Shown in pieces: positions 1 through 64,000 of a DNA stretch of 64,000 nucleotides. The translations under genes and the position numbers were made by a program. The notes beneath the pieces were generated by a model. It saw only the letters and a program-made list of their open reading frames with translations, did not search any database and was not told where the DNA came from. The DNA comes from Pricia antarctica (lineage in GTDB: Bacteria > Bacteroidota > Bacteroidia > Flavobacteriales > Flavobacteriaceae), in contig NZ_FNAO01000006.1 of assembly GCF_900101815.1 (NCBI RefSeq), forward strand, positions 310,001 through 374,000, read 5' to 3'. The stretch's first letter is position 1. Every line of letters starts with the position of its first letter.

Positions 1-259
1 ACTGTCTGTTTTTCCTCAAAAAGCCTGCAATTTCAGGGCTTGTTGGAACTACTCGAAGATTTTGCTCTTGAATGCGGTGAAGAACCGATTTTATAAAATC
101 TTCCTTGAAACCCGCTTTGGTGATTTCTTCCGGAACTACTAATTTGGTCAGAAATACTTTACGCTCCTGTGAAGAATACTCGATTTTGGCCAAGTGACCA
201 TCGACCCTAGTTTCAAATTGACGCAAGAAACTGTTGTCGTTGATTTCTACTTCATTCAT
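1..259 (-). CDS. GNAT-fold N-acetyltransferase, small single-domain type (3' end cut by the window)
   Basis: Reading leftward from the ATG at 257-259 gives 86 residues without a stop, running off the window edge. The protein opens MNEVEINDN and carries the pattern of the short (about 95-residue) GCN5-related N-acetyltransferases: a hydrophobic strand VFLTKLVVPEE, a helix with a basic patch and the strand LRVVPTSPEIAGF followed by LRKN. Only about ten residues should be missing. Substrate cannot be told; this family includes acetyl-CoA-binding proteins of unknown role. The assignment rests on recognising the family pattern, so acetyltransferase activity is inference. Confidence 0.75.
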   Translation of the reverse strand, partial: MNEVEINDNSFLRQFETRVDGHLAKIEYSSQERKVFLTKLVVPEEITKAGFKEDFIKSVLHRIQEQNLRVVPTSPEIAGFLRKNRQ

Positions 260-323
260 ATAGTTAGGATTTGTGTTTTGGCATCAGAAGAAAAAAACGG
301 TGTTCTCAAGCCGTTAATTTAGC

Positions 324-331
324 TACTTTTG
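324..331 (+). promoter_or_regulatory. Candidate -7 box (TACTTTTG) for the alpha/beta hydrolase gene
   Basis: The octamer matches the Bacteroidota -7 consensus TAnnTTTG exactly. No clear TTG lies about 19 bases upstream, so only half of the promoter is supported. It would give a leader of roughly 105 bases before the start at 443. Confidence 0.35.
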
Positions 332-371
332 CCTAGATTAGATAAACGATGGAATTTTCCAAAGCTGACAA

Positions 372-379
372 CAAAAGTA
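372..379 (-). promoter_or_regulatory. Candidate -7 box (TACTTTTG, minus strand) for the GNAT gene
   Basis: Exact TAnnTTTG match on the minus strand, about 105 bases before the GNAT start. It faces left while the box at 324-331 faces right, so the two predicted transcripts would overlap by about 25 bases at their 5' ends. A -33 TTG is not obvious. Confidence 0.35.
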
Positions 380-442
380 GTGAATACTATGTTAATTTCC
401 TAATTATTACCTGCTTTTGCTACTGAAAAATTAAAGTTCTTT

Positions 443-1105
443 ATGAACGATAGCAAGATTCATGTCTATTTTATGCCGGGTATGGCAGCCAATCCTACCA
501 TCTTTAAGCACATCCATTTACCACATGAAATCTTTGAACCGCATTTGCTGGAATGGTTCGTGCCCTCAAAGAATATGAGCCTTGTGGACTATGCCCGGAC
601 CATGAATAGGCAGATAGCACATGAGAATCCAGTTTTGATAGGAGTTTCTTTTGGGGGTTTGCTTGTCCAGGAGATGGCCAAATTGATTGCGGTGCGAAAG
701 ATCATTATTATTTCAAGTGTAAAAGATGCTTCGGAACTGCCCAGACGGATGCACTTTGCCAGATATACTAAAATTCATAAGATTTTGCCAACAGGTTTAG
801 TCAACAATATCGAACTTCTCGCCAAGTATGCTTTTGGCGAAACTGTGACCAAACGCTTATCATTATATGAAGAATATCTCTCTTTACGTGATAAAGTGTA
901 CATCGATTGGTCGATTGATAAGATGGTCAATTGGCAACAGTCCGAACTTCCCGATAACCTTGTACATATCCATGGAGAAAAAGATACCGTTTTTCCGATT
1001 CGGAACATTACAGATTGTATTCCCGTGAAAAATGGTACGCACACCATGATCATCCATAGGGCAAAATGGTTTAATGAACATTTACCCACAATTATTTTGC
1101 AATAA
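443..1105 (+). CDS. Alpha/beta hydrolase, 220 aa
   Basis: Predicted cytoplasmic serine hydrolase. It has no signal peptide and begins with a short strand followed by MPGMAAN, the oxyanion-hole region of alpha/beta hydrolases. The nucleophile elbow is GVSFGG at residues 67-72, making Ser69 the likely nucleophile. HGEKDTVFP places Asp181 as the acid, and His200 in NGTHTMI is the best catalytic histidine, so all three members of the triad are present in the usual order. The 220-residue length implies a minimal lid. Substrate is unknown; esterase or thioesterase activity is possible. It stands alone, with 183 bases before it and 238 after it. Confidence 0.85.
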   Translation: MNDSKIHVYFMPGMAANPTIFKHIHLPHEIFEPHLLEWFVPSKNMSLVDYARTMNRQIAHENPVLIGVSFGGLLVQEMAKLIAVRKIIIISSVKDASELPRRMHFARYTKIHKILPTGLVNNIELLAKYAFGETVTKRLSLYEEYLSLRDKVYIDWSIDKMVNWQQSELPDNLVHIHGEKDTVFPIRNITDCIPVKNGTHTMIIHRAKWFNEHLPTIILQ

Positions 1106-1315
1106 TGGAGTTGTAGTATTATATTAACTCATAAATTCGATTTGAGTTTTTTTGGAACCGAAATTTTCGACTTTGTGCGCTAATGACGACTTTTTTTAAC
1201 AGCATAGCCGTAGATACGGTTCCCGAAAAAGAAAAATGAAGTGTGCAAAATTTAAAATCGCAGGCAAAAGAGAAACTCAAGACGAGTTCTTTAATATATA
1301 ATAACAATCGGTTCG

Positions 1316-1323
1316 TAACTTTG
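1316..1323 (+). promoter_or_regulatory. Candidate -7 box (TAACTTTG) for the lytic transglycosylase gene
   Basis: Exact TAnnTTTG match 21 bases before the ATG at 1344, giving a very short leader. The upstream TTG element is not clear. The preceding bases from 1106 hold no convincing gene. Confidence 0.45.
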
Positions 1324-1343
1324 AAAAAACACCAATTAGAAAT

Positions 1344-2309
1344 ATGAAGATTTTAAAGAACGGTTTACTATTTTTGGGCCTTTTTTTCGTGGTCAGCACT
1401 TTAATTTATGCCGTGCAGGGCGATAGTGAAGAGGGTAATAATGTGCGTATTCCTACCGATGCGACCGACTCGATACTAGAGAAAAACGTTGCACAAGGAT
1501 ATCGCATTTCCGCAATCGACATCCCCGAAGACCTCAATTTTGCGGGAGAGTCCGTCCCCCAAAACGATCCCGAGGTCATGGAGCGTATCGACCGAGAGTT
1601 TTTGGTCAATACCTATTGGCAGTCGAATGCTGTTTTGTTGATTAAAAGGGCGAATATGTACTTTCCGATAATCGAACCGATATTAGCTAAAAATGGTATC
1701 CCTGATGATTTTAAATACTTGGCCGTTGCTGAGAGTGGACTCCAAAATGTGGTATCCCACGCTGGTGCTACAGGGTTTTGGCAAATCATGAAGCCCACCG
1801 CCCAGCAGTACGGTCTTGAGGTGAACGATAACGTCGATGAACGCTATCACTTGGAAAAATCGACTCAGGTCGCTTGTGAATATCTGAAAAACTACAAGAA
1901 AAAATATGGTACTTGGACGCTGACTGCCGCATCCTATAATGCCGGTACCGGGGCAATAGACAAATATATGGGCATACAGCAAGTCACCAATTATTACGAT
2001 TTGTTGCTCGGCCAAGAAACCGGTAGATACGTCTTCAGAATTATGGCGATAAAAGAGATTTTGAGCCATCCCGAAAAGTATGGTTTCGATGTGAAAGAAG
2101 AAGATCTCTATACCGCCGTGCCTACTTTTAAAGTAGATTTGGATCAGCCTGTACTCAGTTTCGCCGATTTTGCCCAAAAATATGAAATCAACTATAAGAT
2201 TTTGAAAAGGCATAACCCTTGGCTGCGCGAGGCGCACTTGAACAACAGTTCGAGAAAGAAGTACAGTATTGAAATTCCTAAAACGGGATATTACAGGGTT
2301 ACTAAGTAA
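1344..2309 (+). CDS. Membrane-anchored lytic transglycosylase (MltD/SLT type)
   Basis: Cleaves the MurNAc-GlcNAc bond of peptidoglycan to give 1,6-anhydro ends, in the periplasm. Residues 5-24 form an N-terminal signal or anchor without a lipobox. The SLT goose-lysozyme-like domain spans about 105-245; Glu130 in AVAESGL is the expected catalytic acid. It is followed by the family motifs GATGFWQIM (141-149) and AASYNAGTGAI (195-205). The C-terminal part (about 268-316) resembles a single degenerate LysM peptidoglycan-binding module. At 321 residues it is shorter than E. coli MltD, which has two LysM repeats. It appears monocistronic. Confidence 0.92.
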   Translation: MKILKNGLLFLGLFFVVSTLIYAVQGDSEEGNNVRIPTDATDSILEKNVAQGYRISAIDIPEDLNFAGESVPQNDPEVMERIDREFLVNTYWQSNAVLLIKRANMYFPIIEPILAKNGIPDDFKYLAVAESGLQNVVSHAGATGFWQIMKPTAQQYGLEVNDNVDERYHLEKSTQVACEYLKNYKKKYGTWTLTAASYNAGTGAIDKYMGIQQVTNYYDLLLGQETGRYVFRIMAIKEILSHPEKYGFDVKEEDLYTAVPTFKVDLDQPVLSFADFAQKYEINYKILKRHNPWLREAHLNNSSRKKYSIEIPKTGYYRVTK

Positions 2310-2527
2310 AAAAAATTTCTTTTAGCGGTGATGCCCGCTGCTGTAGGGGATGACATTGGACGGTTTTAATTAGAAAATTTTAAGGTTAACACCCTAATTG
2401 TCCAAGGGGCGCCAGGCATGGCTTCCCTCCTGTTTTTTTTACGATAGTATTAGTCACTTATCTTCTTTTAACAAAACCATAATTTTATTCCGTACATTAG
2501 ATTCCGAAGCAATCTAAACTCGCGTTC

Positions 2528-4000
2528 GTGAATTCAATACTTGCATACGGCAGAGACAATATCTGGCTTATCGCCCTGACCATAAACTATATTTTGGTCA
2601 TCAGCTTGTCCATCTTCATCATATTAAAGAATAAGAATCCCGTAAAGACGCTATCCTTTCTATTTGCGCTGGCCGCGCTTCCTTTTTTAGGGCTGGTGGT
2701 TTACTATTTCTTTGGACAGGACTATAGGAAATCGAAAATTTTTGAGAAAAAATACATTCTCGACAATGATCGAATAAAAGGATGGCGTGAACAGTTCAAG
2801 CTCGATCAAGAAGAAAAGGATAGTTTCCGATCGGATTTTGGCGAAGGTATTTATAAGATCTACACCTTGTTGAAAAAGAACGAGAAAGCCATTCTTACTT
2901 TCGATAACGAGTTGGAAATATTGGTCAACGGAGAAAAAAAGTTCGAGCGCCTACGGGAGGATCTCGGAAAAGCCAAAAATCATATCCATATGGAATATTT
3001 CGTGCTCTTCGACGACGAATTGGGTACCGAACTGATCGATATACTCAGCAAAAAGGCGAAAGAGGGCGTAAAGGTACGGTTGGTGTACGATGACGTAGGA
3101 AGCGATATATCTTCCAAAGCCAAGAAAAAGATGACGGAGGCGGGCGTGCTACATTTACCGTTCATGCCCGTGCGGTTCTCGAACTCTACCAGTAAACTGA
3201 ACTATCGCGATCATAGAAAAATAGTAGTTATCGACGGAACTGTCGGTTATGTAGGTGGCATAAATCTTGATCAGAGATATGATAACTCCTATAACAACGA
3301 AAGATACTGGCGCGATACCCATTTGCGTTTGCAGGGCGGTGCTGTAGGTTCTTTACAATCTTCTTTTTTACTGACCTGGAATTTCGTTACGGGCGATGAA
3401 ACAGAGATCGATCAAAATCTTTTTCCTGACAACAAACCCGAATCACAGGATCCGGTTGCGGTACAAATGGCTGCTAGTGGGCCCGATACCGATTGGGCCA
3501 ATATAATGGAAGCACTCTTCTGTGCCATGACCGCGGCGCGCGAACGTATTTTCATCACTTCGCCATATTATATGCCCAACGACGCCATATTTACAGCTAT
3601 GAAAACTGCTGCACGCAGCGGTGTCGATGTTCGGGTCATATTGCCTTATGAATCCGATTCCTGGGCAGCGCAGTATGCCTCCGATTCGTATATCGAGGAA
3701 AGTCTAGAGTCTGGTATCCGTATATTTAGGTACTGTAAAGGCTTTGTGCATGCGAAGACCATGTTGGTCGATAATCGATTGTCTACAATAGGTACGGCCA
3801 ATTTGGATTATCGAAGTTTTGCCCTGAATTTCGAAATTACCGCCCTTATCTATAACACGGCTATCAACGATCAAATGGCGGGCATCTTCGAAACCGACCT
3901 CGAAAATTGCGAAGAAGTAACATTAGATCGCTGGAAAGAACGTGGTATTCGGCGGAAATTGAAGGAATCGTTCAGTCGGCTGTGGGCACCGTTGTTGTGA
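2528..4000 (+). CDS. cls: Cardiolipin synthase (two-HKD phospholipase D superfamily)
   Basis: Condenses two phosphatidylglycerols to cardiolipin and glycerol at the inner membrane. Two transmembrane helices (about 12-33 and 41-62) are followed by two PLD domains. HKD motif 1 is HRKIVVID (His229, Lys231, Asp236) and motif 2 is HAKTMLVD (His408, Lys410, Asp415); both are intact. The 490-residue length fits bacterial Cls. The start used is GTG at 2528: no ATG lies in frame near the first helix, and the GTG puts the anchor in the normal place. The 218 bases before it hold no recognised element beyond an A/T-rich stretch. Confidence 0.95.
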   Translation: MNSILAYGRDNIWLIALTINYILVISLSIFIILKNKNPVKTLSFLFALAALPFLGLVVYYFFGQDYRKSKIFEKKYILDNDRIKGWREQFKLDQEEKDSFRSDFGEGIYKIYTLLKKNEKAILTFDNELEILVNGEKKFERLREDLGKAKNHIHMEYFVLFDDELGTELIDILSKKAKEGVKVRLVYDDVGSDISSKAKKKMTEAGVLHLPFMPVRFSNSTSKLNYRDHRKIVVIDGTVGYVGGINLDQRYDNSYNNERYWRDTHLRLQGGAVGSLQSSFLLTWNFVTGDETEIDQNLFPDNKPESQDPVAVQMAASGPDTDWANIMEALFCAMTAARERIFITSPYYMPNDAIFTAMKTAARSGVDVRVILPYESDSWAAQYASDSYIEESLESGIRIFRYCKGFVHAKTMLVDNRLSTIGTANLDYRSFALNFEITALIYNTAINDQMAGIFETDLENCEEVTLDRWKERGIRRKLKESFSRLWAPLL

Positions 4001-4003
4001 AAA

Positions 4004-4160
4004 AGCACCAAATCGTAAGCACCAATTCCCAAGCATCAAATTCCTAAAAAAGTGTTTTTCGCTGCGATGGGTCGATGATTTGTTTGTGCTCAGGTTGGGA
4101 TATAATTTTAATAGGATGCTTTACTGTTTAAACGTGAAAATTGGAATTTGGAATTTTCCT
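4004..4160. repeat. Intergenic copies of a degenerate CCAAATTCC-type repeat, in inverted arrangement
   Basis: Three tandem degenerate units (GCACCAAATC, GCACCAATTCCC, GCATCAAATTCC) lie at 4005-4044, and the opposite orientation (ATTGGAATTTGGAATTTT) at about 4139-4156. A related block is at 48140-48175. Such A/T-rich repeats fill intergenic space in many Flavobacteriaceae genomes; no function is evident. Confidence 0.5.
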
Positions 4161-4179
4161 ATTTGAAATTTGCAGTTAT

Positions 4180-4695
4180 TTAAATTTTCTTCATCTGCTG
4201 CTGCATCATCTTAATTTGATCCGTAAGCATATTGTTCTTGTCCAACTTTTTGGCTTCCTGCAATAGTTTGGTAGCTTCCCTTTTACGACGTTTTTGCATC
4301 GAGATACCCGCAAGGCTCAATTTCGCCATGGCCACGTCATAATCCATAGTTAACCCTAATTTAAGTGCTTTTTTGAAATATTTTTCTGCGGTAGTCAGAT
4401 TTTTTTGGGAATAAATAATGCCATGGAGATAATTGTAGTAGCCCTGCTGTTTGGTAATCAATGCCGATTTCGGTTTTTTTATCTTGTTAAGCCATTTTTG
4501 GGTGCCTTCGAGATCTTGCTTGCGCATCCGAAGAAAGGCCAATAAAATTATCTCATTCCTGAAATATAGAAAGATAAAGATAAGGGAAAGCAATAGCAAT
4601 GCAATCCCATTGCCGATATTGCCGTCGACAAACTGGTAAACGGCATAAGCGATGATAAGGCCGGCGATAACAAGTTTTATGTTTTTATTGAACAT
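4180..4695 (-). CDS. Small membrane protein with a TPR-like cytoplasmic tail, 171 aa
   Basis: Two hydrophobic helices near the N terminus (about 6-23 and 30-47) form a hairpin in the membrane. The remaining 120 residues are helical, basic and TPR-like, with helices such as YYNYLHGIIYSQ and AEKYFKKALKLG. It ends in a Met/Gln/Lys-rich tail. I do not recognise a named family with certainty; similar proteins are common and unstudied in Flavobacteriaceae. It lies 73 bases downstream of the DUF6263-like gene on the same strand, with a hairpin in the gap, so cotranscription is possible but not certain. Confidence 0.75.
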   Translation of the reverse strand: MFNKNIKLVIAGLIIAYAVYQFVDGNIGNGIALLLLSLIFIFLYFRNEIILLAFLRMRKQDLEGTQKWLNKIKKPKSALITKQQGYYNYLHGIIYSQKNLTTAEKYFKKALKLGLTMDYDVAMAKLSLAGISMQKRRKREATKLLQEAKKLDKNNMLTDQIKMMQQQMKKI

Positions 4696-4710
4696 ATTGT
4701 TTTAAATTAT

Positions 4711-4734
4711 GCGTCTCTATTTATAACGAGACGC
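4711..4734 (-). terminator. Inverted repeat GCGTCTC/GAGACGC with 10-base loop
   Basis: A perfect 7-bp stem between two leftward genes. Read on the minus strand it is followed by an A/T-rich run rather than a clean T tract, so it may be a weak terminator for the upstream gene or a leader hairpin 16 bases before the next start. Confidence 0.4.
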
Positions 4735-4768
4735 GAATTTTGCTAATTGAACCCTTACCCCTTAAAAT

Positions 4769-5662
4769 CTACTCGACGTATGAATCTATACGTTCATAGG
4801 TAATCTTCGATTTTATGCGGGTCGGAATTTCTTGGTCTCCCATTTGGGTCATGGTCGAAGTCCCTTTCGATTGGCCCTCAACGTTCATGAATTTGATAAA
4901 TCCAGAAGCGGTGTCGGTGGTTATCCGGGTTTGTTGCGTACCGGTAAGCTTCATGGTGGTCGCTAACTCGATTACATCCATGGTGACATCCGCGGTTCCA
5001 TTAATTGTTGCTTCATCTTTCATTAAGGCTTCCAAGGTCCATGTATTTTTGGCCCCGAGTTTACCTGAATATTCATTTTTCCAACTATCACCGATCTTTA
5101 CCGGTTTTTTGGGATAAATAAAAGTCATCTGTTTGTAGCTTTCGGAAAGGGCTTCGGAACCAAATTCCTTTTGAAGGGATTTTTTCATCATGTTCAACGA
5201 AAACGCATCTTCTAGTCCGGATGCCTCCGCCATTTTTACCACAAGGCTATCCCCTCCCTTGACTTCTAGGATATCCCCCGTTTTGGCAAGTATCATTTGA
5301 ACAGGACTATTCAACAGACTACTGAATACCTTCGATTGCATATCGTCTTCGCTTATTTCTTTGGCACGTACGTTCAACAGTTCGCCCTGAATACTCGAAG
5401 TCATTTTAAGATTGAGGTCTTTAAAGGTCAAAGCAATTTCGTACGTGCTGTCCCGTTGGGTCAATACTTTGAACTGCAAGATACCATCGATTTTGTTGGT
5501 CAATTCATGGGTCGCCCCATCGAGCTCTTGAATTATGATCTGTTCGGCATCTTGTTTTATGGTAAATGTGTCCCCTTTTTCCAGCGTATATTCCAAAATG
5601 GACTGTGCCGAAAGGGGAACGCTATAAACAAGTAAAAAAAGTAAGGGGGTGAAGTATTTCAT
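4769..5662 (-). CDS. Secreted protein resembling DUF6263, 297 aa
   Basis: A Sec signal peptide of about 19 residues (hydrophobic core LLFLLVYSVP, cleavage after SAQ) precedes a beta-rich protein with no cysteine or recognisable catalytic motif. Features are the opening LEYTLEKGDTFTIKQDAEQ, a central segment with SPVQMILAKTGDIL and the tryptophan motif PVKIGDSWKNEYSG. These fit the DUF6263-type family of Bacteroidota periplasmic or outer-membrane-associated proteins of unknown role. It is divergent from rpmH, with a candidate promoter in the shared region. The family name is a recognition call and function is unknown. Confidence 0.7.
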   Translation of the reverse strand: MKYFTPLLFLLVYSVPLSAQSILEYTLEKGDTFTIKQDAEQIIIQELDGATHELTNKIDGILQFKVLTQRDSTYEIALTFKDLNLKMTSSIQGELLNVRAKEISEDDMQSKVFSSLLNSPVQMILAKTGDILEVKGGDSLVVKMAEASGLEDAFSLNMMKKSLQKEFGSEALSESYKQMTFIYPKKPVKIGDSWKNEYSGKLGAKNTWTLEALMKDEATINGTADVTMDVIELATTMKLTGTQQTRITTDTASGFIKFMNVEGQSKGTSTMTQMGDQEIPTRIKSKITYERIDSYVE

Positions 5663-5694
5663 ATATGGTATGTACCCGTCTCGAATTCAGGCTG

Positions 5695-5702
5695 CAAAAG
5701 TA
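5695..5702 (-). promoter_or_regulatory. Candidate -7 box (TACTTTTG, minus strand) for the DUF6263-like gene
   Basis: Exact TAnnTTTG match about 33 bases before the ATG at 5662. The -33 region reads TGTTAC rather than a perfect TTG. Confidence 0.45.
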
Positions 5703-5760
5703 GTGAAAAAGGCATTTGTAACAGAAAGAAGCTCGGTAAAAATAATTTTACCGAATCCAT

Positions 5761-5790
5761 TTGTAAAAGCAAAAAGCCTTTGTATATTTG
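5761..5790 (+). promoter_or_regulatory. Promoter of rpmH: TTG-N19-TATATTTG
   Basis: TTG at 5761-5763, a 19-base spacer and TATATTTG at 5783-5790 match the Bacteroidota housekeeping promoter in both elements and spacing. It lies 57 bases before the rpmH start, as expected for a strongly expressed ribosomal gene. Confidence 0.8.
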
Positions 5791-5847
5791 CCACCGGAAT
5801 TTTGGGGACGAACCTTCAAGTTTCACAATCAAGAAAAGTATCAAAAA

Positions 5848-6015
5848 ATGCCCGGACAGAAGAGAACATATCAACCATCAAAGCGCAAGAGACGAAATAA
5901 ACATGGGTTCAGGGAACGCATGGCATCCGTTAACGGAAGAAAAGTATTGGCCCGAAGAAGGGCAAAAGGAAGAAAAAAGCTATCCGTATCCTCTGAGCCG
6001 AGACACAAAAAATAA
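5848..6015 (+). CDS. rpmH: 50S ribosomal protein L34
   Basis: A 55-residue, extremely basic protein of the large ribosomal subunit. The whole length matches L34: [20 protein letters not shown], then the [19 protein letters not shown] core and a short SEPRHKK tail. The ATG at 5848 gives the normal L34 length; upstream in-frame codons to 5788 would add an unrelated extension and overlap the promoter. It has its own promoter at 5761-5790 and a strong terminator at 6039-6074, so it is a single-gene unit. It is not next to rnpA or yidC in this genome. Confidence 0.97.
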
Positions 6016-6038
6016 TGATTCCATTCTTTTAAAATATT

Positions 6039-6074
6039 AAGGTGTTACTTTTTTAAAGTAGCACCTTTTTTTTG
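6039..6074 (+). terminator. Rho-independent terminator of rpmH
   Basis: Stem AAGGTGTTACTTT / AAAGTAGCACCTT with a small loop, running directly into eight T residues. Confidence 0.9.
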
Positions 6075-6156
6075 CCTGCACTGGAATTTTTCCGGTGTTT
6101 ATGCCTGACAAGATCCGATACCATTTCCGTAGAACCTTTTATACACCATGTAGCAA

Positions 6157-9012
6157 ATGCCCAAAAGAGAAGATTTAAAATCGATATTGATTATAGGTTC
6201 AGGTCCCATTATCATTGGTCAGGCCTGTGAATTTGACTATGCAGGATCCCAGTCTTTGCGAAGCCTTCGCGAAGATGGTGTCGAAACGATACTGATAAAC
6301 AGCAACCCGGCTACGATTATGACGGACCCGACCATGGCGGACCATGTCTATTTAAAGCCGTTGACCACGAAATCTATTGTTGAAATTTTAAAGGCACATC
6401 CACAGATAGACGCGGTTCTGCCAACGATGGGCGGACAGACTGCACTGAATTTGTGTATACAAGCGGACGAAAAAGGTATTTGGGAAGATTTCGGAGTAGA
6501 GATTATTGGAGTCGATATCGATGCCATTAATATTACGGAGGATAGGGAAAAATTCCGTGAGCTGATGTTGAAAATTGGAATAGGAATGGCGCCTCAAGCT
6601 ACGGCCACTTCATTTTTAAAGGGAAAGGAAATTGCGCAAGAATTCGGATTTCCCTTGGTCATCAGGGCATCGTACACCTTGGGCGGCGACGGAGCTTCAA
6701 TTGTCTATAAACCGGAAGAATTCGACGAAATGCTAAGCCGCGGCCTTGAGATATCACCCATTCACGAGGTAATGATCGATAAGGCTTTGATCGGATGGAA
6801 AGAATATGAACTGGAGCTACTTCGCGACAGAAATGACAATGTTGTGATTATCTGTGCCATTGAGAATATGGATCCAATGGGCATCCATACCGGTGATTCC
6901 ATTACGGTCGCACCCGCGATGACCCTCTCCGATCGCACCTATCAAAAGATGCGGGATATGGCGATTCATATGATGCGCAGTATCGGAGATTTTGCCGGAG
7001 GATGTAATGTGCAGTTTGCCGTGAGTCCCGATGAAAATGAAGATATCATTGCCATCGAGATAAATCCCAGGGTTTCCCGATCTTCGGCCTTGGCTTCCAA
7101 GGCAACAGGATATCCGATTGCTAAGATTGCCTCAAAGCTGGCCATTGGCTATCATCTCGATGAGCTTGATAACCAGATTACCAAATCGACATCAGCCCTT
7201 TTTGAACCGGCTTTGGACTATGTCATCGTAAAAATCCCGCGATGGAATTTCGATAAGTTCGAAGGTTCCGATCGTACCTTGGGCCTTCAGATGAAATCCG
7301 TAGGAGAGGTCATGGGTATCGGCCGCTCGTTTCAGGAAGCTTTGCATAAGGCGACACAATCCCTTGAAATAAAAAGAAATGGCTTGGGTGCCGATGGCAA
7401 GGGATATAAAGATTACGACCAAATCATCAGCAAACTCACTATCCCTAGTTGGGACAGGGTCTTTGTCATTTACGATGCCATTCAATTGGGCATTCCGCTC
7501 AGCCGCATCCACGAAATTACTAAAATCGATATGTGGTTCTTGAAACAATATGAAGAACTGCATTATCTTGAAAAGGAAATATCAACTTATACCATCGCCA
7601 CGATTACCCGTGAACTGATGTTGGAAGCCAAACAAAAGGGCTTTGCCGACCGTCAGATCGCACACATGCTCGATTGCTACGAAAGTGAAGTCCATAAAAA
7701 GCGTACGCTAGAGATGGATATCAATCGGGTCTATAAACTTGTGGATACCTGTGCGGCCGAGTTCAAGGCGATGACGCCTTATTACTATTCTACTTTTGAG
7801 GCAGAAATTGAAAAGCCCGACGGTACGCGATATGTTGAAAACGACAGTATCGTTACCGATAAGAAAAAAGTCGTGGTGCTCGGTTCCGGTCCAAACCGGA
7901 TAGGGCAGGGCATAGAGTTCGATTATTGCTGTGTGCACGGAGTACTTGCCGCGGCGGAATGTGGCTATGAGACCATTATGATCAATTGTAACCCCGAAAC
8001 AGTATCAACGGATTTCGATACGGCGGATAAACTTTACTTCGAACCCGTTTTCTGGGAACATATCTACGACATCATCCTGCACGAAAAACCGGAAGGCGTT
8101 ATCGTACAGCTTGGGGGGCAGACCGCGTTAAAATTGGCCGAAAAACTGGACAAGTACGGTATCAAGATCATTGGCACCAGTTTTCAGTCCCTCGACCTTG
8201 CCGAAGACCGGGGCAGTTTTTCCGAACTGCTAAAAGCCAACGATATTCCCTTTCCCGAATTCGGGGTCGCGGAAACAGCGGACGAAGCCCTTGCGCTGGC
8301 CGATAAACTGGATTTTCCATTGTTAGTGCGACCTTCGTATGTATTGGGCGGCCAAGGCATGAAAATCGTCATCAATAAAACTGAACTCGAAGAACATGTT
8401 GTAGACCTACTGCGAAAAATTCCGAATAACAAACTCCTGCTCGATCATTATCTCGATGGAGCCATCGAGGCAGAGGCCGATGCCATCTGTGACGGGAAAG
8501 ACGTCTACATCATCGGTATTATGGAACATATCGAACCCTGTGGAATACACTCCGGAGATTCGAATGCCACCTTGCCACCGTTCAACCTCGGGGAATTCGT
8601 GCTACAACAAATCAAGGATCACACCAATAAAATCGCCTTGGCACTCAACACGGTCGGTCTTATAAATATTCAGTTCGCTATCAAAGACGATATCGTTTAT
8701 ATCATCGAGGCCAACCCTAGGGCATCGCGAACCGTGCCCTTTATCGCAAAAGCCTATGGCGAACCTTACGTAAACTACGCCACCAAAGTGATGCTGGGCG
8801 AGAAAAAGGTAAAGGACTTTGATTTCAATCCCCAATTGGAAGGATTTGCTATCAAACAGCCCGTATTCTCGTTTAACAAATTCCCCAACGTAAACAAGAA
8901 CCTAGGGCCTGAAATGAAGAGTACGGGAGAGAGTATCTTATTTATCGATAACTTAAAGGATGATCAATTCTATGACCTTTACGGTCGGCGGAAGATGTAC
9001 TTATCGAAGTAA
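6157..9012 (+). CDS. carB: Carbamoyl-phosphate synthase large subunit, form lacking the C-terminal MGS domain
   Basis: Makes carbamoyl phosphate from bicarbonate, two ATP and ammonia supplied by CarA, for pyrimidine and arginine synthesis. Two homologous ATP-grasp halves are visible. The first begins IGSGPIIIGQACEFDY with metal/phosphate motif EINPRVSRSSAL; the second begins LGSGPNRIGQGIEFDYCC near residue 575 with EANPRASRTVPF. The helical oligomerisation region lies between them. At 951 residues it ends where E. coli CarB (1073 aa) begins its methylglyoxal-synthase-like allosteric domain, so the site for UMP and ornithine is absent. The reading frame ends cleanly, so this looks like the lineage form and not a truncation. 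carA is not adjacent. Confidence 0.97.
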   Translation: MPKREDLKSILIIGSGPIIIGQACEFDYAGSQSLRSLREDGVETILINSNPATIMTDPTMADHVYLKPLTTKSIVEILKAHPQIDAVLPTMGGQTALNLCIQADEKGIWEDFGVEIIGVDIDAINITEDREKFRELMLKIGIGMAPQATATSFLKGKEIAQEFGFPLVIRASYTLGGDGASIVYKPEEFDEMLSRGLEISPIHEVMIDKALIGWKEYELELLRDRNDNVVIICAIENMDPMGIHTGDSITVAPAMTLSDRTYQKMRDMAIHMMRSIGDFAGGCNVQFAVSPDENEDIIAIEINPRVSRSSALASKATGYPIAKIASKLAIGYHLDELDNQITKSTSALFEPALDYVIVKIPRWNFDKFEGSDRTLGLQMKSVGEVMGIGRSFQEALHKATQSLEIKRNGLGADGKGYKDYDQIISKLTIPSWDRVFVIYDAIQLGIPLSRIHEITKIDMWFLKQYEELHYLEKEISTYTIATITRELMLEAKQKGFADRQIAHMLDCYESEVHKKRTLEMDINRVYKLVDTCAAEFKAMTPYYYSTFEAEIEKPDGTRYVENDSIVTDKKKVVVLGSGPNRIGQGIEFDYCCVHGVLAAAECGYETIMINCNPETVSTDFDTADKLYFEPVFWEHIYDIILHEKPEGVIVQLGGQTALKLAEKLDKYGIKIIGTSFQSLDLAEDRGSFSELLKANDIPFPEFGVAETADEALALADKLDFPLLVRPSYVLGGQGMKIVINKTELEEHVVDLLRKIPNNKLLLDHYLDGAIEAEADAICDGKDVYIIGIMEHIEPCGIHSGDSNATLPPFNLGEFVLQQIKDHTNKIALALNTVGLINIQFAIKDDIVYIIEANPRASRTVPFIAKAYGEPYVNYATKVMLGEKKVKDFDFNPQLEGFAIKQPVFSFNKFPNVNKNLGPEMKSTGESILFIDNLKDDQFYDLYGRRKMYLSK

Positions 9013-9108
9013 CATTCTATCGCTTCTTGTCCTGTATAGTAAGAACGATCCACGAACGATCCATCATGTGGGTCTCTGGCTAGATGCGGGTTGCAGGTCT
9101 TTGTTTTT

Positions 9109-10737
9109 TCAAGTTAATTTACCCTCCCCATAAAGCCGTCTGATTTCTTTTTTGTCAAACTTGCCCACGCTGGTGCGGGGTACCTGTTCGATAAAGACAT
9201 AGGTATCGGGAATCTGGTAGCTGACAAAATCATGAGCTAGGAATTTTTTCAGTTCGTCGTGCGATAAGGTCTCCTTTTTGTCCGCAAGAACGATGATTGC
9301 CAAAGGCCGTTCGGACCATTTTTTATCGGGAATGGCGATAACGGCAGCTTCCTTAATCTTGGGATGGGCCATTAATGCGGATTCCAAAGCTACACTCGAA
9401 ATCCATTCGCCACCACTTTTGATCAGGTCTTTGGTGCGGTCGGTGATTTCCATGTAGCCGTTAGCGTCAATGGTACTTACATCCCCGGTTCTGAACCATC
9501 CGTCTTCAGTAAAATTCTCACGGTTGTGGGTCTTGAAATAAGAGCGGATTACCCAAGCGCCCCGTACTTGAAGTTCGCCCATAGTTTTCCCGTCTCTTGG
9601 GGCGACCGATCCGTCTTCCCCGACTATCCGCATTTCGATTCCGGGGAACTCGATACCTTGCTTCGCACGTACCTTGATTTTTTCATCCGGATTTAAATGT
9701 TCATGCATCGGCTGTAGTCTGCTGGCCGTGCCCAAAGGTGAGGTCTCTGTCATTCCCCAAGCATGTACGGCTTTAATTCCAAAATCTTTTTCAAAACCCT
9801 CGATCAGACTTCCGGTAAGTGCCGAACCGCCCACGATATATTCCTTAAGCATCAATTTCTTTTTCGGAGGATTTTTCTTCATTTCCTCGTATACGGCCAT
9901 CCAGATGGTCGGAACGCCGTTGGCCTTGGTCACTTTTTCTTCTTGAAGTATTTTGATAATCGCTTGCGGACCAAGATTTGAGGATGGCATCACCATATCG
10001 GATCCACACAAAAGGCACATATACGGGAAACCCCAAGCCATTACGTGAAATTGGGGCACTATCAATAAAACAGTCTCCGAATTGCTATAGTTTCCCGCAT
10101 TTGGGGAAAGGATGGTCAGCGCATGAAGGTAGGTCGAACGATGGGAATACAACACGCCTTTGGGCATGCCGGTCGTTCCGCTGGTATAGCACATGCCACT
10201 GGCATCGTTCTCGTTAAGTTCTGGCCATTTGAAAGTTTCGGATTGTCCTTTCATTAGGTCTTCGTAATGCAGGATATTGGGTAGGCTAGTGCTGAAACTT
10301 TCAGAGGCATTGATAACGATAAAATGTTCGACCGTTTCCAGTTTCGCACTGATTTTTTCCAATAGCGGCACTAAGGTCGCGTCAACAAAAATGACCTTAT
10401 CCTCGGAATGGTTGATGATAAATTCCGTCTGTTGCGGTGATAGCCGAATGTTGATGGTATGGCAGACCGCTCCTATGGCCGGTATACCATAATAGAGTTC
10501 CACATGCTGGTAATGGTTCCAAGCGAAAGTGCCGACCATATCGCCCTTGGTAATACCCAACTTTTTGGTCAGGGCGTTGGCCAATTGCTTGGTACGTCTG
10601 TAGAGGTCTCCGTAACAGTATTCGTGGCGGGTGCCATCCGGTAAATGAGTGATCAGTTTTTTATGGGGAAAGGCGGAGTTACCATATTCCAATATCGTAT
10701 TGGTGGTAAGCGGGTAGTGCATCATCAAACCTTCCAT
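9109..10737 (-). CDS. Fatty-acid (medium/long-chain) acyl-CoA ligase, AMP-binding family
   Basis: Activates a carboxylic acid as acyl-AMP and transfers it to CoA. The adenylate-forming signature YTSGTTGMPKG is at about 184-194, HAWGMTETSP near 325-335, the hinge TGD...DRTKDLIKSGGEWIS near 415-445, and the C-terminal catalytic lysine is in SVGKFDKKEIR. The 542-residue length and SGGEWISS motif fit the long- and medium-chain fatty-acyl-CoA ligase clade rather than acetyl-CoA synthetase. No signal peptide; cytoplasmic or membrane peripheral. Two further Met codons follow at positions 5 and 6, so the start may be 12-15 bases later. A TAACTTTA box lies upstream. The exact acid is inferred only by family. 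Confidence 0.92.
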   Translation of the reverse strand: MEGLMMHYPLTTNTILEYGNSAFPHKKLITHLPDGTRHEYCYGDLYRRTKQLANALTKKLGITKGDMVGTFAWNHYQHVELYYGIPAIGAVCHTINIRLSPQQTEFIINHSEDKVIFVDATLVPLLEKISAKLETVEHFIVINASESFSTSLPNILHYEDLMKGQSETFKWPELNENDASGMCYTSGTTGMPKGVLYSHRSTYLHALTILSPNAGNYSNSETVLLIVPQFHVMAWGFPYMCLLCGSDMVMPSSNLGPQAIIKILQEEKVTKANGVPTIWMAVYEEMKKNPPKKKLMLKEYIVGGSALTGSLIEGFEKDFGIKAVHAWGMTETSPLGTASRLQPMHEHLNPDEKIKVRAKQGIEFPGIEMRIVGEDGSVAPRDGKTMGELQVRGAWVIRSYFKTHNRENFTEDGWFRTGDVSTIDANGYMEITDRTKDLIKSGGEWISSVALESALMAHPKIKEAAVIAIPDKKWSERPLAIIVLADKKETLSHDELKKFLAHDFVSYQIPDTYVFIEQVPRTSVGKFDKKEIRRLYGEGKLT

Positions 10738-10818
10738 AAAGCGTTTTTAGGATGAATTATTGTGTTCGAATTTCTAAAGTTACGCTTTTTTTAAAATGGA
10801 TTTCTGTTGAAACTTAAA

Positions 10819-11163
10819 TCAGTTGAACCAAACTGCATAGCGTTTTCGGCGCAGCTCCAATGCCAAGGTCTCTTCCATTTTCAGGGCGTCCGCTCTTGAA
10901 AGAATAGGTTGAATATGGATGTAAAGACTAGGACGCAGATACGAACCGTATCTTTTCACGATAGAGGATGAGAGTTTATGTCCTTTTTTATTGATATAGC
11001 CCGTTTTATGCTGTTTAAAACGCTCTTTTGGGGTCTTACTGGTCATGCCGACATATAGGCATTCCAATACCCCATTAAACTGCGGGTTGGCTTCACGAAA
11101 CCGCTTGTTTTCGGTATAGACTTTTTTGGAAAGTTCGATGACGTAGATGTGGTATGTTGGCAT
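10819..11163 (-). CDS. GIY-YIG superfamily protein, 114 aa
   Basis: A compact single-domain GIY-YIG protein. The two signature strands appear as IYVIEL (residues 5-10) and LYVGMTSKTPKERFKQH (36-52), and ALKMEETLALEL (about 92-103) supplies the conserved metal-binding Glu. A 17-residue insertion with many charged residues separates the two signature strands. Families of this size include nucleases and proteins of unknown role; UvrC-type regions are absent. It starts 21 bases after the hybrid histidine kinase stop on the same strand, so the two are probably cotranscribed, though no functional link is apparent. Confidence 0.8.
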   Translation of the reverse strand: MPTYHIYVIELSKKVYTENKRFREANPQFNGVLECLYVGMTSKTPKERFKQHKTGYINKKGHKLSSSIVKRYGSYLRPSLYIHIQPILSRADALKMEETLALELRRKRYAVWFN

Positions 11164-11184
11164 AAAACTAAAAACAATCTAACT

Positions 11185-13416
11185 TTACTTTTGTAAATCA
11201 ATCCTTTCAGAGGGTAAATTCTTTAGGATAATATGTAAAAATTCCGAAACTTCATAGGGTTTGTGAATGATATCGCTGATGCCCGAGTTCAATATATCAT
11301 TTCGCATCTCATCCAGCTCGACGGCGGTCAAGGCGATAATCGGAATTGTTTTGTCAATTTTTAGTATCATTTTTGCCGCTTCCATTCCGTTAATTTTCGG
11401 CATGTTGATATCCATTAATATCATGTCAAATTTTTGCGATCGGTTCATTTCTATGGCTTGTTGCCCGTCATCGGCCAGACTTGATCTAATGTGGTATCGT
11501 TTCAGGATTTTTTGTGTGATTTTTTGATTTATTCTATTATCGTCGACAATTAAAATATGTAAATCGGTATTGCTAAAGCGGTCCGCAAGACTAGACTTTG
11601 TGGCGCTATATTGATTTTTTTCTACCACCTCGTCCGTGTTTTTTTTGAGATTAAGCGAAAAACTAAACTCCGAGCCCTCTCCCGGATTACTTTCAAGTTG
11701 AATTTTACTTTTGTATAATTTCAATAGTTTTTTGACTATGGTCAACCCTAGGCCGGTTCCCTTATAATCATGGTTCGTATGTTCAATTTGTGAAAATTCT
11801 TCGAATACTGTTTTTTGCTTGTCCAGTGGTATACCGGGGCCATCGTCCTTTATCGTAAAACGGGTTTGATATAAGCCCTTGTTAGTGACTTTGAGAAGGT
11901 CTAAGGCTACCCAGATATTTCCGTCTTGATTGAATTTAGCGGCATTACCAATCAAGTTGATCACTATTTGCGATAGTCTTATGGGATCGCCGATTAAGGC
12001 ATTGGGAATATTTTTATCAATCTTTAGATGTAGTTTATTGTTGTTTTTTTGTAAAATAAATTCAAAGGAACGAACGATATTCTGTATCAGAAAGTCAAGT
12101 TTGAATGGGTTTTGCGAAAGTTTTATCGCTTCGGCATCCATTTTACTGAGCAATAGCACATCGTTGACCAATGCCAACAAATAATCCGCAGAAAACTTTA
12201 GTGACTTCAGATCTTCTTCATACGCCTTTAATTTCTCGTCTTCCTTGAGAAGTGTTGAAATACCTATGACCCCATATAAAGGCGTGCGCAGTTCGTGACT
12301 TACCGTTGACAGAAATCTTGTCTTTATTTTCGAAAGTTTCTCTGCTTTTTCTTTGGCCAATACGAGTTCTTGATTTTTGGTTTTGAGTTGTCGTATATAC
12401 TTCTTGCGTGTGTTGAAAAACAGGTAAAAACCCAAGAGGGCAAAAAGTAGAATAATTGTAGCCACAATTAGAATGGTGGTGAAGAACTTCGATTTCGAAA
12501 CAAGCTCTTGGGAATATTGCTTTTCCTTAAGCGCTGCATTCAAGTCTTTTTGCGTTTGATTCAGATTAAATTTGGCCTTTGCCTTTTCCGTTTCCTCAAT
12601 TTTTTCTTCGGTAAAAGCTTTTTGCTTGTAATGGTTGTATTTGTTCAGACTTTCGAAGGCGTTTTTGTAGTCTTTTGCTTTATGATATCCTATGGCAAGA
12701 TGTTCATAGGTCTCTAAGGCTAAGTCTGTTAAAGAGTCTCTATCGGCCTCCTTTGCTACAGATTCCAGTTGAATTATTGCAGGTGTATACTCTTGCTTGG
12801 CCAAATAATACCTTCCAAAAAGTAATTCGACATAGCGTCTATCTAACGAAGCTACTTTTGTCGTATTACCTATGGATCTCGCTTTTTTTAATACAATGTA
12901 CGCTTTGTCTACTTCGGCGTGGTCTAAATGCGTCCATGCCAAATTAATGTAGGTCAGATAGACTTGGCCCAGTTCATTGTTTTGTTCATTGATGGTAATA
13001 CTTTCTTCAAAAAACCGGATTGCTTTTTGGTACGTTTGAGGTATGTCGGAGAATAGAATACCCAGATTTAAGGTACCCCAGGCAATAAGACTGTCCGACT
13101 TTGAAATTCTGGCTATCTCCAAAGCTTTTTCCGAATATATTCTGCCACGTAAGGTATCATCAAGTTCGGCGTAAACACCGCCAAGCATATCATATCCTAA
13201 AAATGTGGCGTAGGCGCTTTTATATTCCTTACCCTTTTTGATAAGTGTCGCACCGTACTTTATAACGTCTTTGTAATTATATGTCTCATAGGCCTCGTTC
13301 GATCGGGAAATAATCGACTGTAGGCTATCGATCTGATGCTCCAGTAATTCTTGGGATGTCACACGATTAGACAAAAGTAGAAGAAGGCAAATAATTATGG
13401 TAATTCGAAGAGTCAT
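11185..13416 (-). CDS. TPR-containing hybrid sensor histidine kinase with C-terminal receiver
   Basis: Signal sequence 1-21, then a periplasmic tetratricopeptide array (about 40-270), a short coiled coil, one membrane helix (311-334) and a cytoplasmic kinase. The H box SHELRTPLYG has phospho-acceptor His374; the N box is INLIGNAAKF (Asn491), the G1 box DDGPGIP and the G2 box GTGLGLTIVKKL. A receiver domain follows (619-735) with acidic pair Asp625/Asp626, phospho-acceptor Asp669, Thr697 and Lys719. All catalytic residues are present. No separate output domain or adjacent DNA-binding regulator is seen, so the phosphate target is unknown. The TPR-sensor layout is common in Bacteroidota. Confidence 0.93.
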   Translation of the reverse strand: MTLRITIIICLLLLLSNRVTSQELLEHQIDSLQSIISRSNEAYETYNYKDVIKYGATLIKKGKEYKSAYATFLGYDMLGGVYAELDDTLRGRIYSEKALEIARISKSDSLIAWGTLNLGILFSDIPQTYQKAIRFFEESITINEQNNELGQVYLTYINLAWTHLDHAEVDKAYIVLKKARSIGNTTKVASLDRRYVELLFGRYYLAKQEYTPAIIQLESVAKEADRDSLTDLALETYEHLAIGYHKAKDYKNAFESLNKYNHYKQKAFTEEKIEETEKAKAKFNLNQTQKDLNAALKEKQYSQELVSKSKFFTTILIVATIILLFALLGFYLFFNTRKKYIRQLKTKNQELVLAKEKAEKLSKIKTRFLSTVSHELRTPLYGVIGISTLLKEDEKLKAYEEDLKSLKFSADYLLALVNDVLLLSKMDAEAIKLSQNPFKLDFLIQNIVRSFEFILQKNNNKLHLKIDKNIPNALIGDPIRLSQIVINLIGNAAKFNQDGNIWVALDLLKVTNKGLYQTRFTIKDDGPGIPLDKQKTVFEEFSQIEHTNHDYKGTGLGLTIVKKLLKLYKSKIQLESNPGEGSEFSFSLNLKKNTDEVVEKNQYSATKSSLADRFSNTDLHILIVDDNRINQKITQKILKRYHIRSSLADDGQQAIEMNRSQKFDMILMDINMPKINGMEAAKMILKIDKTIPIIALTAVELDEMRNDILNSGISDIIHKPYEVSEFLHIILKNLPSERIDLQK

Positions 13417-13628
13417 GAGGCCGATTGGGGATGCATTCGATTATAATTATCTAGCTTTCTTACATTGCTAAGATACTAATTTGCAGCATTTTTTGTAGGA
13501 ATTTTTTGGAATAATGGCTTTCACTTTTCTGTTCTGAGCGTTTCTTTGCTGAAACCCGATCATCCTATAAAAAGTGTCTGTAGGTATCCCATACCCTACT
13601 TAAACTCTACAACAAAGTACATTGAAAC

Positions 13629-14189
13629 TCAATTCTTATAAACTTCGACCCCATCGGCAGTAAAGGAGAACGCCTGCGCCCCAAGGCCCCCTACCATGAC
13701 CGCTTGAAACAAGGGATGCAATGGTTTTCTTGAATACCAATCGATAAGAAAATTGGCGCCGCTGCCGCCAGCGTTATCCCGTTGTTCTATGACGTAATCG
13801 AGAGATTCCATAGGGCGGAGGTATATCGGCTGATCGATATAACTTCTTACCAAATCGCCTTCGGTATTATAGTAATCTATTTTACTAATAAAAAGACTGT
13901 CACCGATGCTGGTGTTGCGAATGCTCAAGGTTGCGGTAAGTAAGGTGCGAGAATCGCGGGTCTGGTTGTAGATGTCGGAATAGATGGGTACATAGACTTC
14001 GCGCATCAGCGAATCAACGAAAGCCTCTTTGACACGCCTATCTAAAGTATGTTCGTCCAACACATCTACCCGCTGATCTGCTGGGTTCGAATCTTTGCAG
14101 GAAATAGCACAAAATAAAAGGATCGACATGGAAACGGTCAAAGCGTTTTTTGCCAAAATAGCTGGACGTACGAAGTTAATAGCATTCAT
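13629..14189 (-). CDS. DUF3124-type lipoprotein, 186 aa
   Basis: A lipoprotein signal ends at CAISC, predicting acylation of Cys31. The first residues MNAINFVRPAILAKN are unusually long for a signal n-region, so translation may instead begin at the Met at residue 21, which leaves a standard lipoprotein signal. The mature part carries the DUF3124 pattern VYVPIYSDIYNQTRDSRTL followed by LSIRNTS and ends in a beta-strand-rich region with LIDWYSR. The domain is of unknown function. The gene begins 47 bases after the gnd stop on the same strand and could be read through from it. Confidence 0.8.
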   Translation of the reverse strand: MNAINFVRPAILAKNALTVSMSILLFCAISCKDSNPADQRVDVLDEHTLDRRVKEAFVDSLMREVYVPIYSDIYNQTRDSRTLLTATLSIRNTSIGDSLFISKIDYYNTEGDLVRSYIDQPIYLRPMESLDYVIEQRDNAGGSGANFLIDWYSRKPLHPLFQAVMVGGLGAQAFSFTADGVEVYKN

Positions 14190-14236
14190 TTTTTAGAATT
14201 ACCTGCTTGTGTTGGTGGGCTTGACACGAATTACCG

Positions 14237-15649
14237 CTACTTTGACTCCCATTCCGTATGGAAAATCCCTTCCTTGTCCAATCTTTCATAGGTATGTGAT
14301 CCAAAATAATCCCGTTGCGCTTGAATTAGGTTTAAAGGCAATCGGGTAGTTGTGTAGGCATCAAAATAAATCAGGGAATTTGAAAGTCCCGGTAAGGGAA
14401 TACCGTTTTTGGCACCAAAGGCGACCAGCTCACGGGCGGAAGCTACACTGCCCTGAACTTTGTCCACAAAATTTGGAGAAACCAATAGATTCGGAAGGTC
14501 TTTGTCTTTTTCGAAGGCTTCGGTAATATCGGCCAACAATGCAGCACGTATAATACAACCTGCACGCCAGATTTTGGCGATAACGGAAATATCAAGCTGA
14601 TACCCGTACTCTTTTGAGGCTTCCGCCAATACATGCAGTCCTTGGGCATAAGTTACTATAAAGGAGAAATAGAGGGCTTCTTCAGCCAATTTTTCCAGTT
14701 TGGCCTTCTCCATGGTTGCTACTTTGGGCCTATCGTAGATTTTGTCCGCAGCCGTGCGTTCGGATTTTAAAGCGGAAATCTCGCGCATGTTCACCGCTAT
14801 ATCTATGGTTGGCACGGGAATACCTAAGTCCATCGCATTTTGGCTTGTCCATTTACCGGTACCTTTTTGCTTGGCCTTATCCAAAATTTTATCGATTAAT
14901 CTTTCGTTACTTTCATCGTCCTCTTGTTTGAAGATTTGGGAGGTAATCTCTACTAAGAAGGACTGTAAACGGCCTTCGTTCCATTTTTTAAAGCTATTGT
15001 GTACCTCGTCGTTGTCGAAATCCCCGGCTTTTTTGAGAAGGTCATATATTTCGGAGGTGAGTTGCATGAGTCCGTATTCGATACCATTGTGGACCATTTT
15101 CACGTAGTTCCCAGCGGATTTTGGTCCTAGATACGCTACGCAAGGCTCCCCATCGTATTTCGCGGCGACGGCCTCAAAAATGGGTTTGATATGGGCGTAA
15201 GCGGATTTTGAACCTCCAGGCATAATGCTTGGCCCAAGACGGGCGCCTTTAGCTCCTCCGGAAACTCCGGCACCGAAAAAGTTGACCGCTCTTTTTTGAA
15301 GCTCCTCTTCCCGGCGATCGGTATCCGTAAAAAAGGAATTGCCACCATCGATTAGGATATCCCCACGATCGATATGCGGTAAAAGGCTTTCGATCACCGA
15401 ATCCACAATTTTTCCCGCAGGGACTAAAAGCATTATTTTTCGGGGCTGTTTTAAGGCTTTTACAAAGGTTTTGATACTTGTGGAAGCATCAATCTTATGT
15501 GCTTTGTTTCCTTCATTTTTAAGGGCATTGACCTTTTCAACGTCGAGATCATGGCCGAAAGCGGAAAATCCGTTATCCGCCACGTTCAATATAAAATTAC
15601 GTCCCATTACACCGAGACCTACCAATCCGAAATCGTATTTTTCTTCCAT
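14237..15649 (-). CDS. gnd: 6-phosphogluconate dehydrogenase, NADP-dependent, decarboxylating
   Basis: Oxidises 6-phosphogluconate to ribulose 5-phosphate and CO2, the last oxidative step of the pentose phosphate pathway. The NADP-binding loop GLGVMGRN is at 11-18, the substrate-binding run GVSGGAKGARLGPSIMPGG at 128-146 and the catalytic motif KMVHNGIEYG at 184-193, with Lys184 and Glu191 as acid/base residues. The C-terminal half is all-helical, and the 470 residues match the long homodimeric Gnd type. It is transcribed away from zwf-pgl, which supply its substrate; a 150-bp MITE-like element lies in the shared intergenic region. Confidence 0.97.
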   Translation of the reverse strand: MEEKYDFGLVGLGVMGRNFILNVADNGFSAFGHDLDVEKVNALKNEGNKAHKIDASTSIKTFVKALKQPRKIMLLVPAGKIVDSVIESLLPHIDRGDILIDGGNSFFTDTDRREEELQKRAVNFFGAGVSGGAKGARLGPSIMPGGSKSAYAHIKPIFEAVAAKYDGEPCVAYLGPKSAGNYVKMVHNGIEYGLMQLTSEIYDLLKKAGDFDNDEVHNSFKKWNEGRLQSFLVEITSQIFKQEDDESNERLIDKILDKAKQKGTGKWTSQNAMDLGIPVPTIDIAVNMREISALKSERTAADKIYDRPKVATMEKAKLEKLAEEALYFSFIVTYAQGLHVLAEASKEYGYQLDISVIAKIWRAGCIIRAALLADITEAFEKDKDLPNLLVSPNFVDKVQGSVASARELVAFGAKNGIPLPGLSNSLIYFDAYTTTRLPLNLIQAQRDYFGSHTYERLDKEGIFHTEWESK

Positions 15650-15726
15650 TAATAAATGTATTTGTCATTCCCGCCATGCGGCTCACCTAAGGAGAAACTC
15701 AGGCGGAAATCTGTTGAATTTTATCC

Positions 15727-15889
15727 CTAAGAGCATGTTTAAAAAACCTATTTGCTGAAAACCAGTATTTTGAGAAACCATGGCGTCAAATTAAATAAGT
15801 TCTGTATCCCGATATGCAACTGATTTAATGTATAGCCAGAACCTCAAACTGCTGATTGTCAGTTCGCCTTGTTTTAAACATGCGCTAAG
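15727..15889. mobile_element. MITE-like element, copy A, with terminal inverted repeats and possible 5-bp target duplication
   Basis: Left end AGCATGTTTAAAA (15732-15744) and right end TTTTAAACATGCG (15872-15884) are inverted repeats matching at 12 of 13 positions. CTAAG flanks both sides (15727-15731 and 15885-15889), which looks like a 5-bp target duplication. There is no coding capacity. The interior, including GGCGTCAAA and the TATCnCGATATG segment, is shared with the stretch at 43900-44053. It sits between gnd and zwf. Confidence 0.65.
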
Positions 15890-16058
15890 TTTTTTATTTT
15901 ATCACTTGGATTAATTTCATGTTGGGCATTTTTGCAAGCACCCGAAATAAACAACGTATGTGTTTTTTTATCCTCTAATTCAAGTTTTCATTTTAAGCAT
16001 ACTTCCTTCAAAAATAAACGAAAATATTGAGATGTAAGATTAACTTAGGGGAAACTCG

Positions 16059-16089
16059 TTGGTATTGGGCATTCTTTTCGATACTTTTA
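16059..16089 (+). promoter_or_regulatory. Candidate zwf promoter: TTG-N20-TACTTTTA
   Basis: TTG at 16059-16061, a 20-base spacer and TACTTTTA at 16082-16089 differ from the consensus only in the last base of the -7 box. The ATG of zwf follows 24 bases later. The rest of the 464-base gap holds the MITE-like element (15727-15889) and an A/T-rich stretch with no gene. Confidence 0.5.
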
Positions 16090-16113
16090 AGGTTCTAAAT
16101 CTTATAATACACT

Positions 16114-17643
16114 ATGAACAAGACAGAAAACCAAATGTTGGTCATATTCGGCGCCTCGGGAGACCTTACCGCTCGAAAACTGATACCTGCTATATTCGCT
16201 TTGGCCAGGGACGGTTATTTGCCTGAAAACTTTGTCGTTCTTGGCGCGAGCCGCAGCCCATGGTCGGACGAGGAGTTCAGAGAAAACGTGGTTACCGAGA
16301 GTAAGCATCTCAGAGAGAAAATTGACGAGAGTCAAAAGAAAATGATCACGGGGTTTGCCGACCGCTTGTTCTATCACGAGTTGAGCGATGATCAAGATTC
16401 CGATTATGGTCCCCTGAAAAAACGTATCGATAGCCTGAACAGTGAACATCATACCGACAGTAATTACATATTTTATCTTTCCACACCACCATCCGTTTAT
16501 GGTCCGATTTCTAAGAATCTACACCAGCAGGGACTCCACAAAGAAGATGAGGGTTGGAGGCGTCTGATTGTGGAAAAACCTTTCGGATACAGCTTGGAAA
16601 CTGCTAAAAAGTTGAACAAAAGTCTACACCAGTATTTTAAGGAACCCCAAATTTTCAGAATCGACCATTATTTAGGCAAGGAAACGGTACAGAATCTTTT
16701 GGTGACCCGTTTTGCGAATAGTATTTTCGAGCCGCTTTGGAACCGGAATTACATTCACCATATCGAAATTACCAACGCCGAGAGCGGGGGCGTCGAGAAA
16801 CGTGGCGGTTATTATGATAAATCAGGGGCGTTGCGCGATATGTTCCAAAGCCATCTGATGCAGATAATCGCCTTTGTGATTATGGAACCACCGTTAAATT
16901 CGAATGCAGAACAGATACGTGACGAAAAATTAAAAGCGTTGAAATCTTTGCGGGTAATGACCGATCCCAAAGTACTCCATGACAATACTATACGGGCCCA
17001 ATATATAAGTTCGGTTATCGATGGGGAAAAAGTAAAGGGATATCGGGAAGAAGCCGATGTCGATCCGGAATCAAAGACCGAAACCTATGCGGCCATTAAA
17101 TTTTTTGTGGATAATTGGCGCTGGGCCGAGGTGCCCTTTTATGTGCGGACGGCCAAGCGGATGCCCACCAAGGTAACAGAGGTGGTCATTCATTTTAAGA
17201 CCCCGCACCACCAGATCTTTAAGGATGCGGGGATGAGCAATAAGGATAATAAGTTGATCATTCGCATTCAGCCCGACGAAGGCATTCTCATCAAATTCGG
17301 CGTGAAAGTTCCCGGACAAGGCTTTAAGGTCGAACGGGCAAATCTTGATTTTTATTATTCCGGTCTGGCAGAAAACCATGTTATGGAAGCCTATGAACGT
17401 TTGCTTTTAGATGCCATGCAAGGCGATGCCACCCTTTATGCACGTGCCGATGAAGTGGAGGCCGCATGGGCGTTCGTCGATCCGATATTGGAGTATTGGA
17501 AGAATTCCGACGCCAAGGTGCACGGATATTCCGCCGGGGCATGGGGCCCTGAGAATGCCGATAGCCTCATAGACGGTGTCGGAATGTGGCGAAACCCCAG
17601 TGAGCAGTTGGCCGATGATCCTGGGTATTGTGTAATTTGCTAG
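16114..17643 (+). CDS. zwf: Glucose-6-phosphate 1-dehydrogenase
   Basis: Oxidises glucose 6-phosphate to 6-phosphogluconolactone with NADP, the entry step of the oxidative pentose phosphate pathway. The coenzyme loop GASGDLTARKL lies at 13-23, the conserved EKPFG at 154-158 and the active-site signature RIDHYLGK at 182-189; Lys189 is the substrate-binding lysine of the family and His185 is part of the signature. The 509-residue length is standard. It is followed after 78 bases by pgl on the same strand, and gnd lies divergently upstream, so the three enzymes of the pathway are together. Confidence 0.97.
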   Translation: MNKTENQMLVIFGASGDLTARKLIPAIFALARDGYLPENFVVLGASRSPWSDEEFRENVVTESKHLREKIDESQKKMITGFADRLFYHELSDDQDSDYGPLKKRIDSLNSEHHTDSNYIFYLSTPPSVYGPISKNLHQQGLHKEDEGWRRLIVEKPFGYSLETAKKLNKSLHQYFKEPQIFRIDHYLGKETVQNLLVTRFANSIFEPLWNRNYIHHIEITNAESGGVEKRGGYYDKSGALRDMFQSHLMQIIAFVIMEPPLNSNAEQIRDEKLKALKSLRVMTDPKVLHDNTIRAQYISSVIDGEKVKGYREEADVDPESKTETYAAIKFFVDNWRWAEVPFYVRTAKRMPTKVTEVVIHFKTPHHQIFKDAGMSNKDNKLIIRIQPDEGILIKFGVKVPGQGFKVERANLDFYYSGLAENHVMEAYERLLLDAMQGDATLYARADEVEAAWAFVDPILEYWKNSDAKVHGYSAGAWGPENADSLIDGVGMWRNPSEQLADDPGYCVIC

Positions 17644-17721
17644 TCAAGTACGAGTTCAAAAGAACGTATCCAATTCAAAAATGTAAACTGCCTGCCGATC
17701 GACAGATTCTAATCTATTATT

Positions 17722-18444
17722 ATGCAATTGAAAATCTCAAGGACAAAACAGCAAACGGCCGAGGCATTTACGGATTGGCTTATACAGTTGATCGGTTCGC
17801 AGGATAGTCTGCACATTGCCCTATCCGGCGGTAGTACCCCAAAAATCGTGTTTGATGAACTGGCATCACGCCATCTTTCGAAAAACGACTGGCAGAAAGT
17901 ACATTTATATTGGGGCGACGAGCGCTGCGTTTCTCCCGATGATCCCGAAAGCAATTATAAGATGACCGTAGAATATCTTTTGTCGAAAATCGAGATTCCC
18001 GAAGAAAACATCCACCGTATCAAGGGCGAGAACGATCCACGACAGGAAGCGGAACGTTATACGCAAGTTTTAAGGGAGAAACTCCCGATAATCGATGGCC
18101 TTCCACAATTCGACCTGATTATTTTAGGTATGGGCGATGACGGGCATACAGCCTCCATTTTCCCTTATGAAATCGGATTGTGGAATGCCGATCAGCTCTG
18201 CGAAGTTGCCGAACATCCGAATACGGGGCAGAAACGGATTACCATTACCGGTAGAATCATCAACCATGCAGATAATGTAGCTTTTTTGGTGACCGGGGAA
18301 AGTAAGGCGGAAAAGGTTGGGGAGATTGTCGATGAAAGAGGCGGTTATAAATCCTACCCCGCTAATTTGGTTCATCCCCTAAACGGAAATCTATTTTGGT
18401 TTTTGGACGAAGCTGCGGCTTCCGAAATTACAAGTCAATCTTAA
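17722..18444 (+). CDS. pgl: 6-phosphogluconolactonase (NagB/DevB-like)
   Basis: Hydrolyses 6-phosphogluconolactone to 6-phosphogluconate. Family motifs are ALSGGSTPK (33-41), the region HLYWGDERCV and the C-terminal LGMGDDGHTASIFP, which carries the conserved His. The 240-residue length and fold match the DevB type, not the beta-propeller YbhE type of E. coli. It is probably cotranscribed with zwf. Its last 17 bases overlap the 3' end of the convergent thioesterase gene, and there is no terminator between them. Confidence 0.95.
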   Translation: MQLKISRTKQQTAEAFTDWLIQLIGSQDSLHIALSGGSTPKIVFDELASRHLSKNDWQKVHLYWGDERCVSPDDPESNYKMTVEYLLSKIEIPEENIHRIKGENDPRQEAERYTQVLREKLPIIDGLPQFDLIILGMGDDGHTASIFPYEIGLWNADQLCEVAEHPNTGQKRITITGRIINHADNVAFLVTGESKAEKVGEIVDERGGYKSYPANLVHPLNGNLFWFLDEAAASEITSQS

Positions 18445-18970
18445 CATTTTCATCGATCAACCTTTTCAGGTGCTCTTTCATCTGGAATTGCGATTCATCG
18501 AATCGGGTATCCCTTGAGAAGGCTTCCTTTTTCCGTTGTTTGCTTCGCGCAAAACGCCGCACCGCCTGTTCGTTTTCCAGAATAAGTCCGGGTACAGGTA
18601 CGCTTTTTCCCTCCTCATCTTTGGCTACCATCGTAAAATAAGAGGAATTGCAATGACGCTTGGTGCCTTCGGTGATGTTTTCGGAATCCACACGAACGCC
18701 TACTACCATTGAAGTTTTACCGGTATAATTGATAGATGCCCTAAGCGTAATTAGCTCACCCACCTCCACGGGACTTAAAAAGTCCACCCTATTTACCGAT
18801 GCCGTTACGCAATAGCGCTGGGAATGTTTCGAAGCACAGGCGAAAGCGATTTGATCCATCAGATTCAATATGTGCCCCCCGTGTACCTTTCCGCCAAAAT
18901 TAGAGTGGGAGGGAAGCATCAGTTCGGTTATCGATACGCGCGAATCGCTTGGGTTTTTGTAGTTTTTCAT
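18428..18970 (-). CDS. Acyl-CoA thioesterase, hotdog fold (YciA/ACOT type)
   Basis: Hydrolyses acyl-CoA to free acid and CoA. The hotdog helix region NFGGKVHGGHILNLMDQIA (25-43) is characteristic of the cytosolic ACOT/YciA group. It is followed by the strand VTASVNRVDFLSPVEVGE and the sheet edge SSYFTMVAKDEEGK. The roughly 40-residue charged C-terminal tail extends beyond a minimal YciA domain. No signal peptide. The stop overlaps the convergent pgl by 17 bases, so transcription from each side may interfere with the other. Chain-length preference cannot be read from the sequence. Confidence 0.9.
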   Translation of the reverse strand: MKNYKNPSDSRVSITELMLPSHSNFGGKVHGGHILNLMDQIAFACASKHSQRYCVTASVNRVDFLSPVEVGELITLRASINYTGKTSMVVGVRVDSENITEGTKRHCNSSYFTMVAKDEEGKSVPVPGLILENEQAVRRFARSKQRKKEAFSRDTRFDESQFQMKEHLKRLIDENVKIDL

Positions 18971-19082
18971 GGCTGCTGGTGGTCATTTAAAGGTTGGAAG
19001 ATATAGGGTTTTTCGTTTTTTCGTCCACCGCATTTGGAACCTGCGGCAGGCAGACTATTTCGGAATTTATATATTCGAGATA

Positions 19083-19448
19083 TTACTTTCTGAAATGTGG
19101 CGATTCTTCCTGTTCGACATTTGTCACAAAATATTTGGTATCGCCCAGCCAAAAGAAGGTGGCGTAACGTTCAATATAGTTCAGTTTTACGTATTGCCCT
19201 TGGTACTCCTGTAGTTTTTCGATGACCTCTTGATCTTTGTCCAACACGGAAAATGAAAATATCTGTGCCCCGGAGATACCTTGGCTAATCTCGCCTTCCC
19301 AGGTTTTGACAAGCATGCCTTTGTGGCTTATCTTAATGAGTTCGCCCGTTCGGATCCCATCGCTAAAGGTTACAAAATAGATGAAGGCGTAAATTAGGGC
19401 AAAAAGGACTGCGATACCGCCTAGGGTTATAATTACTGCTTTTTTCAT
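19083..19448 (-). CDS. Small membrane-anchored protein of a conserved Bacteroidota family, 121 aa
   Basis: One N-terminal transmembrane helix (about 4-28) is followed by a compact domain with the conserved stretches RTGELIKISHKG, TWEGEISQG, FSFSVLDKDQEV and YIERYATFFWLGDTKYFVT. Homologues of this pattern are widespread in Flavobacteriaceae and have often been labelled 6-phosphogluconate dehydrogenase, a label the sequence does not support: there is no Rossmann fold and no substrate motif. Function is unknown; the domain faces either the periplasm or the cytoplasm. The gap to the next leftward gene (18971-19082) shows nothing notable. Confidence 0.8.
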   Translation of the reverse strand: MKKAVIITLGGIAVLFALIYAFIYFVTFSDGIRTGELIKISHKGMLVKTWEGEISQGISGAQIFSFSVLDKDQEVIEKLQEYQGQYVKLNYIERYATFFWLGDTKYFVTNVEQEESPHFRK

Positions 19449-19573
19449 GAGTTCTTGTTGTGGTCTGAATTAGGACTATTTAGGATTTTAGGACTACAGG
19501 ATATTAAGAGCTTTACGTATTAGGACTTGGATTATTCGGAATTTCACTAGTTTGTTTACTGCAACGGCAACTG

Positions 19574-20947
19574 CTACTTCTCAATCTCATTCTCAATCTC
19601 AATCTCAATCTCAATCTCAATTTCTTCATTATCATCTTCCTCCGCCCGTTTCAATATACGTTCTGGAATGGACTTTTTAGCTTTCGCACCCATTTTTTTT
19701 AGTTTTTGGATACTGGAGACAATGTTACCACGGCCTTCCACCAACTTGTTCATGGCGCCTTCGTACTCCGATTTCGCATCGTCCATTTTCTTTCCGACTT
19801 TGGTGAGGTCGGTTACGAAACCTTCGAATTTATCGTAGAGGGCTCCCGCCTGCCGCGCGATTTCAAGGGCGTTGCGTTGTTGTTTTTCGTTATTCCACAT
19901 GCTGTCTATGGTGCGCAAGGTCGCCAATAAGGTCGATGGTGTAACGATAACGATATTCTGCTCAAAAGCCCTGTTGTACAAAGAGTTGTCATTGTTTATA
20001 GCAACTGCAAACGCAGGTTCGATGGGAATGAACATCAATACGAAATCCGGACTCTCCATCGCATAGAGATCCTCGTATTTTTTGGCGGAAAGTTGGTCGA
20101 CGTGATTTCTGAGAGATAGGATATGTTCTTTCAAGAATTTATCCCGAAACTCGTCCTCCGCGTTCACCATACGCTCGTAGGCGACCAAGGATACTTTTGA
20201 ATCGACGACCATCTTTTTACCGTCCGGAAGATTGATGATCACATCGGGCAATACCCGTGAGCCATCCTCCCGTTGAAAACTTTGCTGCACGGAGTATTCG
20301 CGGTCTTTTTCCAGTCCCGATTTTTCGAGCACGCGCTCCAGCACCAATTCGCCCCAATTGCCCTGCATCTTACTATCCCCTTTAAGGGCCTTGGTCAGGT
20401 TTTCGGCCTCTTGGGTAATCTTTAGGTTTTGGGTTTGCAGGTTGAGCAGTTGCTCCCGTAACGCCTGATGGATACCATAACTTTCCTTTCTACTTTCCTC
20501 CACTTTTTTCTCGAATAGGAGAATCTTTTCATTGAGCGGCATCAAGATATTTTTGATATTCTTTTCATTACGCTCGGTAAACTTCAGACTTTTTTCTTCC
20601 AGTATCTTATTGGCCAGGTTTTCGAATTCCTTGGTAAACTTTTCCTGTAGTTTTTCCACTTCTTGTTTTTGCTCAAGGTTCTTTTCGTGTAGGTTCTCGA
20701 GATCGGCTTGATAACGTACAATCTGGTTGCCCAGCTGCTCTTTTTCAGCTTGTAGGTGGGTTTTGTGCGCTTCGGAATCGCTTAATCGTTGATTCAATAC
20801 CGTGATATTGTTTTTCAATTGTTGTTCTCGTTCTTCGAGCGTGCCTTGAGTAGTTTTGGTTTTCAGGATTTGGATGTAGTTGCCCAGAATATAGCCTACG
20901 GCCAAACATATAAGACTTATTGGAAGGTATGTTAAATAGTCGTTCAT
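19574..20947 (-). CDS. rmuC: DNA recombination protein RmuC homologue
   Basis: RmuC limits inversion at short repeats; its C-terminal half is a predicted nuclease-like domain. Here an N-terminal membrane helix (about 7-25) leads into a long coiled coil (about 35-190), as in other RmuC proteins. The conserved core follows: KMQGNWGELVLERVLE, VLPDVIINLPDGKKMVVDSK and LMFIPIEPAFAVAI. The last 40 residues are acidic and include an Ile-Glu dipeptide repeat coded by a hexanucleotide tract. The core is intact, so the protein is probably functional. Confidence 0.93.
   Translation of the reverse strand: MNDYLTYLPISLICLAVGYILGNYIQILKTKTTQGTLEEREQQLKNNITVLNQRLSDSEAHKTHLQAEKEQLGNQIVRYQADLENLHEKNLEQKQEVEKLQEKFTKEFENLANKILEEKSLKFTERNEKNIKNILMPLNEKILLFEKKVEESRKESYGIHQALREQLLNLQTQNLKITQEAENLTKALKGDSKMQGNWGELVLERVLEKSGLEKDREYSVQQSFQREDGSRVLPDVIINLPDGKKMVVDSKVSLVAYERMVNAEDEFRDKFLKEHILSLRNHVDQLSAKKYEDLYAMESPDFVLMFIPIEPAFAVAINNDNSLYNRAFEQNIVIVTPSTLLATLRTIDSMWNNEKQQRNALEIARQAGALYDKFEGFVTDLTKVGKKMDDAKSEYEGAMNKLVEGRGNIVSSIQKLKKMGAKAKKSIPERILKRAEEDDNEEIEIEIEIEIENEIEK
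19579..19621 (-). repeat. Hexanucleotide tandem repeat (CTCAAT on the plus strand) at the 3' end of rmuC
   Basis: Six or seven near-perfect copies of a 6-bp unit, coding Ile-Glu repeats in the RmuC tail. Because the unit is a multiple of three, length changes keep the frame and only alter tail length. Confidence 0.85.
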
Positions 20948-21099
20948 TGGTGGTGAAAAGGTTTGGGATAAAGATACAAGATTGGTATTGAATCCTCAGT
21001 GTATCTCTGCGGTACTCTATGCAACTCTATGTAAGAGCTATCCTGCAAATGCACGTAGTAGATTCCCCGCGTTTCGCAGCCTTGACCGCGGAAATGATT

Positions 21100-21891
21100 T
21101 TATTTTTGTATTCGAAAAGAACCGGTCGAGGCGTCAAAGGAGACAGCATCTCCCGGAAAAAGGGCCTCGAACGCCCCTTGTTCAATAAGATGGCAAGGTT
21201 GCCCGAAGGGATTGTTCTTTCTATCTAACAGTACCATCTTATCGCATAACTGAATGGCCATTTCGATTTCATGGGAAGTAAAGACAATGGTTTTTTTGGT
21301 CCGATGGGCGATGGATTTCAAGAGTTTCAAAATCTTCACTTTATGGTAAAGATCCAAATGGGTGGTCGGTTCATCCAGTAAAATGATTGTGGTGTCTTGC
21401 GCCAAGGCACGTGCAATCATCACTCGCTGCAGTTGCCCATCGCTGAGTTCAAAACATTTTCGGTGTTGCAGCTCTTCCAATTGGAGCATGGAAATGGCTT
21501 CCTTGATTTTCGTTCGGTCTTCTTTGGATAGGCTGCCAAGCCAATTCGTATACGGCTGCCGACCGAGTGCGATCAATTCGAGAACTGACATGTTTTTGGA
21601 GGCGATGGGTTCGGTCAGCACCAGACTGATTTTGGCGGCCAGTTTTAAAGCGGGATAATTTTCCAGTTCCCTTTGCTCTATTTTGATGCTTCCCGATAAT
21701 TTCGGCTGTACATTGCCCAAAGTCCGTAACAGGGTAGACTTCCCGATGCCGTTTATCCCGACAATGGCCATCAGTTCGCCCTCCGACACGTTGAAATTGA
21801 TATTTTTGGCAATAACAGCGGATTTGTAACCGATCGCTAAATCCGCCACTTCCAAGGTAAGCCTTAATTTTTCATCCTTTTTAAAACTCAT
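21100..21891 (-). CDS. ABC transporter ATP-binding protein (BtuD/FecE/HmuV type), probable B12 uptake ATPase
   Basis: The cytoplasmic ATPase of a type II ABC importer. Walker A is GINGIGKST (45-53), Walker B IILLDEPTTHLD (169-180), and the signature is LSDGQLQR (149-156), with Asp where the third residue is usually Gly. The H-loop lies in VFTSHEIEMA. It follows the permease gene with an 82-base gap, wide for such an operon, and that gap holds seven copies of a 7-bp repeat reaching into the start codon. Placement with the riboswitch-controlled BtuB receptor makes cobalamin the likely cargo; heme or siderophore remains possible on family grounds. Confidence 0.88.
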   Translation of the reverse strand: MSFKKDEKLRLTLEVADLAIGYKSAVIAKNINFNVSEGELMAIVGINGIGKSTLLRTLGNVQPKLSGSIKIEQRELENYPALKLAAKISLVLTEPIASKNMSVLELIALGRQPYTNWLGSLSKEDRTKIKEAISMLQLEELQHRKCFELSDGQLQRVMIARALAQDTTIILLDEPTTHLDLYHKVKILKLLKSIAHRTKKTIVFTSHEIEMAIQLCDKMVLLDRKNNPFGQPCHLIEQGAFEALFPGDAVSFDASTGSFRIQK

Positions 21892-21933
21892 AACTCATAA
21901 CTCATAACTCATAACTCATAACTCATAACTCAT
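21885..21933 (-). repeat. Seven tandem copies of a 7-bp repeat over the start of the ABC ATPase gene
   Basis: AACTCAT is repeated seven times without mismatch (minus strand ATGAGTT). The unit nearest the gene supplies the ATG at 21889-21891. Each unit carries an ATG, but those upstream reach a stop after four or five codons. As 7 is not a multiple of three, unit changes shift spacing and frame. Confidence 0.95.
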
Positions 21934-21973
21934 AACAAAAATTCAAAACGGAACTCCACACGTTTTCTCTACC

Positions 21974-23005
21974 TTAAAAAATCATCCGCCGTTTCCTCAC
22001 CAGCAACCAAATCACGACCGGTGCCCCTAAAATACTGGTAATCGCATTGATGGGCAAGACGCTGGCGGAATTCGGAAATTGCGCCACGGTGTCGCAGAGC
22101 AACATCAGAATCGCACCGTAGACCAGCACGGCCGGAATTAGAATTTTATGGTCCGTAGTGCTGATAATCTGTCGGGTCAGGTGGGGAACTGCCAGTCCGA
22201 TAAAGGCGATGGGGCCGGCGAATGCCGTTACACTTCCGGCCAGCAGTCCGGTCGCCATAATTATAAGATAGCGGGATCTTTTAAGGTCGACGCCCAAACT
22301 TCGCGCATAATCTTCGCCTAATAAAAAGGCGTTCAAAGCTTTTATCGACAAAATACTGCAGAGAATTCCGATTAGAATAATCCCCAATAGAATAGATAGT
22401 TGCGCCCAAGATAGGTTGCCTACGCTTCCAAAGGACCAATAGATGAATTGCTGTAACTTTTCCGCATCGGTAAAATAGGATAGCACACTTACAATGGCCG
22501 CGGTAATACTGCCGAACATAAGGCCGATAATCAATAAGGCCATGGTATCCTTAACTTTCGCGGCGATGACCATCACGCCCAACAGTACCAAAAAACTTCC
22601 GATACTTGAGGCGATGGCCAATGAAATGTCGTTTAGGAGTCCGAAGGCCATAAATCCCGAAAATAATGAGGAGCCCATGATAAGCAGCGCGGCCCCCAAA
22701 CTCGCCCCGGAACTGATGCCCAGTACAAAGGGCCCCGCGAGCGGGTTGCGGAACAGGGTCTGCATTAATAGTCCGCTTAAGGCCAGGCCGCTGCCGACCA
22801 AAATGGCTGTGAAAGCCTTGGGAATCCTATAATTCCAAATAATATATTCCCACGATCGGTTTTCAAGATTTCCGCCGACCAATGTGCTGAAGGTTTCCGA
22901 AAAGGGAATGGAGACGGAACCCAAACTGATATTCAACCCAAAACAGACCACAAGGGCGGCCAGTAGCAGCGAAAAGGAAAGACGATATGTTTTTCGACTT
23001 CTCAA
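21974..23005 (-). CDS. FecCD/BtuC-family ABC transporter permease, probable cobalamin permease
   Basis: An inner-membrane importer permease of 343 residues with eight to ten transmembrane helices. Family motifs are RIPKAFTAILVGSGLALSG (about 60-78), GLLMQTLFRNPLAGPFVLG (82-100) and the C-terminal AGPIAFIGLAVPHLTR, where the coupling helix to the ATPase lies. The only sensible start is a TTG at 23003-23005 directly after the stop codon of the substrate-binding-protein gene, so translation is probably coupled to it. Cobalamin specificity is inferred from the neighbouring riboswitch, receptor and propeller lipoprotein. Confidence 0.9.
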   Translation of the reverse strand: MRSRKTYRLSFSLLLAALVVCFGLNISLGSVSIPFSETFSTLVGGNLENRSWEYIIWNYRIPKAFTAILVGSGLALSGLLMQTLFRNPLAGPFVLGISSGASLGAALLIMGSSLFSGFMAFGLLNDISLAIASSIGSFLVLLGVMVIAAKVKDTMALLIIGLMFGSITAAIVSVLSYFTDAEKLQQFIYWSFGSVGNLSWAQLSILLGIILIGILCSILSIKALNAFLLGEDYARSLGVDLKRSRYLIIMATGLLAGSVTAFAGPIAFIGLAVPHLTRQIISTTDHKILIPAVLVYGAILMLLCDTVAQFPNSASVLPINAITSILGAPVVIWLLVRKRRMIF

Positions 23006-24151
23006 TTAATCCAAGGGTTTAAAAAAGAAAAGTTCATGGTCGGGTAACAGTTCGGGATGAAAGATATGGATGAGGTCTTTCAAAACAAGATCAGGCCGCT
23101 GCGGAGCGAGTTCGTAATACAGCACCCCACCCGTTTCCCCTGTATTTCCGGCATACGAATAGATGTTTTGGTTTTTGAATGCATCAAATTGCAGATAATG
23201 GCGGTTGGCGCCTTGTATGGCTTTATACGAAGTGAATTGTGCTGGGGATATCCAAAAATCTGCTAACTTCCCTTTTTCGAAAACGGATTCTAGGCTAAGG
23301 GAAATGCTTCCTGTTTCCTGAGTGTCCGTCCATAAGTAATCCGCATGGGCATCGCTAAAGAACTGGGCCATCCAACTGTTTCCTCCGGGCAGGTACCAGA
23401 CATCCTTATAAAGCGCGCCGCTAAGCACGGTCGGTTTTTTGTTAGCGGTTTTGGCCAGGGCCTTAGCTTCCAAGTAGGAAGTTTTTATCCCTTTAAAAAT
23501 GCTATCCGCTTTCACATCCTTATTAAAAAAAGGAGCAAAAAACTTGATCCATTCCGCTTTTCCCAAAGGTGTCTCTTCCGTCCAATCCCCATTATATACA
23601 ACGGAAATATTCGCCCGTTGCAAGGTGCTATAAGCTTTGTTCTGTCCATCAACGCCAAAGCCGACTACGACTTCGGGATTCAGTTCCAGAACCATTTCGG
23701 TATTGATGGCCTCATTGTTGCCGAGTTCTTTCACCTGGCCCGCATCGATACGTTTTCGAGTCGCTTCGGAGGATATGTATTTCGTATTCGGGAAACCGAC
23801 CAACCGATTGCCGACGCCTAATGCTTCCAATGCGGGAATATGAGTGGTCGATGTGACGACAATCCGCTCGACGGGTACGGCGACTACGGCATCATATTCA
23901 TCTTTGTTCAAGGTCATCGCCGCCATTTTTTTCTTGGGAATCAGGGCATAGGTAAAAGCTGTTTTAGCATCTGGCCATGGGGATGCTACTTTGATGATGG
24001 TCAGTCCGGAATCCGATTTTTCTATGGAAAAGCCTTTGGCATAGTTGATTGTAGAAGTTTGCGTAACCGGTAGGGTCGGAAGGGATTCTTTTTTTTCATC
24101 CTTACAGGAAACAAAAGAAATAAGAAAGATCAAAAGAAGTACTTTTTTCAA
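23006..24151 (-). CDS. Substrate-binding lipoprotein of a BtuF/FecB-type importer
   Basis: A periplasmic binding protein with a lipoprotein signal ending FVSC (acylated Cys16, followed by KDEK). The mature part has the two-lobed pattern of helical-backbone metal receptors: VERIVVTSTTHIPALEALGVGN in the first lobe (split here across residues 93-114), VLELNPEVVVGFG, and a second lobe with WMAQFFSDAHADYL. At 381 residues it is over 100 longer than E. coli BtuF. The start is a TTG at 24149-24151; no ATG precedes the signal. It is divergent from the riboswitch-controlled receptor gene and heads the binding protein-permease-ATPase operon. Confidence 0.88.
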   Translation of the reverse strand: MKKVLLLIFLISFVSCKDEKKESLPTLPVTQTSTINYAKGFSIEKSDSGLTIIKVASPWPDAKTAFTYALIPKKKMAAMTLNKDEYDAVVAVPVERIVVTSTTHIPALEALGVGNRLVGFPNTKYISSEATRKRIDAGQVKELGNNEAINTEMVLELNPEVVVGFGVDGQNKAYSTLQRANISVVYNGDWTEETPLGKAEWIKFFAPFFNKDVKADSIFKGIKTSYLEAKALAKTANKKPTVLSGALYKDVWYLPGGNSWMAQFFSDAHADYLWTDTQETGSISLSLESVFEKGKLADFWISPAQFTSYKAIQGANRHYLQFDAFKNQNIYSYAGNTGETGGVLYYELAPQRPDLVLKDLIHIFHPELLPDHELFFFKPLD

Positions 24152-24171
24152 ATCTGGAAATTTGGTGCATC

Positions 24172-24179
24172 CAAAAGTA
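24172..24179 (-). promoter_or_regulatory. Candidate -7 box (TACTTTTG, minus strand) for the binding protein-permease-ATPase operon
   Basis: Exact TAnnTTTG match about 20 bases before the TTG start at 24151. No proper -33 element is seen. This leftward unit shows no riboswitch of its own. Confidence 0.45.
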
Positions 24180-24257
24180 GTATTATTTCAAGTTAACGCT
24201 GAAAGATGAATCGTAATGTTTACTTTCGCCGTGAATTTTGGTTTCTATCCCCATTTT

Positions 24258-24530
24258 GAGGTGATGGGATTAAAAGGGAATCCGGTGGGATGAGGTACGA
24301 GATGGAAAATACGAGGTACAACATAAAATAGTACGATCGTAATTCCGCAATCGGACATCAAAGAATCCGGAACTGTTCCCGCAACTGTAAGTTTTTGCCC
24401 TAACTGCTTTTCGGCAGTTATGTATTGGCACCCCGAACAAGGGATAGTATTTCTTCAGACCACTGTCCGCCTCAGCGGATGGGAAGGTCAAATGCTATAA
24501 AATAAGTCAGGAGACCTGCCAGGTTCATCA
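24258..24530 (+). ncRNA. Cobalamin (adenosylcobalamin-type) riboswitch
   Basis: The conserved elements occur in order: AAAAGGGAATCCGGTG at 24272-24287, the core CCGGAACTGTTCCCGCAACTG at 24367-24387 (internal change from the consensus slight), the P-stem CCGCCTCAGCGG near 24467-24479 with GGGAAGG, and the B12 box AGTCAGGAGACCTGCC at 24505-24520. The 3' end is 38 bases before the btuB start, so control may be on translation initiation or early termination. The gap 24152-24567 otherwise holds only promoters; TACTTTCG at 24221-24228 is a weak -7 box for this transcript. Confidence 0.96.
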
Positions 24531-24567
24531 AATACTGTCAAACTTTCGGGATAAGGGTTTACAAACG

Positions 24568-26397
24568 ATGAAACGCGCCATAACCGCCATAGCATTCCTA
24601 TTGTCTATATCCGGACATGTATCCGCCCAAGATAAACCGCTCTGGGAACTGGATGAAGTGGTCGTATCCGACACCCGCTTAAAAAATTACACCGAAGGGC
24701 ATAAGTTGAGCCGTTTAAAGGATAGCACGATACAACGAAGCGGCACTTTTTTAACGGCGCTGCTTGCATTCAATTCCAACCTCTATTTTAAGGAAAACGG
24801 CTTTGGGATGGTATCTTCCCCAGCCTTTCGGGGCACCAATGCCTCTCACACCGCCGTAATCTGGAACGGCATTAATATCAATTCCCCGTTGAACGGACAG
24901 GTAGATTTCAACACCATCAATCCCTTTAACTATAGTTCGGTAGACATTCGTAGTGGTGGGGGCAGCGTTCAGTTCGGTACCGGGGCGATCGGTGGCAGTG
25001 TGCACCTGAACAACGACCTCCGATTCGAAACCCATTTTGACAACCGGATTCTGGCGGGGTACGGGAGCTTTGATACCAAAAAAGTAAACTACGGCCAAAA
25101 TTTTGGAAACGGAAGATGGTCACATAATTTCGGAATCAATTACACGACATCGGATAATGATTATAAATATCTGGAAACGGATAACAGGAACCGCAATGGG
25201 GAATTCCAAAATGTCACCCTGAATTTTAATGCCGGATATGTGCTGTCAGATAAGAATCTGCTGCGCCTATATCATCAAAGCTTTATCGGAGATCGAAACC
25301 TTTCCGGTAATCTGGTTACACAGGGTAGGAGCCGATATGAAGATAATCACTATCGCACCCAACTGGAATGGGTAAGCTTGGGCAAAACATCTACCTCAAA
25401 ACTAAAGCTGGCCTATCTTTATGAAGGTTTCAACTATTTTGAGAACAAAGACTCCGCTATTTTCTCCGAGGGAAACGTGACCACTTTATTAGCCCGATAC
25501 GCTTATGACATAAAGCTCTCCGATGCCTTTCGGTTAAACTCCTTTCTGGAGTATAATCATTTTAAAGGCGGTGGTAGTAGTTTTGGTGACCCACAGCGTA
25601 ATGATGTTTCTTTGACAGCCCTACTAAAACACGAGGTTTCAGAGGTTTTTGTTTATAATTTTGGACTCCGAAAAGATTTCTCATCCGATTTTTCAAGTCC
25701 CCTTGTTTTTTCCTTGGATGGAGAGTATACGGTAGGGGATCACTATGGTCTGCAATTAAGTGCTTCCCGAAATTTCAGGATGCCTACTTTCAACGATTTT
25801 TATTGGAAACCCGGCGGCAACCTTGACCTCGTACCCGAAAGTTCGTACCAGATCGATTTAGGGCAGCGTTTAGAATTTGGAGCAGCTAGATTCAACTTAA
25901 ACGGATACTACATCGCCACCGATGATATGATTCGATGGCTTCCAAACGGATCGGATATCTGGTCGCCATCCAACATAGACGCAGTTCGTATTTATGGGCT
26001 GGAAGGCGAATTAGCGCTGGCCTATCCCATCCAAAGAAAACAAAATATCGAATTCAAGGCAAACTATGCCTATACGGTTTCCGAAGACCTGGCGACCGAT
26101 AAACAGCTGATCTATGTGCCGTTCCATAAGGCTAATGCCTCTATCGCTTATAATCTGTCACACGTTGGCCTTTTCTATCAGCACTTATATACTGGTCCGG
26201 TATCCATAATCGGAGGAGAGCTCGAAGGCTATCAGGTAGCCAATGCAGGTATCACGTATTCACAAAAATTGAAAGGAAAATTACAATATAGTCTTGGCTT
26301 GACCCTGAACAATCTTTTTAATACCTATTACGAAAATGTGGCCCTGCGCCCCATGCCCAACAGAAATATTCAAACCCAATTACTTCTAAATTTTTAA
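24568..26397 (+). CDS. btuB: TonB-dependent outer-membrane receptor, BtuB type (vitamin B12 uptake)
   Basis: A 609-residue outer-membrane receptor under direct control of the cobalamin riboswitch. The signal peptide ends at VSAQ (residue 21), then comes the TonB-box-like ELDEVVVSDTR (28-38), the plug with FRGTNASHTAVIWNG and the motif VDIRSGGGSVQFG, and a 22-strand barrel ending in a C-terminal Phe (LLLNF). It lacks the N-terminal CarboxypepD_reg domain of SusC-type receptors, which fits the BtuB and siderophore group. The BtuG-like lipoprotein gene follows 4 bases after the stop. Cobalamin as ligand follows from the riboswitch; a cobinamide or other corrinoid preference cannot be excluded. 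Confidence 0.93.
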   Translation: MKRAITAIAFLLSISGHVSAQDKPLWELDEVVVSDTRLKNYTEGHKLSRLKDSTIQRSGTFLTALLAFNSNLYFKENGFGMVSSPAFRGTNASHTAVIWNGININSPLNGQVDFNTINPFNYSSVDIRSGGGSVQFGTGAIGGSVHLNNDLRFETHFDNRILAGYGSFDTKKVNYGQNFGNGRWSHNFGINYTTSDNDYKYLETDNRNRNGEFQNVTLNFNAGYVLSDKNLLRLYHQSFIGDRNLSGNLVTQGRSRYEDNHYRTQLEWVSLGKTSTSKLKLAYLYEGFNYFENKDSAIFSEGNVTTLLARYAYDIKLSDAFRLNSFLEYNHFKGGGSSFGDPQRNDVSLTALLKHEVSEVFVYNFGLRKDFSSDFSSPLVFSLDGEYTVGDHYGLQLSASRNFRMPTFNDFYWKPGGNLDLVPESSYQIDLGQRLEFGAARFNLNGYYIATDDMIRWLPNGSDIWSPSNIDAVRIYGLEGELALAYPIQRKQNIEFKANYAYTVSEDLATDKQLIYVPFHKANASIAYNLSHVGLFYQHLYTGPVSIIGGELEGYQVANAGITYSQKLKGKLQYSLGLTLNNLFNTYYENVALRPMPNRNIQTQLLLNF

Positions 26398-26401
26398 AAC
26401 G

Positions 26402-27505
26402 ATGAGATTAAAACAATTCGTATTGAGCACGGTTGCGGCCGCTTTGTTATTGACAGGATGTAGCACCGATGATGGCGCACCGGTCTTGCCGGAACCCGGT
26501 ACCGATTCCGCGGCCTATGAAAACGGAATTATAGTCGTGAACGAAGGCGGTATTACTAATGGAAACGCCTCGGTAAGCTTTATATCCGATGATTTGAGCG
26601 AAGTGCAGAATGCTATTTTCAATACTGCTAACGGGGTAGATGCTTGGGGCGATACGGCACAGAGTATGGCTTTTGATGGAGATTTTGGATACATCGTAGT
26701 CAGTTATTCCCAAAAAATAGAGATAGTGAACCGATACACTTTTGAATCTATCGCCACCATCGGAGGTCCCGGTAAGTCTGAATTTTTAAATCCCCGTTAC
26801 ATGGCGATTGCCAATGGAAAGGGCTATGTGTCCAATTGGGGAGACCCAGAAAATCCCGACGACGATTTTGTAGCCGTCATAAATTTGGAAAGCAATTCCG
26901 TCGCAACAAAAATTCCGGTTGGGGAAGGTCCCGAGCGTGTTTTAGTAAAGGATAATTCCATTTATGTTGCTTTAGAGGGTGGTTATAATTTTAATACCAG
27001 CGTTATTCGGATCGACGCGACTTCCGATACCGTAGCAGATTCCATCACGGTCGCAGAAGGCCCTAATTCTTTACAGTTGGATGCAGAAGGTAACCTTTGG
27101 ATACTTTCCAGTGGAAAGCCTGCCTACACGGAAGATGAAACCGCTGGTCAACTGAATAAAATCGATACGTCCAATAATACCGTTACCGAGACGTATGCGT
27201 TCTCCTCGACGGAACATCCCGGATACTTGGCTTATGAAGATGGTCTTTTATATTATAGCGTAGCGGGAAGTATTTTTAAGATGGATGTTTCAAGTATGAC
27301 ATTACCGGGGGAAGCAACGATTACAGGAACCCGTTTTTACGATATGACGGTAAAGGATGGAAAACTTTACGGCGCGGATGCCAAGGATTTCGCCAGCAAA
27401 GGGGCATTGGAAATTTATGACCTATCTGATAATTCGCTTGTAACTACTAAGGAAGTTGGCATTAATCCCGGAGCGATCTATTTCAACGGTTCCGCGGTAA
27501 AATAG
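26402..27505 (+). CDS. BtuG-like surface lipoprotein, DUF5074/YncE beta-propeller
   Basis: A lipoprotein signal (VAAALLLTGC, acylated Cys20, followed by STDDG) precedes a repeated beta-propeller: units such as KGYVSNWGDP, DDDFVAVINLESNS and PVGEGPERVLVKDNSIYVAL recur about every 45 residues, giving six or seven blades. In Bacteroides, BtuG is a propeller lipoprotein that sits on BtuB and hands it B12. Here the gene is 4 bases behind the riboswitch-controlled btuB and shares its transcript, so a BtuG-like role is the best inference, though sequence identity to Bacteroides BtuG was not measured. A terminator closes the operon. Confidence 0.85.
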   Translation: MRLKQFVLSTVAAALLLTGCSTDDGAPVLPEPGTDSAAYENGIIVVNEGGITNGNASVSFISDDLSEVQNAIFNTANGVDAWGDTAQSMAFDGDFGYIVVSYSQKIEIVNRYTFESIATIGGPGKSEFLNPRYMAIANGKGYVSNWGDPENPDDDFVAVINLESNSVATKIPVGEGPERVLVKDNSIYVALEGGYNFNTSVIRIDATSDTVADSITVAEGPNSLQLDAEGNLWILSSGKPAYTEDETAGQLNKIDTSNNTVTETYAFSSTEHPGYLAYEDGLLYYSVAGSIFKMDVSSMTLPGEATITGTRFYDMTVKDGKLYGADAKDFASKGALEIYDLSDNSLVTTKEVGINPGAIYFNGSAVK

Positions 27506-27539
27506 TAAAGTTTACAGGACTCAAGATAAGTTCAATTAA

Positions 27540-27577
27540 GAAGGGTGATCTATGTGCGCATAGCCACCCTTTTTTTC
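27540..27577 (+). terminator. Rho-independent terminator of the btuB operon
   Basis: Stem AAGGGTG / CACCCTT plus inner TATG / CATA around a TGCG loop, followed by seven T residues. The T run is on the plus strand, so it ends the btuB-propeller transcript. Confidence 0.85.
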
Positions 27578-27616
27578 TAGCGTTTCATCACCAGCCATCT
27601 GTATATCAAATAGAAT

Positions 27617-29104
27617 CTATCTAATCACCGGCAAATCCGTAACATACATAGTATCTCCCATAGGGGTTTGCAACTTAGAACTGGTGATGGTTTCCATGGG
27701 CAAGGCTACCGTAAAATCCATTTTGGCGGAGACGGTGCCCGTGATTTGTTGAATGGCCTTGGCCAAGAGTGGCTCGTTTAAATCACCTAAATCACCTAAG
27801 TTGGACAAATCTTCCTTTAATGGGATATCAGGTTGTAGTCCTGCGGTATAATCGGAGAATCCGTCCGCATTTTCATTGCGTCCCAAAAGAGGCTGGATGG
27901 CCCATCGGTTATTGGACTTAATTTTGCCTACGCGTTTCGGGCTGTAGAGATAGTTGTTTTCCCGATCATCGACCATGGTGACCGAAAATTCGTTTTTACC
28001 ACGGGTTTTTTCACCTATTTGCACGACATCCATATAGGGTTCGAGGCCATTAATGACCAATTCGCTAGCAGAGGCTGAGCCCTGAGTAGTCAAAACATAG
28101 ATCTTGGAAAGTTTCAAGGTGTTTATTGCAGTTCCTTTACCAGTCTTGTCCGCAAAATAGTCATGCAAATCGGTTTTCTTGTCTTCCAGAATTTTTTGAT
28201 ATTTATCATTGTATCTGGCTTTTAAGAAAACATCTTTGGTATTTGTTCCGTAAATCATACTCGAAAGTAGGCGAGCAGTATTCACAGAACCACCGGGATT
28301 ATAGCGCATGTCTAAAACCAAATCGGTCACACCGCCGGTTTTAAACCGACCGAAAGCGTCATTCAACTGTTCATCAAACTCATTGGTAAAACTGTTATAG
28401 ACCAAATAACCAATTTTTTTTCCGTTGGTTTCAATAATCTTGTCAAGAAAAACGGGATTTTCTTGTAAGTCCTTCTGTTTTGTTAAGGTAATTTCTTCTC
28501 CGTTGGGTACCGGTGTATTATCCACTATAGTAGCCATGTTCAGGGTATAGGTGTCGCTGTTACCGAAGAGCAGACCTCGATAGTTCGATTCCGTCAGGGT
28601 AGTACCGTTGACTCCCGTAAAAAGGTCTCCCCGGTGAATAGGTTTTGTAGCGGCATCGGAATTGGGAATGATATATCTTACATAGCCTATAATGTCGTTG
28701 CTATTAGGAATACGAACGAGGCCGAATTCCATACCATTGCTTTTCGAAATACCCGAAAGTGATTGTGTCAGTTCTACATAGTCGTCACTGTAGAAACTAA
28801 AACGATCTTCGTTAAATTGTAATTTGTTTTCAAAAAATTTACCGGGATCGTCTTCGGAGGCCAGAAATTCAGTATACGCTGCTGTACCTTGAGTAGTATT
28901 TGGAAATCGGTTATCCGCCAGGTTTTCGACATCGGCTTGCCAGAAATACCAGAAATTCATGGCCTTCCACATAAAATCCTGAACCTGTACCCCTGCATCG
29001 GGATCTGGTTCTACGGTATCAGAGAGGTATAAATCGTCTTCTTTTACGCAAGAGGACAATAGGAAAAGGGATAAAATCACCCCTGTTTTAAAATAGTTAA
29101 GCAT
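27617..29104 (-). CDS. S41-family peptidase lipoprotein (tail-specific protease type), copy 1
   Basis: A 495-residue lipoprotein: signal LSLFLLSSC, acylated Cys19, then VKEDD, which resembles the acidic export signal that sends Bacteroidota lipoproteins to the cell surface. An N-terminal helical region (about 40-110, with VQDFMWKAMNFWYFWQ) and a PDZ-like domain (about 115-210) precede the S41 core. The active site is in GSASASELVING, where Ser345 pairs with Lys370 in TRGKNEF at the 25-residue spacing seen in CtpA and Prc. It is a tandem paralogue of the next gene upstream, 77 bases apart, and probably cotranscribed with it. Substrates are unknown. Confidence 0.9.
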   Translation of the reverse strand: MLNYFKTGVILSLFLLSSCVKEDDLYLSDTVEPDPDAGVQVQDFMWKAMNFWYFWQADVENLADNRFPNTTQGTAAYTEFLASEDDPGKFFENKLQFNEDRFSFYSDDYVELTQSLSGISKSNGMEFGLVRIPNSNDIIGYVRYIIPNSDAATKPIHRGDLFTGVNGTTLTESNYRGLLFGNSDTYTLNMATIVDNTPVPNGEEITLTKQKDLQENPVFLDKIIETNGKKIGYLVYNSFTNEFDEQLNDAFGRFKTGGVTDLVLDMRYNPGGSVNTARLLSSMIYGTNTKDVFLKARYNDKYQKILEDKKTDLHDYFADKTGKGTAINTLKLSKIYVLTTQGSASASELVINGLEPYMDVVQIGEKTRGKNEFSVTMVDDRENNYLYSPKRVGKIKSNNRWAIQPLLGRNENADGFSDYTAGLQPDIPLKEDLSNLGDLGDLNEPLLAKAIQQITGTVSAKMDFTVALPMETITSSKLQTPMGDTMYVTDLPVIR

Positions 29105-29181
29105 AGCTTTTTCGATGATGGGTTGTATTTTAAGGATGAAAGGTCGATCCTCCTAGACGGTACAACGAAAAAAACATCAAT

Positions 29182-30732
29182 TTATTTTTGAATGGATGTT
29201 AAAGCAGATGGTTTGATCAAACCATCCATAAACATATTATCACCAGCGGGTTTAAACATTTTTGAGTTGGTAAGGTAATCAACAGATAAAACAGCTTGAA
29301 AGCTACTTTTTGCCGTGTTGCCTGTAATGACGGAAAGCGTAAACGCTAGCATGCGTTCGTTTTCATCACCGAGAACCCCTAAATTTTCAATGTCCTCCCT
29401 TATTTCGAAATCAGGCACAAGTCCGTTTTCATAGCCAGAAAAGCCGTCGGCATTCGCATTTTTCCCTAATAAAGGCTGAAGTGCCCACTGATTGTCGGGA
29501 TTGATAAACTGTATCCGCTGGGGGTCGTAGAGAAAAGCACCTTGAGGATCATCTACCAAAGTATAGGAAAATTCACTTTTACCCGTTGTTGTGGTCCCGA
29601 TTTGTACGACATCGACAAAAGGCTCTAATCCGTTTATTACCAACTCGCTGGCAGATGCGGTAGAACGGCTGGTAAGCACGTATACGCGATTGAGACCAAG
29701 TTCGTTCAGCGGGGTTTCGGAATCAATAGTAACATTGGTAAATTTATCGGGCTGTCCAAAAAAAGTATCCTGTAGATTTTTATTGACACTAGGTTGAATA
29801 AAAATCGCGGTAGTATCCGCTTTATATATTGAACTGGCGATTTGCACGGCAGAGGATACTCTTCCCCCCGGATTATATCGGAAATCCAGTATGAGTTCAT
29901 CAATGCCCTGTGCAGAGAAGTCCCCAAAAACATCATTTAGTTCATCATCGTATGCCGCCAGAAAGCCATTATACATCAAATAACCAATTCTTTTATCACC
30001 TTGTTCGATAACTTTATGGACAAGAATGGGATTTTCAGAAAAGTCAACAATTTTATCCAAAGAAATGGCTTTGCCGTTATTCACAATATCTTTTCCGGCA
30101 ATGTCGGCCATATTCAAGATGTAGCTACTTGCATCCCCGAACAATAAACTGATATAATTATCAATATTCAGATTTTGGCCATCAACGCCTACGAAAACGT
30201 CACCTCTTTTAATGTCTTTGGTAGATGCATCGGAATTTAACATTACATAAGTAACGACACCATATACCCCAAAACCGTCGTCATTCAGGTACAGATTAAA
30301 CTCAAGGCCATTACTTTGTGAAATGCCTTGTAACGCGTTTACCAAATCTTTATAATTTTCATTGACCACACTAAACCGATCAATTGCGGCATTATTTCCG
30401 ACCGATTGCTCATGCTGGTAAGTTAGGTCCTTGTAGAAAAAATCGGTCGGGTTATCTTCGGAGTCTAAAAAAGAAATATAATCTGGGTCTTCCAAATCAG
30501 AAAATTTATTATCCGCCAAATTAGGTACATCAGACTGCCAGAAGTAAAAAAGATTCATGGCCTGCCACATAAAATTCTGAACGGGATAATCCGCTGCGGT
30601 TTTTGTTTCCGCTGGTTGCGGCTTTTCCTGCTCCGGTTCGACATCCGGCAAGATATTATCATCATTGGAACAGCTCGTCAAGAACAGTCCCATGGCAATA
30701 CATACTAAAAGAGATTTCATATACTTTTTCAT
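29182..30732 (-). CDS. S41-family peptidase lipoprotein, copy 2
   Basis: A 516-residue paralogue of the following gene with the same layout: lipobox LFLTSC (Cys21) followed by SNDDN, helical N domain with VQNFMWQAMNLFYFWQ, a PDZ-like domain around 135-225 and the S41 core. The catalytic pair is Ser360 in STASASELVING and Lys385 in TTGKSEF; FRYNPGGRVSSAVQ is the conserved core strand. Both copies appear active, so this is a duplication with both members kept. It diverges from the ECF sigma gene across a 253-base region containing a candidate ECF promoter facing the other way. Confidence 0.9.
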   Translation of the reverse strand: MKKYMKSLLVCIAMGLFLTSCSNDDNILPDVEPEQEKPQPAETKTAADYPVQNFMWQAMNLFYFWQSDVPNLADNKFSDLEDPDYISFLDSEDNPTDFFYKDLTYQHEQSVGNNAAIDRFSVVNENYKDLVNALQGISQSNGLEFNLYLNDDGFGVYGVVTYVMLNSDASTKDIKRGDVFVGVDGQNLNIDNYISLLFGDASSYILNMADIAGKDIVNNGKAISLDKIVDFSENPILVHKVIEQGDKRIGYLMYNGFLAAYDDELNDVFGDFSAQGIDELILDFRYNPGGRVSSAVQIASSIYKADTTAIFIQPSVNKNLQDTFFGQPDKFTNVTIDSETPLNELGLNRVYVLTSRSTASASELVINGLEPFVDVVQIGTTTTGKSEFSYTLVDDPQGAFLYDPQRIQFINPDNQWALQPLLGKNANADGFSGYENGLVPDFEIREDIENLGVLGDENERMLAFTLSVITGNTAKSSFQAVLSVDYLTNSKMFKPAGDNMFMDGLIKPSALTSIQK

Positions 30733-30906
30733 AGCGGAAGAGTATCGTGGATTATGTGATACATCCCCAAATCAAGTAACGTTCCAAAGAAAAAGAAAAT
30801 GACTTATTAATCGGGGGATGGCATGGATTTATTACATCCTAATATACGTAAGCATTTAGTATAAGGTTGCCTAAATTACTTACATTTCAGGGAAATTAAA
30901 ATTTAT

Positions 30907-30934
30907 TGTAACAAAAATCGTTGTACTTCGTCTT
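30907..30934 (+). promoter_or_regulatory. Candidate autoregulated ECF promoter: TGTAACA-N15-CGTC
   Basis: TGTAACA (30907-30913) and CGTCTT (30929-30934) are separated by 15 bases, matching the general -35 (GTAAC) and -10 (CGTC) pattern of ECF promoters. It lies 51 bases before the sigma gene. The TAnnTTTG housekeeping box is absent here, supporting self-regulation; this is inference from pattern only. Confidence 0.5.
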
Positions 30935-30985
30935 CCTTATGTAGAACGATCACATCAATCAAAAAACAATCAGGCGCACCTCAAA

Positions 30986-31495
30986 ATGCAACAAACGGAA
31001 TTTCTTACTATCGTAATGCCTTTTAAGGATAAGTTGTTTCGACTGGCCAAACGTTTGCTGGTTTCGAAGGAGGAGGCGGAGGATGCTACTCAGGAAGTCC
31101 TGTTGAAATTGTGGTCGAAAAACAAGAAAATGGAAGGATATAACAATGTAGAAGCCTTCGCCATGACCATGACCAAGAATTTTTGTTTGGACCGTCTGAA
31201 GTCCAAACAGGCGGCAAATCTGAAATTGGTGCACAGCAATTATACGGACAACGATAGTTCGCTGGATAAAAAACTGGAGGCGACCGATAGTGTCTCCTGG
31301 GTACAGAAAATTATGGAGGAACTGCCCGAGCAACAAAAAATGGTATTACAATTGCGAGATGTGGAGCAGTACGAGTACGAGGAAATATCGGAAATGCTCG
31401 AAATGAAGCCTACCGCAGTACGAGTAGCTTTATCCCGGGCACGGAAAGCGGTCCGGGAAGAATTGACAAAAAAACATAATTATGGAATCGTATAA
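30986..31495 (+). CDS. ECF-type RNA polymerase sigma factor
   Basis: A 169-residue extracytoplasmic-function sigma factor. Region 2 is visible as AEDATQEVLLKLW (about 31-43), with downstream MTMTKNFCLDRLK. Region 4 is LPEQQKMVLQLRDVEQYEYEE plus the recognition helix TAVRVALSRARKAVRE (split at about 110-160). Regions 1.1 and 3 are absent, as expected. Its last 14 bases overlap the next gene, which codes for a one-helix membrane protein and probably its anti-sigma partner. A candidate self-recognised promoter lies at 30907-30934. Downstream DUF4252 genes are its likely regulon. Inducing signal unknown. Confidence 0.93.
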   Translation: MQQTEFLTIVMPFKDKLFRLAKRLLVSKEEAEDATQEVLLKLWSKNKKMEGYNNVEAFAMTMTKNFCLDRLKSKQAANLKLVHSNYTDNDSSLDKKLEATDSVSWVQKIMEELPEQQKMVLQLRDVEQYEYEEISEMLEMKPTAVRVALSRARKAVREELTKKHNYGIV

Positions 31496-31931
31496 AACAG
31501 ATAAAATAGAACAATTACTGGAAAAATATTTCGAGGCCGACACTACGGCCTTCGAAGAAGCGGATCTGCGTGCTTATTTTTCCCAAGATACGGTCGCGGA
31601 ACATTTAGAGCAGTATGCTCCAATGTTCCAGTATTTTTCCAAAGAAAAAGAAGAGCGGTTTACGAAAGAGGTGTTGAAGCCAAAAACCGGTACATCTCGA
31701 AGAATTTGGTACTCTTGGGTTTCTATCGCAGCCATCGTATTACTTTTGGTCGGGGCCTATTTCAAAACATCTATGGCTTCAAGTACCTTGGAAGATGAGT
31801 ACACCCAAGAAGAAATTGCGGCCGCGCAAGAAGCTTTGTCCCTACTATCTATCAATTTCAATAAAGGAGCAGGGCAAATAGTATATTTAGAAGAATTTGA
31901 AAAGAACACCAACCGTTTTTTGGATAACTGA
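31482..31931 (+). CDS. Putative anti-sigma factor, single-pass membrane protein, 149 aa
   Basis: Begins with a charged cytoplasmic segment of about 74 residues (LEKYFEADTTAFEEADLRAYF), then one transmembrane helix (about 75-94, WYSWVSIAAIVLLLVGAYF) and a 55-residue acidic extracytoplasmic tail. The layout and the 14-base overlap with the ECF sigma gene are those of an anti-sigma factor. The N-terminal pattern EEADLRAYFSQD resembles the short helical anti-sigma domain seen in many Flavobacteriaceae ECF operons. No zinc-binding HxxxCxxC motif is present. Role inferred from position. Confidence 0.75.
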   Translation: MESYKTDKIEQLLEKYFEADTTAFEEADLRAYFSQDTVAEHLEQYAPMFQYFSKEKEERFTKEVLKPKTGTSRRIWYSWVSIAAIVLLLVGAYFKTSMASSTLEDEYTQEEIAAAQEALSLLSINFNKGAGQIVYLEEFEKNTNRFLDN

Positions 31932-32007
31932 CAAAAATCACATTACTAAAACTAATTAAATAGCAAGCGCGAATAAAATCCCTCAATAACAAAATAAATT
32001 AGAAATC

Positions 32008-32556
32008 ATGACAAAGACAATTATTCTAACCGTACTGGCCTTTTTGCCCATCGTAAGCTTTGGCCAGGATATTTTCGATAAATATGAAGACAGTGATCAG
32101 GTCACTTTTGTGGCCATGCAGCCGAAGATGTTCCAGATGCTCGGCAAAATGAGTGTCAGCAGCGATGATCCCGAAGCGGCGGATTTTTTTAAGCTGGTGA
32201 ATTCGATTACCAGTTTTAAGGTCATTACTACCGAGAATGCCAAAATTTCAAAGGATATTGACAGTTGGGTGACCACACGCCTAAAAGGTTCGGCCTACGA
32301 AGAATTGATGCGGGTCAAGGATGGCGGTTCCAATGTAAAATTTTATGTCAAGGAAGGTAAAGATGCCGACCATGTAAAAGAACTGCTCATGTTCGTAACG
32401 GGCCTTCAAGAAGCCGATATCGATATCGATGGAAGAAAAATAGAGACCGTTTTGTTATCGCTAACTGGGGATATCAATTTACAGGAAATCGCCAAACTGA
32501 CCGATAAAATGGACTTGCCCGGTGGGAAGCAGTTGAAGAAAGCGGGGAGTCGGTAG
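32008..32556 (+). CDS. DUF4252 protein, secreted, copy 1
   Basis: A 182-residue protein with a Sec signal (cleavage near SFGQ, residue 20) and a mixed alpha/beta domain of unknown role. Landmarks are the start DIFDKYEDSDQV, the middle ITTENAKISKDID and the motif VKFYVKEGKDADHVKELLMFVTG, which recur in the next gene. No lipobox, so it is periplasmic or released. The gap of 76 bases after the anti-sigma gene contains no promoter of TAnnTTTG type, so it is probably part of the ECF operon. Confidence 0.88.
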   Translation: MTKTIILTVLAFLPIVSFGQDIFDKYEDSDQVTFVAMQPKMFQMLGKMSVSSDDPEAADFFKLVNSITSFKVITTENAKISKDIDSWVTTRLKGSAYEELMRVKDGGSNVKFYVKEGKDADHVKELLMFVTGLQEADIDIDGRKIETVLLSLTGDINLQEIAKLTDKMDLPGGKQLKKAGSR

Positions 32557-32729
32557 GCATTTGCGGTTGGTAGTTGCAGGAGGTGATGGCATGTTGAACC
32601 ATATAAACCAAGTTACGTAAAAAGCTTCAGTCGCCACAGTACATAATTAATAATTCGTTTCATTTTAATCATCAATTAATAATCATTAATCAGGCCCTGA
32701 AATACATTCAGGGTGAAAAACAAATAGTC

Positions 32730-33275
32730 ATGAAAAAATTAAATGTAATCTTCGCTTTGGCGCTTTTGCCGCTCTTCGGTTTTTCACAATCCGTTTTCGA
32801 TAAATATGACTCCATGGATAATGTGGGTTCGGTAACCGTAAACCAAAGCATGATCAAACTTGCGGGCAGTATTGCGGCCTTCGATCAAAACGACCAAGAA
32901 TCCCAGGATTTTGCGGACATTGCCCAAAGTCTGGAGGGCATCAAGGTTTTTATAACCGAGGATGCCGATATCTCAGAAGATATGGCCCTAACTGTTAAAC
33001 ACTATTTGAAAGCTTCGACCTTAGAGGAACTGATGCAAGTAAAAGATAAAGATGCCACAGTAAAACTCTACGTTAAGGAGGGAAAAGACGAGGACCATGT
33101 CAGCGAACTATTACTGTTTGTATCCGATATTGACAACCCCAAAATCGGATTCAAGAACCGAAAATTCGAAAGTATTTTAGTTTCCATGACAGGGAATATA
33201 GATTTGAATAAAATCGGGGCGCTAACCAACAAGATGGGGCTGCCAAAAGAACTGAATCAAGCAAGCAGGAAATAG
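32730..33275 (+). CDS. DUF4252 protein, secreted, copy 2
   Basis: A 181-residue paralogue of the preceding protein: Sec signal ending near GFSQ (residue 20), then SVFDKYDSMDNV, a middle region FITEDADISEDM and the shared VKLYVKEGKDEDHVSELLLFV. The close parallel in order and length shows a tandem duplication. No Cys for lipidation. The 173-base gap before it is A/T-rich and contains repeated ATTAAT segments but no recognised gene or clear promoter. Function unknown. Confidence 0.88.
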   Translation: MKKLNVIFALALLPLFGFSQSVFDKYDSMDNVGSVTVNQSMIKLAGSIAAFDQNDQESQDFADIAQSLEGIKVFITEDADISEDMALTVKHYLKASTLEELMQVKDKDATVKLYVKEGKDEDHVSELLLFVSDIDNPKIGFKNRKFESILVSMTGNIDLNKIGALTNKMGLPKELNQASRK

Positions 33276-33352
33276 GCAGACGCTTTTGCGGAGGACAATG
33301 AGCGCAGCCATTGAAGACCCTTGACTTTCCCTAATAATCTGAAAATATCAAT

Positions 33353-33889
33353 ATGAAAACTATAAGACTAAGCATCTATACGCTGTTTTTGTTGGCCTTT
33401 GCTGCGTGTAATTCGACTCAAAGCCTACAGGAGTACTATGTAGAGAATTCTTCAAACCCGAATTTTTTGTCCGTCGATTTGCCTGTCAGTCTCTTGAACA
33501 TGACAAAGGCCGATTTGACGGGAGCGCAAAAAGATGCATTGCAGTCTCTACGCAAGCTCAATGTTTTGGCATTCAAAAAAACGGATGACAATGTTGCGGA
33601 ATTCAAAACCGAAAAGGCCAAAGTAAAATCTATTTTGCAGCAGAAAAAGTTTAACGAGCTCATGAAGATAAATACAAGCTACGGCAAGGCCACAATCACC
33701 TACTTGGGTGCTGAGGATGCCATTGATGAGGTGGTCATTTACGGTGACAGCGACGAGAAAGGTTTTATGTTGGTAAGGGTTTTGGGCAAAAACATGAATC
33801 CAGCCAAAATCGTCCAATTTACCCAAGCGCTACAAAAGTCGGATTATAATGGCGAGGGCCTTGAAAAAATAGGAGAGCTGATCAAATGA
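33353..33889 (+). CDS. DUF4252 lipoprotein, copy 3
   Basis: A 178-residue member of the same family, more diverged, with a lipoprotein signal ending AFAAC (acylated Cys19, followed by NSTQS). The mature part keeps the family plan: a strand LSVDLPVSLLNM, a helix with QKDALQSLRKLNVLAF and the C-terminal ATITYLGAEDAIDEVVIYG. So the operon makes two soluble and one membrane-anchored DUF4252 proteins. It converges with the MscS gene, whose stop is only 12 bases away, and no obvious terminator separates them. Confidence 0.82.
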   Translation: MKTIRLSIYTLFLLAFAACNSTQSLQEYYVENSSNPNFLSVDLPVSLLNMTKADLTGAQKDALQSLRKLNVLAFKKTDDNVAEFKTEKAKVKSILQQKKFNELMKINTSYGKATITYLGAEDAIDEVVIYGDSDEKGFMLVRVLGKNMNPAKIVQFTQALQKSDYNGEGLEKIGELIK

Positions 33890-33901
33890 TGATTTAAGGT
33901 A

Positions 33902-34810
33902 TTAACTCTTCGACTCCTTCCCAATTTGGCTTTCCGTATGAACGGTCAAATTATTCTTACCAAAATCCAACGTGCGAATGGGGAAAGGGATATTGATATC
34001 GTTGCCATCGAAATGCTGCTTCATCAGTTTGATGGCTTTGTGCCTGGCGGCATGTTCCTGTTTGAACCCTGTAACATCCGTCCAAAAACGCACCATAAAG
34101 TTAATGGAGCTATCTCCGAATTCGGTAAAGAAAAATTCTACGCCCTCACCATTTCTTTGTTCAAAATTCTCACCTATAATCTTGACGGTAAGGTCTTCGA
34201 CTTCTTGAAGATCGCTTTCATAGCCTACACCGCAATTAACGGCAATACGGCCTCTCTCCGTTAAGGAATAATTGGTAAAAGCCCCATCTACAAATTTTGA
34301 ATTGGGTATTACGGTAATGTAGTTCTCCGGGGTCTTTATAACGATGTTGCGAAGCGAAATTTCCTGTACTACACCCGATGCATCCCCGTTCTTAATAGAA
34401 TCATGAATGCGGATGTCGGGCATAAAGGAGAGCATAAAACCTCCTACGGTATTGCTCAGGGTACCTTGTAAGGCCAAACCGATGGCCAGACCCAGAACCC
34501 CGGCTCCCGCCAAAATACTGGTGAGAACCTTATCCAAATCTAGAACGCTCAAGGCGGTGAAAAATCCTATCAAGATTACTGCGATGAACACGCTTTTGCC
34601 CACAATATTTTGTATAGACTCTTGACCAATATGCCTCAAGAGATATTTTCTGAGTAAATTTCGGACACCCTTGGCAATAAAGTAGAAAAGAACCATGGTT
34701 AAAATGGCCAATACAATATTGGGTAGTTTCAAGATGATTGCATCTAGCCATGCATCCATTTTATCCCAAAGTTTGCCAATGGAGTCTTGTATCGAAAATT
34801 TGTCTTGCAT
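33902..34810 (-). CDS. Small-conductance mechanosensitive channel (MscS family)
   Basis: Opens under membrane tension to release ions during hypo-osmotic shock. Three transmembrane helices (about 29-46, 70-90 and 95-128) are followed by the cytoplasmic vestibule domain. The pore helix has the alternating small-residue pattern AGAGVLGLAIGLALQGTLSN and the hinge VGGFMLSF. The beta domain contains VVQEISLRNIVIKTPEN and VIPNSKF, both typical of MscS. The 302-residue length is close to E. coli MscS (286). The upstream gap 34811-34920 shows nothing definite. It is convergent with the DUF4252 lipoprotein gene. Confidence 0.94.
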   Translation of the reverse strand: MQDKFSIQDSIGKLWDKMDAWLDAIILKLPNIVLAILTMVLFYFIAKGVRNLLRKYLLRHIGQESIQNIVGKSVFIAVILIGFFTALSVLDLDKVLTSILAGAGVLGLAIGLALQGTLSNTVGGFMLSFMPDIRIHDSIKNGDASGVVQEISLRNIVIKTPENYITVIPNSKFVDGAFTNYSLTERGRIAVNCGVGYESDLQEVEDLTVKIIGENFEQRNGEGVEFFFTEFGDSSINFMVRFWTDVTGFKQEHAARHKAIKLMKQHFDGNDINIPFPIRTLDFGKNNLTVHTESQIGKESKS

Positions 34811-34920
34811 GTTCGTTTGTGTTTTTTAGTTGCTATTTACGTATAGCATAGCTATAACAAATATCGCTTAATCCATTTACAATCTGTTATTCTATGGCTG
34901 TAATCTGAAAAAATCCTGCT

Positions 34921-36264
34921 TCAAATACCTGTGTAATTCATGGGGGAAATAGCTTTCAGTTCTTTTTTGATGCTGTCTGAAACCTGCAAGGTATCTATAA
35001 ATCCGGCAATCGATTTTTGATCTATTTGGGTATTGGTACGGGTCAGCCCTTTTAAGGCTTCATAGGGATTCGGATAGCCCTCGCGTCTCAAAATCGTTTG
35101 AATCGCCTCGGCAACGACCGCCCAGTTATTTTCGAGATCTTGATCGAACTTGGGCCTATTGAGCAATAGTTTGTTCAATCCCTTCAAGGTCGATTGAAAG
35201 GCAATTATCGTATGGGCAAAAGGCACTCCAACATTCCGTAGGACTGTGCTATCGGTCAGGTCGCGCTGTAAACGTGAAACGGGAAGCTTGGCCGACATGT
35301 GTTCGAAAAGAGCATTCGCAATGCCCAGGTTCCCCTCGGAGTTCTCAAAATCGATCGGGTTGACTTTATGGGGCATGGCCGATGAACCGACTTCGCCTTT
35401 TTTAATTTGTTGTTTGAAATAATCCATGGATACGTAGGTCCAAAAATCCCTGTTCAAATCGAGAATAATGGTATTGATGCGTTTTAAGGTATCGAACAGG
35501 GCTGCCAGATGGTCATAATGTTCGATTTGTGTGGTTGGGAACGAGTGGTGCAAGCCCAATTGCTCCTGTACGAATTTTTGAGCAAAAGCCTTCCAGTCTA
35601 TCTGCGGATATGCGACTTTGTGGGCGTTGAAGTTTCCCGTGGCACCGCCGAACTTAGCGGCACTAGGGATGTCGTTCAGCAGATTGAACTGTTCTTTTAA
35701 GCGTACGGTGAATACGGCGATCTCTTTGCCCAAACGGGTAGGAGAGGCCGGTTGCCCGTGCGTACGTGCCAACATGGGTACGTCGGCCCATTCTGATGCC
35801 AATTGCTCTAGCTTTTTCAATAGTTCGAGATATTGTGGAACGTAGACCTCGTTCATGGCCTCTTTTACGGAAAGCGGCACGGCCGTGTTATTGATATCTT
35901 GGGATGTCAATCCGAAATGAATGAATTCCTTGAATTTTTGGAGTTCCAATCCGTCAAAAGCGTTTTTAATGAAATACTCAACCGCTTTTACATCGTGGTT
36001 GGTCGTGCTTTCGATTTCCTTGATTTCTTGGGCATTGGTCGTATTGAAGTCCCGATAAATGTTCCGCAAAGCTTCGAATTGGGAAGCGTCAAAAGAAGAT
36101 AGCTGCGGCAGGGGAAGCTCACAAAGGGCAATAAAATACTCGATTTCTACCCGAACGCGATATTTGATCAGGGCTTCTTCGGAAAAAAAAGGGGACAGTG
36201 ATTCCGTTTTGTTTCGATAACGCCCGTCGATAGGTGAGATTGCGTTCAGTATATGTAAGGACAT
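34921..36264 (-). CDS. purB: Adenylosuccinate lyase
   Basis: Cleaves SAICAR and adenylosuccinate in purine synthesis, releasing fumarate. The superfamily signature GSSAMPHKVNPIDFENSE spans 293-310, with Ser294/Ser295 in the catalytic loop. His169 in ARTHGQPASPTRLGKE is the conserved base, and TSQDINNT (120-127) is the second conserved region. The 447-residue length is that of the E. coli PurB type. Its leader holds TATCTTTG at 36297-36304 on the minus strand, an exact -7 box 33 bases before the start. It appears to be a single-gene unit. Confidence 0.97.
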   Translation of the reverse strand: MSLHILNAISPIDGRYRNKTESLSPFFSEEALIKYRVRVEIEYFIALCELPLPQLSSFDASQFEALRNIYRDFNTTNAQEIKEIESTTNHDVKAVEYFIKNAFDGLELQKFKEFIHFGLTSQDINNTAVPLSVKEAMNEVYVPQYLELLKKLEQLASEWADVPMLARTHGQPASPTRLGKEIAVFTVRLKEQFNLLNDIPSAAKFGGATGNFNAHKVAYPQIDWKAFAQKFVQEQLGLHHSFPTTQIEHYDHLAALFDTLKRINTIILDLNRDFWTYVSMDYFKQQIKKGEVGSSAMPHKVNPIDFENSEGNLGIANALFEHMSAKLPVSRLQRDLTDSTVLRNVGVPFAHTIIAFQSTLKGLNKLLLNRPKFDQDLENNWAVVAEAIQTILRREGYPNPYEALKGLTRTNTQIDQKSIAGFIDTLQVSDSIKKELKAISPMNYTGI

Positions 36265-36296
36265 AATTTTTATTTGGATTGGATTTTTGGAAAATA

Positions 36297-36304
36297 CAAA
36301 GATA
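36297..36304 (-). promoter_or_regulatory. Candidate -7 box (TATCTTTG, minus strand) of purB
   Basis: Exact TAnnTTTG match 33 bases before the purB start. No clear TTG upstream. Confidence 0.45.
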
Positions 36305-36366
36305 CTGGATTAAAAAAAGTTTAGGGCGGCTTACTTAATCTAAAAAGGGGTATTGTTGTCTTTTGG

Positions 36367-37059
36367 TCACGAAGATTGGGCGATTAAATCCAAAACTAAA
36401 GGAGGAATCCCTTGCACAGCCGTTTTGGGAATGATAGTCAAATTGTCGTAATCGTATTTTGAAACGCTGGGTTTGGGGTCGATAAAATAGACAGGTACGC
36501 CCTTTTGCGCATAATCTACCAGACTAGCTGCGGGATATACTTGCATAGATGTACCGATAATGATGACGATATGGGCCGATTGGGTCTTCTCTGCCGCTTT
36601 TTCCAACAGCGGCACGGCCTCGCCGAACCATACGATATGAGGCCGCAGTTGATACCCTTGTTCGCAAAGATCTCCGAGCATTATATCCCCCTCGCAGTCT
36701 AAAATGGAACGTTCATTTCCCGAACTCCGCATTTTCAAAAGTTCACCATGTAGATGTATTACGTTGGAGCTTCCCGCCCGTTCGTGCAGATCGTCAACAT
36801 TTTGGGTAATAATGGTTACGTCATAATGATCCTCGAGTTCCACCAAAGCGAAATGGGCACGATTGGGGGAAACTTTCTTTAATTGTTTTCGTCTTTGGTT
36901 GTAAAAATCGAGGACCAAAGCGGGATTTTTTGCAAAACCTTGCGGGGAGGCCACTTCCATCACCTCGTGACCTTCCCATAGTCCCCCCGCATCCCGAAAG
37001 GTATTAATACCACTTTCCGCACTTACGCCAGCACCGGTCAAAACGGTAATTTTCTTCAT
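36367..37059 (-). CDS. Sir2-family NAD-dependent protein deacylase
   Basis: Removes acyl groups from lysine with NAD, producing O-acyl-ADP-ribose. The NAD motif GAGVSAESGINTFRDAGGLW is at 9-28, TQNVDDLHERAG at 85-96 and the catalytic His104 in HLHG. Tyr53 and Arg56 (DFYNQRR) match the Y-x-x-R motif of SIRT5/CobB-like class III sirtuins that prefer succinyl or malonyl groups. Only two cysteines remain in the small domain (Cys122, Cys132), at places where other sirtuins have a four-Cys zinc site, so zinc is probably not bound in the usual way. 230 residues, cytoplasmic. Target proteins unknown. Confidence 0.93.
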   Translation of the reverse strand: MKKITVLTGAGVSAESGINTFRDAGGLWEGHEVMEVASPQGFAKNPALVLDFYNQRRKQLKKVSPNRAHFALVELEDHYDVTIITQNVDDLHERAGSSNVIHLHGELLKMRSSGNERSILDCEGDIMLGDLCEQGYQLRPHIVWFGEAVPLLEKAAEKTQSAHIVIIIGTSMQVYPAASLVDYAQKGVPVYFIDPKPSVSKYDYDNLTIIPKTAVQGIPPLVLDLIAQSS

Positions 37060-37142
37060 CCTATAAAAATAAATAAAGTTTACCCATTCTCCCCAGACTT
37101 TTCAACCGCAGGATAAAGAATAAAGAGGATGGGTAAATTGGG

Positions 37143-37952
37143 TCAAACCTGGAATATGATCGCCTCGGCCCTTGATCCGAAGCGCAGGGGCAGGCCTCTG
37201 GTCCCTATTCCCTTTGAAACGTACAGGCTGCTCAGGGCATTTTTATACCAGCCTTTGACATAGTTGCCGCTGCCATGAGGAGTGAAAATAGCTTTTCCGA
37301 AAAAAGTTATTTGACCGCCATGCGTGTGGCCCGATAGAATCAATTTTATCTTTTGCCCGAGTTTGGCGTTTATCGCATCTATTTCGTCTCGATAGGCCGG
37401 ACAATGGTTAAGAACGATGGTATCTACCGACAGGTCTAAATCTCGGGAAGCTTTCAAAAAATCCGGATAACCGCAGAGGTAGTCGTCAACACCGACAATG
37501 TTCACTGTACGATCTCTCACTTTAAGCTTATGATTTTGATTGATCAAAAGCTTTCCGTTATGTTTTTTATAGGTTTCTCTCAACGTAGCACTGTTGACTC
37601 GCCCCGTATAATCTACATTGCCCATTATAGCAAATTTGGGGATGTCGTAATCGATCATGGATAAAAAGGCATCCAAGATCGGAACCCCACGCTTACTATT
37701 TACGGAGTCGCCGGTCACAAAAAGAGCATCGGGCCGCTCGTTGTTGATTCTTTCGGCCATCGTTTTGTGAAAAGACTTGATGGAATTGATATGTAGATCC
37801 GAGAGATGTATCAATTTTATCTTATTCTCAGAACCTTCCGAAATATCGAATTCCTTCCAATCGATAATATATCGCTCGAGCCAAAATGAATCTAAGAACA
37901 CCAAACCCATGCTTCCCAGAAAAAACGTTAGAAGAAACTTTCTTCTACTCAT
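37143..37952 (-). CDS. Metallophosphoesterase of the YkuE type with a twin-arginine signal
   Basis: Calcineurin-like phosphoesterase probably exported by the Tat system: the N terminus reads MSRRKFLLTF, with the twin arginines and a following hydrophobic core. This start (ATG at 37950-37952) is preferred to in-frame Met codons further upstream, at 37982 and 38054, because it gives a normal Tat signal. Metal motifs are HLSDLHIN (Asp52, His54), VTGDSVN (Asp82), GNVDY (Asn112), NHCP (His183) and GHTHGGQ (His209, His211). In the third motif, Val replaces the usual catalytic His of GNH(D/E). B. subtilis YkuE, a Tat substrate, is the nearest family model. Substrate unknown. Confidence 0.88.
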   Translation of the reverse strand: MSRRKFLLTFFLGSMGLVFLDSFWLERYIIDWKEFDISEGSENKIKLIHLSDLHINSIKSFHKTMAERINNERPDALFVTGDSVNSKRGVPILDAFLSMIDYDIPKFAIMGNVDYTGRVNSATLRETYKKHNGKLLINQNHKLKVRDRTVNIVGVDDYLCGYPDFLKASRDLDLSVDTIVLNHCPAYRDEIDAINAKLGQKIKLILSGHTHGGQITFFGKAIFTPHGSGNYVKGWYKNALSSLYVSKGIGTRGLPLRFGSRAEAIIFQV

Positions 37953-38147
37953 TGTTGATCTCTTGGTTTTTAGGATGTTCATTCTAGAATTATGGTTTGT
38001 CAGTACTAAAACATGTAGTCTTTGAAAGTTGGAATTGAGACGAAAAGCCCTCAATGGTCAAAAGCCATACCATACGCATATAGGAATACTTAAAAAAACC
38101 GAAAATCGACCAAAATGCAATCGGAAAGTCATAAAAGAGGCTAAACC

Positions 38148-39860
38148 TTACTCGGCCACTTCAAGAAGGGCAATATCATATTCATTATCGAGAATTACCT
38201 TGCCGTTCGCAACGGTAACCACGGTATTTGAGTATGTGTCGTGAAGTTTGGTGCCATCACCGAAGAAACCTTTTACCCATAGCGATTTTTTCCCCTTGGG
38301 TAATTCGAGCCCGATGACCACCTTATCCTTAATAGTACCATTGAGATAGGTTCTACTAAAAACATAGGGTTTTTTGCCAAGCCTGAGATGTTTGCCGGCC
38401 CCTACTGCCAAATGGTCGTGTCTAAATTTCCCCAATTTACGCCAATGTTCAAGTATTTTTAGGGTTTGGGGAAGACTATCGATTTCGTTCCAGTTCATAA
38501 AAGATCGCAAAGTGGCATCGCCCATCACGGGACGATCTTCAGTGCCTTCTAGGGTAAGGTCTCTCGCGGTTTCGTCCCCATAATAGATTTGTGATGCACC
38601 TGGTGTCAATAGTAGTATATTGGCGGCCTTAAAGGGGTCGTTACGTTCGACGTCATAAGGGTGGCCATCGTCATGGGATGTCAGGTAGTTCAATACGCTT
38701 TTGTCCTTTAAGGTGGTATGCAGAATATCGCTATATTTCGTGAAGATCGTCTCGTATTCTTGAAGCGCATCCGTTTTAAGCTCAAAATTGATCAGACTTT
38801 TAAAGCCGTGGTTGAAATAGTCTACTTTTTTATCCTTGAAATCAAATTTCCTTCCTTCTGAAATTCCATAGTCGTATACTTCGCCGACCATGTAAAAGGG
38901 AGTATCGTCCAACACTTCGTCAGGATGCATTTTTTTCCAGTTTGCAAAGGCGTGCGAAGCTTCTTTTTGCAGTTCCGTCCATGCGTTTTCGTTTACATGC
39001 TTTACGGTGTCGACCCTAAAGCCGTCAATTCCTAGGGCGTTCACATAATCGGTCAGCCATTTAATTATGTAGTATCTAGGTGCCCGTGGATAGCCTGTCC
39101 GTTCAAAAAACAATTGCAGTTCGTCGAGTTCTTGGCTCAGACGGCCCTCTGCCTTCCACTTTGCCAAAAGGCCGTCGGGCAGTTCGACCGCTTTGTCGGA
39201 TTCTGTACGGATGTCAGGTAGATTTTCGACCAAGGTGCATTGGGTGGTACTCTGATAATCTGCAAACGTACAAGTAGGGTCAGTGCGTACCCATTCTTCG
39301 GGCCAAACGGGATCTTTTTCAGTAACGGGACCAGTATGGTTAAGCACCACATCCATAAGCATACGAATACCAAATTTATGAGCGGTTTCGACCAATTCTT
39401 CCAGGTCTTTTTTCGTGCCAAAGTTGGGATCTAACACCGTCCAATCCTTGGTCCAATACCCATGATAGCCATACGTATTCCCGGTTTCTTCATTTGTGGC
39501 ACCATGAATTTGTTCCACTACCGGGGTAAACCAAATGGCATTCACCCCTAGTTCGCTAAAGTAGCCCTGCTCTATTTTTTCCGTGATACCAACAATGTCG
39601 CCGCCCATAAAGCCTCTCAAGGGACCTGTGGGGTCCGTTCGCTCGAAATTGACATCGTTCAAAGTGTCACCGTTGTTGAAACGGTCGGTAAGTAGAAAAT
39701 AAATATTTGCCCCTTCCCAAGCAAAAGGCACTTTATTAGGATTAGGCGCTGCGGGAATCGAATCCCTGATTAAAGTTGTGTTTTGGATTGTATCGGTTTC
39801 TGCTTGTTTGCAGGAAGCAAAAAAAGTCAAAATCACAATAGCCAGGAGCATTTTTTTCAT
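38148..39860 (-). CDS. GH13 alpha-amylase family lipoprotein
   Basis: A 570-residue lipoprotein (signal VILTFFASC, Cys17, then KQAETD) with a GH13 TIM barrel. Conserved region I is DVVLNHTG (170-177), region II DGFRVDTVKHV (279-289, nucleophile Asp284), region III VGEVYD (325-330, acid Glu327) and region IV SHDDGHP (395-401, Asp397). A C-terminal beta domain follows from about 480. The residues for alpha-glucan hydrolysis are all present. It is cell-envelope anchored, so it should act on extracellular or periplasmic maltodextrin. No SusC/SusD pair adjoins it, unlike a polysaccharide utilisation locus. The 163-base upstream gap shows no clear promoter. Confidence 0.94.
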   Translation of the reverse strand: MKKMLLAIVILTFFASCKQAETDTIQNTTLIRDSIPAAPNPNKVPFAWEGANIYFLLTDRFNNGDTLNDVNFERTDPTGPLRGFMGGDIVGITEKIEQGYFSELGVNAIWFTPVVEQIHGATNEETGNTYGYHGYWTKDWTVLDPNFGTKKDLEELVETAHKFGIRMLMDVVLNHTGPVTEKDPVWPEEWVRTDPTCTFADYQSTTQCTLVENLPDIRTESDKAVELPDGLLAKWKAEGRLSQELDELQLFFERTGYPRAPRYYIIKWLTDYVNALGIDGFRVDTVKHVNENAWTELQKEASHAFANWKKMHPDEVLDDTPFYMVGEVYDYGISEGRKFDFKDKKVDYFNHGFKSLINFELKTDALQEYETIFTKYSDILHTTLKDKSVLNYLTSHDDGHPYDVERNDPFKAANILLLTPGASQIYYGDETARDLTLEGTEDRPVMGDATLRSFMNWNEIDSLPQTLKILEHWRKLGKFRHDHLAVGAGKHLRLGKKPYVFSRTYLNGTIKDKVVIGLELPKGKKSLWVKGFFGDGTKLHDTYSNTVVTVANGKVILDNEYDIALLEVAE

Positions 39861-40023
39861 GTTCTAAAGCTATAAAATGAAGGTGGAAACGAAAAATATT
39901 TTTGAAGCTATAATTTGTTTCGTTGAGAAGAAGCTTTCCCCTACCCGAAATCCGCATTACGAGGAGCAAAAAAAGCGCAGTGCGATATGCTTTTAGCGCA
40001 AAGCACGCATGCACCTGACCTGC

Positions 40024-40797
40024 CTAATTTTTTCGATTGAGTACCTTAAAGTCTTCGTAACAACTGCTGATGGCATCCAGAATTTGAAGGTCGTTTGCGG
40101 TGGTGATGAAAGATTTTGAGTAATTGCAGTTATTTAAGATATCCTGAATATCAACTTTTTCGATCTGTAGCATTTCCATAAGAATTTCACGATCGAATTT
40201 CGAGGCCAATAAATCCCGTATCTGATCATCTTCCTTCATCTTGCGCAATTTCTTCATTTGGTTGGGCTGTTTGCCGAATAAATTGCGCAGCAGGTCGGCG
40301 GGATTTAGAATTGCCCCCAAAACCTTGGTGACCGCACTCGCGCTTTTGTTACCCGCTTCGTAGCCCACCGAAAGCCCTGAAATACTGTATTGGTAGGCAT
40401 TGTTGATAGGAAGATTCTTTACGTCTATTTCTAGGTAGCCCGTAAGTTGGTAGGGCCGTACAATGACTTCCTCGAGGGCATAGGCTAGTTCGGTCAAAGA
40501 AATTTTGGTGTCCTCAAACTTAAACATATCATTTGTGACCCTTATTTTTTGGGACTTAAAACCTAAAAAGGAAAAATAAAGGGTGTCGTTTACCGCTGCG
40601 GAAATCGTGAACTCACCTTTTTCGTTGGTAATCGTACCGACCACTTGGTTGAGATTGATGACATGAACGCTTTCCATGGTTTTTTCGTTCTGTGCATTTA
40701 CCACCACGGCGGTAATTTCCTGGTCGACAGCTTCGTCTTGTTGGGAAAAAGCAATACTTGTAAATAGGATACAGACAAACAATAAAAATGGTCTCAT
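40024..40797 (-). CDS. CarboxypepD_reg-like domain protein, secreted, 257 aa
   Basis: A Sec signal (residues 1-19, ending IAFSQ) leads into a carboxypeptidase-regulatory-like beta sandwich (about 26-115): ITAVVVNAQNEKTMESVHV, GTITNEKGEFTISA and SFLGFKSQKIRV are the landmark strands, the same fold found at the N termini of TonB receptors. The rest (about 120-257) is helical and basic, with ILNPADLLRNLFGKQ and a Cys pair near the end. It lacks a plug or barrel, so it is not a receptor. Role unknown; possibly a periplasmic or outer-membrane-associated accessory. Confidence 0.8.
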   Translation of the reverse strand: MRPFLLFVCILFTSIAFSQQDEAVDQEITAVVVNAQNEKTMESVHVINLNQVVGTITNEKGEFTISAAVNDTLYFSFLGFKSQKIRVTNDMFKFEDTKISLTELAYALEEVIVRPYQLTGYLEIDVKNLPINNAYQYSISGLSVGYEAGNKSASAVTKVLGAILNPADLLRNLFGKQPNQMKKLRKMKEDDQIRDLLASKFDREILMEMLQIEKVDIQDILNNCNYSKSFITTANDLQILDAISSCYEDFKVLNRKN

Positions 40798-40833
40798 TAT
40801 GTATGGTTACGGAATAAATGTACTAAACAAAAC

Positions 40834-40860
40834 AAAAAAATACGCCGAAGCGTATTTTTT
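40834..40860 (-). terminator. Terminator hairpin after the DEAD-box helicase gene
   Basis: AAAAATACGC / GCGTATTTTT around a tetraloop, with a T run on both strands, so it can act in either direction. It ends the leftward helicase transcript before the next gene starts at 40797. Confidence 0.85.
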
Positions 40861-40899
40861 AATATACAATTAACTCAAAAATTAGGTTATCAAGATAAG

Positions 40900-42705
40900 C
40901 TAAAAGAAATCACTTCTGCTCTGCTTGCTCCTTCTTTTGCCGGAATTACCCGATTTATCTTTCGCACCGTTTCTTTCGCGACCCTTACTTCGGCCACCTC
41001 GATCGTTGAATTTGTTATCCTTTCTTTTTCCTTTGCCTTTCTTGCCGCGATAGCCACCGCTATCACCGCCGCCGCTGCCTCCGGGATTCTGTGAAATTTC
41101 AACATTGATAAACCTTCCGTTCAATTTAAAATCGGTAAAGAACCTGAGTATCTGATCAGTATGTTCGGCTTCTGTGTTAAAGAAGGAAAAAGATTCTTTA
41201 GTATCGACTTTATACACATCGTCTTGGCCTAGGCTCAAAGTATCACGCAGAAAATCTTTTAAGGTCATCCAATCGTAGCCGTCTTTTTCGCCCACATTAA
41301 TGAAATAGCGCACAGATCCGTTAGATGATGGCGCACTGCTAGCTTCTCGATCGCCCCTGCTACTTCTACTTTCTCTACTATCGACCGTATTCAGGTCTTT
41401 CGTCTTGTTGTAGTAGTTAGAAAAACGGGTAAATTCGACCGATACGATTTTTTTTATTAACTCTTCGCGATCAATACCTTCCAAAACCTCATTGATAGCG
41501 GGCAGATAGTTTTCAACGTCCTTGTTTATTTTGGTTTCCTTGATTTTATTGGCTAAGTGATAGAGCTGGGTCTCACAGATTTCAATACCTGTAGGTATCG
41601 TTTTTTGGATGAATTGCTGTTGGATTTTTTTCTCTATGGATTTTATTTTACGAATTTCACTACGCGTCACAATGACCATTGAGATTCCCGATTTGCCGGC
41701 TCGACCCGTACGCCCGCTTCTGTGGGTATATACTTCAATTTCATCGGGAAGCTGATAGTTGATGACGTGCGTAATGTCATCTACATCGATACCGCGTGCC
41801 GCCACATCGGTGGCGACCAACATCTGTATCTGCTTTTTTCTAAAGGAATTCATGACCAGATCACGCTGGTTCTGGCTTAAATCCCCATGTAAAGCGCCTG
41901 CGTTATATCCATCTTCAATCAGTTTTTCGGCAACGCGTTGCGTATCTCTTTTCGTTCGACAAAAGACCACGGAAAAGATATCGGGATTAGCATCGGCCAG
42001 TCTTTTCAAGGCAGGATATCGATCTCGTCCGCCGACCACATAGAACTCGTGGTTGACCGTTGAGATACCTGCATTTCTGGTACCTACGGTAATCTCAACA
42101 GGATTGTCCATAAATTTCTTGGCAATCTTCGAAACTTCCTTTGGCATGGTGGCAGAAAACAACCAAGTGGATTTTTCTTTGGGCGTATTGCTGAGAATAT
42201 CCTTGATATCCTCATAAAAGCCCATATTGAGCATCTCATCGGCCTCATCTAGAATACAATAATCGATTTTGGAAATATCGACAAGTCCGCGGCCGATCAT
42301 ATCTTTCATCCGACCGGGGGTAGCGACTATTATCTGCGCTCCGCGTTTGATTTGCCGTGCCTGATCGGTGATGCTCGCACCCCCATAAATAGCAACGGTG
42401 TTCAGCCCTTTTACGTACTTGGAATAGGCCTGCATTTCGTTGGTGATCTGCAAGCAGAGTTCGCGGGTAGGGGAGAGAATCAATCCTTGTGTGGTACGGC
42501 TATTGCTATCCAGTTTTTGGATGAGCGGAAATCCGAAAGCGGCGGTTTTTCCCGTTCCAGTCTGGGCAAGTGCGACCAGATCGGTATCGCTTTCCAATAA
42601 AATAGGGATTGCTTTTTCCTGTACTTCCGATGGGGTATCAAAACCCATGTCAGCAACAGCATCTAATAGAGGCTTGTTTAGCCCCAGTGCTTCAAATTTA
42701 GTCAT
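40900..42705 (-). CDS. DEAD-box RNA helicase with DbpA-like RNA-binding domain and Gly/Arg-rich tail
   Basis: Unwinds RNA duplexes in ribosome assembly or cold adaptation. Helicase motifs are AQTGTGKT (47-54), PTRELCLQ (79-86), DEAD (153-156), SAT (184-186), RGIDVDDITHVINYQLP and HRSGRTGRAG in the second RecA lobe. A small RRM-like domain (about 455-530) matches the DbpA C-terminal RNA-binding domain. It is followed by a Gly/Ser/Lys/Arg-rich disordered tail of about 65 residues. At 601 residues it is longer than E. coli DbpA because of that tail. A 110-base leader with a -7 box precedes the start. Confidence 0.95.
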   Translation of the reverse strand: MTKFEALGLNKPLLDAVADMGFDTPSEVQEKAIPILLESDTDLVALAQTGTGKTAAFGFPLIQKLDSNSRTTQGLILSPTRELCLQITNEMQAYSKYVKGLNTVAIYGGASITDQARQIKRGAQIIVATPGRMKDMIGRGLVDISKIDYCILDEADEMLNMGFYEDIKDILSNTPKEKSTWLFSATMPKEVSKIAKKFMDNPVEITVGTRNAGISTVNHEFYVVGGRDRYPALKRLADANPDIFSVVFCRTKRDTQRVAEKLIEDGYNAGALHGDLSQNQRDLVMNSFRKKQIQMLVATDVAARGIDVDDITHVINYQLPDEIEVYTHRSGRTGRAGKSGISMVIVTRSEIRKIKSIEKKIQQQFIQKTIPTGIEICETQLYHLANKIKETKINKDVENYLPAINEVLEGIDREELIKKIVSVEFTRFSNYYNKTKDLNTVDSRESRSSRGDREASSAPSSNGSVRYFINVGEKDGYDWMTLKDFLRDTLSLGQDDVYKVDTKESFSFFNTEAEHTDQILRFFTDFKLNGRFINVEISQNPGGSGGGDSGGYRGKKGKGKRKDNKFNDRGGRSKGRERNGAKDKSGNSGKRRSKQSRSDFF

Positions 42706-42815
42706 AATGTGTTATAGTTAATCGCAAATATGTGTGTTGTAAAGAGCGATTAGCGTATAACCCATTGGACTTCTCCGTACAACACCTGCCATACCGGCGG
42801 CGTTAAAAATGGCGG

Positions 42816-42823
42816 CAAAGGTA
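42816..42823 (-). promoter_or_regulatory. Candidate -7 box (TACCTTTG, minus strand) of the DEAD-box helicase gene
   Basis: Exact TAnnTTTG match, but about 110 bases before the start, giving a long leader of the sort often seen in cold-induced RNA helicase mRNAs. No -33 TTG at the right distance. Confidence 0.4.
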
Positions 42824-42830
42824 CGTTTAT

Positions 42831-43415
42831 TTATTGGGATATGCTATTTTCCAAGAAGCATAGCAGTTGATGTATGGCTTTTCCCCGGTGGCCGATTTTG
42901 TTTTTTGTTGCTACGGAAAGTTCCGCAAAGGTTTTTTCGTAGCCCGAAGGCCTGAAGATAGGGTCGTAGCCGAAACCGCCGCTTCCTCTTTTTTCGTTTA
43001 TGATTTCACCTTCTACCGAGCCTGTGAAGGTATGGCGTTCTTGGTTAAGGTTGAGGGCGATTACAGTCGTAAATCTTGCTTTTCTGTCGTTTTTACCTTG
43101 TAGTGCTGCTAGTAGTTTATCCATATTGTCCTCCGAGCTTTTTTGGTCTCCGGCATATCGAGCAGAAAGCACGCCTGGCATACCATGAAGGGCGTCTACT
43201 AGAAGTCCCGTATCATCGGCAAAACAGGATAAGTCAAAATTATCGGTCACGTAATCTGCTTTTATTCTGGCGTTCTGCTCCAATGTTTTTCCTGTTTCGG
43301 GGATTTCTACCGTACATCCGATATCGGCCAGAGCCACCAGGTCTATATGCGCAGGTATCAGTTTTTTGACTTCAGCGAATTTGTTTTGATTGTGTGTTGC
43401 GAAGACGAGTTTCAT
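42831..43415 (-). CDS. rdgB: Non-canonical purine NTP pyrophosphatase (RdgB/HAM1)
   Basis: Removes dITP, ITP and XTP from the nucleotide pool by splitting off pyrophosphate. The N-terminal ATHNQNKFAEVKKL (6-19), the metal-binding SCFADDTGLLVDAL and GMPGVLSARYAG, and the C-terminal GYDPIFRPSGYEKTFAEL are characteristic, and GHRGKAI closes the site. 194 residues, cytoplasmic. Its start codon is only 26 bases from that of the divergent ICMT-like gene, so their promoters must overlap. The stop lies 125 bases before the helicase gene on the same strand. Confidence 0.95.
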   Translation of the reverse strand: MKLVFATHNQNKFAEVKKLIPAHIDLVALADIGCTVEIPETGKTLEQNARIKADYVTDNFDLSCFADDTGLLVDALHGMPGVLSARYAGDQKSSEDNMDKLLAALQGKNDRKARFTTVIALNLNQERHTFTGSVEGEIINEKRGSGGFGYDPIFRPSGYEKTFAELSVATKNKIGHRGKAIHQLLCFLENSISQ

Positions 43416-43441
43416 TCTTGTAAAAATAGTAAATTTAGCGC

Positions 43442-43894
43442 ATGAAGCTAAAAATTCCCCCGGGCGTTGTTTTTTTGAGTTTCGGTTTGTTGATGTACCT
43501 ACTCGCCGAATTTCTTCCTGTCGGATATTTTGATTTTTTTGGACGCCATCATCTTATGATTGTCTTGGCCATTTCCGCTATACTAATTGCAGGAGTGGCA
43601 CTTTTCCAGTTTTACGCTGCAAATACCACGATAGATCCTACACAACCCGGTAAAACAAAAAAATTGGTAACCAATGGAATCTATGCCTATACCCGAAACC
43701 CGATGTATCTTGCAATGCTGTTACTGTTGCTAGCGTGGGGCGTTTGGCTGGGCAATGCGTTCAATACCCTTTTGGCCGCAGGTTTTGTTGCCTATATGAA
43801 CCGATTTCAAATCGAACCCGAAGAGCAGGCGTTAACGAAAATTTTCAATAAAGACTACAAACAATATGGTCTATTGGTCCGAAGATGGTTTTGA
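43442..43894 (+). CDS. Isoprenylcysteine carboxyl methyltransferase (ICMT)-like membrane protein
   Basis: A 150-residue integral membrane protein with four hydrophobic helices. The SAM-binding signature of the ICMT/PEMT group is LVTNGIYAYTRNPMYLAMLL (about 72-91), followed by the helix and the conserved EPEEQALTKIFNKDYKQYG (split at 127-145). Bacterial members have unknown substrates, perhaps lipids or small isoprenoids. It starts 26 bases from the divergent rdgB start. A MITE-like element begins 5 bases after its stop. Confidence 0.88.
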   Translation: MKLKIPPGVVFLSFGLLMYLLAEFLPVGYFDFFGRHHLMIVLAISAILIAGVALFQFYAANTTIDPTQPGKTKKLVTNGIYAYTRNPMYLAMLLLLLAWGVWLGNAFNTLLAAGFVAYMNRFQIEPEEQALTKIFNKDYKQYGLLVRRWF

Positions 43895-43899
43895 TAGTA

Positions 43900-44053
43900 G
43901 AACATGTTTAAAGACCCTGCTTTCTCAAACAGCATTTTGAGAACCTTGGCGTCAAACTAAATAGGTTCCGTATCTCGATATGAACCTATTTATAGCTATG
44001 GCCAAAAGCTCAATCCACTGATCTTGAGTTTGCTTTTAGACGTGCTTTAATTA
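43900..44053. mobile_element. MITE-like element, copy B (diverged)
   Basis: Shares with copy A (15727-15889) the order of CATGTTTAAA, TTTTGAGAA, GGCGTCAAA, GTATC and CGATATG segments over about 150 bases. The left end reads AACATGTTTAAAG; the right end, CTTTTAGACGTGC, matches it inverted at about 8 of 10 central bases, so this copy is more decayed. No target duplication was found. No coding capacity. It lies between the ICMT-like gene and the SatD leader. Confidence 0.6.
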
Positions 44054-44127
44054 AATAGCTGGATTTATGGAAATTTGTCGTACACCCATAGAAACTTTTG
44101 GAATAGTTTCCCACGATAAGCATTTTA

Positions 44128-44220
44128 ACTTATATTGCATATTATTAGCTTTTTAGCTTATATAATGAAATATTAGCTAATTCGATTATATATTCATATA
44201 TTAGCGTTTTGACTTATAAT
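44128..44220. promoter_or_regulatory. Putative operator: repeated TTAGCT and ACTTATA motifs before the SatD gene
   Basis: Over 93 bases just before the start there are four TTAGC(T/G) boxes (44145, 44153, 44173, 44201), one inside the palindrome ATTAGCTAAT. Three ACTTATA/GCTTATA boxes occur near 44129, 44157 and 44212. The region is extremely A/T-rich. The SatD product carries an HTH, so these may be its own binding sites. Nothing else is found in the 331-base gap except MITE copy B. Confidence 0.5.
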
Positions 44221-44225
44221 TTGAT

Positions 44226-44840
44226 ATGATAGCGATTATAACGGGCGATATTATTAATTCCGAAAACTATGAGGTTTCCGAGTGGCTCGGCATATTAAAA
44301 AAGTACTTGTCCAATTTTGGTGAATCGCCCACCGACTGGGATGTATACCGGGGCGACGAGTTTCAATTAAAAATACCCCGCGAAGACGTACTTGGTGTGG
44401 CAATACACATCAAAGCTTTGTTAAAGACCATAAAAGGGCTAGATGTACGCATGGGTATCGGCTTGGGCACCGAAACCTTTACAGGTTCAGGGGTCAGTGA
44501 ATCCAACGGGCCTGCGTACCAACGTTCCGGTAGAACTTTCGAATCGTTGAAAGAAGATAAATTGAACCTTACCATCGCAACGGGCAGCGGTTTCTACGAC
44601 GATACCCTGAACCTAATGCTCAAATTGGCCCTCGACTTCATGGATGATTGGAGCCCCGTTTCCGCAGAAATCGTGGTTATGGCCTTTGAACATCCAAAAG
44701 CTTCGCAAGCCGATTTGGCCAAACGGTTGGGCATCCAGCAATCGGCCGTGAGCCAACGCCAAAAAAGGGCGCGTTTAGACCTGGTCTTTGAATTACTTGA
44801 TTATTACGATAAAATTTTAAAAGATCTGAACCCATGCTGA
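44226..44840 (+). CDS. SatD-family protein with C-terminal helix-turn-helix
   Basis: A 204-residue cytoplasmic protein named for the SatD family of acid-tolerance loci; biochemical role unknown. The first strand reads IAIITGDI (Asp8), and a hairpin carries YRGDEFQLKI (41-50), followed by a helix and the strand VRMGIGLG (74-81). This order is similar to the metal-binding strand, GGDEF hairpin and third strand of nucleotide-cyclase palm domains. ESNGPAYQRSGRTFESLK is a conserved SatD segment. Residues 159-182 form a helix-turn-helix (SQADLAKRLGIQQSAVSQRQ). The stop overlaps the DUF3307 gene by 7 bases, so the two are translationally coupled. Confidence 0.85.
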   Translation: MIAIITGDIINSENYEVSEWLGILKKYLSNFGESPTDWDVYRGDEFQLKIPREDVLGVAIHIKALLKTIKGLDVRMGIGLGTETFTGSGVSESNGPAYQRSGRTFESLKEDKLNLTIATGSGFYDDTLNLMLKLALDFMDDWSPVSAEIVVMAFEHPKASQADLAKRLGIQQSAVSQRQKRARLDLVFELLDYYDKILKDLNPC

Positions 44841-45529
44841 TTTTCACGAAACTTCTACTGGCGCATTTAATTGGGGATTTCCTAGTACAGCCAAAACGCT
44901 GGATCGTTCACAAGGAAGCAAACAAGGTCAGATCTAAATATCTATATATACATGTATTGCTACATTTTGTGCTGACCATGATGCTTTTGTGGGATTTGAA
45001 GTACTGGAAACTGGTCTTGATCATTGCCGTTTCCCATTTCATTATCGATTTGGCCAAGCTATACACCACGCCTTTGTTCAGACTGAGGAGCATCCCTTTT
45101 TTCATTGATCAGGTCTTACATTTGGCTGTTTTGTATGCCGTTGCATACTACGGGAATCTGGTAGGGCATACGATTGCCCTGTTCGAAAAACTGGATTGGC
45201 CATTGGTCACCGCCATTGTCTTTGTCACCTTTCCCGCAGCAATCATCATGGGAAAATTGTTGGAAGCTATGGGCGAAAAGATTGAACTGGACCATAAATC
45301 CCTTCCCAATGCGGGAAAATATATCGGTATCATCGAACGCCTTTTTGTTCTGATGTTCATTATTTTAGGACGTTGGGAGGCTATCGGATTATTGATAGGT
45401 GCCAAATCCGTTTTTCGTTTCAATGATTTGAAGGAAAGCAATAATCGGAAGCTCACGGAGTATATCTTGATCGGCACGCTTATGAGTTTCGGTCTTGCCA
45501 TTGTGACCGGTATTATATACAGAGGCTAA
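44834..45529 (+). CDS. DUF3307 multi-pass membrane protein, partner of SatD
   Basis: A 231-residue integral membrane protein with about six helices. Polar residues sit within helices in a metal-site-like pattern: AHLIGDFLVQ (His11, Asp15), HVLLH (His40, His44) and SHFIIDLAK (His68, Asp72), the third repeating the H-x3-D spacing of the first. That resembles membrane-embedded metal-dependent hydrolases, though no activity has been assigned to DUF3307 to my knowledge. It overlaps the SatD gene by 7 bases; DUF3307 often lies beside SatD in Bacteroidota. The downstream 199 bases hold only weak inverted repeats near 45538 and 45582. Confidence 0.87.
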   Translation: MLIFTKLLLAHLIGDFLVQPKRWIVHKEANKVRSKYLYIHVLLHFVLTMMLLWDLKYWKLVLIIAVSHFIIDLAKLYTTPLFRLRSIPFFIDQVLHLAVLYAVAYYGNLVGHTIALFEKLDWPLVTAIVFVTFPAAIIMGKLLEAMGEKIELDHKSLPNAGKYIGIIERLFVLMFIILGRWEAIGLLIGAKSVFRFNDLKESNNRKLTEYILIGTLMSFGLAIVTGIIYRG

Positions 45530-45655
45530 AAAATTTCCGCTTAAAAAGCGATTATCGATTCGTATCCGTTTCGATAAATCCCTATCAAATTACTATGGAT
45601 TAGTGATAGGAATAACATTTAATGCCAATCCCGGAAATCGGAAAAAATTTATCTT

Positions 45656-45663
45656 TACATTTG
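45656..45663 (+). promoter_or_regulatory. Candidate -7 box (TACATTTG) for the serB-serA fusion gene
   Basis: Exact TAnnTTTG match. Transcription would begin near 45670, which supports the translation start at 45729 over an upstream in-frame start at 45603. The TTG element is not clear. Confidence 0.45.
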
Positions 45664-45728
45664 TCTCCTTAATTTTAAAATTAAATGCCGATTCCAGTCG
45701 TTATACAGGATTTGGTTGCAATAGATAT

Positions 45729-47621
45729 ATGGTAAATACAGGTAGAAAGTACGTATTTGATTTCGATAGCACTTTGACCAGGGTAGAGGCCTTGGATGTT
45801 TTGGCGGAAATGACCCTGGCGGGAAATTCCAACCGCGATGAAATCATCAACAAAATCCAGGAAATCACCAATTTGGGTATCGATGGGGATATTTCTTTTA
45901 CGGAATCCTTGGAAAGGCGGATTAAATTATTAAACGCACATAAAAATGATCTTGAGCCATTGGTGGAAGAATTAAGGCAGAAAATTTCTAAATCCATCGA
46001 AGCGAACAAAGAGTTCTTTGAAAAATTCTCCGATGATATCTATGTGATTTCCTGCGGATTCAAGGAGTTTATCGATCCAATAGTGAAAGAATACAATATT
46101 CCGTCGGATAGGGTATACGCCAACACCTTTGAATTCGATGAAGACGGAAAGATAATCGGGTTCGACGAAGATAACGTACTCGCTTCCCATAATGGTAAAA
46201 TCGAGTGCCTAAAGCGCTTGGACCTAGATGGTGAGGTTCAGGTCATTGGCGATGGATACAGCGATTATGTGATGCGAGAGGCCGGAATCGCCCACAAATT
46301 CTTTGCCTATACCGAAAACGTACACCGCGAAAAAGCAGCCAATAAAGCCGATTATATAACTCCGAATATGGATGAATTTTTATTTGTGAACGATTTACCT
46401 AGAAATATTTCTTATCCCAAAAACCGCATTAAAATATTGTTGTTGGAAAATGTACATCCTAACGCTTTCGATAATCTTTCGGGGGATGGATTTTCCGTAG
46501 AACTTTTAAAACATAGCATTCCCGAAGACGAACTTATTGAAAAGATCAAAGGAGTACACGTACTGGGTATTCGATCGAAGACCCAAGTTACCCAAAAAGT
46601 GCTCGATGCCGCCAATAAATTATTGGTGGTCGGAGCTTTTTGTATCGGTACTACCCAGATCGATCTTGAACATGCCAAAAAGAAGGGGGTAGTCGTTTTC
46701 AATGCCCCCTATAGTAATACGCGATCGGTGGTCGAACTGGCCATAGGCGAAATTATTATGCTAATGCGCAGTATATTTCCCAGAAGTACTGAAATACACG
46801 GCGGATCTTGGCAAAAGACGGCTACTGGATCACGGGAAGTTCGGGGAAAGAACCTCGGTATCGTGGGCTATGGAAATATCGGAAAACAATTGTCCATTTT
46901 GGCGGAAGCCTTGGGCATGCGGGTTTATTATTATGACATAGAGGATAGTCTGGCCTTGGGCAACGCAAAAAAATGCGCAACCCTTGAAGATCTATTGAAC
47001 GTTTCCGATGTGGTCACCCTGCATATCGACGACAATCCGGCAAACAAGAATTTTATCGGCGAACGCGAAATCAAGCAGATGCGGGACGGAGCCCTTTTGG
47101 TCAATCTCTCCCGAGGTTTTGTAGTGGATATCGAAGCCTTGGCGAAGGCCCTGAAAAGTGGAAAACTGGGGGGTTCCGCCATTGACGTATATCCTGAAGA
47201 ACCTGCGAGCAATGGTGAGTTCAAGACTGAATTGCAAGGCCTTGACAATGTAATTCTTACACCACATATCGGGGGAAGTACCGAAGAGGCCCAACGAGAT
47301 ATAGCCGATTTTGTTCCCAATAAAATAATGGACTATATTAATTCAGGTAATACGGTCGATGCCGTAAACTTTCCCAATATTCGTTTGCCTAAATTGAGTA
47401 AGGCACACCGCTTTTTGCATATCCATAAAAACATGCCTGGAATAATGGCTAAGATCAACGCAGTTTTAGCTGAGTATGAGCTGAACATTTCGGGACAGTA
47501 TCTATCTACCGACAGCGAAGTAGGCTACGTAATCACGGATTTGGACAAAGAATATAACAAAGATGTTATCAAGGCCTTGAAAAAAGTGGAGAATACGATC
47601 AAGTTTCGGGTGCTGTACTAA
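45729..47621 (+). CDS. serA: Fused phosphoserine phosphatase-like HAD domain and D-3-phosphoglycerate dehydrogenase
   Basis: Two enzymes of serine synthesis on one 630-residue chain. Residues 1-215 are a HAD phosphatase of the SerB type: motif I DFDST (11-15, Asp11 and Asp13), motif II ISCG (107-110), a Lys157 in NGK and motif III GDGYSD (174-179). Residues about 235-550 are SerA: NAD loop GIVGYGNIGKQ (377-387), Arg462 in SRG, Glu490/Glu491 in YPEEP and catalytic His513 in TPHIGGST. An ACT domain closes the chain (about 560-630). All catalytic residues of both halves are visible. The ATG at 45729 puts motif I in its normal place. Confidence 0.93.
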   Translation: MVNTGRKYVFDFDSTLTRVEALDVLAEMTLAGNSNRDEIINKIQEITNLGIDGDISFTESLERRIKLLNAHKNDLEPLVEELRQKISKSIEANKEFFEKFSDDIYVISCGFKEFIDPIVKEYNIPSDRVYANTFEFDEDGKIIGFDEDNVLASHNGKIECLKRLDLDGEVQVIGDGYSDYVMREAGIAHKFFAYTENVHREKAANKADYITPNMDEFLFVNDLPRNISYPKNRIKILLLENVHPNAFDNLSGDGFSVELLKHSIPEDELIEKIKGVHVLGIRSKTQVTQKVLDAANKLLVVGAFCIGTTQIDLEHAKKKGVVVFNAPYSNTRSVVELAIGEIIMLMRSIFPRSTEIHGGSWQKTATGSREVRGKNLGIVGYGNIGKQLSILAEALGMRVYYYDIEDSLALGNAKKCATLEDLLNVSDVVTLHIDDNPANKNFIGEREIKQMRDGALLVNLSRGFVVDIEALAKALKSGKLGGSAIDVYPEEPASNGEFKTELQGLDNVILTPHIGGSTEEAQRDIADFVPNKIMDYINSGNTVDAVNFPNIRLPKLSKAHRFLHIHKNMPGIMAKINAVLAEYELNISGQYLSTDSEVGYVITDLDKEYNKDVIKALKKVENTIKFRVLY

Positions 47622-47650
47622 TTTTTGTCGTTTGCGTTTGCTTTTGGACT

Positions 47651-48124
47651 TCACCCATGATGATATGGCTCGTTCTTCAAGATCGTAAACGCCCTATATA
47701 CCTGCTCGACAACAAATAAACGCACCATCTGATGGGAAAATGTCATTTTTGACAGGCTGATTTTGCCATGTGCCTTGTTGTAAATGGCATCACTGAAACC
47801 ATAAGGGCCTCCAATGACAAACACCAATTGCTTAATGCCTGAATTCATCTTCTTTTGAAGATATTTCGAAAAATGGATTGAGGAAAAATGTTTTCCGTTT
47901 TCGTCAAGAAGCACGAGGATATCGGTCGGCCCCAATTTTTTTAAAATTAATTCGCCCTCTTTATCTTTTTGTTGTACTTCCGAAAGGTTTTTTGCGTTCT
48001 TGATATCTGCAATGGTCTCGAGCTTAAACCGAACGTAATGCTTCAAGCGGTTCTCATATTCTGAAATAAGCTGTTGAAGTGGTTTACTGTCCGTTTTGCC
48101 AATGGCGAGTAATTTGATGGTCAT
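47651..48124 (-). CDS. rlmH: 23S rRNA (pseudouridine1915-N3)-methyltransferase
   Basis: Methylates pseudouridine 1915 in helix 69 of 23S rRNA with SAM. A SPOUT-fold protein with the usual N-terminal start MTIKLLAIGKT and the knot region LVFVIGGPYGFSD, followed by LSKMTFSHQMVRLFVVEQVYRA (split at 127-148), which is the RlmH signature. The ATG at 48122-48124 gives 157 residues, the standard RlmH length; a longer reading from 48151 adds an unrelated nine-residue extension. It is divergent from nadC. Confidence 0.95.
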   Translation of the reverse strand: MTIKLLAIGKTDSKPLQQLISEYENRLKHYVRFKLETIADIKNAKNLSEVQQKDKEGELILKKLGPTDILVLLDENGKHFSSIHFSKYLQKKMNSGIKQLVFVIGGPYGFSDAIYNKAHGKISLSKMTFSHQMVRLFVVEQVYRAFTILKNEPYHHG

Positions 48125-48128
48125 GTGG

Positions 48129-48175
48129 CAAATGTAATTTGCAAATTCCAAATCTCAAGCAACAAATTCCAAAAT
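48129..48175. repeat. Degenerate CAAATTCCAAA-type intergenic repeat
   Basis: CAAATTCCAAATCTCAAG followed by CAACAAATTCCAAAATG, the same family of short A/T-rich units as at 4004-4160. It lies right before rlmH in the rlmH-nadC divergent region. No other structure was found in 48152-48329 apart from TACTTTAG at about 48302, a weak -7 box for nadC. Confidence 0.45.
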
Positions 48176-48329
48176 GTATGCAATCCTACCTTCAAGCGCA
48201 CGACTGGCTTCGTAAAAGTACATCTATCACTATCGCATTTTCTATCTGTGAATTCTATGTGTAACTCTGGCTAATACCATAGAACCTAATAACAATTTAC
48301 TACTTTAGCACAAACCCATAATCGCACAC

Positions 48330-49187
48330 ATGATTACCGAAGCACAATTTCAAAAAGAAATCGATCGTATCATAGAAAACGCTATTCGCGAAGATGTGGG
48401 CGATGGTGACCATAGTTCATTGGCCTGTATACCCAAATCGGCCAAGGGAAAGGCCAAATTGCTGGTCAAGGAAGACGGTATAATTGCAGGTATCGATTTT
48501 GCTATGCAGGTCTTTGCGCGGATAGATGGAAATTTGGAACTTGAAATTGGTATTACGGATGGTTCACCGGTAAAATACGGGGATATCGCCTTTTATGTTT
48601 CCGGCAGTTCAAGGAGCATTTTGAAAGCAGAGCGCATCGTATTGAACGCCATGCAGCGCATGAGTGCCATTGCTACCAAAACCAACGCCTTTGTAAAGTT
48701 ATTGGATGGTACCCGTACCCAAATTCTCGATACCCGTAAAACCACACCGGGCATACGTGCCATCGAGAAGTGGGCGGTCAAAATCGGTGGCGGCGAGAAC
48801 CATAGATTCGCATTGTACGATATGATTATGCTAAAGGATAACCATATCGATTTTGCAGGCGGCATCACAAAGGCCATCCAGAAAACAAAACAGTATCTCG
48901 AAGATACTGGCCGCAATCTAAAAATCATCGTTGAGGCCCGAAATTTGCATGAAATCAAAGAAATTCTAGAATTCGAAGACGTGTATCGCATTCTTATCGA
49001 TAATTTTAATTATGAGGATACCCGAAAGGCGGTAGAAATGATCGGTAATACCTGCCTGACAGAATCCTCAGGTGGTATTGACGAAACGACAATCAGAAAA
49101 TATGCGGAATGCGGTGTGGACTATATCTCTTCTGGTGCCCTGACCCATTCCGTTTATAATTTGGATTTGAGCCTTAAAGCGGTATAA
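48330..49187 (+). CDS. nadC: Carboxylating nicotinate-nucleotide diphosphorylase (quinolinate phosphoribosyltransferase)
   Basis: Converts quinolinate and PRPP to nicotinate mononucleotide, CO2 and pyrophosphate in NAD synthesis. The family motif DTRKTTPGIRAIEKWAVKIG is at 131-150, followed by GGENHRFALYDMIMLKDNH (151-169), which binds quinolinate and PRPP. C-terminal IVEARNL and VDYISSGALTHSV complete the site. At 285 residues it is a standard NadC. The stop codon is directly followed by the ATG of the BrkB-family gene, so they share an operon. Confidence 0.96.
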   Translation: MITEAQFQKEIDRIIENAIREDVGDGDHSSLACIPKSAKGKAKLLVKEDGIIAGIDFAMQVFARIDGNLELEIGITDGSPVKYGDIAFYVSGSSRSILKAERIVLNAMQRMSAIATKTNAFVKLLDGTRTQILDTRKTTPGIRAIEKWAVKIGGGENHRFALYDMIMLKDNHIDFAGGITKAIQKTKQYLEDTGRNLKIIVEARNLHEIKEILEFEDVYRILIDNFNYEDTRKAVEMIGNTCLTESSGGIDETTIRKYAECGVDYISSGALTHSVYNLDLSLKAV

Positions 49188-50168
49188 ATGTCTCAAGAAG
49201 TAGAGGAAAAATTAGATAAAATTCCCGGTGTCAAAGTTTTGGTGCGCTTCTTAAAGGGGATAAAGCTATCCGCTTTTGAAGGTCTCTCACTTTTCGATCT
49301 TCTGGAAATTTACGTTTTCGGTATTTTAAAAGGCACCTTGTCCACCCGCGCCAGTTCGATTGCCTTCAGCTTGTTCCTGGCCCTTTTTCCTTTACTGATT
49401 TTTTTACTGACTTTGGTCCCGTTCGTAATTCCCTATGTAAGCGTCGGAACCGAGGATTTTGATTTTCAGTTTCTCTTGTTTTTGGAATCGTTCTTACCCT
49501 CTGCTACCAGCGATTATTTCCATGAGATCTACCAACAGATAAAAGACCAGAAGCAAGGCGGCCTGCTATCATCCGCATTTTTTATATCTATATTTTTAAT
49601 GGCCAATGGGGTAAACGCCATTTTTGGAGGATTTGAAAATTCGTACCATGTCGAACTGACACGTAATTTTTTCAGGCAATACCTCTACGCGCTCATGGTT
49701 GGTATCATTCTTTCTGTTCTACTGATTGTCGGCGCAATCGTTTTTGTATATTTTGAATTTTATATTTTGGACTATCTGAGCGTTTGGGCATCGAAGACGA
49801 GGGGTTACGATCTTACCGATGGCGATATTATCGCGGCACAGGTCGGTAAGATACTTTTCTTTATCATACTGTCGTATTTTACTACTGCCATCTTGTATTA
49901 TTTTGGAACAGCTGAAGGTAAAAAAGCTCGGTTTTTCTCTTTGGGAGCCTTAATGACCACTTTACTTTTTATGTTAACTTCCTATCTCTTTGGTGTATAT
50001 GTGGATAAATTTGCGCGGTACAACGAATTGTACGGTGCCTTGGGGGGATTATTGATTTTAATGGTCTATATCTGGATAAATTCCAATATATTGTTGCTCG
50101 GCTTTGAGTTGAACGCCACCTTGAATTCCCTTCGGAAAACCTATAAAAAACAGGATGATATTGAATAA
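49188..50168 (+). CDS. YihY/BrkB-family inner-membrane protein
   Basis: A 326-residue membrane protein with about six helices, beginning after a 55-residue charged N terminus. Family landmarks are TLSTRASSIAFSLFLALFPL near 45-65, the middle helix SAFFISIFLMANGVNAIFGGFEN and the C-terminal YVDKFARYNELYGALGGLL, then LMVYIWINSNILLLGFELNA (split at 290-310). Originally thought to be RNase BN, the family is now of unknown role, possibly transport. It starts at the base after nadC ends and overlaps DUF2147 by 14 bases. Confidence 0.93.
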   Translation: MSQEVEEKLDKIPGVKVLVRFLKGIKLSAFEGLSLFDLLEIYVFGILKGTLSTRASSIAFSLFLALFPLLIFLLTLVPFVIPYVSVGTEDFDFQFLLFLESFLPSATSDYFHEIYQQIKDQKQGGLLSSAFFISIFLMANGVNAIFGGFENSYHVELTRNFFRQYLYALMVGIILSVLLIVGAIVFVYFEFYILDYLSVWASKTRGYDLTDGDIIAAQVGKILFFIILSYFTTAILYYFGTAEGKKARFFSLGALMTTLLFMLTSYLFGVYVDKFARYNELYGALGGLLILMVYIWINSNILLLGFELNATLNSLRKTYKKQDDIE

Positions 50169-50595
50169 ATTAGTCATTATATGCTTTTTGATACTAGCCG
50201 TGCCTACGCTGCAGGCACAATCCGTTTTCGGAAAGTGGAAGACCATTGACGACCGTACCGGGAAGCCGAAGGCCATTATCGATATTTATAAAGATGATGC
50301 GGGCTTGATGGATGGTAAGGTCATCGAAATAGTTGAAGAGGGAAAAGAAAATTTTATCTGCGAAAAATGTGAAGGTGACCGCAGAGACAAACCCGTTTTG
50401 GGCATGACCATTATAGAAGATGCCGAACATAAAGGTGAGGGCATTTACAAGGGCGATACCTTATTCGACCCGCAACAGGCCATGACCTTTCGCTGTAAGA
50501 TTTGGCTAAACCCCGAAAACCCCAACGAGCTCATGGTTAGAGGCTATTTTGCCTTTATTTATCGTACGCAGACGTGGAAGCGTGTTGGAGGGTGA
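50155..50595 (+). CDS. DUF2147 secreted protein, 146 aa
   Basis: A Sec signal (about 21 residues, ending LQAQS) precedes the DUF2147 beta-barrel-like domain: VFGKWKTIDDRTGKPKAII, the strand YKDDAGLMDGKV and the CxxC pair FICEKCEGDRRDKPVLGM, ending with the conserved GYFAFIYRTQTWKR. Members are small periplasmic or surface proteins of unknown role in Bacteroidota and Proteobacteria. Its start overlaps the BrkB-family stop by 14 bases and it ends 11 bases before priA, so the operon is tight. Confidence 0.9.
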   Translation: MILNKLVIICFLILAVPTLQAQSVFGKWKTIDDRTGKPKAIIDIYKDDAGLMDGKVIEIVEEGKENFICEKCEGDRRDKPVLGMTIIEDAEHKGEGIYKGDTLFDPQQAMTFRCKIWLNPENPNELMVRGYFAFIYRTQTWKRVGG

Positions 50596-50606
50596 CGAAA
50601 AAAGCC

Positions 50607-53063
50607 ATGGAATACTTCATCAACGTCATCTTACCGATTCCCTTAGAAAAATTGTTCACATACAGTGTTTCAAAGTCGGAAGCGGAGTTTTTAAGACCCG
50701 GAATGCGGATAGGGGTCCCCTTCGGGAAGTCCAAAATTTATACGGCCTTGGTGTATTCGGTCCATAACAAGCCACCCGTAGTATACGAGGCCAAAGAAAT
50801 CCATCGGATTTTAGATGAACATCCCATCGTAAATCTTTATCAGCTTGAACATTGGCAGTGGATCGCGGACTACTATATGTGTTCATTGGGGGAAGTTTTC
50901 CGATCGGCCGTGCCTAGTGCATTTTTACTGGAAAGTGAGACCCTGATCCTGCGCAACGATAGGGTAGAGGTCCTTGAAAGCGATTTGGAGGATGATGAAT
51001 TTTTGGTCTATGAGGCCCTACAACATCAGTCCACCCTTAAGGTTCATGAAGTAAATTCCATCGTCGATAAAAAGAATATTCTGCCCATTCTCAATCGGTT
51101 GCTGGAAAAGAAAGTCATCCTTTTAAAGGAGGAAATGTACGAGCAGTATAAGCCGAAATTGGTGCGCTACGTCAAGTTGGATACGAAATATCTATCCGAA
51201 GAAAAATTGGAAGCTTTGTTGGAATCCTTGAGCCGCGCCCCAAAACAAAGTCAGGTCGTACTGTCCCTTTTTCAGTTGCAAGCGGTCAAAAAAAAACCCA
51301 TAAAGGTTTCGGAGCTCGAGGAAACCAGCGGAGGTTCAAAGGCGGTCATCAAATCTTTGGTGGACAAGGAAATTCTAGAGGAATATTTCATCCGAACCGA
51401 TCGGGTAAAGTATGAGGGTGAAGAAGAGAATTTCGCCCTTAAGGAGCTAAACCAATATCAGCAGCAGGCTTTCAAGGATATATCCCGAGGTTTTGAGGAT
51501 AAAAAAACGGTATTGTTGCACGGCGTCACCTCTTCGGGAAAGACCGAGGTGTATGTGAAATTGATCGAGGAATGCATCCGGTTGGGCAAGCAGGCGCTTT
51601 ATCTTTTGCCGGAAATTGCGTTAACAACCCAGTTGATTTCCCGTTTGCAAGATTATTTCGGAGAGAAGGTATCCGTTTATCATTCCAAATACAACATACA
51701 GGAAAGAGTAGAGGTATGGAACAATGTTTTGGCCAAAAAACCAAAGGCACAGATAGTTATCGGGGCAAGGTCCGCCCTGTTTTTACCCTATTCCGATTTG
51801 GGTTTGATCATCGTCGACGAGGAGCACGAGGGGTCTTTCAAACAGTTCGACCCTGCTCCGCGTTATCACGCCCGCGATGCCGCTATTGTACTGGCAAACC
51901 TGCACCAAAGCAATATTATACTGGGTTCGGCCACGCCCAGCATTGAAAGTTTTTTTAATGCACAAACGGGCAAATACGGCTATGCCCAAATAAAACGCCG
52001 CTATGGCAACGTACTCATGCCAGAGATAGAACTCTTGGATCTTAAGGAGCACACCCGAAAAAAACGGATGAAAGGCCATTTTTCGAAACGTTTGCTTGAG
52101 GAAATAAAAGAAACGTTGGATGCTGGCGAACAGGTCATCCTGTTTCAAAACCGCCGCGGATACGCGCCTATCGTGGAATGTACGACATGCGGCCATTCGC
52201 CCCAATGCTCCAATTGCGATGTGAGCCTTACCTTTCATCAGTACAAAAAACAGTTGCGCTGCCATTATTGTGGTTATCATATGGCACTGCCGGAAAGTTG
52301 CCAAGCCTGCGGAAGCCTTTCGTTGGATACTAAGGGCTTCGGTACCGAGCAAGTTGAAAAAGAACTGGAAACCTTATTTCCCGACGCCAAGACCTGGCGT
52401 ATGGATCTCGATACCACCCGAGGCAAGCACGGCTATGAAAAAATAATTACCGCCTTTGAACAGCAAGAGATGGATATTCTCGTCGGAACCCAAATGCTTA
52501 CCAAGGGCCTCGATTTCAGAAATGTTAGCTTAGTAGGTATTATGAATGCGGATTCCCTCTTGAACTTTCCTGACTATCGGGCGCACGAGCGCTGCTTTCA
52601 ATTGTTGACACAAGTAGCAGGCAGGGCAGGGCGGACAAAGAAACAGGGCAGGGTGCTCATCCAAAGTTACAATCCTTACCATCAAATCTTAAAACAGGTC
52701 TCGACAAACGACTACGAAGGTATGTTTAAAGAGCAATTGTACGAACGGGAGCAGTACAACTATCCCCCTCAAAACCGTATTATCCGCATTACATTTAAGC
52801 ATAAGGAATACAACCGATTAAATGAGGCGGCCGAATGGTTCGCCCAAGCACTGCGAAATGCATTAGGCATTAATGTGTTGGGGCCCGAATACCCACCGGT
52901 CGCTCGAATACGTAATCAATTCTTAAAGAATGTGATGGTCAAGATTCCCCAAAATCAATCCTTGCCAAAAACCAAGACGGTGATCAAGCGAATCGAAAAA
53001 TCGTTCAACTCGGTATCCCAGTATCGAAGTGTGCGGGTAATTTATAATGTGGATCATATTTAA
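50607..53063 (+). CDS. priA: Primosomal protein N' (PriA helicase)
   Basis: A 3'-5' helicase that restarts stalled replication forks. The start at the ATG at 50607 gives 818 residues and the family beginning YFINVILPIPLEKLFTYSV; starting at 50574 would add 11 residues overlapping the DUF2147 gene. Helicase motifs are HGVTSSGKTEVY (Walker A), IIVDEEHEGSFKQ (DEEH) and VGTQMLTKGLDF plus QVAGRAGRTKKQG. The zinc-binding insertion has eight cysteines in four pairs: CTTCGHSPQCSNC, then CHYC and CQACGS. All catalytic motifs are intact. Last gene of the nadC operon. Confidence 0.96.
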   Translation: MEYFINVILPIPLEKLFTYSVSKSEAEFLRPGMRIGVPFGKSKIYTALVYSVHNKPPVVYEAKEIHRILDEHPIVNLYQLEHWQWIADYYMCSLGEVFRSAVPSAFLLESETLILRNDRVEVLESDLEDDEFLVYEALQHQSTLKVHEVNSIVDKKNILPILNRLLEKKVILLKEEMYEQYKPKLVRYVKLDTKYLSEEKLEALLESLSRAPKQSQVVLSLFQLQAVKKKPIKVSELEETSGGSKAVIKSLVDKEILEEYFIRTDRVKYEGEEENFALKELNQYQQQAFKDISRGFEDKKTVLLHGVTSSGKTEVYVKLIEECIRLGKQALYLLPEIALTTQLISRLQDYFGEKVSVYHSKYNIQERVEVWNNVLAKKPKAQIVIGARSALFLPYSDLGLIIVDEEHEGSFKQFDPAPRYHARDAAIVLANLHQSNIILGSATPSIESFFNAQTGKYGYAQIKRRYGNVLMPEIELLDLKEHTRKKRMKGHFSKRLLEEIKETLDAGEQVILFQNRRGYAPIVECTTCGHSPQCSNCDVSLTFHQYKKQLRCHYCGYHMALPESCQACGSLSLDTKGFGTEQVEKELETLFPDAKTWRMDLDTTRGKHGYEKIITAFEQQEMDILVGTQMLTKGLDFRNVSLVGIMNADSLLNFPDYRAHERCFQLLTQVAGRAGRTKKQGRVLIQSYNPYHQILKQVSTNDYEGMFKEQLYEREQYNYPPQNRIIRITFKHKEYNRLNEAAEWFAQALRNALGINVLGPEYPPVARIRNQFLKNVMVKIPQNQSLPKTKTVIKRIEKSFNSVSQYRSVRVIYNVDHI

Positions 53064-53082
53064 GATTAAGCAAATAGCCTAA

Positions 53083-53136
53083 TTTGTCATCCCGAGCGCG
53101 CGCTTGAATGACATATCGGGCTGGCAGTCGAGGGGT
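53083..53136. repeat. Degenerate copy of a GTCATCCCGAGCG...GTCGAGGGGT intergenic motif
   Basis: GTCATCCCGAGCG (53087-53099) and CAGTCGAGGGGT (53125-53136) are the two halves of a sequence often dispersed in bacterial intergenic DNA. Here a stretch of about 25 bases separates them. It lies between priA and the lytTR terminator. Confidence 0.4.
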
Positions 53137-53140
53137 AATC

Positions 53141-53176
53141 AAAAAAAAACCGCCATTTCCTTCAGGAAACAGCGGT
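53141..53176 (-). terminator. Terminator of the LytTR regulator gene
   Basis: Read leftward: ACCGCT, then TTTCCT...AGGAAA and GGCGGT around a small loop, followed by nine T residues. It serves the leftward gene and has no T run in the priA direction. Confidence 0.85.
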
Positions 53177-53199
53177 CTATACTTAAAGAAGTAGAAGTG

Positions 53200-53892
53200 C
53201 TAGACGTTGCTCAATGCTTCGGCCAACTCGGTCTTCTTGTTCCTGCTTAAAGGAATAGACCGTCCACTTACTTCGACGTTTTTACTATTGAACTTTTCGA
53301 TTTTCTCCAAGTTCACGATATACGATTTGTGAATACGAAGAAATTTATCTTCGGGTAATTGCTGTTCGAAAGACTTCATCGTCGATAAGATAACGATATT
53401 GGCCTCGTCCGTTACTAATTTGATGTAATCGCCAAGCGCTTCGATCCATTTGATATCGTTAAGGATGACCTTGCGCTTTTTCAGGTTGCTCTTGACGAAA
53501 ATATGCTCCTCGTCTTCTTGTACCTGATGCATTTGCTCGAATTTCGAAATAGCTCTTTTGACCGAGGCATCGAAGCGGGCCAAAGTAATCGGCTTGTGCA
53601 AATAATCGGTTACGTCATAATCAAATGCCTTGAGCGCATAATCGGGTTTACCGGTGATTAATATTACCTGTGGACTGTTTTCTAGCGATTCGAGTAGGTC
53701 GAATCCGTTAATGATAGGCATTTCAACGTCGAGAAAAATAAGATCGATCTCATGATTTTTAATACCGTTTTTGGCCTCGATCGCATTGCTGTATTCCGCA
53801 ACCATAGCAAGGTGCGGATGACTGTTCACCAACTTTGCAACGGCCATACGTTGCATAGACGAATCGTCTACGATAATACTTCTTAGTTTCAT
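53200..53892 (-). CDS. LytTR-family response regulator
   Basis: A receiver domain (1-120) with acidic pair Asp9/Asp10, phospho-acceptor Asp55 in LIFLDVEMP, and Thr and Lys in LITGKPDYA and DYLHKPI. It is followed by a LytTR DNA-binding domain (about 130-230) with VILNDIKWIEALGDYIKLV, the helix QQLPEDKFLRIHKSYIVNL and the C-terminal PLSRNKKTELAEAL. 230 residues. No histidine kinase adjoins it; LytS/LytTR-type partners in Bacteroidota are often encoded elsewhere. It is divergent from rpsF across a 234-base gap. Targets unknown. Confidence 0.95.
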   Translation of the reverse strand: MKLRSIIVDDSSMQRMAVAKLVNSHPHLAMVAEYSNAIEAKNGIKNHEIDLIFLDVEMPIINGFDLLESLENSPQVILITGKPDYALKAFDYDVTDYLHKPITLARFDASVKRAISKFEQMHQVQEDEEHIFVKSNLKKRKVILNDIKWIEALGDYIKLVTDEANIVILSTMKSFEQQLPEDKFLRIHKSYIVNLEKIEKFNSKNVEVSGRSIPLSRNKKTELAEALSNV

Positions 53893-54072
53893 AAATAGGG
53901 CGATTTGTGGGGTTAAATCATCGACAAAATACTAAAAAAAACTCCTTCAACTACAAAATAATGTATTGCCGGTCGTGTTTTCTTTATAATTGACAATGAA
54001 CATAGGTTAAGATTTGGGTAAAGTTCGATTTTTAGGATTATACTCCTATAGAACGAAGAAATTCCAGTTTTC

Positions 54073-54103
54073 TTGTAATGTGTCTCAATTATTCTTACTT
54101 TTG
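54073..54103 (+). promoter_or_regulatory. Promoter of the rpsF-rpsR-rplI operon: TTG-N20-TACTTTTG
   Basis: TTG at 54073-54075, a 20-base spacer and TACTTTTG at 54096-54103 fit the Bacteroidota promoter consensus. The start of rpsF follows 23 bases later. Confidence 0.75.
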
Positions 54104-54126
54104 CGCACTTAAAAAATATATATTAT

Positions 54127-54465
54127 ATGAACCATTACGAAACTGTTTTCATTTTGAATCCCGTGCTTTCTGATGAACAGATAGCGGAAACAGTTAAGAA
54201 ATTCGAGGATTTCTTAATTAAGAATGGCGCCAAAATGGTCACCAAAGAAAATTGGGGACTTAAAAAATTGGCCTATGCCATACAGCACAAAAAAAGTGGT
54301 TTTTACCACTTGTTCGAATTTACCGCCCCCGGCGAAGTTGTTTCTCCATATGAGCAAGAACTGAAAAGGGAAGAGCGTGTTATGCGCTTTTTAACGGTAC
54401 GATTGGATAAGCACGCCATCGCGTGGGCAGAGGAAAGAAGAACTAGGTTAAAAACCAAAGCGTAA
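54127..54465 (+). CDS. rpsF: 30S ribosomal protein S6
   Basis: The 112-residue S6 protein, which pairs with S18 in the platform of the small subunit. It begins [14 protein letters not shown], continues with the conserved helix and [20 protein letters not shown], and has FTAPGEVV and [13 protein letters not shown], the usual strand pattern. The S18 gene starts 4 bases after its stop. It heads the conserved rpsF-rpsR-rplI operon, driven by the promoter at 54073-54103. Confidence 0.98.
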
Positions 54466-54469
54466 AAGT

Positions 54470-54766
54470 ATGGCAACACTACAACAACAGGCGAAAGGGA
54501 AAAAGGATGGCGAAATCCGCTATTTGACCCCATTGAACATTGAGACCAATACGAAAAAGAAGTATTGCCGTTTCAAGAAAAACGGTATTAAATATATCGA
54601 CTATAAGAATCCCGATTTTCTTATGATGCTGGTAAACGAACAGGGCAAACTTTTGCCCAGGAGGCTTACCGGAACATCATTGAAATATCAGCGCAAAGTG
54701 GCTCAGGCCATTAAAAGGTGCCGTCACATCGCACTCATGCCGTACGTAGGGGACTTACTAAAATAA
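54470..54766 (+). CDS. rpsR: 30S ribosomal protein S18
   Basis: A 98-residue small-subunit protein. The S18 core [20 protein letters not shown] and later [20 protein letters not shown] mark the family, followed by [14 protein letters not shown]. The N-terminal 20 residues are a basic, Gln-rich extension beyond the E. coli protein (75 aa), typical in Bacteroidota. The gap to rplI is 11 bases, so the three ribosomal genes are one transcript. Confidence 0.98.
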
Positions 54767-54777
54767 TCAAAGCAAAG

Positions 54778-55230
54778 ATGGAACTTATACTAAAAAAAGA
54801 CGTAGAGCATTTGGGCTTTAAGGATGACCTCGTAGACGTGAAAAACGGATACGGTAGAAATTATTTGATCCCACGTGGCATGGCCACAATGGCGACTCCT
54901 TCGGCCAAAAAGGTATTGGAGGAGAATTTGCGCCAAAGTGCCCATAAGGAGAAAAAAGTCGTTGATTCGGCCAATAAAACTGCTGAAGCACTTAAAACAC
55001 TGGATATTAAGATACCCGCAAAAGTAGGTGCCGCCGACAAATTGTTCGGTTCGGTTACTGCTTCAGATCTTTCCAATGTATTGGCCAAAGATGGTCATGA
55101 AATCGATAAGAAATTTATCAGTATTAAAGGGGGAGCTATTAAAAGAGCCGGGCCTTACACCGCCGATATCCGATTGCACCGAGAGGTCATCGTCGAGTTC
55201 AATTTCGAGGTGGTTTCTGATCAGAAGTAA
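54778..55230 (+). CDS. rplI: 50S ribosomal protein L9
   Basis: A 150-residue large-subunit protein. It starts MELILKKDVEHLGFKDDLV with the conserved GYGRNYLIPRGMA, then a long helix (about 42-75) and a C-terminal domain with LFGSVTASDLSNVL and the strand RLHREVIVEFNFEV. The ATG at 54778 matches the L9 start; reading from 54718 would add 20 residues overlapping rpsR. A terminator follows 22 bases after the stop. Confidence 0.98.
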   Translation: MELILKKDVEHLGFKDDLVDVKNGYGRNYLIPRGMATMATPSAKKVLEENLRQSAHKEKKVVDSANKTAEALKTLDIKIPAKVGAADKLFGSVTASDLSNVLAKDGHEIDKKFISIKGGAIKRAGPYTADIRLHREVIVEFNFEVVSDQK

Positions 55231-55252
55231 CCCCTATTAAGTTAAATAAGAT

Positions 55253-55284
55253 AAGCCTTCCCGTAATTCCAGGAGGGCTTTTTT
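55253..55284 (+). terminator. Rho-independent terminator of the rpsF operon
   Basis: Stem AAGCCTTCC / GGAGGGCTT (one T-G pair) with a ten-base loop, followed by T residues up to 55284. Confidence 0.85.
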
Positions 55285-55299
55285 GTGAACGTTTATGAA

Positions 55300-55782
55300 A
55301 TGAAATACAGAAGGCTCACGCAACAACAGTTGGAAGAATTGAAACCGGAGTTCATCAACTTTCTGGCTACACAGTCCATTACTGGTGAAGAATGGAAAAC
55401 GTTAAAGGCGGAAAAACCCGCCGTTGCCGAGGATGAAATCGATGTTTTTAGCGATTTGATCTGGGAAGGGGTACTTGGTAAAGTAGCCTATCTCGAAAAT
55501 ATTTCGGCCATGAACATGCATCTATTTCATTGTGAGGAAAAGGAAATGAAACTGCTGTCGGTTAAAATAATGAATCCTGATATCGATCTGACCACCACAA
55601 TAGGCTTCGATTGGTTTAAGAAAAACTGGCAATCAGATTTTGTGGAATACCTGACCGCCTCAAAGGCGTATTCCGAAGAACCTAACCTCGATAAGTTTAA
55701 GTTAATCGACCAGGGTGCGGTGATTACGAAAGGGGAATTGTATCAGTGGTTTGAGAACGTGATCGGTCCCTCGGCCAAATAG
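55300..55782 (+). CDS. DUF6495-type protein, 160 aa
   Basis: A small acidic cytoplasmic protein of unknown role, recognised by its start MKYRRLTQQQLEELKPEF and the central motif VFSDLIWEGVLGKVAYLE, with the C-terminal KFKLIDQGAVITKGELYQW. No transmembrane helix or catalytic motif is visible. The start at 55300 is chosen because the GTG at 55285 lies within the rplI terminator's trailing T run. It sits immediately after the ribosomal operon, a position it seems to keep in related genomes. Function unknown. Confidence 0.78.
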   Translation: MKYRRLTQQQLEELKPEFINFLATQSITGEEWKTLKAEKPAVAEDEIDVFSDLIWEGVLGKVAYLENISAMNMHLFHCEEKEMKLLSVKIMNPDIDLTTTIGFDWFKKNWQSDFVEYLTASKAYSEEPNLDKFKLIDQGAVITKGELYQWFENVIGPSAK

Positions 55783-55854
55783 TTTCTAAATGAATTTGGG
55801 TTTCCAATGCCGCTTTGCTGAAAAAATTGAGAGTTTAATGCTTGCGATGGTAGA

Positions 55855-55890
55855 TTCAAAGCTCAAAGCTCACAGTTCAAAGCTCAAAGC
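55855..55890. repeat. Direct repeat of a 15-base unit, period 21, in the DUF6495-hisS gap
   Basis: TTCAAAGCTCAAAGC occurs twice (55855-55869 and 55876-55890). The rest of the 305-base gap 55783-56087 shows TATCTTCG near 56012, a weak -7 box for hisS, and no gene. Confidence 0.55.
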
Positions 55891-56087
55891 GGATTCTGAT
55901 TTGAAAGTTGCATTAAACTTTGAAAGTGAAATTTAGAGCCCAAGTTATTTGTTCTTCCTTCTTAGACTGTGGGAAAACAACGCTATCCATTATTATTTGA
56001 AGGTCGTAAACTGTTATCTTCGTGCATGAAAAAAATTAGTGGTCCCAGAGAGTAATCGAAGGGATATTTGTACATCAAATTATTTAA

Positions 56088-57473
56088 ATGGCACAAAAAC
56101 CAAGTATACCTAAAGGCACTCGCGATTTTACGCCCGCAGAAGTAGCAAAGCGCAACTACATATTCGATGTTACAAAAAGACATTTCGAAACCTTCGGTTT
56201 TCAGCCTATTGAAACCCCTTCTTTTGAAAATTCCGAAACTTTGATGGGCAAGTATGGCGATGAGGGGGACCGTTTGATTTTTAAGATTTTGAATTCGGGA
56301 GATTACCTAAATAAGGTGGATGATGCCACCTATACAACTAAGAATAGCACCTCTTTAACTTCAAAAATTTCCGAAAAAGCCCTCCGCTACGATTTGACCG
56401 TACCCTTCGCCCGCTACGTCGTCATGCACCACAACGAAATCGACTTCCCCTTTAAGCGCTATCAGATCCAACCCGTATGGCGTGCCGACCGCCCCCAAAA
56501 AGGCCGATTCCGGGAGTTTTACCAGTGCGACGCCGATGTCGTAGGTGCAGATTCTTTACTCCAGGAAGTAGAATTCATACAACTATATGACGCCGTTTTT
56601 ACCGATCTAGGACTAGATGGAGTCGACATCAAAATCAACAACCGTAAAATTTTAGCAGGTATTGCCGAAGTAATCGGAGCCAAAGATTTGCTGATCGACT
56701 TTACGGTCGCATTGGATAAATTGGACAAAATCGGAGCGGAAGGCGTAAAAAAGGAAATGGTCACCAAAGGTATTTCAGCGGATTCCATCGCTGAAGTCGA
56801 ACCACTTTTCTCATTATCCGGAAGCAATTCCGCAAAAGTATCCACTTTAAAGGAACTGTTGTCCGATAGCGAGGAAGGAAGCAAGGGCGTTGAAGAGCTG
56901 GCCTATATCTTTGAAACCGTAGCGGCATTGGGACTTCAATCCGCAAAACTTTCCATAGACGTTACCTTGGCCCGGGGACTGAATTACTATACCGGTGCGA
57001 TTTTAGAGGTAGCCGCTCCCAAAAACGTAGATATGGGTTCCATCGGTGGTGGTGGCCGCTACGATGACCTTACGGGAATCTTTGGCCTTAAAGATGTCAG
57101 TGGTGTTGGTATATCCTTTGGATTGGATCGGATCTATTTGGTTTTGGAGGAATTGGGATTGTTTCCTGACACTTTGGACCAAAGTTTACAAGTACTATGT
57201 TTAAATTTTGGGGTAAAAGAAGCAATGGCCGCTCTCAAACTGACGACTTCCCTACGAAAATCAGGAATTAAGGCAGATTTGTATCCATCGGATGCTAAAA
57301 TCCAAAAACAGTTTAAGTACGCCAATAACCGTAATGTTCCCTATGTAATCTTAATCGGTGAAAAGGAATTGAAGGGGAATTCGTTTGTGGTAAAGCATAT
57401 GGACAGCGGGGACCAAAAGTCCTATGACCTTAAAAACCCCGATGATTTTATTCAACAATTGAAAAACGGGTAA
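56088..57473 (+). CDS. hisS: Histidyl-tRNA synthetase
   Basis: A class II aminoacyl-tRNA synthetase of 461 residues. Motif 1 begins KGTRDFTPAEV, motif 2 has RYDLTVPFARYV and PVWRADRPQKGRFREFYQCD, and the histidine A and B motifs appear as ARGLNYYTGAI and GGGGRYDDL. Motif 3 is GVGISFGLDRI. The C-terminal anticodon-binding domain (about 370-461) has LYPSDAKIQKQFKYANNRNV. It is preceded by a 305-base gap and followed by 232 bases with no gene. Confidence 0.97.
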   Translation: MAQKPSIPKGTRDFTPAEVAKRNYIFDVTKRHFETFGFQPIETPSFENSETLMGKYGDEGDRLIFKILNSGDYLNKVDDATYTTKNSTSLTSKISEKALRYDLTVPFARYVVMHHNEIDFPFKRYQIQPVWRADRPQKGRFREFYQCDADVVGADSLLQEVEFIQLYDAVFTDLGLDGVDIKINNRKILAGIAEVIGAKDLLIDFTVALDKLDKIGAEGVKKEMVTKGISADSIAEVEPLFSLSGSNSAKVSTLKELLSDSEEGSKGVEELAYIFETVAALGLQSAKLSIDVTLARGLNYYTGAILEVAAPKNVDMGSIGGGGRYDDLTGIFGLKDVSGVGISFGLDRIYLVLEELGLFPDTLDQSLQVLCLNFGVKEAMAALKLTTSLRKSGIKADLYPSDAKIQKQFKYANNRNVPYVILIGEKELKGNSFVVKHMDSGDQKSYDLKNPDDFIQQLKNG

Positions 57474-57640
57474 GCTATATCGGTTATAAAGCGGGGGCTG
57501 GTGGAAGACTCTAAGGCTTTTCCCCCCTGTTTACCAATAAAATTCAGGAGTTTTCTCGTGCCCGCTTATAATCTCTATTGGGTATAATTCCCTAAGCCTT
57601 GCCTCATGAAATGAAAAATAGGTCCCGAAAACTGCCTTGG

Positions 57641-57652
57641 GGGGCTTGCCCC
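57641..57652. repeat. GGGG-CTTG-CCCC hairpin downstream of hisS
   Basis: A short G/C hairpin followed by GATGATTTTT. It is a weak terminator candidate for hisS; the rest of the 232-base gap (57474-57705) shows nothing recognisable. Confidence 0.35.
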
Positions 57653-57705
57653 GATGATTTTTAACTAAAATTCGACGATTCCAAAAACCTTACTTCTGAA
57701 AACCT

Positions 57706-58254
57706 TTACAATCGTTCCTTTACCGCCTTTATAATCGTTTTGTAATACTCCGCCCCATGCGGTACATATTTGCCGAGATTGGCTAATCCCCAAGTTTCTT
57801 CAGAAAAGCGGATAAGGGGAATCAATTTCAATTCCGCTACCTCGCTAACCTGTTTTATCAATGCGCTCAAGGGTAGATTCAACTTGCCTAAAAATACATG
57901 GTGAAATTCGCAGTCTAACAAATTTTCAGTGTGTTTATGAATCGCTTTGAAAATGCCTATTTCCTGTAAATCGGCGTTGATAATTTCAAGTCCAATTTCT
58001 TCTTTTACCTCCCGAACTGCAGCATCTTCAATTTGTTCTCCAGCGCCCACGTGCCCCGCTACGGATACATCCCAGAGTAGGGGATGTGCGTCCTTGTTCT
58101 TTGCCCTCTGTTGAATTAAAACGCTCCCATCCGAAGTAAAAAACCAAATGTGCACGGTAGCGTGAAACCAGCCATTTTCGTGTGCTTCCGATTTTAGACC
58201 GGTTCTACCGGTAAATTTACCTTCGGAATCGAGAATATCTACAAGTTCATCCAT
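57706..58254 (-). CDS. Nudix hydrolase, IPP-isomerase-like group
   Basis: A 182-residue protein with an intact Nudix box: Gly67-x5-Glu73-x7-Arg81-Glu82 followed by VKEEIGL, the metal-binding helix. The N-terminal MDELVDILDSEGKFTGR and SEAHENGWFHATVHIWFF resemble the isopentenyl-diphosphate isomerase-like branch of Nudix proteins, which contains both isomerases and hydrolases of unclear substrate. Cytoplasmic. It starts 101 bases after the M42 peptidase stop on the same strand, with a G/C hairpin between them. Confidence 0.88.
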   Translation of the reverse strand: MDELVDILDSEGKFTGRTGLKSEAHENGWFHATVHIWFFTSDGSVLIQQRAKNKDAHPLLWDVSVAGHVGAGEQIEDAAVREVKEEIGLEIINADLQEIGIFKAIHKHTENLLDCEFHHVFLGKLNLPLSALIKQVSEVAELKLIPLIRFSEETWGLANLGKYVPHGAEYYKTIIKAVKERL

Positions 58255-58277
58255 TGAAAAAAAAATTAACTCAAAAG

Positions 58278-58301
58278 CCTCTCCTCAATTTTGAGGGGAG
58301 G
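58278..58301 (-). terminator. CCTCTCCTCAA / TTGAGGGGAGG hairpin, probable terminator of the M42 peptidase gene
   Basis: An 11-bp stem with one mismatch and a two-base loop. Read leftward it is followed by an A/T-rich stretch with a T run. Similar CCTCCCC...GGGGAGG palindromes recur in Bacteroidota intergenic DNA. Confidence 0.55.
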
Positions 58302-58355
58302 TGCCGTAGGCGGATGGTTTGGTCAAGGTTCGTTGGAATTCTACCTATTATACCG

Positions 58356-59447
58356 CTAATCCTCAAAATAACTAAAAGTCTCCCCATCCTTGATATTCAG
58401 CAAGGTTTCATAGATCAATCGGATTACGTTCTCCACATCGTCTCGATGAATGGTTTCGACCGTGGTGTGCATATAGCGTAAAGGCAATGAAATCAAGGCA
58501 GATGCTACGCCTCCATTACTGTAGGCAAAGGCGTCGGTATCGGTTCCAGTAGCTCTGGATGCCGCCATGCGTTGAAAGGGTATCTTGTTTTTCTCTGCCG
58601 TTTCAAGTATCCGCTCGCGTAGTTTATTCTGTACCGCGGGGGCATAGGAGATGACAGGTCCCGCACCGATTTCGGTATGGCCCTGTGTTTTCTTTTCGAT
58701 CATTGGGGTGGTCGTATCATGACATACATCGGTGATAATCGCCACATTGGGTTTGATCCGCTGCGTAATCATTTCCGCACCGCGTAGACCGATTTCTTCT
58801 TGTACCGAATTGGTGATATACAATCCGAAAGGGAGTTTCTTTTTGTTTTCATGAAGCAAGCGCGCTACCTCGGCGACCATAAATCCTCCTGCCCGGTTGT
58901 CAATGGCCCGGCACACGAATTTATCCTTGTTCAAGACTTGAAATTCATCGGGGTAGGTGATAACGCAGCCGACATGCACGCCCAATTTCTCTACCTCTTT
59001 TTTATCCTTGGCACCGATATCGATAAAAATATTGTCCAGTTTAGGTGCTTCTTCCTTTGATTTATCCCTTGTATGAATTGCAGGCCACCCGAAGACCCCT
59101 TTCACCATTCCATTCTTGGTATGGACGTTCACCCACTTTGAAGGCGCTATCTGATGGTCGCTGCCCCCGTTTCGAATGACGTAGATCAATCCGTTATCGG
59201 TAATGTAATTAACGTACCATGAAATTTCATCGGAATGCCCTTCGATGACCACTTTGTATTTCGCTTCTGGATTGATGACACCGACCGCTGTACCGTAAGT
59301 GTCTGTAATAAAAGTGTCTACATAAGGTTTTAAGTAGTTCATCCAGAGTTTCTGCCCTTCCCATTCATATCCGGTCGGGGAAGGATTATTCAGGTATTTT
59401 TCGAAAAAATCCAGTGATTTTTTGTTCAGTATATTTTTTTTGGCCAT
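58356..59447 (-). CDS. M42-family metallo-aminopeptidase (glutamyl aminopeptidase / cellulase M type)
   Basis: A two-metal aminopeptidase of 363 residues. The metal ligands are in EGHSDEI (His and Asp near 71-73), RAIDNRAGG (Asp around 188), SVQEEIGLRGAE (Glu pair) and ITDVCHD, with the last His in YMHTTVETIHRDD. DHQIAPSKWVNVHTKNG is the dimerisation loop. No signal peptide; it acts on peptides in the cytoplasm. Its promoter at 59467-59496 is a full consensus match. The hairpin at 58278-58301 probably ends it. Confidence 0.93.
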   Translation of the reverse strand: MAKKNILNKKSLDFFEKYLNNPSPTGYEWEGQKLWMNYLKPYVDTFITDTYGTAVGVINPEAKYKVVIEGHSDEISWYVNYITDNGLIYVIRNGGSDHQIAPSKWVNVHTKNGMVKGVFGWPAIHTRDKSKEEAPKLDNIFIDIGAKDKKEVEKLGVHVGCVITYPDEFQVLNKDKFVCRAIDNRAGGFMVAEVARLLHENKKKLPFGLYITNSVQEEIGLRGAEMITQRIKPNVAIITDVCHDTTTPMIEKKTQGHTEIGAGPVISYAPAVQNKLRERILETAEKNKIPFQRMAASRATGTDTDAFAYSNGGVASALISLPLRYMHTTVETIHRDDVENVIRLIYETLLNIKDGETFSYFED

Positions 59448-59466
59448 TTGTTTTTCTTATTTCCCA

Positions 59467-59496
59467 CAAACTTAGAGTATGTTTAAGAGCATGCAA
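59467..59496 (-). promoter_or_regulatory. Promoter of the M42 peptidase gene: TTG-N19-TAAGTTTG
   Basis: On the minus strand, TTG (59494-59496), a spacer of exactly 19 bases and TAAGTTTG (59467-59474) match the Bacteroidota consensus at both boxes. The start lies 20 bases further left. Confidence 0.75.
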
Positions 59497-59561
59497 AATG
59501 TTAAAGCTAATATTCACTTTAAATTAAGAGGAATTCGATAATAAGAGCGTTTATTTATCGT

Positions 59562-59569
59562 TAATTTTG
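59562..59569 (+). promoter_or_regulatory. Candidate -7 box (TAATTTTG) of the DUF4294 gene
   Basis: Exact TAnnTTTG match 26 bases before the start. The TTG element is not clear. Confidence 0.4.
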
Positions 59570-59595
59570 GCAGGACTTTTGTTCCAACAACCCCA

Positions 59596-60279
59596 ATGAA
59601 AAAGTTTTATAGTACTTTACTTTTTTTGATTCTCGGCTGGTCGGGCTATGCCCAAGTCGAGGAACAACCTATCGATTCCACCACCGAAAACATGATTATT
59701 ATCGAGGGGGATTCCATTTTTCGCAGTTCCATCGATCTTGACGAGGTCTATCTTTTCGGAAACCTCAAATTTGACTCCTATAAAGATAAGCTGCGGTATT
59801 ACATTCTTCGCAGAAAGACTCTAAAGGTCTACCCTTACGCCAAATTAGCGGCGGAACGGCTGGTCGAATTGAACGATAGCATAACTAAAATCAAGAAAAG
59901 AAGACATCAGAAGCGTTACACCAAGGAAGTCCAAAAGTTTATTGAGGATGAATTTTCAGCGGAACTCAAGAAATTGACGCGTACCGAGGGCCAGATTCTC
60001 GTCAAGCTTATTTATCGGCAAACGGGTACCACCGCTTTTGATCTGGTCAAGGAATTGCGTAGCGGGTGGCGCGCTTTTTGGTATAATACGACCGCCAGCA
60101 TATTTAGCATTAGCCTTAAAGAGCAATTTCATCCCGAGCGTATTCATGAAGACTACCAGATCGAAGACATTCTACAACGCGCTTTTGCAGCCTACCGATT
60201 AGAACGGCAGGAATCCGTTTTAGACTACGATTACGCCCAACTTACCGACAAGTGGGGATCTACGGGTGCGAAGCAATAG
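59596..60279 (+). CDS. DUF4294 secreted protein, 227 aa
   Basis: A Sec signal (cleavage near GYAQ, residue 19) precedes the DUF4294 region: DLDEVYLFGNLKFDSYKDK, RYYILRRKTLKVYPYAKLAA and RLVELNDSI are landmark segments, with a basic central region (KKRRHQKRYTKEVQK) and the conserved LTRTEGQILVKLIYRQTG near residue 134. The C-terminal part continues to IEDILQRAFAAY and ends near WGSTGA. Function unknown; the protein is periplasmic by signal. It is divergent from the M42 peptidase, a neighbour it often has in related genomes. Confidence 0.86.
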   Translation: MKKFYSTLLFLILGWSGYAQVEEQPIDSTTENMIIIEGDSIFRSSIDLDEVYLFGNLKFDSYKDKLRYYILRRKTLKVYPYAKLAAERLVELNDSITKIKKRRHQKRYTKEVQKFIEDEFSAELKKLTRTEGQILVKLIYRQTGTTAFDLVKELRSGWRAFWYNTTASIFSISLKEQFHPERIHEDYQIEDILQRAFAAYRLERQESVLDYDYAQLTDKWGSTGAKQ

Positions 60280-60289
60280 GCCGAACGAG

Positions 60290-60532
60290 CTACCGATTAC
60301 TGCTTTTCTCTTTCTTTCCAAATAAAGAATCAAGAATAACTTTAATGCCGTAAAATCCCATGGCTATTGCCGATACGCCGAGTATCAATCCTACGATAAG
60401 CACAGGCCAATACCAAGCATGTTCTTCATTTTTGAACGCCTGATAGATGACGACCGGTGCCGAGAACATGAGCGCAATGGTGTATGCGATGTACTTTAAT
60501 CCTTTTACCAGCAGGTCTTTATCCGTTTTCAT
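60290..60532 (-). CDS. DUF6095-type small membrane protein, 80 aa
   Basis: Two transmembrane helices (about 10-31 and 40-66) with a short loop KNEEHAWYW and a basic C-terminal tail KKEKSSNR. The order of helices and the segment GLKYIAYTIALMFSAPVVIYQ fit DUF6095, a small family of Flavobacteriaceae inner-membrane proteins with no known role. It ends 10 bases from the convergent DUF4294 stop. A hairpin lies in its leader. Confidence 0.8.
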   Translation of the reverse strand: MKTDKDLLVKGLKYIAYTIALMFSAPVVIYQAFKNEEHAWYWPVLIVGLILGVSAIAMGFYGIKVILDSLFGKKEKSSNR

Positions 60533-60545
60533 TACTTATTTTTAG

Positions 60546-60560
60546 ACCGCTTATAGCGGT
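60546..60560. repeat. ACCGC-TTATA-GCGGT perfect hairpin in the DUF6095 leader
   Basis: A perfect 5-bp stem 14 bases before the DUF6095 start. It may affect initiation or end the leftward DUF4249 transcript. The rest of the gap 60533-60674 shows GTCATCCGTCATCGCG, a fragment of dispersed intergenic repeat, and no gene. Confidence 0.4.
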
Positions 60561-60674
60561 ACTATGAGGGTTCTGTTAATTTCGGATAAATTTATGGCTT
60601 CTTTGGATGCCACAGGAGTGATTGTCATCCGTCATCGCGAAATCCTAATTCGGACGCTACACGGTCCACTTAGA

Positions 60675-61514
60675 TTATTCTATTACAATCGACTTACTAA
60701 ACGTCTGGCAAACTGCAAAATAGCCTAGTCCAAAATTGTTACGATTTTCAATATCGTCGCTGCTCGTTACATTCGTAATATTGCCCCGAACGGTTGCCGA
60801 GGGGGTCTGAAACGGGCCTTGATCACCGCCTGCCTGTACTATTAATTGGTTCATGTAATTGTAAAAAGTTTCATCAACACCAAGAAGGTCTATTTTGATT
60901 TCCATTCCCGGGTTAACATCCTCATCGTAGAAATAGGAAAATTCGAAAGTCTGTCCTTGATAGAATCCGTCATCGGTAACTAAATATTCATTAAAATCGA
61001 AATCAAAGAGATAAAAATCATCTCGGGTTGGGTTGTCGGTAAAAGCGACCAGTATTTCGGTCTCGTCACCCGTAAACAGTTCTCCTTCGCCCTGTACTAA
61101 ACTGTCGATAGGTACAGCGGGTACGTATTTGGTTATCGCTAGATAGCGGGTGTCACCGTGAATGATTGAAAGTTCCAAGGTTCCGTCGGTGAAAAACGAC
61201 GTGTTTTTTGTGGCCTCATAACGACCGGCCCCAGTTTTGGTCAGTGCTATAAAATTTTCATCTGAAGGTCCCGTGGGTATATAATCGCGGTTCAAAATGC
61301 TGATTTCATCCAAATCTGCAGCTTCGGTATCTCCAAAAAAAGAACTGGTAAGATTCACCTTGACGACGACATTGGTAATAGGCTCGCTCTCATCGATACG
61401 GATTAGGGCGTCTACTGAAAGTCGTGGCGGTTCGGAAGGTGTGTCGATTTCTACGACATCTTCACATCCGATAAAAAGGAATATCCCTACAAAGAATAGA
61501 ATATATCGCTTCAT
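60675..61514 (-). CDS. DUF4249 lipoprotein, partner of the TonB receptor
   Basis: The start at the ATG at 61512-61514 begins a lipoprotein signal (FFVGIFLFIGC, Cys17, then EDVVE). In-frame codons upstream of it overlap the receptor gene and lack a signal. The mature part (279 residues in all) is beta-rich with PSEPPRLSVDALI, TNVVVKVNLTSSFFG and the C-terminal region VRGNITNVTSSDD...FGLGYFAVCQT. DUF4249 proteins are usually encoded right behind a TonB receptor in Bacteroidota and are thought to be its outer-membrane lipoprotein partner. It follows the receptor stop by 4 bases. Ligand unknown. Confidence 0.88.
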   Translation of the reverse strand: MKRYILFFVGIFLFIGCEDVVEIDTPSEPPRLSVDALIRIDESEPITNVVVKVNLTSSFFGDTEAADLDEISILNRDYIPTGPSDENFIALTKTGAGRYEATKNTSFFTDGTLELSIIHGDTRYLAITKYVPAVPIDSLVQGEGELFTGDETEILVAFTDNPTRDDFYLFDFDFNEYLVTDDGFYQGQTFEFSYFYDEDVNPGMEIKIDLLGVDETFYNYMNQLIVQAGGDQGPFQTPSATVRGNITNVTSSDDIENRNNFGLGYFAVCQTFSKSIVIE

Positions 61515-61518
61515 GGCC

Positions 61519-63939
61519 TTAGAATTTGAAATTATAGGTTGCTGCAGGAACAATACCGAAAATCGAAGTACGTACGGCTTCATTAACTCCCGTGTCTTGG
61601 TTGCGACTAAAACTGATCGAAGCCGCATTTCGACGGTTGTACAGATTGTAGATACTGAACACCCATTCGCCCTGCCATCTTCTACCGGCGTTCTTTTTTG
61701 GGGTAAGGGTCGCCGCAACATCGATACGGTGATAGTCGGGCAGACGCTGTTCGTTGCGCACCCCGTAATAAGGTACGGTAAGATTTTGAAATTCGAATTG
61801 ACCAATGGGGTAATTGGTAGGCTGTCCGGTCTGATACACAAAGTTGGCATTGAAGGTCCATTTTTTGTTCAGGTCATAACTGCCATACAGCGAAAAGTCA
61901 TGGGTTTTATCGTAGGGTGTATTGTACCATTCACCGAAATTTATGCCGGGTTCATTTTCTGAGAGTCCATTTTCGGTGGTTGCGATTCTACCGGGTGTTC
62001 GCTGTTCGGATTTGGAAAGGGTATAGGCCAACCATCCCTGAAACCGCCCCTCGTTCTTTCGTAACAATAGTTCAAGGCCATAAGCCCTTGCCTTTCCGTT
62101 TAATATTACGGTCTCAATCGCGTCGTTGGCAATCAGGTTGGCCCCGTCGATATAATCGATCCGGTTTTTTACATCCTTATAGAAGACCTCAGTTTCCAAG
62201 GAATAATCACCATTTTTGAGATCCTTAAAATAGCCCAGGGCATATTGATCTAAAAGCTGGGGTTTGATAAACGGGCCGCTGGGTGTCCAAACATCCAATG
62301 GGGTAGGGGAGCTGGTGTTCGACAATAGATGCAGGTATTGCGCCAAGCGGGTATAGCTTGCCTTTACCGAACTATAATCGTTGATGGTATACGCGAGCGC
62401 GGCCCTCGGTTCTAAAGTATTGAAAGTGGCCAACCTACCATCCCGACCTGGATTAATAGTTCCTATGGGGTCGGCCTCGGAATATATGGATAAGGAAGAA
62501 TCATAGGCTACTGGATTATCATTTTCGTATACGTTCAGTTCTTCTTGCCCCAGACGGATAAAGTTGCTCAAACGAAGGCCGTAATTCAGGCTCAGTTTCG
62601 GAGTAATTTCATGTTCTACATCGACGTAAGCCGCAAATTCATTGGCATATTTTTGGATGAGTTGCTCTTCCAAAATTCCCGAATCCGCTCGGCTGGGCTC
62701 AATTTTACCGGGATTAAACCGATAGTAGATATCATTGACGCCATAGTTTATCTGTAACTTATCGTTGACATAGTGCTTAAGATCGTATTTCAGATTGAAG
62801 TTCTGAATGCCGGAATTCCAATCGAAGCCTACGAAATCAAGTTTGAGACCGTAGTAGTAATCCGAATAAATGAGGGATAGGTTGGAGAATAACTTGTCGG
62901 AAAAGAGATGGTTCCAGCGAAAATTGCCAACGGCATTGCCATAGGTGTTGACGAAGCTATCGCTGATGCTAAAAACGTCCCTACCGAAATAACCGGAAAG
63001 AAAAACACTGTTCCGCTCGTTGATGTTGTAGTTGATTTTCGTATTCAGGTCATAGAAATACGCTTTATTATCTATATTGAAGAGCGGAAGGAACAAATGC
63101 GCGTATGATGATCGGCCACCGACCAAGAACGCTGCCTTGTCCTTTACGATGGGGCCTTCTGCCAACAGCCTGCTCGCGACCAGTCCGATACCTCCGTTGA
63201 CCTCGAATTTTTTACTGTTGCCTTCTTTTTGAAAAATATCCAGCACCGACGAGACCCGACCGCCATAACGTGCGGGAATTCCCCCTTTATACAACTTGAT
63301 ATCTTTGATAGCATCGGGATTGAAGACAGAAAAAAAACCGAACAGATGCGAGGAATTGAAAATGATGGCTTCATCCAATAAAATGAGATTCTGGTCTACC
63401 GCACCACCCCGAACATTGAATCCGGATGCGCCTTCTCCGGCATTCGTCACGCCGGGCAATAGCAAGATGGATTTAATAACGTCGGCTTCTCCCAAAATCA
63501 CGGGAATCTTTTTAATAGTTCCTGCGGATAATGTATTGACGCTCATTTGAGGTTTCCGAATATCCATTTTTTCCACATCCTGGGTAACCACGACCTCATC
63601 CAGTGCTTCGGCAGCCTCCTCCATTTTGATGTTGAGCTTTAAATTTTGGGAGAGACCGATGGTCTGCACTACTTCTTTGAAACCTAGATAACTTATTTGC
63701 AGCTGATACTCCCCTTCGGGAAGTGTAATGGAATAAAAACCATATTCATTGGTGGTTACCCCGGTTCTTAGTTCTGGGACGGCAACAGTTACGCCAATTA
63801 GGGTTTCATTGCTGGCCGCTTCGGAAACGGTGCCGCTGATGGTAAATTTTTGTTGTGGAAAGGCCAGTAGGAAGCTGTTGATAAAAATAAAAAGAAAGAT
63901 TTGGGTCATTCTATCCATCAACGACAATTTTTTTAGCAT
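61519..63939 (-). CDS. TonB-dependent receptor with N-terminal CarboxypepD_reg domain
   Basis: An 806-residue outer-membrane receptor. A signal sequence (ending near AFPQQ) leads to a carboxypeptidase-regulatory-like domain (about 35-120, with TISGTVSEAASNETLIGV), then the plug with GFNVRGGAVDQNLILLDEAI (near 185) and KLYKGGIPARYGGRVSSVLD, and the barrel ending in Phe (YNFKF). The start at the ATG at 63937-63939 gives a normal signal; reading from 63972 would overlap the isocitrate dehydrogenase end. It lacks a SusD neighbour but has DUF4249, suggesting a non-glycan substrate such as a small molecule or metal chelate. Substrate unknown. Confidence 0.91.
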   Translation of the reverse strand: MLKKLSLMDRMTQIFLFIFINSFLLAFPQQKFTISGTVSEAASNETLIGVTVAVPELRTGVTTNEYGFYSITLPEGEYQLQISYLGFKEVVQTIGLSQNLKLNIKMEEAAEALDEVVVTQDVEKMDIRKPQMSVNTLSAGTIKKIPVILGEADVIKSILLLPGVTNAGEGASGFNVRGGAVDQNLILLDEAIIFNSSHLFGFFSVFNPDAIKDIKLYKGGIPARYGGRVSSVLDIFQKEGNSKKFEVNGGIGLVASRLLAEGPIVKDKAAFLVGGRSSYAHLFLPLFNIDNKAYFYDLNTKINYNINERNSVFLSGYFGRDVFSISDSFVNTYGNAVGNFRWNHLFSDKLFSNLSLIYSDYYYGLKLDFVGFDWNSGIQNFNLKYDLKHYVNDKLQINYGVNDIYYRFNPGKIEPSRADSGILEEQLIQKYANEFAAYVDVEHEITPKLSLNYGLRLSNFIRLGQEELNVYENDNPVAYDSSLSIYSEADPIGTINPGRDGRLATFNTLEPRAALAYTINDYSSVKASYTRLAQYLHLLSNTSSPTPLDVWTPSGPFIKPQLLDQYALGYFKDLKNGDYSLETEVFYKDVKNRIDYIDGANLIANDAIETVILNGKARAYGLELLLRKNEGRFQGWLAYTLSKSEQRTPGRIATTENGLSENEPGINFGEWYNTPYDKTHDFSLYGSYDLNKKWTFNANFVYQTGQPTNYPIGQFEFQNLTVPYYGVRNEQRLPDYHRIDVAATLTPKKNAGRRWQGEWVFSIYNLYNRRNAASISFSRNQDTGVNEAVRTSIFGIVPAATYNFKF

Positions 63940-63949
63940 CGGGCATCCT

Positions 63950-64000
63950 CTAAATATTCGCAAGTATCCCATTCAAGGTTTTACTGGGCCGCATGGCTTC
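63950..64000 (-). CDS. icd: C-terminal tail of a probable monomeric NADP isocitrate dehydrogenase (start beyond window)
   Basis: The last 16 codons before a TAG stop read EAMRPSKTLNGILANI. The AMRPS-x-TLN pattern is characteristic of the C-terminal end of the monomeric NADP-dependent isocitrate dehydrogenases (about 740 residues). Only the tail is inside the window, so the call is tentative. It ends 10 bases before the receptor start on the same strand. Confidence 0.5.
   Translation of the reverse strand, partial: EAMRPSKTLNGILANI

Follow-up and report, generated by a model that had tools for sequence, protein, structure and literature searches.

Pycsar systems pair a class III-type pyrimidine cyclase with PycTM or PycTIR, and HipBA is an autoregulated toxin-antitoxin operon whose helix-turn-helix (HTH) acts on dyads. 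To our knowledge, a fused repressor HTH is a feature of neither CBASS nor Pycsar. In Panoptes (mCpol/OptS and 2TM-beta/OptE), according to excerpts of two reports, the cyclic dinucleotide of a palm enzyme holds a toxic membrane effector off (PMC12657218, PMC12657230), the effector consisting of two TM helices and a C-terminal beta-barrel (PMC12657230). For SatD, the available excerpt of a Tn-seq study describes S. pyogenes satD as essential in emm1, emm28 and emm49 strains and as present in only 178 of 249 genomes, i.e. as accessory (PMC11323703). A gene that is accessory yet essential is what one would expect where it holds a harmful partner back. Further mentions of SatD, as excerpted, carry over the acid-tolerance label or describe changes in expression (PMC10326533, PMC10210942, PMC5786311). 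Among the matches listed for SatD and DUF3307 in the open-licence literature, neither a description of SatD as a palm protein nor one of a SatD-DUF3307 pair was found.

The locus described here lies in the window, that is, the whole 64,000-nucleotide stretch of Pricia antarctica DNA that was analysed. It encodes SatD (204 aa; 44226..44840, + strand; open reading frame, Pfam, AlphaFold2 model), with a cyclase-like palm domain and a C-terminal HTH, and a DUF3307 membrane protein (231 aa; 44834..45529, + strand; Pfam, model) that overlaps it by 7 bases. As far as the excerpted sources describe Panoptes, the two loci are alike in combining a small palm protein with two Asp and a membrane partner in two genes. 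Unlike Panoptes, SatD carries an HTH and has its own operator array, and its palm is nearest to the class III cyclases by sequence. An assignment of SatD as a Panoptes enzyme was rejected, as the partner is predicted to be all helical without a beta-barrel and the HTH is additional; by analogy, SatD may work by a Panoptes-like logic. The class-III-like palm and the membrane partner are reminiscent of Pycsar, and one pair lies beside a 2TM/PycTM-type effector, whereas SatD and its partner have no Pycsar match in PADLOC, and SatD lacks canonical class III residues and includes an HTH. HipBA is comparable in the autoregulatory-type HTH and dyads, as judged from sequence, in the tight coupling of the two genes and in a weak similarity of the HTH to HipB, but has no counterpart to the cyclase-like domain with its Asp pair or to a membrane partner with an exchangeable N-terminal domain. 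The window protein resembles SatD of the streptococcal sat operon at the level of the profile (PF16264), which it matches over nearly its full length at a score just under the cut-off. The highest PF16264 scorers in our set have a short partner consisting of the C-terminal module described below (C-module), whereas the window copy has DUF3307 and the C-module.

A preliminary description of the locus had proposed a palm nucleotide-cyclase plan with a GDEF-like motif for SatD, a coupled membrane protein and a repeat-rich operator. Its palm plan, the Asp pair, the linkage to the partner and the conservation of the boxes, further out as geometry, are borne out by the present analysis, while the GDEF reading is not. 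The fold predicted is not unrelated to the palm, the aspartates have not been lost and the upstream boxes are conserved in close relatives, so that none of the three outcomes that the description had named as speaking against it occurred.

Predicted fold and class of SatD

The translated SatD contains IITGDI with Asp8, RGDEF at residues 42-46 and MGIGLG at residues 76-81, and Pfam places an HTH at its C-terminus, as the preliminary description had listed. Against Pfam SatD (PF16264) the window protein reaches 27.3 bits over residues 2-186, 1.7 bits short of the cut-off of 29, which is exceeded by the homologues of loci L090 (64.3 bits), L087 (60.1 bits) and L039 (54.2 bits). The HTH, at about residues 155-190 (44688..44795, + strand; Pfam, model and profile search), is of the sigma-70 region 4 type (28.3 bits vs a Pfam cut-off of 24.1) and weakly similar to HipB (E 0.0043 in a profile search of PDB sequences). 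A cyclase name is given to the window SatD by neither Pfam nor NCBIfam.

The AlphaFold2 model of SatD, based on 59 aligned sequences, has a mean pLDDT of 97.0. A strand (residues 2-10) is followed by a helix (17-31), a hairpin (38-41/45-51), a second helix (52-67), a strand (73-81), a further helix (96-111) and a last strand (115-118), after which come the HTH helices; the strands fall in the palm domain at residues 1-125 (44226..44600, + strand), delimited by the model and the alignment with the adenylyl cyclase Ma1120. In a Foldseek search of the PDB, the top matches were GGDEF, class III cyclase and Cas10 structures, with a best E of 1.5e-3 and no match with E ≤0.001. VIA gave a Z of 12.0 for GTP cyclohydrolase III (rmsd 2.9 over 108), 11.6 for Cmr2/Cas10, 11.0 for a GGDEF domain and 10.9 for a mycobacterial adenylyl cyclase, and the palms of Y-family DNA polymerases, with Z values of 10.0-10.2, were tied with most of the cyclase rows. 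Since VIA rows differing by no more than 1 Z were treated as tied, the fold alone does not permit a choice among the palms. The prediction and the comparison with GGDEF, cyclase and Cas10 palms (pLDDT 97, Z 10-12) agree with the palm-cyclase plan that had been read from the primary structure, and the N-terminal domain of SatD is predicted with high confidence to be a nucleotide-cyclase-type palm.

Independently of structure, a search of PDB sequences showed that Ma1120 matches the SatD profile (E 0.00099), with Asp8 aligned on the aspartate of DIEES and Asp44 on that of GDGF. By sequence, the nearest solved palm to SatD is hence that of a class III adenylyl cyclase. With this class SatD shares the predicted palm fold and, by model and alignment, two aspartates of the metal-binding type (DIxxS/T and GD). 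Canonical class III cyclases also use a substrate Lys before GD and a transition-state Asn/Arg, and this part of the catalytic set is largely missing from SatD: in 249 SatD rows, and with the column correspondence to Ma1120 (positions 40, 98 and 103) taken from our own reading of the alignment, position 40 (Lys in Ma1120) is Ile/Val, position 98 (the Asn column) is Phe/Tyr, and Arg occurs at position 103 in 93 rows. Because these residues are missing, the SatD palm may bind a nucleotide without cyclising it, and its chemistry, if any, may differ. Membership in the GGDEF family was considered and rejected. The SatD motif is RGD-x-F rather than GG[DE]EF, with S, E or A at the fourth position, and an hhalign comparison with ten GGDEF proteins gave an E of 0.0012 but a probability of only 7.8%. 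In place of the GDEF reading, the data give a variable Glu45 and, among solved palms, a closest sequence match to a class III adenylyl cyclase.

The codons of the putative metal ligands lie at 44247..44249 (Asp8, + strand) and within 44349..44357 (Arg42-Gly43-Asp44, + strand; Asp44 being the second ligand). Asp8 and Asp44 are present in all 59 aligned SatDs and each in 248 of 249 in the larger set, a set that, like the locus counts below, includes near-duplicates (L043/L140, L154/L227 and L165/L258 are the same genome twice). S12 (245/249) and Q47 (242/249) are similarly well kept. Glu45, whose conservation the preliminary description had proposed to test along with that of the two aspartates, is found in only 10 of the 59 and 72 of the 249 sequences. 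The sole SatD without both aspartates (L065) also has no partner gene, which is a single case, and the partnerless SatDs of L042 and L072 retain both residues.

The membrane partner and its linkage to SatD

The 7-base overlap and the pairs H11-x3-D15 and H68-x3-D72 noted for the membrane protein were all found. Its DUF3307 match (PF11750) is clear, with 98.2 bits at a cut-off of 23, and covers residues 3-107 only; the name given to the protein in the preliminary description is therefore right for this domain and too narrow for the conserved part, which reaches well past it. We distinguish an N-module (DUF3307; residues 1-111; 44834..45166, + strand) and a C-module (residues 122-231; 45197..45526, + strand) outside Pfam DUF3307, with the pattern G..IG..ER...AKS..RF...EY...G...S. 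In 57 aligned full-length partners, H11, D15, Q19, H68, D72, D92, Q93 and H96 are invariant in the DUF3307 part, and G161, I164, G165, E168, R169, K191, S192, R195, E209, Y210, G214 and S218 in the C-module.

The C-module accompanies nearly every SatD examined, and the N-module is exchanged or absent in some homologues. Across the loci, 224 partner open frames contain both modules, 13 the C-module only and 2 the N-module only, a count in which the frames of L097 represent a split gene, that of L101 is truncated where the locus ends, and those of L083 and L093 are fragments. Partners of about 105-160 aa that consist of the C-module only occur in L079, L088, L090, L094, L096 and the haloarchaeal L039, and also in L087 and the plasmids L267 and L268; in L081, L085, L091 and L092 a membrane segment without a match to the DUF3307 profile replaces the N-module. 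It is thus the C-module, rather than the DUF3307 part that some partners swap or lack, that accompanies SatD constantly. Searches with short C-module proteins gave no Pfam match over threshold (five proteins), no PHROG match (L090 and L039) and no PADLOC match (L039). The model of the full partner is all helical, with a pLDDT of 93.4. Comparison with the PDB gave no convincing match to this fold (Foldseek best E 1.0, VIA best Z 6.5, no PDB sequence match), which does not show that the fold is new.

A scan for the C-module pattern in one genome per species (84,980 species) yielded at least 592 DUF3307 relatives. In the best 80 of these, which were kept, SatD lies upstream on the same strand without exception; the two genes overlap in 58 loci and lie within 60 bases of each other in 16 (74 together), while among the 6 scored as further apart L151 has an over-extended frame and the others are separated by 64-183 bases. 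Seen from SatD, a partner match was obtained in 238 of 242 loci, and in 239 when the small partner of L087, missed by the profile, is added, as well as in 7 of 7 further plasmid records. Among 249 Flavobacteriaceae genomes, 148 contain the partner and 150 a strong SatD (E ≤1e-30; another search gave 139), 12 other SatD matches being weak. Compared by eye, all 148 genomes with the partner are among the 150, the two with SatD alone being G108 and G152, and a partner without SatD was not seen in any of the 249. The pair also occurs in Proteobacteria, Fusobacterium and haloarchaea. The tight coupling proposed from the single locus thus extends to 80/80 DUF3307 loci kept and 239/242 SatD loci, and the pairing is near-obligatory.

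The operator-like array upstream of SatD

Upstream of SatD, a dyad search revealed an array of four 20-bp inverted repeats (7-6-7) with a step of 28 bp. Dyad 1 (GATAAGC-N6-ACTTATA, 44115..44134) starts outside the range covered by the preliminary description, dyad 2 (TATTAGC-N6-GCTTATA, 44143..44162) is the exact consensus, dyad 3 is TATTAGC-N6-GATTATA (44171..44190), and dyad 4 (TATTAGC-N6-ACTTATA, 44199..44218) ends 7 bases 5' of the start codon. The TTAGC and CTTATA boxes that had been reported here are present, mostly as half-sites of these four dyads rather than as separate boxes. TTAGC occurs at 44145, 44153, 44173 and 44201 on the + strand and at 44176 on the - strand, compared with 75 observed and 115 expected occurrences (shuffles) on both strands of the whole window. 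For four TTAGC in 93 bases of one strand, a Poisson estimate gives ~3e-7 to 2e-6, which is optimistic for such an AT-rich stretch; better evidence for the boxes is their conservation.

This was assessed in the 220 bases upstream of 32 close relatives of SatD (51-100% protein identity, the window's own included), using the pattern TAT[TA]AGC-N6-GCT[TA]ATA with up to 3 mismatches. The 112 dyads found correspond to 3.5 per gene, whereas dinucleotide shuffles gave 0.61 and flanking sequence 0.13 per 220 bases; the spacer is 6 in 111 of the 112, and the step is 28 in 68 of 80 cases and 29 in 8. Beyond the close relatives the dyad sequence shifts, to TGTTACC-N6-GGTAACA in Proteus and to TTAGCCATAAATGGCTAA in Vibrio, and TTAGC is lost. 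The geometry persists: a 20-base self-match of at least 16 was found in 175 of 233 upstream regions, 170 of them at 28, 29, 56, 57 or 58 bases, while only 33 of 699 shuffles had such a match at any lag, with no step prominent. Among 24 plasmid or variant copies viewed singly, the best self-match lies at 28 or 29 bases in 18, and 11 of these have at least 16 matches, including the haloarchaeal plasmids L039 and L271 with 29-base steps; the step is absent in five of the 24 (L037, L040, L079, L265 and L269), and L085 shows 48. The 28/29-bp step hence recurs from Flavobacteriaceae to haloarchaea, and what was claimed of the boxes holds for their sequence in close relatives and for their spacing further out.

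A geometry that is kept while the sequence drifts is as expected from a multimeric self-repressor with a co-evolving HTH. We infer that SatD very probably represses its own operon, and control of the membrane partner by SatD is strongly implied by the position of a dedicated operator before the two-gene operon. The combination of an autoregulatory operator and two-gene coupling, as in type II-like toxin-antitoxin loci, is present here as an operator-like array and a linkage recognised by sequence. Within the genome, exact operator matches were found at satD only, and allowing one mismatch adds the other two array dyads as well as five single sites. At two mismatches the genome shows no enrichment of the pattern (93 and 86 matches on the two strands vs 273 and 264 for a reversed control). 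A dyad-like site about 100 bases 5' of a gene read by eye as ECF sigma factor-like was considered as a regulon candidate and set aside as a possible chance occurrence among the five single sites.

Genomic context, proposed mechanism and alternatives

The nearest genes in the window read as housekeeping genes: an RdgB-like gene, a PEMT-type methyltransferase, named by database search, and a serine-biosynthesis-type dehydrogenase, the first and last being read by eye. In the close relatives the RdgB-like gene is conserved at 31 loci and the methyltransferase at 28, and these chromosomal neighbours suggest a settled role here. Most chromosomal copies, the window's included, show no defence context. 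A PADLOC scan covered 122 adjoining proteins at 62 chromosomal loci, two of which are in restriction operons. Of the 124 families matched, the 25 listed were led by mad3 and mad8, with 3 adjoining proteins each, and by type I restriction models, with 2 each, and 107 proteins four genes off gave nine PADLOC families with one protein each; apart from restriction and mad models, no enrichment of defence genes beside the pair was seen at these 62 loci, which yield no clean figure. Ten SatD and partner proteins gave no match to a CBASS or Pycsar model, their PADLOC matches being of HTH type only (CasR, CARF3, Csa3 and mad1) besides a weak one to PDC-S67 (E 0.051).

Other copies have a different setting. 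In L182 the pair adjoins a TOTE-type primase-helicase protein, in L266 GajB lies two genes from the pair, and in the Sphingomonas plasmid L037 the pair adjoins the genes of a 2TM/PycTM-type effector and an E2 protein. The pair makes up much of Klebsiella and E. coli plasmids of 3.8-4.4 kb and part of a 10.3-kb Pseudomonas plasmid; the pair of a 3.77-kb plasmid had no match in the E. coli genome collection. Among phages of INPHARED, neither the SatDs of the window and L090 nor the partner of L183 was matched. In IMG/VR the window SatD had no match, and the DUF3307 alignment had two, L182 and L183.

From the fold prediction, the conserved Asp pair, the linkage, the module structure and the operator geometry, which form the observed basis, we infer restraint, toxicity and a nucleotide ligand, and propose, with a probability of about 0.55, that the SatD pair is a nucleotide-gated self-repressor that restrains its membrane partner. 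A SatD multimer would bind the tandem dyads 5' of its own operon through the C-terminal HTH and repress it. The palm would use Asp8 and Asp44 to hold a metal and bind a nucleoside triphosphate or a related nucleotide, which it may also convert. Both the production and the activity of the partner would be set by SatD's nucleotide state or by a small nucleotide that SatD makes; the partner would normally be silenced by SatD and released when SatD is lost or inhibited. The partner would act via its C-terminal membrane module, the part linked to SatD, and the His/Asp-rich DUF3307 would serve as an output domain that can be exchanged. Such a cyclase-like self-repressor with a near-obligatory partner gives a concrete and testable account of an accessory-but-essential gene.

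Several observations could also be explained by a housekeeping regulator of envelope or stress functions, in which SatD would be a non-catalytic, ligand-sensing repressor tuning the amount of a membrane enzyme or transporter (DUF3307), for example when the cell meets acid or envelope stress. The label 'secretion and acid tolerance' fits such a role, as do the presence of the pair in 139-150 of the 249 Flavobacteriaceae genomes, the conserved neighbours shared by close relatives, the few defence neighbours other than restriction and mad models at the 62 chromosomal loci and the missing class III catalytic residues; the fixed His/Asp set of DUF3307 moreover resembles an intramembrane metal or active site. 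For a housekeeping enzyme, however, it would be odd that 13 partners, with SatD and the C-module retained, have this His/Asp domain swapped or missing, and carriage on plasmids of 3.8 to 10.3 kb, on two IMG/VR contigs and in restriction operons speaks for a different role, as does the finding, in the excerpt cited above, that satD is essential yet accessory in S. pyogenes (PMC11323703). We therefore consider this explanation doubtful, though worth keeping in view.

Activation of the CBASS or Pycsar type, with SatD making a nucleotide upon infection that switches the partner on and kills the cell, would make use of the same palm with its metal Asp pair and of a membrane partner with an exchangeable domain, and would suit the copies near the 2TM/PycTM-type effector and E2, GajB and the TOTE-type protein or inside type I restriction operons. 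It appears unlikely given the fused repressor HTH, which as far as we know is atypical of both systems, and the lack of a CBASS or Pycsar match in PADLOC among the proteins searched. The essentiality of S. pyogenes satD, as excerpted, also points to restraint rather than activation (PMC11323703). It would be compatible, together with the accessory distribution of the gene (PMC11323703, excerpt), with a plain toxin-antitoxin system, in which SatD, as an autoregulating antitoxin, would either bind the partner or do no more than repress it, and the palm would be a dead scaffold. The overlapping genes, the autoregulatory-type operator, the small plasmids and the HTH with its weak likeness to HipB (E 0.0043) all agree with this, but the retention of Asp8 and Asp44 in 248 of 249 sequences is unexpected for a dead scaffold and makes the explanation very improbable.

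The pair, common as it is (148/249 Flavobacteriaceae genomes), is labelled either by the acid-tolerance operon or as of 'unknown function'; it looks like an uncharacterised nucleotide-controlled switch that may serve immunity. Members of the family could now be sought by the unnamed membrane module at the C-terminus of the partner and by the 28/29-bp step that recurs in the operators. A farther-reaching version of the restraint model, which we put forward tentatively, is that SatD and its C-module partner form an immunity or addiction module that is widespread and in which nucleotide signalling is inhibitory. As a fusion of a cyclase-like enzyme with a repressor, SatD would hold a membrane-damaging partner off via its nucleotide product or state, and the partner would be freed when a phage or plasmid attacks this state or a restriction system in which the pair resides. 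If true, the pair would represent a second lineage of Panoptes logic, shared by bacteria and archaea and recognisable by dyads spaced every 28-29 bp.

Only 3 of the 242 loci have the pair flanked by restriction genes, and a further one, L078, has a broken hsdM-like neighbour. In these three, hsdM, hsdS, SatD-DUF3307 and hsdR (Pfam) follow each other on one strand: L050 from Flavobacteriaceae, L146 from a Lentimicrobiaceae MAG and L173 from a Cyclobacteriaceae MAG. In a quick tree of 103 SatDs they occupy three separate positions, which suggests more than one insertion into restriction operons. L050 and L173 have an additional frame separating hsdM from hsdS, and L050 a second one separating hsdS from SatD. 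The end of the DUF3307 frame overlaps the hsdR frame by 4 bases in L146 and by 8 bases in L173; in L050 its stop comes one base ahead of the hsdR frame.

An apparent DUF3307 module on phages

The N-terminal DUF3307 module of the membrane partner of SatD seems to be carried by phages without the rest of the protein. The PHROG family phrog_2470 (PHROG 2470), a family of 'moron' membrane proteins with 119 positions, appears to represent the DUF3307 N-module by itself, and ORF187 of the Ralstonia jumbo phage RsoM2USA is given as a 134-aa DUF3307 protein in PMC8504454. The phage-borne module is possibly a decoy or an inhibitor of the bacterial SatD-partner pair.

Variants of SatD and its partner

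In the partners of four homologous loci (L081, L085, L091, and L092) the C-module is kept, with a different N-terminal segment in place of DUF3307. The SatD of locus L065 has lost both Asp8 and Asp44, and the membrane partner is also absent.

Neighbouring genes

Next to SatD, an RdgB-like gene and a PEMT/ICMT-type methyltransferase gene are found at window positions 42831-43894; their position beside SatD is kept in most close relatives, at 31 and 28 loci, respectively. Among the neighbour proteins of the pair in loci L102-L180 (alignment A7), three match the PADLOC defence-family model mad3 and three match mad8. DUF4365 proteins are located close to SatD in L266 and L267 (Enterobacter plasmid; Agrobacterium pAt).

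A lone dyad elsewhere in the genome

Elsewhere in the genome, a lone SatD-type dyad, TATTAGCGTTTTTACATATA, is observed at positions 1500-1520 of locus L202 (G000:C20:171074-171093), ~100 bases upstream of a putative ECF sigma factor gene. Its occurrence at this place may be due to chance.
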